Of a stretch of DNA of 36,409 nt, positions 1 through 36,409 are shown one piece after another (positions within the stretch are counted from its first letter, which is position 1; each line of letters begins with the position of its first letter). Source of the DNA: Patescibacteria group bacterium (lineage in GTDB: Bacteria; Patescibacteriota; Patescibacteriia; 2-12-FULL-60-25); contig JAKLEH010000009.1 in the NCBI GenBank assembly GCA_022703155.1, forward strand, positions 1 to 36,409, in the 5' to 3' direction. A program made the translations under genes and the position numbers. The notes below the pieces were generated by a model, which saw only the letters and a list, made by a program, of their open reading frames with translations, was not told the origin of the DNA and made no database searches.

Positions 1-1629
1 ATAACTGTCATCCACGGCACCGCCGTCGGTCTGCAGGAAAGAGAGATTGGACACGGTCACGCCGCTGACTCCGCTCAAAGTAAGGGAGTAATCGCAATCC
101 GTGGTGATGGTTGCCGGATCTCCAGAAGTGGGACCCACGAGCGAAACGCCGTCTTTATCGATAGTATAATTGTCATCTTCATAGTCTCCGGCAAGAACGT
201 TGACGACGCCGCCCTCGGCCACCGCATTCAGGGCAGCCCCGATATCGTCGAACGCGTTGTAATCCCATTCATGCCCACCCGAGTTGCCGGAGCTGTAATC
301 GTCATCCACCCAAACCTGGGTGGGCGCCGGGGGCACGGAATCGATAAGTTTCTGATGCGCGGCCGTGTTGCCGTATTCGTCGGTCAAGTCCGCATATACG
401 TCCTCGGCGAAAGTCACAGGTTCGGTCGCGTAAATCCTGACGCGGTTGGCGTTCCAAACGTAAGTGCGCGGAGCCGCGCTGGCGCCTGCCGTGATGGCCG
501 ACTCGACCGCGGTTTTGCTGTCACTGCTCAAATTCTCGCTGAAGACCAGAGCCGCGCCGTAAATGTCACCGCGATCGCACGCCACCGACGGGCATGTCGA
601 GGGCAATTCGTAATCCGCCGAACCGTCGCCCAAAGTCGTCACGGTCGGCGGTTCGTCGTCCGCATCGATGAGCAACATATTGTAAGCCGTGTACCCCGCG
701 GCCGAAGTCACCTGAAGCATCACGTCCTCGGGCCAAGTGACCGTCGAGCTGGAATAAATGTTTAACGTGCTGCCGCTCCACACATAGCGCGGCGTGTCTC
801 CGCTGGCTATGGCCGTGATGTTGCCTTCAATGGCGCCGCGGCTGCTGGTGGCGATGTCCGTGGAAAAGACCAATTGGTCCGCGTACAAATCGCCGCGATC
901 GTTTTCTGGTGAGCCCGGTTCCGTGGCTGGCAAGGAATAATCGCCGATGACGCTACCGCCGAGTTTGGTCACGGTCGGCGCCAAATAACTGCCGCAGCGG
1001 TCGTGACGACCGATGAACACGTCATGGTAGGACTGGTTCTTATAAAAAACGTATTCGATCACGATTCCCGGACTCCCCACGCTCCCGCTCGTGCTGTCGG
1101 TACCCTCGTAGCGCACGCGCAACGTGTCCGCATCATCCAGCTTGTAATACACGCGTTGGTAAGAATTGTCGTCCGAACAGATATGGTCGGCCGGGTACGG
1201 CGGAACCGAGGGCGACAAGTCGCTGTATTCCGAAGCTCCGGTCCCGAACGTCACATAGGTATTGGTGCCCACGAAAGTGCTCGTGTAACCCGTGCCGTTG
1301 AAGTTTATGCTGAAACCGAACGGGACTTGGACGTAATCGTCGTCGAAACTGTCGTTGATCAGTCTGGTCCAGCCCGTGGGGTCGGCCAACGTGGCGTATG
1401 ACGGCCCCTCGAAATTCGGGGCGGTCGATGTCACAGTCGCGTCATCGACGGAACTGGTGTCGATGCGCCAACCCGTCTCGGGCAGGTCCGAATCCGCAAC
1501 CGGGAAACTCCCGATTTGCGACGAACCGTTGGTGATGAGGGTAGCGGCGTGCGCGTAGGGCGTTGGCCACAAGGCCAGACACGCCAAAAACGCGGCACCC
1601 GTTACCAAAGATAGAAGTGCTTTTCGCAT
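1..1629 (-). CDS. Large secreted surface protein, N-terminal part (Ig-like repeats then beta-helix start); runs off window
   Basis: An uninterrupted frame of 543 codons runs from ATG at 1629 to the window edge, so the C-terminus is missing. Residues 1-28 form a signal peptide (MRK, hydrophobic stretch, AHA cleavage-type site). Residues about 40-215 look like a beta-rich domain. Residues 218-327 and 328-432 are two copies of a module of about 105-110 aa; each begins with PTVT, has CDRGD/NDRGD followed by xLVFS, then YVW, and ends with LID. These resemble bacterial Ig-like surface modules. From about 440 (VWVDDDYSSGNSGG, then ALNAVAEGGVVNVLAGDY) the sequence matches the first coils of a right-handed parallel beta-helix (pectin-lyase fold). 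It is probably exported and cell-surface associated; the ligand is unknown. The start is supported by the signal peptide and an upstream extended -10 box. It is absent from simple ORF lists because it has no stop inside the window. Confidence 0.85.
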   Translation of the reverse strand, partial: MRKALLSLVTGAAFLACLALWPTPYAHAATLITNGSSQIGSFPVADSDLPETGWRIDTSSVDDATVTSTAPNFEGPSYATLADPTGWTRLINDSFDDDYVQVPFGFSINFNGTGYTSTFVGTNTYVTFGTGASEYSDLSPSVPPYPADHICSDDNSYQRVYYKLDDADTLRVRYEGTDSTSGSVGSPGIVIEYVFYKNQSYHDVFIGRHDRCGSYLAPTVTKLGGSVIGDYSLPATEPGSPENDRGDLYADQLVFSTDIATSSRGAIEGNITAIASGDTPRYVWSGSTLNIYSSSTVTWPEDVMLQVTSAAGYTAYNMLLIDADDEPPTVTTLGDGSADYELPSTCPSVACDRGDIYGAALVFSENLSSDSKTAVESAITAGASAAPRTYVWNANRVRIYATEPVTFAEDVYADLTDEYGNTAAHQKLIDSVPPAPTQVWVDDDYSSGNSGGHEWDYNAFDDIGAALNAVAEGGVVNVLAGDYEDDNYTIDKDGVSLVGPTSGDPATITTDCDYSLTLSGVSGVTVSNLSFLQTDGGAVDDSY

Positions 1630-1660
1630 ATCAAATTAAGTGTATAAAAATAGCGGTAAC

Positions 1661-1669
1661 ATTATACCA
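1661..1669 (-). promoter_or_regulatory. Extended -10 promoter of the surface protein gene
   Basis: On the minus strand the sequence reads TGGTATAAT, a perfect -10 hexamer with the TGn extension. It lies 31 nt before the ATG at 1629. No good -35 box stands 16-18 nt upstream, which fits an extended -10 promoter. The predicted leader is about 25 nt. Confidence 0.6.
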
Positions 1670-1742
1670 CTTAAGCGCCTTTAACGCCGTTCAACGCAAA
1701 AAGTTATCAACACTCCCACCTCTCACCCCCTCCTTACGTTAG

Positions 1743-2150
1743 TCACACTCCCCAATTCATGCCCGTGACCGTCAATTGCAAAACCGTGGCGAAGCACACC
1801 CACAGCAGATACGGGACATTGGCCAGCGCCACCCAGCGCAATTTTTTATTGGGCCAGACAGAAACCATGGCCCAGCCCAAAGTCCCCAAGACCAGCAGGA
1901 TGTCGACCGCGGCCAACACGTTGCTTTGCAAACCGAATTGGATGGGCGTGAAAATCAGGTTGAACACGAGGTTCAGGGCAAACGGCAACAAAACCAAGGG
2001 TTTTATTTTGCGCTTGTACGCCAGCCAAGTCACGTAACCGAACGTGACCAAGATGATCGCGTACAACACCGTCCACACCGGCCCAAACAACCAACCCGGC
2101 GGAGCCCAGCTCGGTTTGGCCAATTGCGCATACCATTCGTAGTTTGTCAT
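1743..2150 (-). CDS. TspO/MBR family membrane protein
   Basis: 135 aa, five predicted membrane helices, rich in Trp. The N-terminal motif KPSWAPPGWLFGPVWTVLY is the TspO/MBR (tryptophan-rich sensory protein) signature. It is followed by NLVFNLIFTPIQFGLQ and the last-helix segment YLLWVCFATVLQL. The family binds porphyrins and related tetrapyrroles in membranes; the role here is unknown. Length is usual for bacterial TspO (150-160 aa) or slightly short. A start six codons further upstream (2168) is possible, but a TATACT -10 box at 2159-2164 would lie inside it. The ATG at 2150 is only 8 nt after that box and begins with the family's MTNYEWY-type N-terminus. It stands alone between two minus-strand genes. 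Confidence 0.85.
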   Translation of the reverse strand: MTNYEWYAQLAKPSWAPPGWLFGPVWTVLYAIILVTFGYVTWLAYKRKIKPLVLLPFALNLVFNLIFTPIQFGLQSNVLAAVDILLVLGTLGWAMVSVWPNKKLRWVALANVPYLLWVCFATVLQLTVTGMNWGV

Positions 2151-2158
2151 ATGGGATA

Positions 2159-2164
2159 AGTATA
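2159..2164 (-). promoter_or_regulatory. Likely -10 box of the tspO-type gene
   Basis: Minus-strand TATACT, 8 nt before the ATG at 2150. Transcription would start at or just before the start codon (leaderless type). No clear -35 box was seen. Confidence 0.4.
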
Positions 2165-2258
2165 GCATTTAAACCGTTTTACCGTCCCGATGAATGATAA
2201 CAAACGTTTCTTTCATGGGGGAGGTTGGGAGGGGTCTTTGAGTTGCCAAAAGGCCCGT

Positions 2259-2363
2259 GTCATTTCGACCGGAGTGAAGCGGGCGGCGAACGTAGGGAGA
2301 AATCCCTCGCCCGGTCGTGGACAATTTGGCGCAAGGGATTCCTCGGGCTCTCCTCGGAATGAC
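2259..2363. repeat. GTCAT-ended palindromic element A (105 bp)
   Basis: It begins GTCATTTCGA and ends TCGGAATGAC: nine of ten terminal bases are inverted-complementary. Inside are AGAAATCCCT and AAGGGATTCCT, which can pair. A block at 2304-2344 (CCCTCGCCCGGTCGTGG and the following GCAAGGGATTCCTC) recurs at 9274-9313. It fills the gene-free stretch 2169-2525, where I see no coding sequence; that stretch also has a GTCCGC/GCGGAC hairpin at 2394-2418. The repeat ends match six further elements in this window. Confidence 0.75.
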
Positions 2364-2497
2364 AAAGGTTGTTTATGAAGTTCTGAGTCAACTGTCCGCG
2401 GGAGGCGAAAGAGCGGACTTGAAATTAAATACCAATGTGACACCACCCCTAACCCAGAGCTCAGCTCAGCTGACGCCTCCTCATAAATGAGGGGAAA

Positions 2498-2532
2498 TAA
2501 AAAAACCGCCGAAGTCGTTTAAGCTTCAGCGG
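2498..2532 (-). terminator. Rho-independent terminator of the receiver-like gene
   Basis: On the minus strand a stem CCGCTGAAGC / GACTTCGGCGG with loop TTAAAC is followed by seven T. The 5' arm begins within the last codons of the gene ending at 2526, so stop codon and terminator overlap. Confidence 0.8.
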
Positions 2533-3548
2533 CACGAGATGACGGCGGCGCAGACGTCGCGGAGCGTGCGCCCCTTTTCGCAATTGCCGCGCGCGCCAAC
2601 CTCATTGAGCATGTCCGGAGAGCCGCCCGTGTTGGCCACGAACCGCACGTCCGGCAGCAACTCGCGGATGGCCGGCACGAGCTCGTGGCCCTCGAAAGGT
2701 CCGCACAAGCCCTCGTCCATGAGCACCACGTCGGGCTTGAGCGCGGCCACGGCCTCGGCCGTCCGCTTGAGGTCCGCCTGCTTGGACTCCGGGGTCCGCG
2801 GCTGGTCGCCGGTCGGCCTGGGGTAGCGGTACAGGACCGTCTCCACCCGCGGCCAGCCGATGAGCGCCAGCGCCGTCTTGAGCAAGCTCTCAAGCTCGTC
2901 GTCCACGGCCACGACGCGCACGTTGCGCGCGGGAACGGCCTCGTCGCACGCGGTCTCCAGCCCCAGGGACGCGTAATCCGGAACCAAAGGCTCCAGGCCC
3001 AGGGCCAGCAGGCGCGAATTGATGAGGCAGACCAAGCCCTTGGCGTCCACGTTGCTCCAGCGCGACGTGCATTCGAACGCGCCCAAAGCCTTGGCCAAGG
3101 GCAGGATTTCGGACGCGTCCTTGAGCCGCGTGGCGCACACGCGCTTGACATGGTCCACGGCCTTGGCCGCGAACTTCTCGTCAGGCTCCTTGGGCGGCGT
3201 GGGCAAAAAGGCGCGCACCAACCCGATTTCGAGCGGCGGCGGCGTAAGGCCGGCGCGCACGAACAACGCGCAGAGCGCATCGAACGCGCGCTCGCGGGCA
3301 TCGGACACGCCGTAACGCTCGTGCTTCTCGGGCAGGGCGAACATGGGATCGTCGAGCAGACGCGCGACGTCCAGCGCGGCCTTGATCGTGCCGGCCTTCT
3401 CCAGTTCGGCTTGTCCGGCCGTGACCATGGCCGTGTACTTCATTTCGGCGACCGGCTGGTCGGCAACCTGTGCCGCAGGCTGTTCCATGGGCTGTTCCAC
3501 GGTTGCGGTTACGGGCTTGGCGGTCGACTTGGCGTTCTTCTTGGCCAT
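2526..3548 (-). CDS. Protein with C-terminal response-regulator receiver-like domain
   Basis: 340 aa. Residues 1-35 are a low-complexity tail (Lys/Ala, then Gln/Pro/Val). Residues about 40-205 form a helical region I do not recognise. Residues 208-338 look like a receiver (CheY-like) domain: acidic pair D216-D217 in VVAVDDE, possible phospho-acceptor D278 in VVLMDEG, T307 in VANTGG and K325 correspond to the conserved receiver positions. A Pro/Arg-rich insertion (about 242-256) separates the first strand-helix unit from the rest, so the domain is divergent. No histidine kinase lies nearby. Start chosen because AGGAG (3555-3559) lies 6 nt before the ATG. Other frames on both strands here are long only because of high GC. 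Function: signalling or scaffold protein, inferred. Confidence 0.7.
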   Translation of the reverse strand: MAKKNAKSTAKPVTATVEQPMEQPAAQVADQPVAEMKYTAMVTAGQAELEKAGTIKAALDVARLLDDPMFALPEKHERYGVSDARERAFDALCALFVRAGLTPPPLEIGLVRAFLPTPPKEPDEKFAAKAVDHVKRVCATRLKDASEILPLAKALGAFECTSRWSNVDAKGLVCLINSRLLALGLEPLVPDYASLGLETACDEAVPARNVRVVAVDDELESLLKTALALIGWPRVETVLYRYPRPTGDQPRTPESKQADLKRTAEAVAALKPDVVLMDEGLCGPFEGHELVPAIRELLPDVRFVANTGGSPDMLNEVGARGNCEKGRTLRDVCAAVISCR

Positions 3549-3603
3549 TTGGCGCTCCTATATATGTGGTTGCGAGTTTTTTTATTCAGAGGACGATTGC
3601 TTC

Positions 3604-3632
3604 AACCTAGCAAAAAAAGAGGGTTTTGTCAA
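3604..3632 (-). promoter_or_regulatory. Promoter of the receiver-like gene
   Basis: Minus strand: perfect -35 TTGACA (3627-3632), 17-nt spacer, weak -10 TAGGTT (3604-3609) preceded by TGC. The predicted leader is about 49 nt and contains the AGGAG ribosome-binding site. It is divergent from the 55-aa gene promoter. Confidence 0.5.
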
Positions 3633-3690
3633 CCCCCTGATAAACAGTTGTTTGAAGGGTTTGCCGCTTAACCACCCCAATGTCGGCGGA

Positions 3691-3719
3691 TTGACAAACC
3701 AAAAGATTGATGCATAAAT
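3691..3719 (+). promoter_or_regulatory. Promoter of the 55-aa small gene
   Basis: Perfect -35 TTGACA at 3691-3696. The -10 region is TGCATAAATA at 3711-3720 (CATAAA with a 16-nt spacer, or ATAAAT with 17). The 55-aa ORF starts 17 nt further downstream. Confidence 0.6.
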
Positions 3720-3736
3720 AAAACCAGGAGGTAACA

Positions 3737-3904
3737 ATGTCCCAAAACGAAAACCAGATAGAGATCCATTTCTACCACAACGAAGCCCGCGTGACTTGCC
3801 TCAAAATCACGCTGGTGCGCAACGGAAAAAGAACCTGCATCGCCGACGTACCCGTGTTTTCCAGGCATTATGCCTTCACGCTGCCGGCCGAAAACCTCAA
3901 CTAG
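3737..3904 (+). CDS. Small protein (55 aa), unknown function
   Basis: The ORF is below common length cut-offs but has every signal of a gene: TTGACA promoter, a textbook AGGAGGT site (3727-3733) 4 nt before the ATG, and a rho-independent terminator immediately after the TAG stop. The product begins MSQNENQIEIHFYHNEARV, has two cysteines (C21, C34), alternating hydrophobic residues that suggest a small beta-sheet, and ends in PAENLN. No signal peptide or membrane segment. I do not recognise a family. It stands alone between the receiver-like gene and the AT-rich restriction locus. The 96-codon frame on the opposite strand is a shadow. Confidence 0.75.
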   Translation: MSQNENQIEIHFYHNEARVTCLKITLVRNGKRTCIADVPVFSRHYAFTLPAENLN

Positions 3905-3923
3905 CCCCTCCAAAGGGGTTTTT
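3905..3923 (+). terminator. Terminator of the 55-aa gene
   Basis: CCCCT, loop CCAA, AGGGG, then five T. It starts directly after the stop codon. Confidence 0.8.
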
Positions 3924-4014
3924 AAATAACTTAGAATCATATTCTTAATGGATACCAAGTAACTCAGCCCCTGGTTGCCAAAGCCATATAAAAAAATGGT
4001 TTACGCTAGACCGA

Positions 4015-4043
4015 CAATAGGTTTGTGTTAAACAAACCTATTG
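4015..4043. repeat. Perfect 12-bp inverted repeat downstream of the nuclease operon
   Basis: CAATAGGTTTGT, loop GTTAA, ACAAACCTATTG. It lies 17 nt past the stop of the minus-strand nuclease gene (4061) at the edge of the AT-rich block. There is no T-run right after the stem on the minus strand, so it is not a classic terminator. It may stabilise the mRNA end or mark the border of the inserted block. Confidence 0.6.
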
Positions 4044-4060
4044 CGCAGTAACAAAAACCT

Positions 4061-5197
4061 TCAATTTATAATTTTAAATACAGTTTCACTTTGTTCCGTA
4101 TCGTATACGTATTTCACCAATTTCAAAGATGACCATTCTTTCTGTACCGGTGGTTTCATGCCGACGACATAGCTACGCAATGACATGGAATCACATCGGC
4201 TGGTTACTTCTGCGCCGAACTCCTTAGCCACCAAATACGCTTCAATCATGGAATAATCGCCACCGCAGTACTCATTTCTTATCCAATCTACGTATTTCAT
4301 CAATTGAATTAAATCATCGCTTTTTGCTTTAACCTTTTTCAATTCAATGACCAGATATTTTGAAATTATAGGTCGATGTCCTTTGACGTAGCGATATCCG
4401 AACACATCCATCTTGTCCATATAATCAATGGGTTTAAAAGGCGATGCGACTACCTGGTGAGTCAGATAATCCCAACCCCCAAAAACCAAAGAAGCTTTCG
4501 CTTTTTTCCTCGAAAGCTGTGCGACAAGGTCCAGCTCGATGGCCATTTCATGATCCAGCGAATCACCGTCCGCACATGCCTTAAGCATTGGCGCGGTACT
4601 GAATTCGTAATCATCATCGATTTGACCGGCAATCCTCTCGTGCAATTTCTCATCAAATGGCCATTTGTAAACATCACTCGCGTCTTCATTGCGCTTTAAT
4701 AAAACACTTTTCAAAGCGTTATTTTCTTCATCGCCGAACTTAACAAATGAAAGCTTCCAGAATGCCCTCAACATCCTAAAAGCGCCTGGATCAAAAGACA
4801 GTGCATCGTCCATATCAATACCTTCTTTAAAAAAGCACGGCCCAGGCTTGAAAAAGCAAACCATCCGTTGACCAACGCTTAGACGACCTTCATCCCATAA
4901 TAATTTGGGTTTTACGCTCTTATAGTCATAAACTTTTGGTTGGCCCGCTCCAGGAAAATTGAAATACTTACAATCCCGTCCAATATTCACAAGTTTTCCA
5001 ATCCCAAAAATCTTCCTTTTAATAAAAAAATACACATCATCGTCCTCCTTCATGCTGGCATAGTCTGCAAAAGTCCCTTCATGTGGCCTTAGCCACTTAT
5101 TATTTTTTGGCGTGAAGTTCCTAGTCGCATATACACCAAATTTCAAGCAACGAATCAACGCATTGATATTGTCAAAATTAAAAATATAACCCGCCAT
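4061..5197 (-). CDS. Predicted PD-(D/E)XK nuclease with N-terminal PUA/EVE-like region, linked to the restriction endonuclease
   Basis: 378 aa. Residues about 255-312 carry a nuclease-type core: D264 in KMDVFGY, then E285-x-K287 in YLVIELKK, then Q298 and Y302 in IQLMKYVDWI. This order (D, ExK, QxxxY) is that of RecB/NucS-like PD-(D/E)XK nucleases. Residues 1-75 (YIFNF, GVYATRNFTPKN, DVYFFIKRKIFGIGKLVNI) look like a small beta-barrel of the PUA/EVE/ASCH kind, a fold that in restriction systems reads modified bases; this part is inferred. The gene starts 4 nt after the stop of the Sau3AI-like endonuclease, so the two are co-transcribed. AT-rich like its partners. It could be a second, modification-dependent effector, a repair nuclease protecting the host, or a specificity factor. 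Confidence 0.65.
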   Translation of the reverse strand: MAGYIFNFDNINALIRCLKFGVYATRNFTPKNNKWLRPHEGTFADYASMKEDDDVYFFIKRKIFGIGKLVNIGRDCKYFNFPGAGQPKVYDYKSVKPKLLWDEGRLSVGQRMVCFFKPGPCFFKEGIDMDDALSFDPGAFRMLRAFWKLSFVKFGDEENNALKSVLLKRNEDASDVYKWPFDEKLHERIAGQIDDDYEFSTAPMLKACADGDSLDHEMAIELDLVAQLSRKKAKASLVFGGWDYLTHQVVASPFKPIDYMDKMDVFGYRYVKGHRPIISKYLVIELKKVKAKSDDLIQLMKYVDWIRNEYCGGDYSMIEAYLVAKEFGAEVTSRCDSMSLRSYVVGMKPPVQKEWSSLKLVKYVYDTEQSETVFKIIN

Positions 5198-5201
5198 ATA
5201 T

Positions 5202-6533
5202 CTAAATCTGTTCCTTTAAATAATGTAAATTTATCCAAAAACACCTTTTAGTCGTTTTTTTGCCACTCGGCAACTCATCAACATCGGCTGCATTGCGACC
5301 ATGCGGCCTAATATGCGCAACCATGTCATCCGAGGTCTTAGTAAAACCATCCAGCAATCCGTTTATTATACACCTCCGTGTATTTTCCCAAACCCCCCTT
5401 ACGCTGCCTTCCAAATCTGTGATAGGCATCGACCAAAACTTAACCTTATGCAATCTATAATTACCTCTTTCATCCTTTTTATAAATAACAAAGAAAAATC
5501 TCCCGCTTAACATCTCGCGTAGGGTTGAAGATTCCCATTCTTCTTTGATTATTTCCTTAAAATGAAAAAACGGGAAAGACATCGCCTCTTCTGGTTTGCC
5601 ATTACGATTCAACCTAATAGTCTTTACCGTTATTCCGGCCTTCTCGAATTCTTCAACTTTCCTGGTTTTGACACCCAGTATCCGATTGGTAACTATTGCG
5701 GCAAAATTCTTCGCCCTCGGATTGACATTAAACCTTTGCGTTAGTGAATCAAGCGTCAGTCCCACGTAAGGCTGGAATCGACGAATGACCAGCTCTTCAA
5801 AAGATTCACCGCCCGAATAAGACTTTAAATCCGTTATAACCGCTGACATTGTTTTCGCGCTTTCAACGCCGAAAATTTTAGTCAAAACAATATTCACGTA
5901 ATTCTGTTTCAAAGAAAAAGCCCTCGGTTTCGCTGTAACCGTACCGTACGGCTGTTTTCTGCGTTTTGTCGAATCGGACGATTTTGTAACCGCACCCAAA
6001 TACAAAGTATCGCCTTCCGACAGTTCATGCGCTTTACCGCTGCGTACTTTGCTTTGAATCCTTAACCAGTCGTCTTTGATTATTTTCAAATCTGTTTCTG
6101 GGAAACGCCAAAGAGCCGCAACCTTAAAAACATAGTCCCAAGGGTCAATAATTTCTCTTTCGTATAAATACGCTATCAGTAGCAACAACGAATTTTTATT
6201 AAGTAGGGCGCTCGTTTCCCACTTTTCATTTACTAAATCGTGATAATCAATCATCCCCAAACTTATCCTTTCTTTTGCAACATAACCGCCCTCTTTATTT
6301 TTTTTCAGTGGGAAAGTTTTTAATTCTACACCCGCTTCCTTGAAATCAGGTTCAGCGGCATTGCTGTTCTTGATACCAAAATAACAGGATTCAACGTCCT
6401 GACCAACGCCACCCTTGCCTTTGCGCTTAACTCTTAACTTATCCCCAACAGCCGATTTTAAAGACTTTCCAACTAGTTTTTTTGCGTAAGCTAATATGGA
6501 TTGCGGATCAGATTGATCGTAACTCGAGTTCAT
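5202..6533 (-). CDS. Sau3AI/MutH-type restriction endonuclease (likely GATC-specific)
   Basis: 443 aa. Residues about 10-170 form a MutH-like nuclease domain with the spacing D63-x6-E70-x-K72 (EPDFKEAGVELKTFPL), the same as MutH D70/E77/K79. A second related domain (about 250-420) contains EEFEKAGITVKTIRL, which keeps the fold but lacks the first acidic residue. Sau3AI has the same active-plus-inactive arrangement and a similar length (489 aa). Expected reaction: double-strand cleavage at unmethylated GATC; specificity is inferred from the family. The open frame extends 78 codons upstream to 6767, but that part lies antisense to the methyltransferase gene. The ATG at 6533 follows a good promoter by 6 nt and opens with the natural N-terminus MNSSYDQSDP. 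Confidence 0.85.
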   Translation of the reverse strand: MNSSYDQSDPQSILAYAKKLVGKSLKSAVGDKLRVKRKGKGGVGQDVESCYFGIKNSNAAEPDFKEAGVELKTFPLKKNKEGGYVAKERISLGMIDYHDLVNEKWETSALLNKNSLLLLIAYLYEREIIDPWDYVFKVAALWRFPETDLKIIKDDWLRIQSKVRSGKAHELSEGDTLYLGAVTKSSDSTKRRKQPYGTVTAKPRAFSLKQNYVNIVLTKIFGVESAKTMSAVITDLKSYSGGESFEELVIRRFQPYVGLTLDSLTQRFNVNPRAKNFAAIVTNRILGVKTRKVEEFEKAGITVKTIRLNRNGKPEEAMSFPFFHFKEIIKEEWESSTLREMLSGRFFFVIYKKDERGNYRLHKVKFWSMPITDLEGSVRGVWENTRRCIINGLLDGFTKTSDDMVAHIRPHGRNAADVDELPSGKKTTKRCFWINLHYLKEQI

Positions 6534-6539
6534 GCTAAC

Positions 6540-6568
6540 ATTGTAGACGTTGTGGATAAAAAGTCCAA
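6540..6568 (-). promoter_or_regulatory. Promoter of the endonuclease operon
   Basis: Minus strand: -35 TTGGAC (6563-6568), 17-nt spacer, -10 TACAAT (6540-6545). The -10 ends 6 nt before the ATG at 6533, so the mRNA is predicted to be leaderless. This also settles the start codon. GATC sites lie at 6506, 6515 and 6605. Confidence 0.6.
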
Positions 6569-6611
6569 TGACAACCCTTACCTCAGCCATACCTAATACC
6601 AACAGATCGTT

Positions 6612-8309
6612 ATGGACAGCAATAAAAACGCACTCAGAGCCGTAGACTTTTTCTGCGGTGCCGGCGGATGGTCGGAGGGTTTCAGGCAATATGGCATCAA
6701 GGTAGTCCAGGGTATCGATAATTGGGCGCCGGCTGTCAAAACCCATAACCTCAACCACGGTCTTCAAGATGAACCGGTGGATATTTTGATTTTCGAAAAA
6801 TGCAAACCTGATTTTATAGACGAAAATATACCCGACACGGAAATCATTGTTGGCAGTCCACCGTGCGTTTCATTCTCCATGTCAAATAACGCCGGCAAAG
6901 CCGACAAGTCTTTGGGTATCCGGCTGATTGAAACGTATTTGCGCATAGTGGCTTACAAAAAACACAAAAAAAATTCCAAATTGAAAATCTGGTACATGGA
7001 AAACGTGCCGAATTCTAAAAACTACGTGAAACAGGAATACACTTTTGCGGACCTGGGGTTAAAATCATTTTCGGAATCAATCGGCAAGAAGCCGAACGGC
7101 ATAGCCTTGCGCGCCTCGCATGACGAAAACGGCGGAATACTGTGCGCGGCCGACTATGGTTCACCGCAAAAACGAGAACGTTTTGTTTGTGGCGAAATTC
7201 TATTTGGTCCGAATAAAGGTAAGTTTTTAGCGCCTAAAAAAACCCACGACAAGCACATCGCATTGGCCGATATCAAAGAAAAACTGCCGCCACCCAATAG
7301 CGAATTCAGCAACAAATTGTGCGTTGACCCAAATTACCCGAACTTGGAACTGCCACTGTTCCAAATTACTGACCATTTTTATGACACTGGAGTATATGAA
7401 ATAGAATGGCAGGCCGCAAAACGCGCAAAAATCGACCATCCTTTTATGGGCAAGATGGCCTTTCCGGAAGACGAAAATCGACCGAGCAGGACGATTATGG
7501 CTACACGATCCGCCAGCACGCGCGAGGCAATTCTCTATAAATCCGAAACGCGCAGAACCGGCGATGGCGAATATCGTTTACCGACCATTAGGGAGGCCTC
7601 GTCATTAATGGGTTTTCCCATTACTTACCAGTATTTTGGCAGCGAGAGCGTGAAATGGCGACAAATCGGAAATGCGGTTTGTCCTCATATGAGTGCGGCA
7701 ATAGCGCGCGAGATACGTTCGGCGTTTGATTTGCCGAAACTGAAAAATCCGATCTTTGAAACCATTGAAAACCTTAATGATTTTCAAATTAAAGAATTGA
7801 ATAGCCCGCCGGGCAAAAAATCGGATTCCAAATATCGGCGCCACCCATTCAAAACCGGCAACATGACCGTCGCGTTAATAAATTTCAATCCGCACGATAA
7901 AATAATTACGCCAGGCAAAAAATGGTATGCCTGCGCTTTTGTGGGATCGGGTAAGGCCTATAAGCCAATCGTAATCGATGAAGATTCGTTTAAGCGCATT
8001 TCCAAATTGATCGAAAGCGAAACAGACGGCAAAAAATTCAGCGAGGAATTCAAAAAGGCATTCACCGATAAAATCGCGAATCACGAACAACTGCAAAAAA
8101 TGCACGTTGAACATAAGGACTACGGACCGTTTCTCAAGCCGGACGGGCTGATTGAAGCCATAAAGGAATTCATTTCAAAACAAATCGACGATAAGACGAC
8201 GACCGAGCATGATGAAATGGAAAAAATAATTGGGCGCAAGAAAATTCCAAAGAGGCAACTTTACGCAATGTTCGCAATCGGTTTTGTCACCTCCAAAAAG
8301 ACTAATTGA
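6612..8309 (+). CDS. DNA (cytosine-5)-methyltransferase with C-terminal extension
   Basis: 565 aa. Motifs of C5 methyltransferases appear in order: I, DFFCGAGGW (12-20, AdoMet binding); IV, GSPPC with catalytic C85; VI, ENV (130-132); VIII, QKRERF (186-191); IX, RPSRT (290-294); X, RQIGNAVCP (350-358). It transfers a methyl group from AdoMet to cytosine and should protect the site cut by the divergent Sau3AI-like enzyme, probably GATC. The catalytic part ends near residue 372. The remaining 190 residues (Lys-rich, with WYACAFVGSGKAYKPIVID) are not part of the usual enzyme (about 330-420 aa) and I cannot name them. Start at 6612 lies 78 bp from the divergent endonuclease start. AT-rich compared with the flanks, suggesting transfer. 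Confidence 0.93.
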   Translation: MDSNKNALRAVDFFCGAGGWSEGFRQYGIKVVQGIDNWAPAVKTHNLNHGLQDEPVDILIFEKCKPDFIDENIPDTEIIVGSPPCVSFSMSNNAGKADKSLGIRLIETYLRIVAYKKHKKNSKLKIWYMENVPNSKNYVKQEYTFADLGLKSFSESIGKKPNGIALRASHDENGGILCAADYGSPQKRERFVCGEILFGPNKGKFLAPKKTHDKHIALADIKEKLPPPNSEFSNKLCVDPNYPNLELPLFQITDHFYDTGVYEIEWQAAKRAKIDHPFMGKMAFPEDENRPSRTIMATRSASTREAILYKSETRRTGDGEYRLPTIREASSLMGFPITYQYFGSESVKWRQIGNAVCPHMSAAIAREIRSAFDLPKLKNPIFETIENLNDFQIKELNSPPGKKSDSKYRRHPFKTGNMTVALINFNPHDKIITPGKKWYACAFVGSGKAYKPIVIDEDSFKRISKLIESETDGKKFSEEFKKAFTDKIANHEQLQKMHVEHKDYGPFLKPDGLIEAIKEFISKQIDDKTTTEHDEMEKIIGRKKIPKRQLYAMFAIGFVTSKKTN

Positions 8310-8315
8310 AAAAAC

Positions 8316-8338
8316 TCCCCGGTTAACGGGGAATTTTT
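8316..8338 (+). terminator. Terminator of the methyltransferase gene
   Basis: TCCCCG, loop GTTAA, CGGGGA, then a T-run. It begins 7 nt after the stop codon at 8307-8309 and closes the AT-rich block. Confidence 0.85.
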
Positions 8339-8353
8339 CATTTGCCTTTCACG

Positions 8354-8929
8354 CTACCTCATCCCCTTCACCCCCTCCGCCACCCAACTCCCCCACTTGC
8401 CCATGAACCTGTGCATATGCGGGTCCAGGCGCTCGATGTCCATGGCCAAAACCTCGTCGTAGCCGAACCATCTGACGGATTTGAATTCATGGGCATCGTA
8501 TTTTAACGCGGCGCGCGCATCGCCTTTGACCACGAACCACAAACTTACGTCCGTGTGCCCGGCCGTGAGGCCGACCGTGAGGGTTTGCGTGACCATGAGC
8601 GGGTCCGGATACAGGAACTCGGCTTTGAGTTGGAGTTCTTCTTGCGCCTCGCGCGCGGCCGCGGCACGCGGGTGTTCGCCAGGGTCCACGTGCCCGCCCG
8701 TGGGCAGCCATTTTTGCGCCTTGACGTGGTCCACCAACAACACGCGGTGGCGTACCGGGTCCGCGACCACGAAGTACGCGACCAGGTGTTTGGGCGGAGT
8801 GGCCGGTTTTTGCGTGCGGAAAATCTCGGCCCCGCTGCGGATCCATTTGAGCGTATCCGCGCGCTGCAGGGCTTCGAGGTCGTCCCAGGGTTCGATGGAG
8901 AGGATGAGGTCGTGGATTTGCTGGCGCAT
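8354..8929 (-). CDS. Nudix hydrolase
   Basis: 191 aa. A complete Nudix box spans residues 79-101: G79, E85, then R93-E94, E97-E98 and L101 (GX5EX7REUXEEXGU, with L in place of the second-to-last G). The core fold covers about residues 47-165. The first 45 residues are a helical extension (MRQQIHDLILSIEPWDDLEA). Nudix enzymes hydrolyse nucleoside diphosphates linked to another group, such as oxidised dNTPs, NADH or dinucleotides; the substrate cannot be read from the motif. A TATAGA -10-like box ends 5 nt before the ATG, a leaderless arrangement. It stands alone between the restriction locus terminator and a long non-coding stretch. Confidence 0.9.
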   Translation of the reverse strand: MRQQIHDLILSIEPWDDLEALQRADTLKWIRSGAEIFRTQKPATPPKHLVAYFVVADPVRHRVLLVDHVKAQKWLPTGGHVDPGEHPRAAAAREAQEELQLKAEFLYPDPLMVTQTLTVGLTAGHTDVSLWFVVKGDARAALKYDAHEFKSVRWFGYDEVLAMDIERLDPHMHRFMGKWGSWVAEGVKGMR

Positions 8930-9044
8930 ATCGTTCTATAGAACAAAAATAGAACATATGGCCTTTTGCGTCTAGTGGATAAACGTAAAAACATTTCGCC
9001 TCCCGCGGGAATCTTAATTCGTAAAGCTTTCGCCTCCGGCGGGG

Positions 9045-9251
9045 CCTACTTTTGGCGGCAAAAGTAGGCAAAACCGCTGGGGACCCCGGTTCGAAGTTCC
9101 AAGGGGGTTTGGGGGGTAGCGTAACCGTGGCGGGTAAGAGAGAAAAATCGCAAGCGGATAGCGGCGAGAGGGCATCGCGGACCCCCAAAACCTTTTTTTG
9201 CCCGTCCGAAGCCTCTGGCGAAGACGGGGGTTACTTTTCGGTTACGAAAAG
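9045..9251. other. Structured non-coding element bounded by hairpins
   Basis: The 580-nt gap 8930-9511 holds no convincing gene. This segment opens with a perfect hairpin CCTACTTTT / AAAAGTAGG (9045-9068) and closes with CTTTTCG / CGAAAAG (9234-9251); a third hairpin, CCCGTC / GACGGG, lies at 9201-9228. Between them is a G-rich stretch (9100-9120). Frames through it on either strand have odd composition, no ribosome-binding site and no recognisable domain. The layout (TACTTTT hairpin first, mirrored hairpin last) looks like a dispersed repeat or an RNA, not a protein gene. The strand is undetermined. 8930-9044 shows nothing further that I can name. Confidence 0.45.
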
Positions 9252-9273
9252 CGACTCCCACGGAAGGCGTGCA

Positions 9274-9313
9274 CCCTCGCCCGGTCGTGGTGATTTGGCG
9301 CAAGGGATTCCTC
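9274..9313. repeat. Second copy of the core of element A
   Basis: About 40 bp nearly identical to 2304-2344, starting CCCTCGCCCGGTCGTGG and ending GCAAGGGATTCCTC, with a 2-3 base difference in the middle. The GTCAT end of element A is missing here, so this is a partial copy fused to the structured element upstream. Confidence 0.7.
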
Positions 9314-9351
9314 CATCCTTCGTCGAGCTCAGCTCGACCTCGGCGGCAATC

Positions 9352-9442
9352 GTCATGCCGCCTGTCCGCCTAAGGCGGGAATTTACTTCGGCATCTAAAT
9401 TGACGGTGAATAATCGAGATCCTGAATCGAGTTCAGGATGAC
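9352..9442. repeat. GTCAT-ended palindromic element B (91 bp)
   Basis: It starts GTCATGCCG and ends TTCAGGATGAC. The right half is a hairpin ATCCTGAA / TTCAGGAT (9419-9439). The left half, GTCATGCC..GGCATCT, pairs with itself across a short GC-rich insert. Two inverted half-elements make it look like a REPIN-type doublet. Confidence 0.7.
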
Positions 9443-9470
9443 GTTGGAGGGTTTTGTTGATGGATAAAAA

Positions 9471-9495
9471 AACCTCCCCAGTGGTCGGGGAGGTT
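9471..9495 (-). terminator. Bidirectional-looking terminator after the secreted protein gene
   Basis: AACCTCCCC / GGGGAGGTT with a 7-nt loop; T-runs follow on both strands (seven T on the minus strand). It ends the gene whose stop is at 9512. Confidence 0.85.
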
Positions 9496-9511
9496 TTTGG
9501 TTTTTCGATTT

Positions 9512-10729
9512 TTACTCGGTCCAGAACGTCTCGTTGGCGCCTTCGGCCTGCGCGTCGTTCGCGTCCGTGGCGCGGGCCGTCACGTCGAGTTTGGCCGTAC
9601 CCGCGTAATCCGCGGCTTTGAGGTAGATGCGGCAGTAGATTTGCGTCTTGCCCGTGGCTTCGCAGGTGTTCTTGACCGTGCCGTTGACCAAGAGTTCGAG
9701 TTTCTTGAGGCCGTTAGCGTTGGTGGCCGTGACGCCGTACGAACCGTCGGCCGAGCTTACGAGCATACGTTTGCCGTTATCCAAGGCCGTGGGTTTGATG
9801 GACCAGAGGAACGTGGTGACGGCAGGGGCGGCCGGGGTCATGGTTTGTTCCGCGGGCTGTTGGGCCGGAAGTTCGGGCGCGCCTTCGATGGTGATGTTGG
9901 ATTGTACGGGCGCGGCCTCGGCCATCTCTTCGGTCACGCGCACGAGTTTGGCTTTGGTAAGCTTGTCCGTGGTGCCGCCGCCAAGCAGGTACGTGCCGTC
10001 GGTCTTGGCCGTGACGCTCGTGAACTTGTCGCGCGTGCGCCCCAGGTTCGTGAGCTTCTCGCCGTCAAACCGTATGAGGTCGTGGTTGGCCAGGATCATC
10101 CACGAAGCGCCGTTCCACGCGGCCATGGCGTCGTCCCAATTGATGTCCGTGGGCAGGGCGGCCAACTCGGCCGACAGGTCGCGCACTTGGCCGCTCGCCA
10201 GATGGCGGAACACGGCCACGGACTCGCCGCTCTCGGCCGTGCCGATGAGGATGCCGTTGTCCGTGTTGCCGGCCGTGAGCTTGATGTCTTCCACGCCTTG
10301 CCACAGCTCGTCGCTCGCACCCGCCAATTCGTCGTCTTCGTATTCGTCCTGCGTGGCCACGGCCGAACCGTTCCACGATGCGGCTTTGGATACGCCTTCA
10401 TTGTCCGTCTGCAGATAGCTGATGCTCGAGGCGCGCGACGCGATGCTGTCCACGCGCGTGAGGCCGGCCTTTTTGAGCGAGCCCGTGACTTCCGTGACCT
10501 TGCCGTCTTCCCACAGCTTCCAGACTTTGCCGCCGCTGGCGAACGCTTTGCCGTTGGTGAAATACCAATCCATGCCAAAATGGCCCACGGCCGTCACGCG
10601 CCAACCGTCGCGTTTGACCGGAATCTTGGCGGAAATGTCTTCCCAACTCCACGGGCCTGTAGCCGCAGCTACGGGCAAGGCTAAACCCATGGCCAAGGCC
10701 ATGGCCGAAACGTATTTGAAAAACTTCAT
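9512..10729 (-). CDS. Secreted protein with Ala/Pro linker and C-terminal Ig-like domain
   Basis: 405 aa. Residues 1-23 are a signal peptide (MKFFKYVSAMALAMGLALPVAAA). Residues about 25-265 contain repeated beta-type strands with Trp and Gly (GPWSWEDI, GHFGMDWYFTNGK, WNGSAVATQ, WNGASWMILANHDLIRFDG, SVTAKTDGTYLLGGG), suggesting a beta-propeller-like fold that I cannot assign. A Pro/Ala/Gln-rich linker (about 275-315) leads to an Ig-like domain at about 318-405, with two Cys that could form a disulfide (NTCEATGKTQIYCRIYL). It is probably exported and anchored or released at the surface. The open frame continues 62 codons upstream, but that part runs through the promoter and has no signal peptide, so ATG 10729 is chosen (ATG 10735 is also possible). 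Confidence 0.8.
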   Translation of the reverse strand: MKFFKYVSAMALAMGLALPVAAATGPWSWEDISAKIPVKRDGWRVTAVGHFGMDWYFTNGKAFASGGKVWKLWEDGKVTEVTGSLKKAGLTRVDSIASRASSISYLQTDNEGVSKAASWNGSAVATQDEYEDDELAGASDELWQGVEDIKLTAGNTDNGILIGTAESGESVAVFRHLASGQVRDLSAELAALPTDINWDDAMAAWNGASWMILANHDLIRFDGEKLTNLGRTRDKFTSVTAKTDGTYLLGGGTTDKLTKAKLVRVTEEMAEAAPVQSNITIEGAPELPAQQPAEQTMTPAAPAVTTFLWSIKPTALDNGKRMLVSSADGSYGVTATNANGLKKLELLVNGTVKNTCEATGKTQIYCRIYLKAADYAGTAKLDVTARATDANDAQAEGANETFWTE

Positions 10730-10756
10730 AAGCATGGGGTGTTTATATCGTTGGGC

Positions 10757-10765
10757 ATTATAACA
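10757..10765 (-). promoter_or_regulatory. Extended -10 promoter of the secreted protein gene
   Basis: Minus-strand TGTTATAAT, a perfect -10 with TGn, 27 nt before the ATG. The frame extension upstream of 10729 crosses it, which argues against the longer start. Confidence 0.65.
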
Positions 10766-10780
10766 CATGTGCGATGCGCC

Positions 10781-10809
10781 GTAGAGACGTTGCGATGCAA
10801 CGTCTCTAC
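10781..10809. repeat. Perfect 13-bp palindrome (GTAGAGACGTTGC)
   Basis: GTAGAGACGTTGC, loop GAT, GCAACGTCTCTAC. There is no T-run on either side, so it is not a terminator. It lies between the promoter of the secreted-protein gene and element C. From memory, a very similar palindrome is common in cyanobacterial genomes; this was not checked. Confidence 0.75.
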
Positions 10810-10855
10810 CGGGCGCCAACCCGTCATCAACGTGACACCGCCCCATCCGCAATCC

Positions 10856-10927
10856 GTCATGCCGAACCGATTTCCGCCTCTCGTTTGTCGACAATCGAAC
10901 AAGATCCTGAATCAAGTTCAGGATGAC
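10856..10927. repeat. GTCAT-ended palindromic element C (72 bp)
   Basis: It starts GTCATGCCGAAC and ends with hairpin ATCCTGAA / TTCAGGAT plus GAC. The right half is nearly identical to that of element B (one base changed in the loop). The left half is degenerate. Confidence 0.7.
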
Positions 10928-10930
10928 GTG

Positions 10931-10959
10931 GAAAAGAAAAAGAACCCGAATGGGTTCTT
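10931..10959 (-). terminator. Terminator of the MFS gene
   Basis: Stem AAGAACCC / GGGTTCTT with loop GAAT (10940-10959), followed on the minus strand by a T-rich run broken by C. It lies about 30 nt after the stop at 10991. Confidence 0.75.
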
Positions 10960-10990
10960 GAGGTCAGACGTCTTGCGGCACCGGGGCGGG

Positions 10991-12208
10991 TTAGGGTTGA
11001 TGGCCCTTGGGCCGGAACAGGAACACGGGCACGGCCGCCACGCACATGAGCGCACCCATTTGCCACCACAAATCCTTGATGGATGCCACCGTATCCGGCC
11101 GCGTGGCCATGGCTCCGGCAATGCCGATCATGACGACCACTGACCAAGTGCCGGAAAGCAAGGACTGCAGGGAGCCGTAGGTGGCGCGGCACTTTTCCAC
11201 GACGCGGCGCTGCACGAAGGCCGAAGCCAACGGCTGGAAGTAGCCGAGCGCGAACTCGAACGCCAAGGTCCCCAAGAGCAGGGCCGCCAAACCCACGGAG
11301 CGTCCGGCCGCGAACAATCCCAGGCCCGCGGTTCCCAGCGCGCACGAGAGGGCCAGGATGCCGCGCCCGTTGGCCAGCTTGTGGCTCCACAGCCGCATGC
11401 TCACGGCGCCCAAAACCTTGGGCGAATATATCGCCAGCCACAAGACGGCCATGCTGTACGGCCCGACCTGGTCGCGGAAGACCAAAGGCCAGTAGTGGAA
11501 GAACGGCGTGGCGAAAGCCAAGGCGCAAATGGCCGCCAGGCTCCACTTGAGGTCGTACGAACCGCGCAACAAGCGCCAGCTCAAACGCGCCAAATCTTCC
11601 TTGGGATCAACCGTCTTGTTTCCCCGGTCTGGCGGCGGCGGCGCGGACGCGGACGGCGGCGGCTCGCGCATGAACGCCACGGTCAGGATAACCGGCAGGA
11701 TGCCCGTGAGGCCGCAAGCGATCCATGGCCAGCGGAAGTCGCGGGCGCCGATCAGGGCGCCGAGCGAACCGGAGACCAGACACGCCGTGAAGCTTACGGA
11801 ATTGGCCGTGCCGAACGCGGCTTGCACGTCTTTGCCTTGGCCGCGCGCGTTGAGCGAGGCCACGAGCCACGCCTGGTCAGCGCCGCCCACGAACGCCAAC
11901 CCCAACCCGACCGCGCCTTCGATGACGAGCGCGGACCAAAATCCGGTGGCGAAGAAATACGCGAAGTGGCCGAGCATGAGCACGACCAGGCCGATCTTGA
12001 TCGAGAGCGCGCGGCCGAACTTGTCCGCGAACAGGCCGGTCGGCACTTGGGCCAACAGCATGAGCGAGGCGAAGGCCCAATTCACGATGGTGATTTGGGC
12101 GTTGTCCAACCCGATGCTCTTGAGGAACGGCGCGTACGTGGTGCCGATGAACATGACCGAGAAGTCGCGCGTGGCCTGCATGAGGGTGTAAACGGTCGTC
12201 GGTCGCAT
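10991..12208 (-). CDS. MFS transporter
   Basis: 405 aa, about 12 predicted membrane helices in two halves, with a Pro-rich cytoplasmic loop at about 184-200. The loop between helices 2 and 3 has the major facilitator motif A (GLFADKFGRALSIKIG). Early residues (MQATRDFSVMF, YAPFLKSIGL) resemble drug or metabolite efflux members; the substrate is unknown. Strong AAGGAG site 8 nt before the ATG. Upstream are a promoter, a short ORF and a terminator hairpin (12291-12486) that may control how much transcription reaches this gene. A terminator follows at 10931-10959. Confidence 0.88.
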   Translation of the reverse strand: MRPTTVYTLMQATRDFSVMFIGTTYAPFLKSIGLDNAQITIVNWAFASLMLLAQVPTGLFADKFGRALSIKIGLVVLMLGHFAYFFATGFWSALVIEGAVGLGLAFVGGADQAWLVASLNARGQGKDVQAAFGTANSVSFTACLVSGSLGALIGARDFRWPWIACGLTGILPVILTVAFMREPPPSASAPPPPDRGNKTVDPKEDLARLSWRLLRGSYDLKWSLAAICALAFATPFFHYWPLVFRDQVGPYSMAVLWLAIYSPKVLGAVSMRLWSHKLANGRGILALSCALGTAGLGLFAAGRSVGLAALLLGTLAFEFALGYFQPLASAFVQRRVVEKCRATYGSLQSLLSGTWSVVVMIGIAGAMATRPDTVASIKDLWWQMGALMCVAAVPVFLFRPKGHQP

Positions 12209-12290
12209 GCTTCTCTCCTTTGCCGTGTTCTTGCAATTTCAAAAGGGCGCGAAACGTTTTCGACACTCTTGTTCGCCCGTTGTGGCGGAC

Positions 12291-12314
12291 AAAAAACCCG
12301 GGATTATTCCCGGG
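12291..12314 (-). terminator. Terminator hairpin in the leader of the MFS gene
   Basis: Two CCCGGG arms (12297-12302 and 12309-12314) with loop ATTATT, followed on the minus strand by six T. It lies between the short ORF and the MFS ribosome-binding site (ATG at 12208), so it either ends a small RNA or acts as an attenuator. Confidence 0.75.
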
Positions 12315-12340
12315 CCGGCATGATATCCAAGCGAAAAAAC

Positions 12341-12445
12341 TTATGGCTTGGATCCCTGGCACGCCTGGGAATACGCAAAACACGGGACGGCTTGAATCTG
12401 CTTCAAGCCGGTCGAGTCGTACGTAAACCAGACGTGACAATTCAT
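12341..12445 (-). CDS. Possible 34-aa leader peptide or small protein upstream of the MFS gene
   Basis: ATG to TAA, 34 codons, reading MNCHVWFTYDSTG and ending ACQGSKP, with cysteines at 3, 22 and 29. The ATG is about 6 nt after the predicted transcription start from the promoter at 12458-12486. The RNA also folds a 9-bp hairpin CGGCTTGAA / TTCAAGCCG (12388-12410) inside the ORF and CCAAGC / GCTTGG (12327-12351) across the stop codon. It may be a leader peptide, a real small protein, or chance within a regulatory RNA. The Shine-Dalgarno match is weak. No runs of one amino acid codon as in classic attenuators. Confidence 0.4.
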   Translation of the reverse strand: MNCHVWFTYDSTGLKQIQAVPCFAYSQACQGSKP

Positions 12446-12457
12446 AAACTTACTTCT

Positions 12458-12486
12458 TATATACCATGAAAATCGAGGTTCGTCAA
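12458..12486 (-). promoter_or_regulatory. Promoter of the MFS leader transcript
   Basis: Minus strand: -35 TTGACG (12481-12486), exactly 17 nt, -10 TATATA (12458-12463). The predicted start is near 12451. The transcript would be about 160 nt if ended at the 12291 terminator, or would read on into the MFS gene. The gap 12209-12600 is thus accounted for by this leader. Confidence 0.65.
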
Positions 12487-12600
12487 ACCTGTCGCCTCCA
12501 ACGCCATCGGCCACGCGAATCCTTCATATGTGATAAAATGTCGGCATAAAATTCGAATCCGACTTCGAGCGCCGAGATTTTGGATTTGAAGACAAATGAG

Positions 12601-13179
12601 ATGGCCAGCGTCTTCTTTTTGCGCCACGGCGACGTGGAAAATCCCGAGGCCGTGTGGTACGGCAACCTGCCGGGTTTTCCGTTGTCGCAAAAAGGCCGGC
12701 GGCAGATCGAGGACACGGCGCACAAGTTCAAGGCGCTCAAAATTCCGCTCGCGGCCGTAGTCCGCTCCCCCAACCTGCGCGCGCAACAGTCGGCCGAAAT
12801 CGCGGCAAAAATTTTGGGCGTGGAAAAAATCCTGTTCGACGACCGGTTGCGCGATTGGCAGACCGACGATTGGGAAGGCACGGACTATGACCACCTGGTG
12901 CACGATTCGGGCTATTACGCCACGCCGCCGCGCATCCCGTGGCGCGAAAAATTGGAGGACTTGGCCGCGCGCGTGGGCCGCGTGGTGGAGGAAGCGCGCC
13001 AAAAATTCCCCAATCAGAACCTGCTCTTCGTGGGCCATCGCGAACCGTTCGTGGCCTACATCCTGCAAGCCACGGGCCAAACGTTCGACAACATCCACGC
13101 TTTGGACATGCCCAAAGGTTCGTTATGGAAAATGGACTGGGACGAAAACGGCCGGACAAACGCGGTCCGGATTGTTTAA
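12601..13179 (+). CDS. Histidine phosphatase family protein (phosphoglycerate-mutase-like)
   Basis: 192 aa. The catalytic RHG motif is at the N-terminus (VFFLRHGDVENPE), followed by SPNLRAQQSAEIAA (the conserved SxxxRAxxTA region) and FVGHREP with the second catalytic His near residue 151. An acidic segment DDRLRDWQTDDWEG sits where the family has its third conserved part. The family removes or transfers phosphate through a phospho-histidine; substrates range from sugar phosphates to nucleotides, and none can be chosen here. An upstream in-frame start at 12580 exists, but ATG 12601 puts RHG at the usual distance from the N-terminus. Single gene ending before a 20-bp hairpin. Confidence 0.88.
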   Translation: MASVFFLRHGDVENPEAVWYGNLPGFPLSQKGRRQIEDTAHKFKALKIPLAAVVRSPNLRAQQSAEIAAKILGVEKILFDDRLRDWQTDDWEGTDYDHLVHDSGYYATPPRIPWREKLEDLAARVGRVVEEARQKFPNQNLLFVGHREPFVAYILQATGQTFDNIHALDMPKGSLWKMDWDENGRTNAVRIV

Positions 13180-13194
13180 ACTTAATTTTAACAA

Positions 13195-13239
13195 CGACCC
13201 CTCCATTCCTCCCCTATTAGGGGAGGAATGGAGGGGTCG
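13195..13239. repeat. Perfect 20-bp hairpin between convergent genes
   Basis: The arms 13195-13214 (starts CGACCCCTCC, ends CCTCCCC) and 13220-13239 are perfectly complementary around loop TATTA. It lies between the convergent phosphatase and oxidoreductase genes. There is no T-run, yet the position fits a shared transcription end. The all-pyrimidine/all-purine arms are unusual. Confidence 0.8.
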
Positions 13240-13250
13240 AGATTAACATT

Positions 13251-15179
13251 TTATATCTCCAACGCGGCCAACGCGCCTTCGGCGATGGCGTCGGTCACGC
13301 GGCGCGGCTTGACCGCGTCGCCCACGACTTTGACCTCCTTCATTATATAGCGCAATTTGGCCGCCAGCGTGTCGTTGGGAATGGCGCCGATGCACATGAC
13401 CACCGTGTCCGCAGGCACGACCGTCACCTGGTTGTCCGGTTTTTTGACGCGCACGCCCTCGGGTTTGATGTCCAGGACTTTGGTGTGCGTCATGGGTTTG
13501 ACGCCCAGCTTTTCCAGCCGTCCGAGCAGCAGCATCCGGTCGTCCACCGGAGCTTCGAGCGCGATGTCGTCGGTCAGCTCCACGATGGTCGTGGCATGGC
13601 CTTTGGCCGCCAGCCATTCGGCGGTCTGCGCGCCCATGCAGCCTCCGCCCACCACCACGACCTTGCCTCTGGCCTCGGCCTTGCCTTCGTACAAATCGCG
13701 CGCCACCACCACGTTGGCGTTTTCCGCTCCCGGGATGCGCGGACGCATGGCCATGGAGCCGATGGCCACGATGACCGCGTCGTATTTGCCGGCCTTCATG
13801 TCCTCGTAAGTGTAAACGCGGTTGGTCTGGATTTTGACTTTAAGTTTTTTGACGTCGCGGATCAGGTCCTTGCGCAACGTCTCCCATTCCTGCCGGTGCG
13901 GCGCCAGTGACGCGGCGTGCAGTTGGCCGCCCAATTCTTTGTTGCGTTCCACGAGCGTCACCTTGTGCCCGCGCTGGGCCAGGGTCTTGGCCGCGCTCAA
14001 ACCCGCAGGGCCGCCGCCGATGACCAGCACGTTCTTCTTTTTGGCCACGGGTTTGGCGAACAACCCCTCGCGCCCGCACGCCGGATTGACCGTGCACCAT
14101 ACGTCCTGTTGCGCGAACAGCCGGCTGATGCAGCCCTGGTTGCACGCGATGCAATGCATGATGTCCTTGTGCTTGCCGGCTTTGGCCTTGGCCGGCCAAT
14201 CCGGGTCGGCCAGCAGCGATCGGCCGATGGCCACGAAATCAGCGGCTTTGGATTTGAGCGCCTTTTCCGCCAGTTCTGGCGTGCGGATTTTGGCCACGGC
14301 CATGACCGGAATCTTGACCGCCTGCTTGACCTCGGCCGCCAGCGGCAACAGCACGCCGTCTTCCACGGCCATGGGCGGAATCATCTTGCCCTGGGCGTAT
14401 GACGCGTAATTGCCGGATGAGATGTGCAAGCCGTCGGCGCCCAGTTTTTCCAAACGCTTGGCGATGGCCACCGTGTCTTTGATCTTGAGTCCGCCTTCCA
14501 CCCATTCGTCGCCCGAAAGCCGCACCGTGACCGGATAGTCCGGGCCCACGGCCGCGCGCACGGCTTGATAGACTTCTTGCAGGAACAAAAAGCGTTTGTC
14601 CGGCGTGCCGCCGTAATCGTCCGTGCGCTGGTTGGTGAACGGCGAGAGGAACTGGTTTATCAGATAACCGTGCGCCCCGTGCAGTTCCACAAAATCCAAA
14701 CCCGCCTTTTTGGCGCGCGCCGCGGCTTTGGCGTAGGCTTTGACCAATTTTTTGATCTCGTCGATTTTGAGTTCGCGCGGCGCTTCGGGCTCGGTCGGGT
14801 CCTGGATGGGCGAAGGCGCCACGGGTTGCTTGCCCGTGACCGCGGGATTGGTCTGCCGGCCCGCGTGGTACAACTGGATGCCGATGGCGGCTTTGTGTTC
14901 GTGCGCGGCTTTGGCCAGCTTGCGCAAACTGTTGACGCAAGCGTCGCTGTGCGCGCCGAGTTCGTTCTTGAAGCCCCGGCCCTCCGGACTCACGTAACTG
15001 GCTTCGAGGATGAGCGTGCCCGTGCCGCCTTTGGCGATGCGCGCGATATGGTCCACGTAGCGCTTGGTGGCCATGCCGTTTTCGTCCGCATAATCGCGGA
15101 CCATGGACGGCATGACCAGACGATTTTTGGTTTTAAGTTTCCCGATCTTGCCGGGCGAAAACAGTAGTTTGAAGGTCAT
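13251..15179 (-). CDS. NADH:flavin oxidoreductase, 2,4-dienoyl-CoA reductase-like (FMN, 4Fe-4S, FAD)
   Basis: 642 aa, three domains. Residues 1-335: old-yellow-enzyme TIM barrel with FMN, including HGAHGYLINQFLSP (H167, H170). Residues 343-362: four cysteines C343-x2-C346-x3-C350-x11-C362 for a 4Fe-4S cluster. Residues 383-642: FAD/NAD(P) domains with VIGGGPAGLSAA and, later, VVVGGGCMGAQTAEWLA. This is the architecture of 2,4-dienoyl-CoA reductase and trimethylamine dehydrogenase relatives. It passes electrons from NAD(P)H through FAD and Fe-S to FMN and reduces an unsaturated substrate, not known here. No fatty-acid degradation genes lie nearby, so a role in reducing enones or stress products is as likely. 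Length is normal for the family. Start at 15179 gives the usual FSPGKIGKLKTKNR beginning. Confidence 0.92.
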   Translation of the reverse strand: MTFKLLFSPGKIGKLKTKNRLVMPSMVRDYADENGMATKRYVDHIARIAKGGTGTLILEASYVSPEGRGFKNELGAHSDACVNSLRKLAKAAHEHKAAIGIQLYHAGRQTNPAVTGKQPVAPSPIQDPTEPEAPRELKIDEIKKLVKAYAKAAARAKKAGLDFVELHGAHGYLINQFLSPFTNQRTDDYGGTPDKRFLFLQEVYQAVRAAVGPDYPVTVRLSGDEWVEGGLKIKDTVAIAKRLEKLGADGLHISSGNYASYAQGKMIPPMAVEDGVLLPLAAEVKQAVKIPVMAVAKIRTPELAEKALKSKAADFVAIGRSLLADPDWPAKAKAGKHKDIMHCIACNQGCISRLFAQQDVWCTVNPACGREGLFAKPVAKKKNVLVIGGGPAGLSAAKTLAQRGHKVTLVERNKELGGQLHAASLAPHRQEWETLRKDLIRDVKKLKVKIQTNRVYTYEDMKAGKYDAVIVAIGSMAMRPRIPGAENANVVVARDLYEGKAEARGKVVVVGGGCMGAQTAEWLAAKGHATTIVELTDDIALEAPVDDRMLLLGRLEKLGVKPMTHTKVLDIKPEGVRVKKPDNQVTVVPADTVVMCIGAIPNDTLAAKLRYIMKEVKVVGDAVKPRRVTDAIAEGALAALEI

Positions 15180-15193
15180 AAGCGTGTTATTTT

Positions 15194-15266
15194 GTCCGTC
15201 AGGTCATTCAGGTCCGTCAGGTCCGTCAGGTTAAGCCTGGGACGCGGGACGTGCGACGTGGGACGA
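15194..15266. repeat. Nonad array (GTCCGTCAG x4) plus heptad array (GGGACGC-type x4)
   Basis: Four 9-nt units (15194-15229), three of them GTCCGTCAG and one GTCATTCAG. They are followed by four 7-nt units (15239-15266): GGGACGC, GGGACGT, GCGACGT, GGGACGA. Units change by single bases but keep exact length. It occupies the 5' side of the oxidoreductase gene in the 380-nt gap 15180-15559; no ORF of interest is present there. Confidence 0.75.
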
Positions 15267-15362
15267 TGTCCACAACAGTATATGCATTACCGGACGGTTT
15301 GTCTAAAACCAAGGTCGAGCATGTAGCCCGGAGCCCGGAGAGCGGCACAAGGGGAGTCAAAA

Positions 15363-15424
15363 TTCGAGATTCAAGATTCAAGATTCAAGATTCGGGATTC
15401 AAGATTCGGGATTCGAGATTCGGA
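15363..15424. repeat. Heptad array (TTCAAGA-type, at least 8 units)
   Basis: Consecutive 7-nt units from 15363: TTCGAGA, TTCAAGA three times, TTCGGGA, TTCAAGA, TTCGGGA, TTCGAGA, then a partial unit. Every unit keeps TTC and the final GA. 15425-15530 continues with shorter GGACC-type and GCGCTTC repeats. Confidence 0.8.
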
Positions 15425-15542
15425 TTAGTGTTTAGCGCTTCGGACCATAGGACCGAGCCCTCGGACTATCGGACCCGGGATCAGCGCTTCGCGCTTCGCG
15501 CTCTTATCCACACTCCGGCCACAAACAATCCACGAAATGGAT

Positions 15543-15548
15543 TATAAT
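15543..15548 (+). promoter_or_regulatory. -10 box of the FG-GAP protein gene
   Basis: TATAAT ends 11 nt before the ATG at 15560, giving a leader of about 5 nt. No clear -35 box. Confidence 0.5.
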
Positions 15549-15559
15549 GTAGGCAAAAT

Positions 15560-17674
15560 ATGAAAACGCGCATTTTTTTGGTTTACGGTGCATGCTTGCT
15601 GCTCGCCGTAACGCTCTTTCCCGTACGAGCCTGGGCCTTGCCTTTCAGTTCGGCCACTATCTATTCCACGGGCGTCAATCCTTGGAAAGTCGTCACCGGA
15701 GATTGGAACAGGGACGGCAAGTTGGACGCGGCCACTTCCAACGCGGGAGACGACACCATTTCCGTCTTCTTGAACGACGGCCTCGGCAATCTGACCAACA
15801 ACCTGAACGATTCCACGTGCTCCCGGCCGTATGGCATGGCGGCGGCGGACTTCGATAGCGACGGCTGGACCGACTTGGCGGTTTCGTGCGACGGCGCCAA
15901 CAAGGTCAGCGTTTTCCTGAACCGCGCGGACGGCACGGGCAATTTCTTCCACGGCACGGAGAGCGCGGCGGGCAACGAGCCTCGCGGCTTGGTCGCCTAC
16001 GACTTTGACGGCGACGGCAGCATGGACCTGGCCATGGCCGATTTCGTAGGCGGCGTGGACGTGGCCTTAGGCAAGGGCGACGGCACGTTCGCCGCCTCTA
16101 CGCCTTACGCCTCTGGACTCTATAGCACCGACGTGACCGTCGGCGATTTCGACAACGACAATAACGTGGATCTGGTGGTCACCAATTCGTGCGCCGGATG
16201 CTTCGTGCCCTACGGCACGGGCAGCGTATCGTTCTTAAGCGGCAACGGCGACGGCACTTTCAACGCGACCGTCAATACTCCAACCACCCGCGGCTCGGTA
16301 TCCGTGACGAGCGACGACTTTGACGGCGACGGCAACAGGGATTTGGCCATCGTTAAACCGCGCCATAATTTGATGAGCATATTCACGGGCAATGGCGACG
16401 GTACGTTCAACGCCACGCCCGACTTGGCCACGGATGCGGGCCCGCAAGCCATCACGTCAGGCGACGTAAACCAAGACGGCAAAACCGACATTTTGGTAAG
16501 CAATTCGACGGCCAACAAATTTTCCGTCTACACGGGGAACGGAAACGGGTGGTTCAACTCGCCCTCGACGACCACGGCCGGCACCACGCCGCTCGGCCTC
16601 GCGCTCGGAGACTTCAACCGCGACGGCAAATTGGATTTGGCTTTGGCCAACGAAGCCGACAACACGCTGGCCGTATATTTCGACGCCAGTCCGCCCGCCA
16701 TCACCGCCCTCACCCCCAATTCCACGAGCGTCGGCGGCAACGGCATCGCGGTCACGATCACGGGCACGGGTTTCGCGCCCAATTCCAAAGGCCGGGTCAA
16801 CGGTTCGGACCGGCCCACGACATACGTCTCGCCCACTTCGCTTTCGGTCAACATCGGGCAATCGGACGTGGAGCGCAACGGCACGTTGAATTTTACCGTT
16901 TACAATCCGGCCTTGAGCCTCACTTCGAACTCCAGCACGTTCACGGTCACTGGCAGTTCCAACGGCGGCGGCGGTTTGCCGCCCGAGGCCTTTTTGCCGC
17001 CGGCCCAACCCGAGGGCGGTTTCAAAATCCTGCTGGACGGCGGCGCGGCCCAAACCGGTAGCCGCCAGGTGCAAGTGACGTTCGTGACCGACGCGGGCAT
17101 GCGCGTGCCTGCGGCCAAATCCTTCGCCATTTCCAATGTCGCTGATTTTTCCGGCGCTTCGATTTTGCCCCTGCCGTCCTCGGCTTTGAATTGGGACTTG
17201 TGCGCGCAAGCCGGCGGCGCCATCGTCCCCTCCGCCTGCGCGACCGGCGAACATACGGTGTACGTAAAATTCTACAGCGCTTGGGGCCAGGCCTCGCCCG
17301 CGGTCAGCGCCAAAATCCAGTACGGTAACGCGCCGGCCAATCCCTTGCCCCCGCTGTCGCAAACGCCGCCCGCCTCCACACTTGCCACCATCGCCAGCGC
17401 TCCCCGCTTCACCTTCAACCGCACGCTTAAATTTGGCATGAACGGCACGGACGTGCGTGAATTGCAACGTTTCCTCAATGCCCAAGGCTTTACCCTGACC
17501 GCTTCCGGTCCGGGTTCGGCGGGCAACGAAACCCAAACCTTTGGCCCGGCCACGCAGAACGCTTTGAAGCGCTACCAGGCCGCGCATGCGGACCAAGTGC
17601 TCAAACCCCTAGGCCTCACCCTGCCGACCGGCATTTTAGGCCCGGCGACCCGCGCCCTGATCAACGGCCAATGA
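15560..17674 (+). CDS. Secreted FG-GAP (seven repeats), IPT/TIG and peptidoglycan-binding domain protein
   Basis: 704 aa. Residues 1-26 are a signal peptide (MKTRIFLVYG..LFPVRAWA). Seven FG-GAP/VCBS calcium-binding loops of the form DxDxDGxxDL start at D48, D97, D148, D196, D253, D302 and D351, about 50 aa apart: enough for a closed seven-bladed propeller like an integrin alpha head. Residues 378-465: IPT/TIG Ig-like domain (ITALTPNSTSVGG, ITGTGFAP). Residues 466-610: Gly/Pro linker and a beta domain with a Cys pair (C548, C560). Residues 620-702: PG_binding_1-type domain (LKFGMNGTDVRELQRFLN, TQTFGPATQNALKRYQ, GILGPATRALI). The propeller probably contacts a partner or host cell while the C-terminus holds the wall; this is inference. 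Own promoter and terminator. Confidence 0.9.
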   Translation: MKTRIFLVYGACLLLAVTLFPVRAWALPFSSATIYSTGVNPWKVVTGDWNRDGKLDAATSNAGDDTISVFLNDGLGNLTNNLNDSTCSRPYGMAAADFDSDGWTDLAVSCDGANKVSVFLNRADGTGNFFHGTESAAGNEPRGLVAYDFDGDGSMDLAMADFVGGVDVALGKGDGTFAASTPYASGLYSTDVTVGDFDNDNNVDLVVTNSCAGCFVPYGTGSVSFLSGNGDGTFNATVNTPTTRGSVSVTSDDFDGDGNRDLAIVKPRHNLMSIFTGNGDGTFNATPDLATDAGPQAITSGDVNQDGKTDILVSNSTANKFSVYTGNGNGWFNSPSTTTAGTTPLGLALGDFNRDGKLDLALANEADNTLAVYFDASPPAITALTPNSTSVGGNGIAVTITGTGFAPNSKGRVNGSDRPTTYVSPTSLSVNIGQSDVERNGTLNFTVYNPALSLTSNSSTFTVTGSSNGGGGLPPEAFLPPAQPEGGFKILLDGGAAQTGSRQVQVTFVTDAGMRVPAAKSFAISNVADFSGASILPLPSSALNWDLCAQAGGAIVPSACATGEHTVYVKFYSAWGQASPAVSAKIQYGNAPANPLPPLSQTPPASTLATIASAPRFTFNRTLKFGMNGTDVRELQRFLNAQGFTLTASGPGSAGNETQTFGPATQNALKRYQAAHADQVLKPLGLTLPTGILGPATRALINGQ

Positions 17675-17690
17675 ACCAAAAACTCAACAA

Positions 17691-17714
17691 AACGCCCAAA
17701 CCGGGCGTTTTTTT
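17691..17714 (+). terminator. Terminator of the FG-GAP protein gene
   Basis: AACGCCC, loop AAACC, GGGCGTT, T-run. Starts 17 nt after the stop. Confidence 0.85.
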
Positions 17715-17730
17715 GATTTCCTTAAGCGCC

Positions 17731-17759
17731 TTGCCAAACGGCCCAAGGCGTGTTACCAT
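17731..17759 (+). promoter_or_regulatory. Promoter of secE-nusG, with a terminator-like hairpin in the leader
   Basis: -35 TTGCCA (17731-17736), 17-nt spacer, -10 TACCAT (17754-17759). The leader (about 17766-17796) can form GCCTC / GGGGC followed by five T, a weak terminator-like hairpin just before secE. No Shine-Dalgarno site is visible before the secE ATG. Confidence 0.6.
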
Positions 17760-17796
17760 CCAAGCGCCTCGGAAAGGGGCTTTTTAAAAAGAATTT

Positions 17797-18183
17797 ATGA
17801 ATATCATCAATGCCACCATCGACTACCTGCGTTCGGCCAAAAACGAACTGGGCAAAGTAACTTGGCCCTCCAAAGACCAGACCGTCCGCTACTCCGTGTT
17901 GGTCATCGGCGCCAGCTTGGCCGTAGCCATTTTCTTCGGCGTCATGGACGTAGGGCTCTCCCGCCTGGTGACCGCGGCTTTGGCCAACAAAAAATCGTCC
18001 GCCCCGGCACAAGAGGTTCCGGCCACGGTCCCCAACACCATCGACATCGACGACGTCCAGGTCCAAACCAAGGACCAGACGCAACCAGCCGCTGTGCAAC
18101 CCACCGTGGATTTCAAGAACGTCGAGCCCATCGAGACGCCAGCCAACGAGCCCAAGTCCGACACCCAAACCCCGAACTTCTAA
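17797..18183 (+). CDS. secE: Protein translocase subunit SecE
   Basis: 128 aa. SecE is the small helical subunit of the SecYEG export channel. The N-terminal amphipathic helix with KNELGKVTWPSKDQ is the SecE signature, followed by one membrane helix (about 33-50, VLVIGASLAVAIFFGVMDVG). The usual single-helix protein is 60-65 aa; here an extra C-terminal tail of about 65 aa (Pro/Thr/Gln/Asp-rich, starting after KKSS) is added, acidic and without predicted structure. SecE tail extensions are not part of the core function. First gene of a secE-nusG pair with 12 nt between them, the common bacterial order. Confidence 0.95.
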   Translation: MNIINATIDYLRSAKNELGKVTWPSKDQTVRYSVLVIGASLAVAIFFGVMDVGLSRLVTAALANKKSSAPAQEVPATVPNTIDIDDVQVQTKDQTQPAAVQPTVDFKNVEPIETPANEPKSDTQTPNF

Positions 18184-18195
18184 AACACAAACACT

Positions 18196-18744
18196 ATGCC
18201 TAAACAAACCTTAGACCTAGGCAAACGCTGGTTCGCCATCCACACGTATTCTGGTTACGAGGAGAACGTGGCCGACAACCTCAAGCGCCGTATCGAATCG
18301 CTCGGCATGCAGGACAAGATCTTCAACGTCATGGTGCCCATCGAAAAGAAGATCAAAATCAAGAACGGCAAGCGCAAGATGGTGGAAGAAAAGATATATC
18401 CGGGTTACGTGCTGGTCGAGATGGTCGTGACCGACGATTCGTGGTACGTGGTGCGCAACACGCCCAACGTGACCGGTTTCATCGGCACGGGCACCACGCC
18501 CTCCCCGCTCTCGGACGAAGAGGTCGCGTATCTGATGAAACGCATCGGCACGCACGAGGAGCCGGCCTACACCATCGACATCCAAATCGGCATGCCGGTC
18601 AAAATCGGCGAAGGCCCGTTCAAGGGCTTCGAAGGCAAGGTCATCGAAGTGGACGGCGCGCGCGGCAAGGTCAAAATCCTGGTCAGCATGTTCGGCCGCG
18701 AGACTCCGCTCGAATTGGACTTTACCCAAGTCAAAAAGATATAG
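18196..18744 (+). CDS. nusG: Transcription termination/antitermination protein NusG
   Basis: 182 aa, normal length. N-terminal NGN domain (residues 10-110: RWFAIHTYSGYEENVADNL, KIYPGYVLVEM, WYVVRNTPNVTGFIG) binds the RNA polymerase clamp. C-terminal KOW domain (about 128-182: GMPVKIGEGPFKGFEGKV, LVSMFGRETPLELDF) contacts Rho or ribosomal protein uS10. It follows secE by 12 nt and is presumably co-transcribed. In most bacteria rplK-rplA follows directly; here 239 nt of repeats separate nusG from rplK. Confidence 0.97.
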   Translation: MPKQTLDLGKRWFAIHTYSGYEENVADNLKRRIESLGMQDKIFNVMVPIEKKIKIKNGKRKMVEEKIYPGYVLVEMVVTDDSWYVVRNTPNVTGFIGTGTTPSPLSDEEVAYLMKRIGTHEEPAYTIDIQIGMPVKIGEGPFKGFEGKVIEVDGARGKVKILVSMFGRETPLELDFTQVKKI

Positions 18745-18749
18745 TTTGT

Positions 18750-18797
18750 CGCTCGTCGCAACGTCGCATCGTCCCAGGGACGCGGGACGCGGGACGA
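18750..18797. repeat. GTCGC/GGGACGC hairpin repeat, copy 1 (before rplK)
   Basis: Left arm GTCGCTCGTCGCAACGTCGC, right arm GGGACGCGGGACG; the arms are partly complementary. Its first 44 nt recur, with one base changed, at 19414-19457, just after rplK. Confidence 0.75.
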
Positions 18798-18905
18798 ATC
18801 AACGTCGCAGACGTTGCGCACCTGGCGGTCGCCTTCATGGCGGCATAATCGCTTCTCGCCGGGCGCGCCTGCGTCAACGACGCAAGACTACGGTTAAAGA
18901 CCGTC

Positions 18906-18970
18906 GTCATCCTGAACTTGCTTCAGGATCTAGATAAATAACCAAGATGCTGAACTGAATTCAGCATGAC
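18906..18970. repeat. GTCAT-ended palindromic element D (65 bp), next to the rplK start
   Basis: Two hairpins in inverted order: GTCATCCTGAA..TTCAGGATC and AAGATGCTGAA..TTCAGCATGAC. It ends 13 nt before the rplK ATG, so it forms most of the presumed 5' leader. No Shine-Dalgarno site follows it. Confidence 0.8.
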
Positions 18971-18983
18971 GGATTAACGCAAT

Positions 18984-19409
18984 ATGGCCAAAAAGATCAA
19001 GACTTACATCAAGCTGCAGATCGAAGGCGGCAAAGCCAACCCGGCTCCTCCGGTCGGTACGGCCTTGGGTCCCCAAGGTTTGAACATCGCCGAATTCTGC
19101 AAAAAATTCAATGACGCCACACGCGACCGCATGGGCGAAGTGGTTCCCTGCATCATCACGGTCTTTGAAGATCGCACCTACGACTTCGTACTCAGGGTGA
19201 CCCCGGTGGCCGACATGCTCAAAAAAGCGGCCGGCATCCAAAAGGGTTCTCCCAAGCCGTTGACCGATAAGGTGGGCAAAGTCACACGCAAGCAAATCCG
19301 CGAAATCGCGGAAAGAAAAATGCCGGACCTGAACTGCCGGTCCGTGGAAGCGGCCATGAGGCAGGTCGAGGGCACGGCCAAGAACATGGGTTTGGAAGTT
19401 AAGGAATAA
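18984..19409 (+). CDS. rplK: Large ribosomal subunit protein uL11
   Basis: 141 aa, the usual length. N-terminal domain ([40 protein letters not shown]) is the highly conserved factor-interaction part. The C-terminal RNA-binding domain (about 70-141: [45 protein letters not shown]) binds 23S rRNA in the GTPase-associated centre. It is followed by a strong terminator, so it is not co-transcribed with rplA. The gene is flanked on both sides by nearly identical hairpin repeats. Confidence 0.97.
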
Positions 19410-19413
19410 AGAC

Positions 19414-19471
19414 CGTCGCTCGTCGCAACGTCGCAACGTCCCAGGGACGCGGGACGTGCGACGCGGGACGA
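19414..19471. repeat. GTCGC/GGGACGC hairpin repeat, copy 2 (after rplK)
   Basis: It begins GTCGCTCGTCGCAACGTCGC as copy 1 and continues into heptads GGGACGC, GGGACGT, GCGACGC, GGGACGA. The outer ends CTCGTCGC and GCGGGACGAG can pair to a long imperfect stem. Confidence 0.75.
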
Positions 19472-19492
19472 GAGAATTCAAGATGCAAACAA

Positions 19493-19515
19493 TCCCGACC
19501 TCGGTCGGGATTTTT
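19493..19515 (+). terminator. Terminator of rplK
   Basis: TCCCGAC, loop CTCG, GTCGGGA, five T. Confidence 0.9.
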
Positions 19516-19545
19516 GTTTAAGAAAAAAAAGCCGGAGAATCCAGC

Positions 19546-19731
19546 TTATCGTAAGAGCCTTTCGAGCCAATCCAGACCCGGCAACCCCACGTCGCGGAAA
19601 GCGCTGTCGTTGTCACTGCCGCGCCGTTCGGCTTTGACCGTAAACCGCGTGCCGCACAACTGGCACTTGCAATCTCCGGGACCACTCACTTCGTACATCG
19701 CCCCGCAACCCGGACATGACGCGATCGCCAT
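19546..19731 (-). CDS. Small zinc-ribbon protein
   Basis: 61 aa. CPGC (C6, C9) and CQLC (C23, C26) form a CxxC-x13-CxxC zinc ribbon, with an extra Cys at 21. The C-terminal half (RRGSDNDSAFRDVGLPGLDWLERLLR) ends in an amphipathic helix. The longer frame to 19764 is rejected because the ATG at 19731 has an AAGGAGG site 8 nt upstream. Unknown function; such small ribbons often bind nucleic acid or another protein. It is convergent with rplK and ends close to its terminator. Confidence 0.75.
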   Translation of the reverse strand: MAIASCPGCGAMYEVSGPGDCKCQLCGTRFTVKAERRGSDNDSAFRDVGLPGLDWLERLLR

Positions 19732-19839
19732 CACACCGCCTCCTTGAATTTGGCCAACGAACACAAGACTTGATACCCCATCCCACCGAAAATGTCAAGG
19801 GTGGGACACATACAATTTTGGCGCCATCCGAACTCGTGC

Positions 19840-19845
19840 TATGAT
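19840..19845 (+). promoter_or_regulatory. -10 box of the two-helix membrane protein gene
   Basis: TATGAT, 6 nt before the ATG at 19852; predicted leaderless. A weak TTTGGC -35 lies 17 nt upstream (19817-19822). Confidence 0.45.
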
Positions 19846-19851
19846 TTTAAT

Positions 19852-20367
19852 ATGAATCCATTTATCGCCTTATCGCCCATGTTATCCCTGCTTATACTGG
19901 GCCTAGGCCTAGCGCTCGTGGTCGGTTTTATTTATTTATTGCGCGACGAACCCAACGAAGAAACTATGAACCCTCCCTCAAACAAAGCCGCCATCATCAA
20001 GACGGTATACTTTTATCTCGTGTCCCTCATCGGCCTTTTGATGGTCGTGTTTTCGGTCGCGGACCTGGTGAACCTTGGCCTCAAAACCTGGGTCTTCCCC
20101 AAGGCTGACCTGAACGAATACAAACAGCCCTCCTGCGCCATGACCATCTACAAAGACCCAGGCCTCAAGGAGACCGACGAACAATATCAGATGCGCCTCA
20201 AGTCCTGCGAAGACACCCAAGTAAGCGAGGAGGAGGCACGCGCCATCCGCAACCAACGCGACGCGGTGCGCGACATCTCGTTCTTCGTAGTCGGTTTGCC
20301 GCTCTTCCTGTACCACTGGATCACGGTGCGCAAGGACCAAAAGAAAGACCGCGAAGCCAAGGCGTGA
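19852..20367 (+). CDS. Membrane protein of unknown function (171 aa)
   Basis: Three hydrophobic segments: residues about 5-28 (LSPMLSLLILGLGLALVVGFIYLL), 45-70 (TVYFYLVSLIGLLMVVFSVADLV) and 140-158 (DISFFVVGLPLFLYHWITV). Between the last two is a charged outside or inside loop with two Cys (PSCAMTIYKD, LKSCEDTQ). The YFYLVSLIGLLMVVF segment recalls short membrane proteins common in candidate-phyla genomes, but I cannot name the family. Start moved 20 codons in from the open frame because ATG 19852 follows the -10 box and begins the first hydrophobic segment. Its terminator lies inside the 3' end of the convergent gene. Confidence 0.7.
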   Translation: MNPFIALSPMLSLLILGLGLALVVGFIYLLRDEPNEETMNPPSNKAAIIKTVYFYLVSLIGLLMVVFSVADLVNLGLKTWVFPKADLNEYKQPSCAMTIYKDPGLKETDEQYQMRLKSCEDTQVSEEEARAIRNQRDAVRDISFFVVGLPLFLYHWITVRKDQKKDREAKA

Positions 20368-20373
20368 CGCGGA

Positions 20374-20880
20374 TCACTTGAATAATGACAGAAACCTGGA
20401 CAGCAGTCCGGGTTTTTCTTTTTTTGAAGATTGTTTTTTGCTTTTCCCCTTCAGCCCCGCTCGCAATTCAGCCAAATCAATCAATTGGGTGTCGTCTTTC
20501 GATGGCACGTGGGGGTGACTTCGATATGAAGCGCCTTTATCCACGCGATCCGCAATCTTGGTGGGCCTGCCTTCCTCGAACTTTTTCAATTCGCGCCTGA
20601 TTCTCGCGACCTCGGGCGTATCCTGCTGAACCACGGTTGGCCGTTTTTTGGAGTCCGGCGAACCCATCCCGGTCATCTTCCTGATCGCCCCCACTTCATC
20701 GGGCGTAAGAATCTGCGTCTCGTCCTTTTTGCGACTCCGCATGCGCTCCAAGGCACGAACTTCGCCTTCTGTTAGGCTGTTACCAGTGTGTATGCCCATT
20801 CCCACCTTAGTGGCTTCGTCCGATTCGGTTTTCCTCTTTTGCGGTTGGGGAATTCCTATTTTGGTTTCGCTGTTGCGCAT
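20374..20880 (-). CDS. Basic soluble protein of unknown function (168 aa)
   Basis: Highly charged and probably largely disordered: Lys/Arg-rich stretches, several short helices (LTEGEVRALERMRSRKK, LTPDEVGAIRKMTGM, TPEVARIRRELKKFEEG), and an amphipathic C-terminus GLLSRFLSLFK that could touch membranes. The LTEGEV / LTPDEV pair hints at a short internal repeat. ATG 20880 is preferred over GTG 20886. No family recognised. Its last codons double as the terminator of the opposite gene. Confidence 0.6.
   Translation of the reverse strand: MRNSETKIGIPQPQKRKTESDEATKVGMGIHTGNSLTEGEVRALERMRSRKKDETQILTPDEVGAIRKMTGMGSPDSKKRPTVVQQDTPEVARIRRELKKFEEGRPTKIADRVDKGASYRSHPHVPSKDDTQLIDLAELRAGLKGKSKKQSSKKEKPGLLSRFLSLFK
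20395..20425 (+). terminator. Terminator of the 171-aa membrane protein gene, inside the opposite gene
   Basis: CCTGGAC, loop AGCA, GTCCGGG, then five T and further T-rich sequence. It overlaps the final codons of the convergent gene at 20374-20880. Confidence 0.8.
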
Positions 20881-20946
20881 ATGCACGAAAATTTTTTGTG
20901 GTTATGGTTTCATCTTATCCCCTAAGCAAACTCATCGCAATCGCAC

Positions 20947-20976
20947 AAAAAAAACCCCGACGAGTTCGTCGGGGTT
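20947..20976 (-). terminator. Terminator of the 277-aa protein gene
   Basis: AACCCCGACG / CGTCGGGGTT around GAGTT-type loop; eight T follow on the minus strand. Confidence 0.9.
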
Positions 20977-20981
20977 TGGAT

Positions 20982-21815
20982 TCATTCCGCCACGGGTCGA
21001 CAATCGACCACTTTGGGCACGCAGAAATCCGGATAGGGTTTGCGCGCATCGCGCCGTCTAAACCACACGCGCATCACCGGACCCATGTGCTCGCAGTAGA
21101 TACAGGCCTGTTCGCGCGCCGCACGTCCCACGCCCAAAGGCGTACCGTGTACCCACACGTAAGGGATGTCTTCGCCGTTCATGCCCAGTACCCAGATGGG
21201 ATGCATGGCCGCCGCGGCCAAAGCCAACAATCCGTACTGTTCATGATCCGTGACGTCGTGCAGGTCGACACCCTTGCGCGCAGTCAGATCCATGAAATAC
21301 CAGGCCAAGGAATAGTCCCAATAGCCGAATTGGGTTTTGACGAAGTAGTCATTGAATTCCTCGTCGTTCACCTGGACACCAATCTGGTCGAACCAAGGCC
21401 ATAACAATCTACTGTGGATGAGAGCGTGAAAAAAATGTTGCCGCATGCAGGCGTGTTTGTCCTGGCCCGCATCGCCTTGGCCTTCGCCACGTCGAAAGAA
21501 GGTTGGTACCAAGACCGGTACACGCCTCAAATCACAAGGATCGTACACGATGGCCATCTTGGTGGCCGCACGCAACGAGTCCTCGGAAATCGGCCATCCC
21601 ATCAGCCTTTTCATCTCGCGGATGAACGCGATCTGTTCGGCCGGAGGGGTGATATAGCGCCTCTTGCGGAGCAAGAAGCTCGCGACTACGAACAGGGCAT
21701 CTTTCTCCTCGCTCTTGATTTGCTCGACCATCCGGTCGTCGCACCCGGCTTTGCCCAAGGCATGCAAAAAGGGATGGATGTCATCGTGAGGCAACCTGTT
21801 TACCGGAATACCCAT
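20982..21815 (-). CDS. Unknown protein (277 aa) with C-terminal Cys pair
   Basis: Soluble, no signal peptide. Helical N-terminal half (DDRMVEQIKSEEKDALFVVASFLLRKRRYITPP), then an aromatic-rich part (LLWPWFDQIGVQV, FGYWDYSLAWYFMDL), and a C-terminal CIYC pair followed by RRRD and DFCVPKVVDC. I do not recognise the family. A GGAG-rich site (GAGGAGAG) 8 nt before the ATG supports the start. Strong terminator downstream. In style (aromatic, Cys near the end, own Shine-Dalgarno and terminator) it resembles the zinc-ribbon protein at 35272-36210, but I see no clear sequence similarity. Confidence 0.65.
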   Translation of the reverse strand: MGIPVNRLPHDDIHPFLHALGKAGCDDRMVEQIKSEEKDALFVVASFLLRKRRYITPPAEQIAFIREMKRLMGWPISEDSLRAATKMAIVYDPCDLRRVPVLVPTFFRRGEGQGDAGQDKHACMRQHFFHALIHSRLLWPWFDQIGVQVNDEEFNDYFVKTQFGYWDYSLAWYFMDLTARKGVDLHDVTDHEQYGLLALAAAAMHPIWVLGMNGEDIPYVWVHGTPLGVGRAAREQACIYCEHMGPVMRVWFRRRDARKPYPDFCVPKVVDCRPVAE

Positions 21816-21987
21816 AGTCCGCTCTCCTCTCCCTCAGCGGTCGCACGTATACGACGTTTCGCGTTCAACGCGACGTAAGAGGGATTTGTGGTTTCGGGCG
21901 AAAGGACGTCCGCGGTGAAGCGACGCCCCGAAGCCCGATGTGAAGGAACGCGGTTTTTTTATCCCAACCAGGCATGCGCGTCAAATC
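21816..21987 (-). other. Structured leader region upstream of the 277-aa protein gene
   Basis: The gap 21816-22072 separates divergent genes. On the minus strand it holds two self-complementary stretches: TTCGGGGC..GCCCGAA (about 21895-21940) and CGTCGCGTT / AACGCGAAACG (about 21857-21877). No ORF was seen. This may be a long 5' leader; a promoter for it was not identified with confidence. Confidence 0.35.
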
Positions 21988-22014
21988 TTGACCCTAACCC
22001 AAATTCGTGATAAT
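21988..22014 (+). promoter_or_regulatory. Promoter of the 159-aa protein gene
   Basis: -35 TTGACC (21988-21993) and -10 GATAAT (22009-22014), 15-nt spacer (TAATCC with 17 is an alternative). It overlaps the GTG of the longer open frame, ruling that start out. Confidence 0.5.
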
Positions 22015-22072
22015 CCAATCCGCAACGCACATTTCAAATCGTTTTCGCGACGACCAGAAAGACCGAAAACCC

Positions 22073-22552
22073 ATGGAAGCCATCACGCTCATCCGACCGC
22101 GGATTCTAATTTTCACGCACGATGACCATTTCTTCCATTTTTCGTCGTTCGAGACCCAAGTGCGCCTGGACGATTTCGGCGCCTCGCCGCTCATCCAAGC
22201 CTCCACTCCGGCCCAAGGCTTATTCATCCTGCGCCACGAAACGCACGTGCGAATCGTGGCCGTGGATCAGGTCGCGGACGCGGAACGTCCTTGGTACAGG
22301 AAGCTGCACCTCATCCGCGACATCCATGCGTTCATCGCTCGCCGCTTTCCGCTCATCACGGTCGGAGCGTTCGAACCGGACAGTTTCAAGAGGGGTGGTG
22401 CCACCCACGTATCGCGACGTGACGAATTGCCCATCATTCTCTGCCAATTGTTCCGCGAGGAATGCGAACGTTGGTTAAAACCCGCGGACATGCCAACCAA
22501 GAAACCCAAAGGCCTCCGGGCAAAACCGCAAAAAAGACGCCGTTCTGTCTAA
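22073..22552 (+). CDS. Unknown protein (159 aa) with basic C-terminal tail
   Basis: An alpha/beta-looking protein: strands LIRPRILIFTHDD, GLFILRHETHVRIVAVDQV, helix RKLHLIRDIHAFIARRF, then LPIILCQLFREECERWL, and a tail of about 25 residues rich in Lys/Arg/Pro that suggests nucleic-acid or ribosome contact. No family recognised. The open frame begins with GTG at 22007, but that codon lies in the promoter; ATG 22073 is preferred though no Shine-Dalgarno site is visible. Terminator directly after the stop. Confidence 0.6.
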   Translation: MEAITLIRPRILIFTHDDHFFHFSSFETQVRLDDFGASPLIQASTPAQGLFILRHETHVRIVAVDQVADAERPWYRKLHLIRDIHAFIARRFPLITVGAFEPDSFKRGGATHVSRRDELPIILCQLFREECERWLKPADMPTKKPKGLRAKPQKRRRSV

Positions 22553-22556
22553 ATAA

Positions 22557-22579
22557 ACCCTCAGTTGAGGGTCTTTTTA
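22557..22579 (+). terminator. Terminator before rplA promoter
   Basis: ACCCTC, loop AGTT, GAGGGT, C, then five T. It isolates rplA from the gene upstream. Confidence 0.85.
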
Positions 22580-22583
22580 TATC

Positions 22584-22612
22584 TTGACCATTTGGTCAAA
22601 ATGACCTATTAT
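22584..22612 (+). promoter_or_regulatory. Promoter of rplA
   Basis: -35 TTGACC (22584-22589), exactly 17 nt, -10 TATTAT (22607-22612). Predicted start near 22619. Confidence 0.75.
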
Positions 22613-22618
22613 GCCGGC

Positions 22619-22729
22619 ACTAACTCAGTGGGAGGTCCGACATCTGTCGGGCCGCCAGCGTCGGCCTTAGCTTAAGCGAAGGCCGAATGACCACGGGGTG
22701 CGGACCAATAATCTCACCCTGCTAAACAT
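22619..22729 (+). ncRNA. Structured 5' leader of rplA (possible ribosomal-protein autoregulatory RNA)
   Basis: The 110-nt leader folds into a closed structure. GTGGGA (22628-22633) pairs with TCTCAC (22712-22717) and GGTCCG (22634-22639) with CGGACC (22701-22706), leaving the one-sided loop AATAA. Inside, TCGGCCTT pairs with AAGGCCGA (22661-22686). A competing hairpin CCGAC / GTCGG (22637-22650) would break the closing stem, giving two exclusive states. It has no ORF and no Shine-Dalgarno site. uL1 is known to repress its own mRNA through leader structures in other bacteria; that this is the same type is inference, and I could not match the known L1-site consensus. Confidence 0.55.
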
Positions 22730-23422
22730 ATGGCGCACAGCAAGCGCTATCAGGAATCCGCCAAATTGGTGGACAAGAAAAAAAAGTACCTGCCCCAAGA
22801 GGCCGTGGAGCTCGTGAAGAAGACGGGTACGACCAAGTTTAAATCCAGCGTGGAAGCCCACGTGCGTTTGGGTATCGATCCCAAAAAGAGCGACCAAAGC
22901 ATCCGCGCCACCATCGTGTTCCCGAATTCATTGGGCAAGTCCAAAAAGATCGCGGCCTTCGTGGGACCGGATAAGGAAAAGGACGCCAAGGACGCGGGCG
23001 CGGAAATCGTGGGCGGGGACGAATTGATCAACGAAATCGCCACCACCGGCAAAATCAACTTCGAAGTGGCCGTGGCTTCGCCGGAAATGATGCCTAAGTT
23101 GGCCAAGCTCGCCAAAATCCTGGGCCCCAAAGGCTTGATGCCTAACCCCAAGACCGACACCGTCGGCCCCAACGTCAAGAAGCTGGTTGAAGACCTTAAG
23201 AAAGGCAAGGTCGCGTTCAAGAACGACGCGGGCGGCATCGTGCACCAAATCATCGGCAAGACGGATTTGGAAGCCGCGCAACTTTTGGAAAACCTCAACC
23301 TGCTCATGGACGCCATCAAGAAGCTCAAGCCGGCTTCGGCCAAAGGCCAATACATCAAGAACGTAACTTTGGCCACGACCATGGGCCCGGGCGTGAACGT
23401 CGACGCGTCGGCTTTCGCCTAA
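22730..23422 (+). CDS. rplA: Large ribosomal subunit protein uL1
   Basis: 230 aa, usual length. uL1 binds the mobile L1 stalk of 23S rRNA near the tRNA exit site. Conserved segments are present: YLPQEAVELVKKT, FKSSVEAHVRLGIDPKKSDQ, ILGPKGLMPNPKTDTV, NDAGGIVHQIIGKTD and the C-terminal YIKNVTLATTMGPGVNVD. In most bacteria rplA follows rplK by a few nt; here 3.3 kb and five other genes lie between, and rplA has its own promoter, leader and terminator. rplJ-rplL do not follow. Confidence 0.97.
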   Translation: MAHSKRYQESAKLVDKKKKYLPQEAVELVKKTGTTKFKSSVEAHVRLGIDPKKSDQSIRATIVFPNSLGKSKKIAAFVGPDKEKDAKDAGAEIVGGDELINEIATTGKINFEVAVASPEMMPKLAKLAKILGPKGLMPNPKTDTVGPNVKKLVEDLKKGKVAFKNDAGGIVHQIIGKTDLEAAQLLENLNLLMDAIKKLKPASAKGQYIKNVTLATTMGPGVNVDASAFA

Positions 23423-23425
23423 ACA

Positions 23426-23536
23426 GTTTCGAGTTTCGTGTCTCGAGTTTCGAGAAGCGCCGCAAGGCGCTTTTTGACTAAAACATACATGGACGATAAT
23501 CTTGTCATACTCGAAACTAGAAACTAGAAACTCACA
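23426..23536. repeat. Split heptad array: GTTTCGA-type arm and ACTAGAA-type arm
   Basis: Left arm of 7-nt units from 23426: GTTTCGA, GTTTCGT, GTCTCGA, GTTTCGA. Right arm from 23509: ACTCGAA, ACTAGAA twice, ACTCACA. The two arms are reverse complements in kind. The right arm stops 3 nt before the ATG of the next gene (23540). The rplA terminator sits between the arms. Confidence 0.8.
23455..23475 (+). terminator. Terminator of rplA
   Basis: AAGCGCC, loop GCAA, GGCGCTT, T-run. Lies between the two arms of the heptad array. Confidence 0.85.
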
Positions 23537-23539
23537 ACT

Positions 23540-24103
23540 ATGAAAATCATCCTCGGTTTCGTAGGCCAAGCCGGTTCGGGCAAGGGCACGGCCGCCAACA
23601 CGTTGCGCCTCAAACACGGCGCCACGGTCTACGCCTTTGGCGACATCCTGCACGACATCCTCAACCGCCTCTTTTTGCCGCCGTCGCGCGATTTTCTGAT
23701 AAAACTTTCCCAAACCTTGCGCCAAACCTTCGGACAGGACGCTTTGGCCAACGCCATGGAAAAACAGGTGGACGAGTCACGCGCCGAACTGATCGTGGTC
23801 GACGGCATCCGCAGGCCGGAGGATATCGAGGATTTGCGCAAAAACCCTTCATTCCACTTGATTGAAATTTCGGCCTCGCCCGAAACCCGCTTTGAACGGC
23901 TCAAAAAACGCGGCGAAAAACCCGACGAAGCGGCCATGACTTGGGAAGACTTTCTGGCCATGAGCCAGCGCGAAACCGAAGCCACGATCGCGGCCGTGGC
24001 CGCGCAAGCGGAAAAGAAAATCACCAACGAAGGCGACCTGGCCGCGCTGGAGAAACAGATTGAGGAATTGGTTGCGGGATTAAGGCAAAGCGCGTCATGC
24101 TGA
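23540..24103 (+). CDS. P-loop kinase, dephospho-CoA kinase / nucleoside monophosphate kinase-like
   Basis: 187 aa. Walker A GQAGSGKGT at residues 9-17 with preceding strand IILGFV; VVDGIRRPEDIEDLR (near 91-105) is the DGxR segment typical of dNMP kinases and adenylate-kinase-like enzymes; then SPETRFERLKKRG as the arginine-rich lid. The partners are dut, a thymidylate synthase and thymidylate kinase just downstream, so a nucleotide substrate is likely; dephospho-CoA kinase is the alternative. The last five codons (QSASC) and the TGA stop come from palindromic element E, so the original C-terminus may have been changed by insertion. The start abuts a heptad array, with no Shine-Dalgarno site. 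Confidence 0.75.
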   Translation: MKIILGFVGQAGSGKGTAANTLRLKHGATVYAFGDILHDILNRLFLPPSRDFLIKLSQTLRQTFGQDALANAMEKQVDESRAELIVVDGIRRPEDIEDLRKNPSFHLIEISASPETRFERLKKRGEKPDEAAMTWEDFLAMSQRETEATIAAVAAQAEKKITNEGDLAALEKQIEELVAGLRQSASC

Positions 24104-24187
24104 ACCTGTTTCAGCATCTTTGTTAATCGCGTCCAACATGGTGCGTAGAACGCTCTAAATTAGACCCTGAAACAAGTTCAGGGTGAC
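24094..24187. repeat. GTCAT-ended palindromic element E (94 bp), overlapping a gene end
   Basis: Two inverted hairpins, GTCATGCTGAAC..TTCAGCATC and AGACCCTGAAAC..TTCAGGGTGAC. The right end reads GTGAC in place of ATGAC. Its left end overlaps the last 10 nt of the kinase gene and supplies its stop codon; its right end is 10 nt before the dut ATG. Confidence 0.8.
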
Positions 24188-24197
24188 ATCCAAAAAT

Positions 24198-24623
24198 ATG
24201 CTCGTCCGCATCACTCCCCTGCGCGATGACGTGGAGATTCCGGCCTACCAAACGCCGGGTTCGGCCGCGTTCGATTTGGCGGCCGCCGAACCCCTGACCA
24301 TCGCCCCGCAAAGCTCGGCTTTGGTGCCCACGGGTTTGGTCATCGCCACGCCTCCCGGACACGTCCTGATACTTTCCGCGCGTTCCAGCCTGTTCAAAAA
24401 GAAAGGTTTGCTCATGGCCAACGGCATCGGCGTGATCGACGGCGACTATTGCGGCCCCGAAGACGAGATCAAACTCTCGCTGTTCAATCCCGGCCTCCAA
24501 CCGGCATCCATCGACAAGGGCGACCGCTTGGCCCAAGGCTTGATCGTGCCCGTGGTCAAGGCCGAATTCGAGGAAGGCCCGGCCGACAAACGCTCCCGCG
24601 GCGGGTTCGGTTCGACCGGCTGA
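24198..24623 (+). CDS. dut: Deoxyuridine 5'-triphosphate nucleotidohydrolase (dUTPase)
   Basis: 141 aa. It hydrolyses dUTP to dUMP and pyrophosphate, giving the substrate for thymidylate synthase and keeping uracil out of DNA. All five trimeric dUTPase motifs are present: 1, TPGSAAFDLAA (19-29); 2, ARSSL (61-65); 3, NGIGVIDGDYCG with catalytic D81; 4, GDRLAQGLI (108-116); 5, RGGFGSTG (134-141). Length fits the family. ATG 24198 is chosen over GTG 24183, which lies inside element E. Grouped with thyX-like and tmk genes in one direction. Confidence 0.95.
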   Translation: MLVRITPLRDDVEIPAYQTPGSAAFDLAAAEPLTIAPQSSALVPTGLVIATPPGHVLILSARSSLFKKKGLLMANGIGVIDGDYCGPEDEIKLSLFNPGLQPASIDKGDRLAQGLIVPVVKAEFEEGPADKRSRGGFGSTG

Positions 24624-24631
24624 CTCTGACG

Positions 24632-24740
24632 TTCAAGGGGTTTGTAAGGTTTGTAAGGTTCGTAAAGTTTATAAAGTTCGTAAAATAGACTGAACTGCAC
24701 ACGGCTTTATACACTTTATAAACATTACGAACGTTAAACC
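24632..24740. repeat. Self-complementary nonad array (TTTGTAAGG-type)
   Basis: Left arm: six 9-nt units at 24632-24685, e.g. TTTGTAAGG twice, TTCGTAAAG, TTTATAAAG. Right arm: about four 9-nt units at 24702-24740 (ACACTTTAT, AAACATTAC, GAACGTTAA, then CCCC) that are reverse complements of the left ones. The arms can form a long imperfect hairpin between dut and the next gene. Confidence 0.8.
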
Positions 24741-24750
24741 CCAGTCCCCA

Positions 24751-24785
24751 ACGCCCATCGACACCGTGCGATGGCGTATTTTTTT
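24751..24785 (+). terminator. Terminator of dut
   Basis: ACGCCCATCG pairs with CGATGGCGT (one bulged C), loop ACACCGTG, followed by a T-run. Confidence 0.75.
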
Positions 24786-24876
24786 ATGCACGGTTTGGGG
24801 TTTGACATTTTGTTTGCGCGCGCATTGCCCGCGTGCCAAGGTATAGCCAATTTTTAACGACTACGGAGGGACGAAT

Positions 24877-26442
24877 ATGACCAACGACAAACCCGAAAAG
24901 GCCGCCAAACTCGTGCAGCCGCAAGACCCGGCCGCGCGGCGCGTGTACTGGCTCAATCATATCCGCGCCAAACGCGAAGACGGCGAAGTGGCGGATTTGC
25001 GGCCCACGCCCGAACAGCTGGCCGTGGCCGTGGCCAAATGCTCGCGTTCCACCACGCCTTTCGACCAGAACGTGGACGACGTATCGCTCGAGAAGGCGGC
25101 CGAATTCCACGAAAAATGGGTCGTGGGTTACGGACACGCGTCCGTGGCCGAGCATGCGGTCGCGTCCGTGGCCTTCCAGAACGTGCCCCAAGTCATCGTC
25201 AAAATTTTGGAGGACGCGCGCCTGGCGTCGTTCACGGAAAAATCCTCGCGCTACCAGGTCTTCACCCGCGACCGCGTGGGCGTGCCCAAAACTTTGGTCC
25301 AGCATCCGCTCATGGAAAACGTCAACGGCCTGTTCGACGCGCTCTACGGCCTGTACGACGAATGCTATCCCCTGTTCGCCGACTACTTCCGCGCGCGCCA
25401 TCCGCAACCCGCCGACCAGCCGGACGCGGCTTACAACGCCACGCTCAAAGCCATGGTGTGCGACCGGACGCGCTATCTGTTGCCGGCCGCTTCGCTGACC
25501 TCGCTCGGCATGACGGCCAACGCGCGCGTCTGGGAGCGCGCCATCGTCAAACTCCTCTCGTCGACCGATTCGTTGGCCAGGCAAATCGGCGAAGAGGTCA
25601 AGGGCGTGCTTAAAGGTTTCGCGCACCTGGACCACGACCAGGCGCTCAAGCACTTTCCGTTCCCCACCTTGCTCAAATACGCCGACCCGAACGGTTACCA
25701 GACGAATTTGGAAAACGACATCTTGGCCAGCGCGCCGCAACTCGACGGCGCGTCCGAGAGCGACCATGCCGTGGCCACGTCCGAGCGGCCCGTGGTCTGC
25801 ACCTGCGACGACGCGGCGGCCGAACTGCGTATCGCCTCCACCCTGCTCGCCAAATACGCGCGCTTGCCGCTTTCCGTGGCCATGGACGCCTTGGCGCGCG
25901 ATTCGCGGAAGCGCGACGCCGTACTCAAAGCCGCGGTCCAAAACCGCGGCCCACACGACGCCCCGCCGCGCGAATTCGAAAACGCCTGGTTCCAGCACGA
26001 AATCGTCATGGACTACGGCGCGTGGCGCGACATCCAGCGACACCGCATCTGTTCGCCCAGCAACCAGGCTTTGGGCACGGATTTGGGTTACGACATGCCA
26101 GAGGAATTCGCGGACATCGGCAAGGACAAGGAATTCGCCGACGTGATGGACACGGCACGCGACCTGCACCAGGCCATCCTCTCGGCCGGCCTCAAGTGCG
26201 AAGCCGAATACGTGGTGCCCATGGCCTACCGCCGCCGCATGGTGGTGGGTTGGAACCTGCGCGAACTCTTCCATTTCATCGAATTGCGCTCTGGCAAAAA
26301 AGGCCACCCTTCCTACCGTCGCATCGCCCAAAACATCTGGCGCACGCTGGATGAAGCCCATCCCTTGCTCGCCTCTTTCATCCGCGTGGACCTCTCGGGC
26401 ACGAGCGTGGGCACGCTCGGGGAAAAACCCAAGGGGTTCTGA
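24877..26442 (+). CDS. FAD-dependent thymidylate synthase, two ThyX-like halves fused
   Basis: 521 aa, about twice the size of ThyX (220-250 aa). It should convert dUMP to dTMP with methylene-tetrahydrofolate and FADH2. The N-terminal half (about 40-265) has ThyX-like HASVAEHA, FTEKSSRYQVF and DRTRYLLPAASLTSLGMTANARVWERAI, but only a degenerate RHR motif. The C-terminal half (about 312-521) has QRHRICSPSNQ (387-397), matching the ThyX signature RHRxxSxN, and ELRSGKKGHPSYRRIA in place of the usual ELRT..AQxEIR. The halves may share one active site across the pseudo-dimer. GGAGG lies 6-7 nt before the ATG. No thyA is seen in the window. Confidence 0.88.
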   Translation: MTNDKPEKAAKLVQPQDPAARRVYWLNHIRAKREDGEVADLRPTPEQLAVAVAKCSRSTTPFDQNVDDVSLEKAAEFHEKWVVGYGHASVAEHAVASVAFQNVPQVIVKILEDARLASFTEKSSRYQVFTRDRVGVPKTLVQHPLMENVNGLFDALYGLYDECYPLFADYFRARHPQPADQPDAAYNATLKAMVCDRTRYLLPAASLTSLGMTANARVWERAIVKLLSSTDSLARQIGEEVKGVLKGFAHLDHDQALKHFPFPTLLKYADPNGYQTNLENDILASAPQLDGASESDHAVATSERPVVCTCDDAAAELRIASTLLAKYARLPLSVAMDALARDSRKRDAVLKAAVQNRGPHDAPPREFENAWFQHEIVMDYGAWRDIQRHRICSPSNQALGTDLGYDMPEEFADIGKDKEFADVMDTARDLHQAILSAGLKCEAEYVVPMAYRRRMVVGWNLRELFHFIELRSGKKGHPSYRRIAQNIWRTLDEAHPLLASFIRVDLSGTSVGTLGEKPKGF

Positions 26443-26445
26443 TGG

Positions 26446-26547
26446 AATGACCAAATTCCAATAACCAATGACCAAAAACGGAGTTTTTTATATTTTCCAA
26501 AAGTGTCAATTTGGCAATTGGTGATTGGTTATTGGTAATTGGTCATT
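26446..26547. repeat. Self-complementary heptad array (AATGACC / GGTCATT)
   Basis: Left arm 26446-26473: AATGACC, AAATTCC, AATAACC, AATGACC. Right arm 26513-26547: GGCAATT, GGTGATT, GGTTATT, GGTAATT, GGTCATT. The arms are in exact 7-nt register and complementary. A T-run follows the right arm, so it could also end thyX transcription. It fills the gap before tmk. Confidence 0.85.
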
Positions 26548-26591
26548 CGATTTTTTATATTTCATCAACCATTTGTTAATATACCCATACT

Positions 26592-27440
26592 ATGATCACC
26601 CGCCAACCAACTGACGGCCCCCTGCTCGTAGTCGAAGGCATTGACGGCTCGGGCAAATCCACGATCCTTAAGGCCTGTAAGGATTGGGCCACGGAACGCG
26701 GGCTGAAAATTTTCGACGTGGTCGAATTCAGCGAGCGCGAACACCGCCTGCCCGACCTTAAAGACATCGGCGACGCCCAAGCGCTCATGGCTGCCGAGCC
26801 GTGTTTTTGTTGGACCGGCGACGCCATCCGGCAGGAAATCATCGCGCGCCACGAGGACAGGGAGTGCGTAACGTGTAACGCGAAACGCGCAACGCTGGAA
26901 ACGGCCACCCCTCAGACGTTACACGATACACGTTGCGCGTTGCACGACATCCGTTACACCGGCCTGGAAACGGCGGAAGCGTTCGCGCTCGACCGTCTGG
27001 TGCTGTTCCGGCGCGTCATCATCCCGTTCCTGCAAAACCGGCCGGACCGCATCGTATTCAAAGACCGCGGCGTAGGCTCTTCGCTCGCCTATCAGCCGCT
27101 TCAGGACGCGACCCTCACTACGGCCAGGCTGCTGGAACTGTCGGGCAACGCCCAAAGCACAGCCTTCGCCCCCACGTTGCTGGTTTTGGTGCGGACCGAG
27201 GCGGCCGCGGCCATGGCCCGTTTGGAAGGCCGCACGGACAAACAGGACAACGTGATTTTTGAGGAACGCGGGTTCCAGGAAAGGCTGGCCATCCGTTTTT
27301 TGTCGGACGGCGTGCTTGGCCCGTTCCGCCAAGCCGGCACGGACATCGTGGAATTGGACGGCAATTTGCCCATGGACGCCATGGCCGCGGCCGCCCAAAC
27401 CATGCTCTCGCAAAAATTGGCCGATTTTGCTAAGCTTTAG
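26592..27440 (+). CDS. tmk: Thymidylate kinase-like protein with in-frame repeat insertion
   Basis: 282 aa, longer than the usual 200-215 aa. P-loop GIDGSGKST at residues 16-24; FALDRLVLFRR is the DR segment; FKDRGVGSSLAYQP follows, and VIFEERGFQERLAIRF lies near the C-terminus. The enzyme phosphorylates dTMP to dTDP, the step after ThyX. Residues about 92-122 are encoded by a self-complementary heptad array (26867-26958) and have no counterpart in Tmk; they lie between the P-loop half and the DR helix. Residues 40-90 are also longer than usual. The -10-like TAATAT at 26577-26582 is 9 nt before the ATG. Alternative: another dNMP kinase of the same fold. Confidence 0.8.
   Translation: MITRQPTDGPLLVVEGIDGSGKSTILKACKDWATERGLKIFDVVEFSEREHRLPDLKDIGDAQALMAAEPCFCWTGDAIRQEIIARHEDRECVTCNAKRATLETATPQTLHDTRCALHDIRYTGLETAEAFALDRLVLFRRVIIPFLQNRPDRIVFKDRGVGSSLAYQPLQDATLTTARLLELSGNAQSTAFAPTLLVLVRTEAAAAMARLEGRTDKQDNVIFEERGFQERLAIRFLSDGVLGPFRQAGTDIVELDGNLPMDAMAAAAQTMLSQKLADFAKL
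26867..26958. repeat. Heptad array inside the thymidylate kinase gene
   Basis: Left arm 26867-26894: CGTAACG, TGTAACG, CGAAACG, CGCAACG. Right arm 26917-26958: CGTTACA, CGATACA, CGTTGCG, CGTTGCA, CGACATC, CGTTACA. On opposite strands both arms read CGTTnnn. The total insertion keeps the reading frame open with no stop. Confidence 0.85.
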
Positions 27441-27464
27441 CCATAATCAGCTTTTTTGCACCTA

Positions 27465-27540
27465 GTGGTTTCGACCGGACCGCCGTCAAGCAAAAGGGAT
27501 TTCTCCGTTTCGTTCGCTGACTCGCTCCAGTCTAAATGAC
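27465..27540. repeat. Palindromic element F (76 bp), A-type with decayed left end
   Basis: It starts GTGGTTTCGACCGGA (element A: GTCATTTCGACCGGA) and ends AAATGAC. The interior has GGGATTTCTCCG and TCGTTCGCTGACTCGCTCCA, as in A-type elements. It is the only notable feature between tmk and the membrane-protein gene. Confidence 0.6.
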
Positions 27541-27567
27541 AACGGGTGCTCCAAACCACTTTTACAT

Positions 27568-28812
27568 ATGTTGCAACCCGAACAAGCGAAAAAACGTTTC
27601 CGCAATATCCTCCTATGGATGCTGGCTTCCTTGGTATGGCCGGTCGTGGCCCTGATGGTCGTGGCCGTCATGGGCATGTTTGGCGTCAAAAGCCTTTGGA
27701 TAACCATGGGCATCGCCGGACTGGCTTGGTTGGCCATCTTCGTGGCCATGGTCGTCAGCCTTTGGCGCACGGCCGCGGACGTGGAGGTTACGCCTTGGGC
27801 GTCGCTCTGGGTCCTGGTGCCGTGGATGGGTTACTTCCTGGTCGGCATGCTGTTTTTGGAGCCGCTCAAATACATGTACGACGGCAAACCCGCGGACAAA
27901 AAATTGCCCGGCACCTGGGGCTTGATCAAAGAAAGCTTCAAATTCGCCTACGCGGACCTAAAACCCGCATCCAAAACCACCATCTGGTACGTGTACCTGG
28001 CTTTGGCCACGGGCGTATCCGCGTCCCTGACCGTAATCTGGATGCCGTATGCGATCGTGCACTTTTTCGTGGTCTTGGCGTTGGCCGTGTTCACGGCCTG
28101 GGTGTCCATCAAGCTTTTCCTGGAAATTTCGGCCCGCGAATCCGGCAATGCGCCCAAAGGCGATGAAGGCGAACTGTCCAAACGCGGCATCTTGCCCTAT
28201 TTCGTGACCGCGTTCCTGACCATGCTCATCACCGTCGGACCCATGTTCGCAGCCATCCTGGTTTCGCTCGTCATCGTGACCATCGCGGGCATCGGGATTT
28301 CGGCCATGAGCGGCACGTCGTCGCCCAACATGCTGGGCATCCTGGCCGCGGGCGCCATTCCCATGCTCATGGTGGCCGGAGTGTTTATCGCTTTGTTTTT
28401 CGCCTCCATGGTCTGGGCCGTCTTCAAAGGCAACCAATACGCGTTCATCCTGCCGGTCCTGTTTTTGGAAGGCGGCTACGCGCAAGCCGGTACGCCGAAC
28501 AAGGGACATTTCAAGGTCTCGTCGGAAACCCTGGCCGAATCCGCACGCATCGTCAAAAACCGTTGGTGGGGCGTGTATTGGAAAAACCAACTCTTCGGTT
28601 TGACCGTCGGGTTGAGCGTGGGCGTGTTGCTGCAGCTGGTGGTGATGTTGCTCATCGCCGTTATGAACGCGACCATCGGCAACAAACTGGCCCTGAACGT
28701 CTCCGCGACTCTCGTCTCCAATGTGTTCGAAGGCGTCATGCAAATGGCGCTCATGCCCCTGGTCTTCGCGTTCCAACTTAAAATGTACCGGGCGTTCAAG
28801 CGAACGGCGTAA
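27568..28812 (+). CDS. Multi-pass membrane protein of unknown function (414 aa)
   Basis: About nine hydrophobic segments, including residues 12-40, 42-66, 80-97, 140-160, 165-185, 210-240, 255-290, 345-365 and 380-400. A soluble loop of about 45 aa (100-140, with KYMYDGKPADKKLPGTWGLIKESFKFAYADLK) and another of about 35 aa (300-340) separate them. The repeated IKxSFKFAxxxxK / LAESARIVKNRWWGVYWKNQLF pattern suggests two related halves. No transporter signature was recognised. It resembles general membrane proteins found in many candidate phyla. Precedes gatB, same strand; no Shine-Dalgarno site seen. Confidence 0.7.
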   Translation: MLQPEQAKKRFRNILLWMLASLVWPVVALMVVAVMGMFGVKSLWITMGIAGLAWLAIFVAMVVSLWRTAADVEVTPWASLWVLVPWMGYFLVGMLFLEPLKYMYDGKPADKKLPGTWGLIKESFKFAYADLKPASKTTIWYVYLALATGVSASLTVIWMPYAIVHFFVVLALAVFTAWVSIKLFLEISARESGNAPKGDEGELSKRGILPYFVTAFLTMLITVGPMFAAILVSLVIVTIAGIGISAMSGTSSPNMLGILAAGAIPMLMVAGVFIALFFASMVWAVFKGNQYAFILPVLFLEGGYAQAGTPNKGHFKVSSETLAESARIVKNRWWGVYWKNQLFGLTVGLSVGVLLQLVVMLLIAVMNATIGNKLALNVSATLVSNVFEGVMQMALMPLVFAFQLKMYRAFKRTA

Positions 28813-28814
28813 CG

Positions 28815-28881
28815 AAAAATCCAAATTTCAAACAGCAAACAACAATCCGACTTTTTGCTGTTTGCTGTTTGTTGTTTGAAG
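28815..28881. repeat. Self-complementary heptad array (AGCAAAC / TTTGCTG), next to gatB start
   Basis: Left arm 28815-28848 with units such as TTCAAAC, AGCAAAC; right arm 28854-28881: TTTGCTG twice, TTTGTTG, TTTGAAG. The right arm ends 7 nt before the gatB ATG. Confidence 0.8.
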
Positions 28882-28888
28882 ATTTTCT

Positions 28889-30436
28889 ATGAAAATGATT
28901 CCCATCATAGGCTTGGAAATCCACGTCCAACTCAACACCAAAAGCAAGATGTTCTGCGCCTGCCCCAACGTGGACGACGGCGCGCCGCCCAACACAGCCA
29001 TCTGCCCGGTCTGCACGGGCCAGCCCGGCGCTTTGCCTACGCTCAATGCCGCGGCTTTGGACAAAGGCGTGCTGGCAGGTTTGGCTTTGGGCTGCGCCAT
29101 ACCGGACCGCAGCGCTTTCGACCGCAAAAACTATTTCTATCCCGACTTGCCCAAAGGCTACCAGATTTCGCAATTCGCCTTGCCCGTGGCCTTGGACGGC
29201 GCGGTCGAAATCCAAATCCCGACCGACGAGGCGTTGCCCGGCCGCGAGAGCGTGCGCATCGGCATCACGCGCGCCCATCTGGAGGAGGACGCGGCCAAGA
29301 ATTTCCACGCGCCCGAAGGCATCGGCGGCCGTCCGGCCACGCTCGTGGACTACAACCGCGGCGGCACGCCGCTCATCGAAATCGTGACCGAGCCGGATTT
29401 GCGGTCGGCGGCCGAAGCCAAATGCTTTCTGCAGGAACTCCGCGCCATGATGCGCGCCTGCAAAGTTTCGAACGCGGACATGGAAAAAGGCCAGATGCGT
29501 TGCGACGTCAACATATCGCTCATGGAAGTCGACGCGAACGGCAACCACCTTTCGCCCAAATTCAACGCACGCACGGAAATCAAGAACCTCAACTCCTTCA
29601 GGGCCGTGGAACGCGCCATTGAATTCGAAATCAAACGCCAACAGGCTTTGTTCGAAGCCGGCACTCCTCCGATTGAATCCACCCGCGGCTGGGACGAGAA
29701 CCAAGGCAAGACTTTGGAGCAACGCACCAAAGAGACGTCGGCCGACTACCGCTACTTCCCGGAACCGGATTTGCCTCCGCAAAACCTGCAAAGCGTGCGC
29801 GAGGCCATGGCCCAACGCCTGCCCGAATTGCCCTCGGCCAAACGCCAGCGCTTGCACGAGGAGCACGGGTTCGCGCCGAACGTGGCCGCTTTGCTCGTAG
29901 CCAACGAATGGGACGAGTACGCGGAGCAGGCCATGGGCGAACTTGCGGCTTGGCTTGAGGCTTCGGACGACGAACACCGGAGCGGCGGCGACGTCATTGC
30001 CGAACGACGCACGGAAATGTCGCGTCTGGTCGGCGGCTGGCTGACCTCCAAACTCGCCGGCATCCTGGTCGAAAAGAATTTGACGCTCAAGGACTGCAAC
30101 ATCACGCCGGAGAACTTCGCCGAATTCGTGCGCCTATTGGACAAGGGCGAAATCAACAGCGCCAACGGGCAAAAACTCCTGCTCCTCATGCTCGAGACCG
30201 GCGGCGACCCGTCGGACCTGATGGAGACCCACAACCTTGGCCAGAGCGTGGGCGGCAACGAACTCCTGACCATCGTGGAACGCAACCTGCAGGCCAATCC
30301 GGACCAGGTGGCGGCCATCCGCGCGGGCAAGACCCAACTCGTCAAATGGTTCGTGGGCCTAATCATGCGCGAAACCGAGGGCCGCTGCAACCCGCAACAG
30401 GCGGAAGAGGAAATTAAAAAACAACTTGGTTTATAA
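28889..30436 (+). CDS. gatB: Aspartyl/glutamyl-tRNA(Asn/Gln) amidotransferase subunit B
   Basis: 515 aa (usual about 475-500). GatB is the kinase and tRNA-binding part of GatCAB, which converts Glu-tRNA(Gln) or Asp-tRNA(Asn) to the amide form using ammonia from GatA. Signature GLEIHVQLNTKSKMF at the N-terminus; zinc cysteines C23, C25, C39, C42; then DRKNYFYPDLPKGYQISQF, LEEDAAKNFH, DYNRGGTPLIEIVTEPDL, MEKGQMRCDVNISL. The C-terminal part (about 370-515) is the YqeY-like tRNA-binding tail. gatA and gatC are not in this window. Start at 28889 directly after a heptad array; no Shine-Dalgarno site. Confidence 0.96.
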   Translation: MKMIPIIGLEIHVQLNTKSKMFCACPNVDDGAPPNTAICPVCTGQPGALPTLNAAALDKGVLAGLALGCAIPDRSAFDRKNYFYPDLPKGYQISQFALPVALDGAVEIQIPTDEALPGRESVRIGITRAHLEEDAAKNFHAPEGIGGRPATLVDYNRGGTPLIEIVTEPDLRSAAEAKCFLQELRAMMRACKVSNADMEKGQMRCDVNISLMEVDANGNHLSPKFNARTEIKNLNSFRAVERAIEFEIKRQQALFEAGTPPIESTRGWDENQGKTLEQRTKETSADYRYFPEPDLPPQNLQSVREAMAQRLPELPSAKRQRLHEEHGFAPNVAALLVANEWDEYAEQAMGELAAWLEASDDEHRSGGDVIAERRTEMSRLVGGWLTSKLAGILVEKNLTLKDCNITPENFAEFVRLLDKGEINSANGQKLLLLMLETGGDPSDLMETHNLGQSVGGNELLTIVERNLQANPDQVAAIRAGKTQLVKWFVGLIMRETEGRCNPQQAEEEIKKQLGL

Positions 30437-30437
30437 A

Positions 30438-30506
30438 ACAGTCGCAGTGCACAGTCGCAGTAGGGACACCGTCCCACAACTGCGTACTGCGACTGCGACT
30501 TTTTAA
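30438..30506. repeat. Self-complementary array between convergent gatB and miaA (AGTCGC / ACTGCG)
   Basis: Left arm (from about 30438) with repeated AGTCGC and AGTGCAC; GGGAC..GTCCC in the middle (30463-30475); right arm with AACTGCGT, ACTGCG twice, then five T. The T-run makes it a working terminator candidate for gatB; it overlaps the miaA stop region. Confidence 0.75.
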
Positions 30507-31546
30507 TTGTTGTTTTTTTCAATCCATTTTCTCACCAGTTCCATCCCCTCTTCCTCGCTTTTGGCCCAATGGATTCGCCGGTCGCGCTTGAACCAAGTCT
30601 CTTGGCGTTTGGCGTATTGGTGGGTCGCGGTTTTGGCGCGTTTCACTGCATCTTCGAGCATGAGTTCGCCGCGCAGATACATGCCCATCTCGCGGTAACC
30701 GATACTGGTCATGGCCGGCGCGTTCCACGAGAGTCCGCGCTTGTGCAATTGCCTGACTTCTTCGGGCCAGCCTTCTTCCATCATTCGATCTACGGCCGCG
30801 TCGATGCGTTTGTGCAGCGTTTCCCTGGGCCATCGCAATCCGACCATGAACGCGTCTATGACCGGCGGCCGTTTGGTGCGCTGCTCGGCCAACGGTTTGC
30901 CCGTGAACGTGCAGATTTCCAAGGCGCGGATGACGCGCCGCGGATTCCTGAGGTCCACGACCCCGGCCGCCGACGGATCCATCTTGAGCAATAAATCCGT
31001 GAGTTTGGAGAGCGGCTGGCGCTCGAAAGATTCACGCAGCGCCGGATTGGGCGGCACTTGGGGAATGGAGAAGTTGTCGACCAAAGCGGAAACGTACAGG
31101 CCCGTGCCTCCGACCACTATGGGCAAATGCCCGCGGCCGGCGATGCCTCGAATGGCCTTAAGCGCACGTTCGCGCCATTCGGCCACAGTCATGATTTTCT
31201 CCGGAGGCAAAAAGTCCATCAAGTAATGCGGGATTTCGGCCGGAAACTGGCAGGCTCCGGTCAACGGATCGCATAACTTTTCGGCCACGTATTGGTGAGG
31301 TACGCGCACCAAGTAGGCGTTGAAACTTTCGTATTTGCCCCGCCTGCCAGGCGGTTTGCCCGTGCCGATGGTGGTTTCGCGGTATATCTGGCGCGCGTCT
31401 GCGTTCACGATTTCGCCGGCGTACTCTTGGGCTACGCGCAAACTGAAGGACGTCTTGCCCGAAGAGGTCGGCCCCACAATCACAAGCGCCCGGGGCGCGC
31501 GCCTCGTGCTGAGGATTTGACCCGGTTTATCCGCGTTGCGGGGCAT
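30503..31546 (-). CDS. miaA: tRNA dimethylallyltransferase MiaA
   Basis: 347 aa (usual about 300-320). MiaA adds a dimethylallyl group to A37 of tRNAs reading UNN codons; MiaB, encoded just upstream, then adds the methylthio group. P-loop GPTSSGKT at 25-32; NADARQIYR in place of the usual DSMQVYR; VVGGTGLYVSAL; LRNPRRVIRALEI; C-terminal HQYAKRQETWFKRD. The family's short KPT..VPHHLID segment is replaced by a longer one (about 62-110, KPPGRRGKYESF to QFPAEIPHYLMD), accounting for the extra length. It starts 9 nt after the lipoprotein stop, so the two share a transcript. Confidence 0.95.
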   Translation of the reverse strand: MPRNADKPGQILSTRRAPRALVIVGPTSSGKTSFSLRVAQEYAGEIVNADARQIYRETTIGTGKPPGRRGKYESFNAYLVRVPHQYVAEKLCDPLTGACQFPAEIPHYLMDFLPPEKIMTVAEWRERALKAIRGIAGRGHLPIVVGGTGLYVSALVDNFSIPQVPPNPALRESFERQPLSKLTDLLLKMDPSAAGVVDLRNPRRVIRALEICTFTGKPLAEQRTKRPPVIDAFMVGLRWPRETLHKRIDAAVDRMMEEGWPEEVRQLHKRGLSWNAPAMTSIGYREMGMYLRGELMLEDAVKRAKTATHQYAKRQETWFKRDRRIHWAKSEEEGMELVRKWIEKNNN

Positions 31547-31555
31547 AGGGTTTGG

Positions 31556-31993
31556 TTATTGGCGTTGTTCAACCTTTAAGCCTTGCGTGTCCAAAAGGCC
31601 TCCCGTGCCGCTGGCGTTGGCCGGTTTCAAATTGCCTTTTCTGGAAGTGACCGAACCTAAAACCATCATGCACTCGTTGCGGAAACCGGGATCGGCCAAG
31701 ACGTTGCATTCCACGGGCACACCCGTGATTTCCTCGTACGCCTCGACGCAAGCCAAGCGTTTTTCCGCACCAGCCAGCGCACACAGGTCAGGATTGCTTT
31801 TGGCCACGGCATTGTCAAGAAAACACGCGTATTGGTATTTGGCCTGGCTGCAATCCCCGTCCAGAACCACATCTTGTTTACCGTCGAATGGAACGGACGA
31901 TTCCGGCGTTTTGGCGGCACGACGGGCGCAGCCCCAGCCAAAAAGCAAGAGCGTGGCCAAACCCAAAACCATCATAATCCTGCTTTTTTGCAT
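31556..31993 (-). CDS. Small Cys-rich lipoprotein-like protein
   Basis: 145 aa. Signal-like N-terminus (MQKSRIMMVLGLATLLLFGWGC) with Cys 22 at a lipobox-like position; FGWGC departs from the LA(G/A)C consensus, so lipidation is uncertain. The mature part has six further Cys (CSQAKYQYAC, DLCAL, ACVEAY, VECNV, NECMM), possibly disulfides. No family recognised. It lies between miaB and miaA with its own promoter and probably drives miaA. Confidence 0.65.
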   Translation of the reverse strand: MQKSRIMMVLGLATLLLFGWGCARRAAKTPESSVPFDGKQDVVLDGDCSQAKYQYACFLDNAVAKSNPDLCALAGAEKRLACVEAYEEITGVPVECNVLADPGFRNECMMVLGSVTSRKGNLKPANASGTGGLLDTQGLKVEQRQ

Positions 31994-32002
31994 ATCGAAA
32001 AC

Positions 32003-32011
32003 ATTATAGCA
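32003..32011 (-). promoter_or_regulatory. Extended -10 promoter of the lipoprotein-miaA pair
   Basis: Minus strand TGCTATAAT; the -10 ends 9 nt before the ATG at 31993, leaving a leader of about 2-3 nt. Confidence 0.6.
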
Positions 32012-32028
32012 CTTTTGAACCGAATGTA

Positions 32029-32100
32029 GTCTTTCAGGTCCATCATGTCCATAAGGTCTTTCAGGTTGGATCCAGCTGACGGACCTGACGGACCCGATGG
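32029..32100. repeat. Nonad array (GTCTTTCAG / ACCTGACGG) abutting the miaB stop
   Basis: 9-nt units from 32029: GTCTTTCAG, GTCCATCAT, GTCCATAAG, GTCTTTCAG, GTTGGATCC, then AGCTGACGG, ACCTGACGG, ACCCGATGG. The second half is the reverse complement type of the first. The array ends one base before the miaB stop codon (32102). Its unit GTCCGTCAG/CTGACGGAC also appears at 15194-15229. Confidence 0.8.
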
Positions 32101-32101
32101 A

Positions 32102-33457
32102 CTAAACCGCCTCCCCTTGCAACAACCACGTCATGGGTTGGACGATTTTTACGTCCATGAAAGTACCGGGCAATTTTTCGACCGTCACCACATCCATCCC
32201 TGCCGGCGCCGTGGCGCTTACGGCTTTCAATTCGTCATTGGTCCCAAAGAGCGTTTTGCCGGACACTTTTTCCACGAACATGCGCGTGGTTTTGCCCATA
32301 TAAGCCTGGTTTTTGCGCAATGCCGTCTGTTCCATCAAACCTTGCACATCCTGCCAACGTCGTTTTTTGGTTTCCGCAGGCACGTCGTCCTTGAACAAAC
32401 GCACGGACAAGGTGCCGGGCCTGGGGCTGTATTGCGCCGGGTACGCGATGTCGAAATCGCACTGTCTATACAGATCCAACGTGTCCTCATGGTCTTTTTC
32501 CGTTTCGCCCGGGAAACCCACGATCAGATCCGTGCCCAAAGCGATTCCCGGACGCGACGCTTTGATCTTGGCGATAATGTCTAAAAATTGTGTTCGATTG
32601 TACTTGCGGTTCATGCGGCGCAACACTTCGTCCGAACCGGACTGTGCGGGCAGGTGCAGATAATTGATTTGCTTGGGCAAAGTCAAAGCGTGGATGACTT
32701 GGTCCGACATCTTGAGCGGATGGGCCGCGGTCCAATGCACGCGCTGAATTTGCGGGATTTGGTTGACCTCCCACAGCAAGGCCGCGAAATGGTCTTGGTA
32801 AGGATTGGCCGCGGAAAACGTGCCCGGGTCAGGCGCCGCGTACGCGTTGACCGCCTGCCCGAGCAAAACTACGTCAGCCACGCCGTTGGCCGCCTGTAAA
32901 TTGACCTCGTTCAGGATGTCGGAAGCCGGACGGTTCTTTTCCAAACCGCGTGCGTAAGGCACCACGCAATACGAGCAAAAGTGGTTGCATCCCGTCTGGA
33001 TGGTCACGAACGCTTGGCCGGCGGCGTGCCTGGAAGGGTGCACATGCAAATAATCTTCGGGCATGTCCCCGCCGATGGACCAAGCCGGACGCTCTTGGGC
33101 GATCAGACGCGGCAAATCCACCATGCGCGGCGTAGGGAACACGAAATCCAATTCGGGCAAACGGCGCTTCAACTCCCCGTTCTTGTCGCGCCCGGCCATG
33201 CAGCCGGTCAAAGCCACCAACAAGTCGTCACCCGCGGCGCGGCGTTCGGTGAAGCGTTTCATATTGCCGTAAACCCGTTCCTCCGCGTGTTCGCGTACCG
33301 AACAGGTGTTGAACACGACCAGATTGGCCGCGGCCTCGTCATCGGTTTTTTCCATGCCCACGGCATCCAAAATAGCGCCCAACCTTTCCGAATCGTTGGC
33401 GTTCATTTGGCACCCGTAGGTGCGGATATGGTATTTAGGCCGTCCTTCCATAGACAC
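32102..33457 (-). CDS. miaB: tRNA-2-methylthio-N6-dimethylallyladenosine synthase MiaB
   Basis: 451 aa, normal length. Radical-SAM methylthiotransferase acting on i6A37 made by MiaA. N-terminal UPF0004 domain with the auxiliary 4Fe-4S cysteines C16 (TYGCQMN), C52 (NTCSVRE), C86 (TGCMA). Radical SAM motif CNHFCSYC with C157, C161, C164. Further HLPAQSGSDEVLRRMNRKYNR and DLIVGFPGETEKDHEDTLDL. C-terminal TRAM domain from about 380 (KTTRMFVEKVSGKTLFGTND). The gene reads toward the lipoprotein and miaA. The frame ends at the edge of a nonad array. Confidence 0.97.
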   Translation of the reverse strand: MSMEGRPKYHIRTYGCQMNANDSERLGAILDAVGMEKTDDEAAANLVVFNTCSVREHAEERVYGNMKRFTERRAAGDDLLVALTGCMAGRDKNGELKRRLPELDFVFPTPRMVDLPRLIAQERPAWSIGGDMPEDYLHVHPSRHAAGQAFVTIQTGCNHFCSYCVVPYARGLEKNRPASDILNEVNLQAANGVADVVLLGQAVNAYAAPDPGTFSAANPYQDHFAALLWEVNQIPQIQRVHWTAAHPLKMSDQVIHALTLPKQINYLHLPAQSGSDEVLRRMNRKYNRTQFLDIIAKIKASRPGIALGTDLIVGFPGETEKDHEDTLDLYRQCDFDIAYPAQYSPRPGTLSVRLFKDDVPAETKKRRWQDVQGLMEQTALRKNQAYMGKTTRMFVEKVSGKTLFGTNDELKAVSATAPAGMDVVTVEKLPGTFMDVKIVQPMTWLLQGEAV

Positions 33458-33492
33458 TCAATGGCCGCGAGGGTAACATGTGGGGGAAATTT

Positions 33493-33558
33493 AGTCGAAT
33501 GTCGGATGTCGTTTTTCAGGTAGTCGGAGGCCTTACTTCCGACCCTCCGACTTCCGAC
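33493..33558. repeat. Self-complementary heptad array (TGTCGGA / TTCCGAC)
   Basis: Left arm 33493-33527: AGTCGAA, TGTCGGA, TGTCGTT, TTTCAGG, TAGTCGG. Right arm 33531-33558: CCTTACT, TCCGACC, CTCCGAC, TTCCGAC, followed by four T. Located between divergent miaB and the small helical gene, ending 11 nt before the latter's ATG. Confidence 0.8.
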
Positions 33559-33569
33559 TTTTCTCGCCT

Positions 33570-33755
33570 ATGCCCCTCACCGAAGAGCAGCAAAAGAAAA
33601 TCCGCGAAATCCTCGAGGATTACCGCAAACAAGCGGACAAAATCGTCGCGGACCACCACGCCGAGGTCAAAAAAATCCTCAACGACCTGGACCAGAAAAA
33701 AATCCAAGAGCTGGAAGGCCTGATCGGCAAATTGCCTGCGTCCGAAAACGAATAG
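33570..33755 (+). CDS. Small helical protein (61 aa), unknown function
   Basis: Begins MPLTEEQQKKIREILEDYRK and ends LIGKLPASENE. Nearly all residues are helix formers with hydrophobic positions in heptad spacing (I, L, I, V, I, L, L, L), so it is likely a coiled-coil hairpin. The alternating E/K content and the third-position GC pattern favour this frame over the overlapping 81-codon frame, which is Ser/Lys-rich and meaningless. No ribosome-binding site seen. No family named. Confidence 0.65.
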   Translation: MPLTEEQQKKIREILEDYRKQADKIVADHHAEVKKILNDLDQKKIQELEGLIGKLPASENE

Positions 33756-33760
33756 TTCTT

Positions 33761-33855
33761 GTCATTGCGAGGCGATAAGTCAAAGCCGAAGCAACCAATA
33801 GATTGCCCCGCCTGAGGCGGGCATGCACGCTATTTCCGACTCCGCTCGCGATGAC
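33761..33855. repeat. GTCAT-ended palindromic element G (95 bp)
   Basis: It starts GTCATTGCGAGGCG and ends CGCTCGCGATGAC, with GAAGCAACCAATAGATTG and a GCCTGAGGC hairpin inside. It lies between the small helical gene and eno. From memory, GTCATTGCGAG-type repeats with GAAGCAATC are seen in several bacterial phyla; not checked here. Confidence 0.75.
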
Positions 33856-33864
33856 AATTGAAGA

Positions 33865-35127
33865 TTAAATTTCCGTTTCCTCTATTTCCATTAGACGGTT
33901 GTATTTTTCCACGCGTTCGGACCGGGATAGCGACCCGGTTTTTATGTATTCGCTGCCGCACGCCACGGCCAAATCCGCGATGGTCGTGTCGTCCGTTTCT
34001 CCCGAGCGGTGCGAGATGCTGGTGGCGAAACCGTTCTTGTGCGCCATGATGATGGCGTCCGCGGTCTCGGTCAACGAACCGATTTGGTTGAGCTTGATCA
34101 GGATGGCGTTGGCCGCCTTATCCTCGATGCCTTTCTTGAGGCGCTCCGGGTTGGTGACGAACAAATCGTCGCCCACGACGCGCGATTTTTTGCCCAAGCG
34201 CGGCAACGAACCTTTATATGCGGCCCAATCGTCCTCGGCGAACGGGTCTTCGATGCTCACGAGCGGATACTTCTTTTGCCAGGCCAAATACCGGTCCAGC
34301 AGCTTCTCGGCCGTGAACCGGCGGCCGCCCTCGGCTTTGAACACGTATTCCGCGGTTTGCGCGTCATAGAACTCGGACGAGGCCACGTCCGCCGCGAGCC
34401 CGACCTCTTTACCCGGCTTGTAACCGGATTTTTTTATGGCCTCCATGAGCGTGTCGAACGCCTCTTCCACGTTCTTGAACTTGGGCGCAAAACCGCCTTC
34501 GTCCCCCACGGTCACCGGATAGCCCCGTTCGGCCAACATCTTTTTGAGCGTTTGGAAGATTTCCGACCCGGCCCGCACGCGTTCGGACATTTTTTTCTGT
34601 TGCGGCACGACCATGCATTCCTGGATGTCGAGCGACCAGTTGGCGTGCGCCCCGCCGTTCAGCACGTTCATGGTGGGGATGGGCAAGCCGGCCGCGTGCG
34701 GGAACTTGTAAATGCGGCGCAGCGTCTTCCAGAGCGGCTGGCCGAGGGCGTGCGCATGCGCATGCGCGCTGGCGAGCGAGACCGAGAGGATGGCGTTGGC
34801 CCCGAGCTTGGACTTGTTTTTGGTTCCGTCCAACTCCAACATCACATGGTCGATGTCCTGTTGGCGCCGCACGTCCACGCCCTTGAGGACTTTAGCGATT
34901 TTTTCGTTGACGTTTTTGACCGCTTTAAGCACGCCCTTGCCGCCGTACCTTTTGCCGCCGTCGCGCAATTCCAGCGCTTCATGCGATCCCGTGGACGCGC
35001 CGGACGGGACCTTGGATTGGGCCGTGATGCCGTTCGTCAAAGTGACGCGGCACGCGACCGTAGGATTGCCGCGCGAATCCAATATCTCGCGGGCATGGAT
35101 GGATTTGATGGAAAATGTGTTCGCCAT
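33865..35127 (-). CDS. eno: Enolase (phosphopyruvate hydratase)
   Basis: 420 aa, usual length. Interconverts 2-phosphoglycerate and phosphoenolpyruvate in glycolysis. N-terminal AREILDSRGNPTV and PSGASTGSHEALELRD; H161 in NGGAHANW; E210 in GDEGGFAP; Mg ligands D247, E293 (SIEDP) and D320 (GDDLF); catalytic K345 (LIKLNQIG); SHRSGETDDTTIADLAV (372-388). All key residues are present. C-terminus SRSERVEKYNRLMEIEE is typical. An extended -10 box (TGTTATGCT) ends 9 nt before the ATG. The C-terminal stop lies 10 nt from palindromic element G. Confidence 0.98.
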   Translation of the reverse strand: MANTFSIKSIHAREILDSRGNPTVACRVTLTNGITAQSKVPSGASTGSHEALELRDGGKRYGGKGVLKAVKNVNEKIAKVLKGVDVRRQQDIDHVMLELDGTKNKSKLGANAILSVSLASAHAHAHALGQPLWKTLRRIYKFPHAAGLPIPTMNVLNGGAHANWSLDIQECMVVPQQKKMSERVRAGSEIFQTLKKMLAERGYPVTVGDEGGFAPKFKNVEEAFDTLMEAIKKSGYKPGKEVGLAADVASSEFYDAQTAEYVFKAEGGRRFTAEKLLDRYLAWQKKYPLVSIEDPFAEDDWAAYKGSLPRLGKKSRVVGDDLFVTNPERLKKGIEDKAANAILIKLNQIGSLTETADAIIMAHKNGFATSISHRSGETDDTTIADLAVACGSEYIKTGSLSRSERVEKYNRLMEIEETEI

Positions 35128-35136
35128 ATGCCTGAC

Positions 35137-35145
35137 AGCATAACA
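35137..35145 (-). promoter_or_regulatory. Extended -10 promoter of eno
   Basis: Minus strand TGTTATGCT; -10 TATGCT (35137-35142) is 9 nt before the ATG at 35127, predicting a leader of 2-3 nt. Confidence 0.5.
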
Positions 35146-35195
35146 TGCGGTAAGAGCAAGGAGGAAGGAGGAAGGATTGATGCGACTTTATCGAA

Positions 35196-35258
35196 TCCGC
35201 CTTCGTTGAAACTACGGCGGACTATTACGCCTCTTTTTTGATTTATGCGGCGTAATAG
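35196..35258. repeat. Two adjacent hairpins between eno and the zinc-ribbon gene
   Basis: TCCGCC / GGCGGA (35196-35221, inner bases partly paired) and a perfect 10-bp CTATTACGCC / GGCGTAATAG (35222-35258) with a T-rich loop. No T-run after the stems. The rest of 35128-35195 is a GGAGGAA-type purine run without an ORF. Confidence 0.6.
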
Positions 35259-35279
35259 AAAAAGCGCCTTTTCAGGCGC
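35259..35279 (-). terminator. Terminator of the zinc-ribbon gene
   Basis: GCGCCT, loop, AGGCGC (35264-35279), then five T on the minus strand. The stem overlaps the last codons of the gene ending at 35272. Confidence 0.85.
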
Positions 35280-36210
35280 GAAGGGAAGTGGCGGAGGCGA
35301 GGCACGACAGGCGGAATTCCTGTTCGGCGGCGAGGATGGTGCGCAGCGTGGTGCGGACCGTGGGCACCAGACAGGTCCAAGTGCAATCGTCGCAGAAACG
35401 CGCGATGCCCAAACCGATCAAGTTGGTCGACCGCAGACTGTCCGATCCGCACTTGGCGCAATGCGACTTCCGACGCTCCCAATCGTGCGGCAAATCCAGA
35501 CTATTGGGTCCGAAACCGGCCTCAGGTTCTGGATACGCCTGGAGGTCGCGGTCGAAATCCAACTTGTCGGAATCGGCGCGCAACAACGAACCGGGCGTAT
35601 CGACCGTTGCCACAGCCACCCAGTCCGCGAAGCGTAAATCCGCCTTGGAATTGGGCCACATGCGGTACGGTTTCTCGAAGAGCACGGTTGGCCCCAGGTG
35701 CACCGCCAAGCCGTGTTCCGGATGGCGCACCAAGTCGCCTTTGCCAAAACCGCTTTGGCGCGGCTTGCGGTAGTCCTTGGGCAACTCGGATATGCGCTTG
35801 AACGTATGCACGGCATGCAACCTGTTGCGCCGATTCGCCGAAACGTTGGGGTTGAGCGGCAGCACCTTGACCTTCGGACCCTGGGACCGAAGATAAGCCA
35901 CCAGACAGTCTTCGTGGTAGAAGGTCCTGACCACGGGTTGACGGTCGTAGAAAAAACCTTCGGGCGCCAAAAAGCGCGCGATAGCCAAACTGGCTTCCGG
36001 ATGGTTGTGCGGCAAAGCTTCCAACACCTTGCCCCCGCAACTCTTGAACGCGTCGAGCGGCAAGGCGGCACCGGTCGGCATGACCAGCTTGGGCAGCGCC
36101 TTGGCCTTGGACACGTAGTCGTCTTGGGCCACGGTCAGGGCCACGCCCTCCTTGCGGTGCTGAGGCAATGCGTACTTTACGAATTGGCCGCAACGTAACG
36201 ATTCGGTCAT
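35272..36210 (-). CDS. Unknown protein (312 aa) with C-terminal zinc ribbon
   Basis: Cysteines C251-x2-C254 (HCAKCGSD) and C273-x2-C276 (RFCDDCTW) form a zinc ribbon near the C-terminus. The rest (LRCGQFVKYALPQHRKEG, LPLDAFKSCGGKVLEALPHNHPEASLAIARFLAPEGFFYDRQP split by other residues) is an alpha/beta region I do not recognise; GKGDLVRHPEHGLAVHLGPTV looks like a small beta-barrel similar to SH3-type repeats. The longer start at 36237 is rejected because ATG 36210 has AAAGGAGA about 4 nt upstream. Own promoter and terminator. May bind nucleic acid; inference. Confidence 0.65.
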   Translation of the reverse strand: MTESLRCGQFVKYALPQHRKEGVALTVAQDDYVSKAKALPKLVMPTGAALPLDAFKSCGGKVLEALPHNHPEASLAIARFLAPEGFFYDRQPVVRTFYHEDCLVAYLRSQGPKVKVLPLNPNVSANRRNRLHAVHTFKRISELPKDYRKPRQSGFGKGDLVRHPEHGLAVHLGPTVLFEKPYRMWPNSKADLRFADWVAVATVDTPGSLLRADSDKLDFDRDLQAYPEPEAGFGPNSLDLPHDWERRKSHCAKCGSDSLRSTNLIGLGIARFCDDCTWTCLVPTVRTTLRTILAAEQEFRLSCLASATSLRA

Positions 36211-36235
36211 CTCGTCTCCTTTGAAAGTGCGATAC

Positions 36236-36256
36236 AAAATCCCGGCCGAACCGGGA
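36236..36256 (-). terminator. Terminator-like hairpin in front of the zinc-ribbon gene
   Basis: TCCCGG / CCGGGA around a 5-nt loop (36240-36256), followed by four T on the minus strand. It may end the Lys-rich gene upstream; it also overlaps the predicted transcription start of the zinc-ribbon gene. Confidence 0.6.
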
Positions 36257-36260
36257 CCGC

Positions 36261-36289
36261 ATTATGCAATGCCTAGATTGATACGTCAA
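36261..36289 (-). promoter_or_regulatory. Promoter of the zinc-ribbon gene
   Basis: Minus strand: -35 TTGACG (36284-36289), 17-nt spacer, -10 CATAAT (36261-36266). Predicted start near 36254; leader about 44 nt with an AAGGAG site. Confidence 0.65.
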
Positions 36290-36347
36290 GGGGGAAAGTT
36301 TGCTTTCGGGAACGACCGATGCAAGCTTCAATTTTTGTGAAATAACA

Positions 36348-36409
36348 TCACATCTTTGCCTTTTTCGCCTTCACGACCTTTTTAACCACCGTTTTTTTCT
36401 TGGCGGTCG
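36348..36409 (-). CDS. C-terminal Lys-rich tail of a protein continuing beyond the window
   Basis: The minus strand reads in frame TAKKKTVVKKVVKAKKAKM and then TGA at 36348-36350. Such AKK/VKK tails occur on histone-H1-like or HU-type DNA-binding proteins and on some ribosomal proteins; which one cannot be told from 20 codons. The frame is open to the window edge. Confidence 0.5.
   Translation of the reverse strand, partial: TAKKKTVVKKVVKAKKAKM

Follow-up and report, generated by a model that had tools for sequence, protein, structure and literature searches.

The thymidylate kinase gene (tmk) in the window, by which we mean the whole 36,409-nucleotide (nt) stretch of DNA analyzed here, carries a degenerate heptad hairpin array that is not a member of the Rickettsia palindromic element (RPE), REP, or intron families. 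Judging from alignments to congeners, the array-bearing segment is a lineage-specific gain in a loop of Tmk that was already variable. The source genome (designated G000) is a 1.23-Mb draft from an uncultured Patescibacterium, and the window is the last of its 55 contigs by number (contig 55); in an alignment-based scan of Tmk, the nearest named relatives of G000 are Candidatus Uhrbacteria (Patescibacteria). Features of the array, its host gene, and other repeats of the window are collected in Table 1.

Table 1. Coordinates, in the window, of the tmk array and of other heptad repeats
Feature	Position	Strand	Basis
tmk (product thymidylate kinase, 282 aa), in which the array lies	26592..27440	+	Pfam PF02223, structure match, orthologues
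Left arm of the tmk array: four nnnAACG heptads, CGTAACG TGTAACG CGAAACG CGCAACG	26867..26895	+	AACG spacing, lag-7 identity 0.82
Central loop of the tmk array, heptad-free, 21 nt	26896..26916	+	Read from the sequence
Right arm of the tmk array: six CGTTnnn-like heptads, CGTTACA CGATACA CGTTGCG CGTTGCA CGACATC CGTTACA	26917..26958	+	Register, inverted repeat
CGT TAC codons (R121-Y122), the invariant native Arg-Tyr of Tmk and also the last heptad	26952..26957	+	Protein alignment, DNA
ATTGGTn hairpin of the spacer between thyX and tmk, with T6 after it	26442..26551 (arms 26442-26475 and 26518-26551)		Inverted repeat
Spacer hairpin preceding a gatB-like gene, AAACAGC / GCTGTTT	28815..28885		Lag-7 and hairpin scan
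Spacer after rplA, filled by TTTCGAG / CTCGAAA arms whose loop contains a plain GC hairpin plus T5	23425..23539		
Single-armed ATTCAAG/ATTCGAG/ATTCGGG heptads, outside large ORFs	15342..15445		Lag-7 identity 0.86

The original prediction described a self-complementary heptad array lying in frame within tmk, and the register of the units and two repeat statistics confirm it. AACG starts at 26870, 26877, 26884, and 26891 in the left arm, a spacing of exactly 7 nt, and the CGTT starts of the right arm (26917, 26931, 26938, and 26952) keep a single 7-nt register, the slots of which at 26924 and 26945 are filled by CGAT and CGAC; the right-arm heptad is the inverse complement of the left-arm heptad. 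Over the 92 nt of the array (26867-26958), identity at lag 7 was 50/85, compared with 0.16-0.18 (14-15 matches) at lags 6 and 8, and the inverted-repeat score was 15. Shuffling the bases or the codons, 2000 times each, never produced the lag-7 or the inverted-repeat value; among coding 92-mers of the same genome, the lag-7 identity was equaled or exceeded by only 3 of 9917, and the inverted-repeat score by 1 of 3000. An independent detection of inverted repeats returned 26868-26894 paired with 26931-26957 at 78% complementarity. The predicted complementarity of the two arms held for the heptad core but not fully for the three variable bases. RNA folding of the segment gave an ordinary stability (z = -0.31), on which ground an RNA hairpin selected for stability was rejected for tmk.

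The assignment of the host gene was supported by a match of its product to the Pfam family PF02223 (Thymidylate_kin, E 3e-12) and by an AlphaFold model of the array-bearing protein that resembles Tmk structures in the PDB. As predicted, the reading frame stays open through the array (codons 92-121). In the model, residues 90-121 have a pLDDT of about 50, compared with a mean of 89.7 for the whole protein, and sit between two confident helices on a confident Tmk fold; the expectation that structure prediction would place the array in a surface loop was thus borne out, with the loop modeled at low confidence. The protein had also been described as about 70 aa longer than normal, and this is correct relative to the Tmk of E. 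coli or Thermus (~200-213 aa) but not as a measure of the array. Because array-free congeners already have a Tmk of 255-263 aa, the array itself explains only some 20-28 residues of the ~70-aa excess, which is, by this comparison of lengths, mostly lineage background.

Orthologues of tmk were found in all eight congeners, and the Tmk alignments to seven of them were interrupted at residues ~89/~120. The array lies after a helix ending in ...EIIAKH and before the invariant Arg-Tyr that precedes GWETA, and the gap between these flanks is 33 aa in G000 versus 4-12 aa in the array-free congeners (e.g., ENENVP or ENGTV), in which the flanks of the loop are conserved. Two congeners have arrays of their own at these codons, a GTGACnC/GTCACGA hairpin in G005 and GACGTGG repeated four times in G001, and in G002, a sister of G005 with a 96% identical Tmk, the flanks match and there is no array. 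All three arrays extend into the native CGTTAY Arg-Tyr codons (CGTTAT in G005 and G001). In a tree built from ungapped LigA and Tmk columns (867 sites), G001 stands next to ((G002,G005),G003) and G000 beside (G006,(G004,(G007,G008))), so that the three carriers are scattered and all five close relatives between them are array-free. Since the heptads differ among the three carriers, the simplest account is that each gained its array independently or that a gained array was later re-worded. The finding of array-free congeners with intact flanks, which had been proposed as proof of insertion, establishes the segment as an in-frame gain, and the opposing supposition, that all relatives carry a conserved, nonrepetitive segment of the same length at this position, proved false.

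We then consider the array against the rest of the genome. Counting arrays by lag across the whole of G000 (42-nt windows with at least 64% identity at the given lag) gave 123 arrays at lag 7 versus 0-8 at lags 4, 5, 8, 10, 11, and 13. Lags 6 and 9 were also raised (16 and 72 windows), the lag-9 excess stemming in part from a second hairpin class with 9-nt units. Perfect period-7 stretches of at least 18 nt were present at 120 loci, a measure in which near-perfect head-to-tail heptad arrays are overrepresented, and about 64 of 175 strong hairpins had an arm lag-7 identity of at least 0.6. A stricter definition yielded 154 arrays, with CGGAGGT (26), CGAGTTT (24), ACATGTT (20), and ATTGGTT (16) as families; single-armed arrays exist as well. 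The claim that such arrays occur within genes and not in spacers alone was upheld, as 68 of the 154 are located well within ORFs that are at least 150 aa long; mnmA, prmC, and ligA also carry arrays. ORFs of this length make up 84% of the genome; they were called mechanically, so that the numbers of arrays close to gene ends are approximate. Genes are therefore avoided by arrays but are far from array-free. Both strands were free of stop codons in 57 of the 68 genic arrays versus 45 of the 86 others (Fisher p 4e-5); among random heptads, the proportion lacking stops on both strands is 50%. A perfect heptad array that is stop-free is open in all three frames of its strand, 7 and 3 being coprime.

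Several other repeats were observed. The hairpin at 26442-26551, just upstream of tmk, has arms whose variable bases mirror each other and looks like a terminator or an mRNA 3′ end element. A 423-aa ORF on the minus strand of contig C21 (L061:16576-17847) contains three separate hairpins with the CGTTnnn heptads seen in tmk. Hairpins of the second class, built of degenerate 9-nt units (AAGATTCAT / AAGATTTGT and AAAGTTCGT are examples), occur at 24654-24736 of the window and at about 35 other loci of G000, mostly in spacers. Another palindrome family, GTCATCCTGAACTCGTTTCAGGATCT / GTCATGCCGAACTCGTTTCGGCATC, is found at 24094-24187 and in spacers at several G000 loci, and a nearly perfect palindrome, CGACCCCTCCATTCCTCCCCT..AGGGGAGGAATGGAGGGGTCG, lies between two genes at 13184-13250.

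The wording of the heptads is bound to lineage, and we refer to each wording as a dialect. Three consecutive GTCGGAn units were matched 54 times in G000 and not once in the eight congeners; outside G000, a search of 54 genomes gave two matches, both in one distant genome. The tmk dialect (AACGCGn, three units) had 9 matches in G000 and 1 among the eight congeners, and ATTGGTn had 19 matches in G000, with a few others in G006, G008, and G054. In 380 kb of G001 there are 52 arrays, worded differently (CGTACAA, AATTATG, and ATTCGAT); the sisters G002 and G005, which are about 87% identical in aligned DNA, have a common wording (TTCGAGA, GTCACGT, and AATTGTT) with array positions that mostly differ. 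Only some hairpins of one dialect can be aligned over the two arms together (identity about 69-85%); that of tmk and one at C12:32462 are 74% identical over 85 nt. Hairpin alignments showed that ends and loops vary within a dialect and that the central loop of the tmk array differs from the loops of other hairpins in its dialect. The arms of a locus paired better with each other than with those of other loci of the dialect in 3 of 58 hairpins (mean excess -0.6), in a rough test in which arms were picked by their complementarity and other loci may have had longer arms. By this test, the arms fit the dialect pool rather than each other, and their origin as mirror copies, by snap-back copying or compensatory evolution, was rejected, since arms of one locus showed no advantage in pairing over those of foreign loci. 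The mirrored variable bases of the hairpin at 26442-26551 are accordingly no general trait.

Comparison of species showed that the same sites are used repeatedly, with different dialects. The LigA linker before the BRCT domain is of equal length in nine species and reads TTTCGAG in G000, CGTACAA in G001, GACGAGC in G006 and G008, and GTACGCG in G007; clear heptads were not seen there in G002, G003, and G005, and G004 is intermediate. For mnmA and prmC, G000, G001, and G005 were compared. The mnmA arrays of G000 and G001 differ, and G005 has a short loop, i.e., an empty site. The PrmC loop of G000 holds a GTCGGAn hairpin and that of G001 an array of the ATATCGA type, whereas in G005 (L243) an in-frame palindrome not made of heptads, CTCACCCCCTCCCCTCTC...GAGAGGGGTGCCGAAGGCGGGGTGAG, is found there. 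An array in a gene at C52:34886 of G000 corresponds to an empty site in G001. Between the sisters G002 and G005, two arrays were conserved and three were found in one sister only, and presence or absence with intact flanks was seen also at L266:6444. A glycosyltransferase array is worded TTTCGAG in G005 versus GTCACGA in G002, a spacer hairpin (L249:7366) AAGATAC in G005 versus ATTGGTA in G002, and the array at L265:5225 differs in length by 18 nt between these two species. At G005:C4:25009-25057 (L215) there is a TTACTCG heptad hairpin where G002:C15 has a plain GC-rich terminator. No target duplication was seen at the resolved sites of these sister comparisons, where instead a few native bases were replaced, the cases being few enough that a rare class could escape.

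Rickettsia palindromic elements fall into families whose consensus is conserved and about 100-150 nt long. The arrays described here resemble them as palindromic DNA lying in frame in unrelated essential genes, in surface segments, and absent from orthologues: insertion in frame with empty orthologous sites was found for tmk, for mnmA (empty in G005), and for C52:34886 (empty in G001), and the disordered-looking residues 90-121 match the surface placement. Instead of a single consensus, there is only a heptad vocabulary, with dialects replaced at sites. The parallel drawn in the original prediction therefore stands as a functional likeness but not as a common element sequence, since each genome has several dialects and no dedicated transposase was found. 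More general traits of transposable elements, such as target-site duplication and constant ends, were likewise not seen in the few cases compared.

The closest precedent is set by heptad hairpins in the group I intron of Nostoc tRNA-Leu(UAA). The P6b stem of this intron is made of degenerate heptads, either Class I (TDNGATT) or Class II (NNTGAGT), and at this fixed hairpin one class has repeatedly and independently given way to the other (PMC4476775). Both traits recur here, as degenerate heptads on both hairpin arms in tmk and in the strong hairpins counted above, and as alternative classes replaced at fixed sites (the ligA linker, the glycosyltransferase gene, and L249:7366). The Nostoc P6b is, however, one intron stem in Cyanobacteria, whereas here more than 100 loci per genome, in protein genes and spacers, carry many dialects; the tmk array lies in a protein-coding gene rather than in a P6b intron stem, and, unlike in P6b, the arms pair no better mutually than with other loci. 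A description of the TAACTGA arrays of Beggiatoaceae cites the idea that a unit length of 7 nt mirrors the contact length of the polymerase, by which slippage would be favored (PMC4679880). These arrays and the cyanobacterial STRR/LSSR repeats are similar to ours in being dispersed tandem 7-nt units of lineage-specific wording for which slippage is proposed, and in that frame and stop constraints decide their location; STRR and TAACTGA arrays lie mainly in spacers and repeat one unit directly, whereas those described here comprise many degenerate units, often opposed and often genic. The tandem repeats of Borgs create disordered protein regions (PMC9879509) and, like the present arrays, evolve fast, but they are perfect head-to-tail units, whereas the 7-nt units here are degenerate and the arms inverted. 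The palindromes of the REP/RAYT system (PMC3733652) are also short and present in many copies; they differ in that no Y1_Tnp gene was found here and heptads take the place of a tagged palindrome. In the open-access literature, the coverage of which was incomplete, we found no description of heptad or palindromic repeats in Patescibacteria.

Taken together, these data lead us to favor, as the probable origin, replication-borne heptad satellites that are gained by slippage and inter-array copying, kept where they are in frame and stop-free, and not moved as a transposon. Slippage by 7 nt during replication or repair would lengthen a heptad tract, and heptads would be copied from other arrays by ectopic template switching, which, in either orientation, would produce opposed arms and hence hairpins. 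Gain, in-frame retention, predicted disorder, the stop filter, shared private wording, and reuse of sites were shown; slippage and template switching we only infer, because intermediate or polymorphic array copy numbers were not seen among these species-level genomes. The array peptide would have no function for Tmk and would be tolerated because stop-free heptads read open in three frames and the loop is permissive. The description of the arrays as mobile thus suits the heptad wording and the array population more closely than it suits a discrete transposable element. The constant length of the LigA linker despite its changing dialect is hard to reconcile with simple slippage or insertion and calls for in-place overwriting or for balanced gain and loss. 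We also consider, as an unlikely alternative, that a trans-acting writing process maintains the genome-wide vocabulary and overwrites suitable sites, including linkers of essential proteins, with the current dialect, in which case sites would persist while their wording is exchanged. The at least four dialects found in the linker at constant length in nine species, and the different heptads at one hairpin in sister species, are consistent with such a process.

It is rather improbable that a transposase acting in trans put a discrete nonautonomous element (a MITE-, REP-, or RPE-like palindrome) into tmk. Presence and absence with intact flanks between G002 and G005, the many loci per dialect, and the alignment of some same-dialect pairs over both arms, such as tmk and C12:32462, would fit such an element, but loops and outer ends differ within one dialect, resolved sites show replaced native sequence without target duplication, several dialects and single-armed arrays coexist in one genome, and ligA arrays leave the length unchanged. 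In addition, a profile search of G000 for Y1_Tnp (PF01797) gave no match, whereas control genomes did, and a REP/RAYT origin was rejected on this ground. Growth of each array purely by local slippage from a short native repeat, without exchange between loci, has a smaller chance still of being correct. It would explain why all three tmk arrays extend into native CGTTAY codons, from which that of tmk would have grown, and 7-nt tracts are commonly ascribed to polymerase slippage (PMC4679880); identical heptads at unrelated loci, partly private to the genome, already disfavor it, opposed arms are not produced by local growth, and dialects are swapped at fixed sites between sisters.

We regard as quite improbable that the array is a selected element, either because the loop peptide serves Tmk or because an mRNA hairpin acts in translation pausing, stability, or processing. 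The preserved frame and stop-freedom, the CxxC-like residues C94 and C97 in the array peptide, and the intergenic arrays that stand at plain-terminator sites of a sister, where such hairpins may end transcripts in spacers, are in line with selection. Against it are the absence of the array from most congeners, the unrelated sequences in G005 and G001, the low model confidence of the loop, the folding z score given above, and partner arms without covariation. An assembly or binning artefact would be conceivable for a window from a draft genome of 55 contigs, yet its probability is minimal given that the reading frame is kept, that several independent genomes have arrays at the same and other sites, and that more than 100 arrays use a consistent vocabulary. 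We note that a stretch of contig C35 (L075:8221-9852) holds an RVT_1 reverse transcriptase gene (E 9e-16) adjoining an ORF with a DNVGFRP-like motif, a neighborhood that, by resemblance only, may be likened to a diversity-generating retroelement. This one reverse transcriptase (C35:8221-9252) was considered as a writer of the arrays and set aside, as no link to the heptads was found.

In this lineage, then, short degenerate repeats with a genome-specific vocabulary enter the essential proteins Tmk, MnmA, PrmC, and LigA repeatedly and in frame, at reusable sites and without a recognized transposase. The heptad behavior known from the Nostoc intron is thereby extended to whole genomes and to coding sequence. 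Trans-acting writing, if true, would represent a novel way for repeats to edit a genome, concerted and sequence-templated, and distinct from transposition. How noncoding repeats become protein sequence can be tested by comparing the filled, empty, and re-worded sites of different species, and the arrays serve as a warning that odd loops and length variation in Patescibacteria proteins may be repeat-borne.
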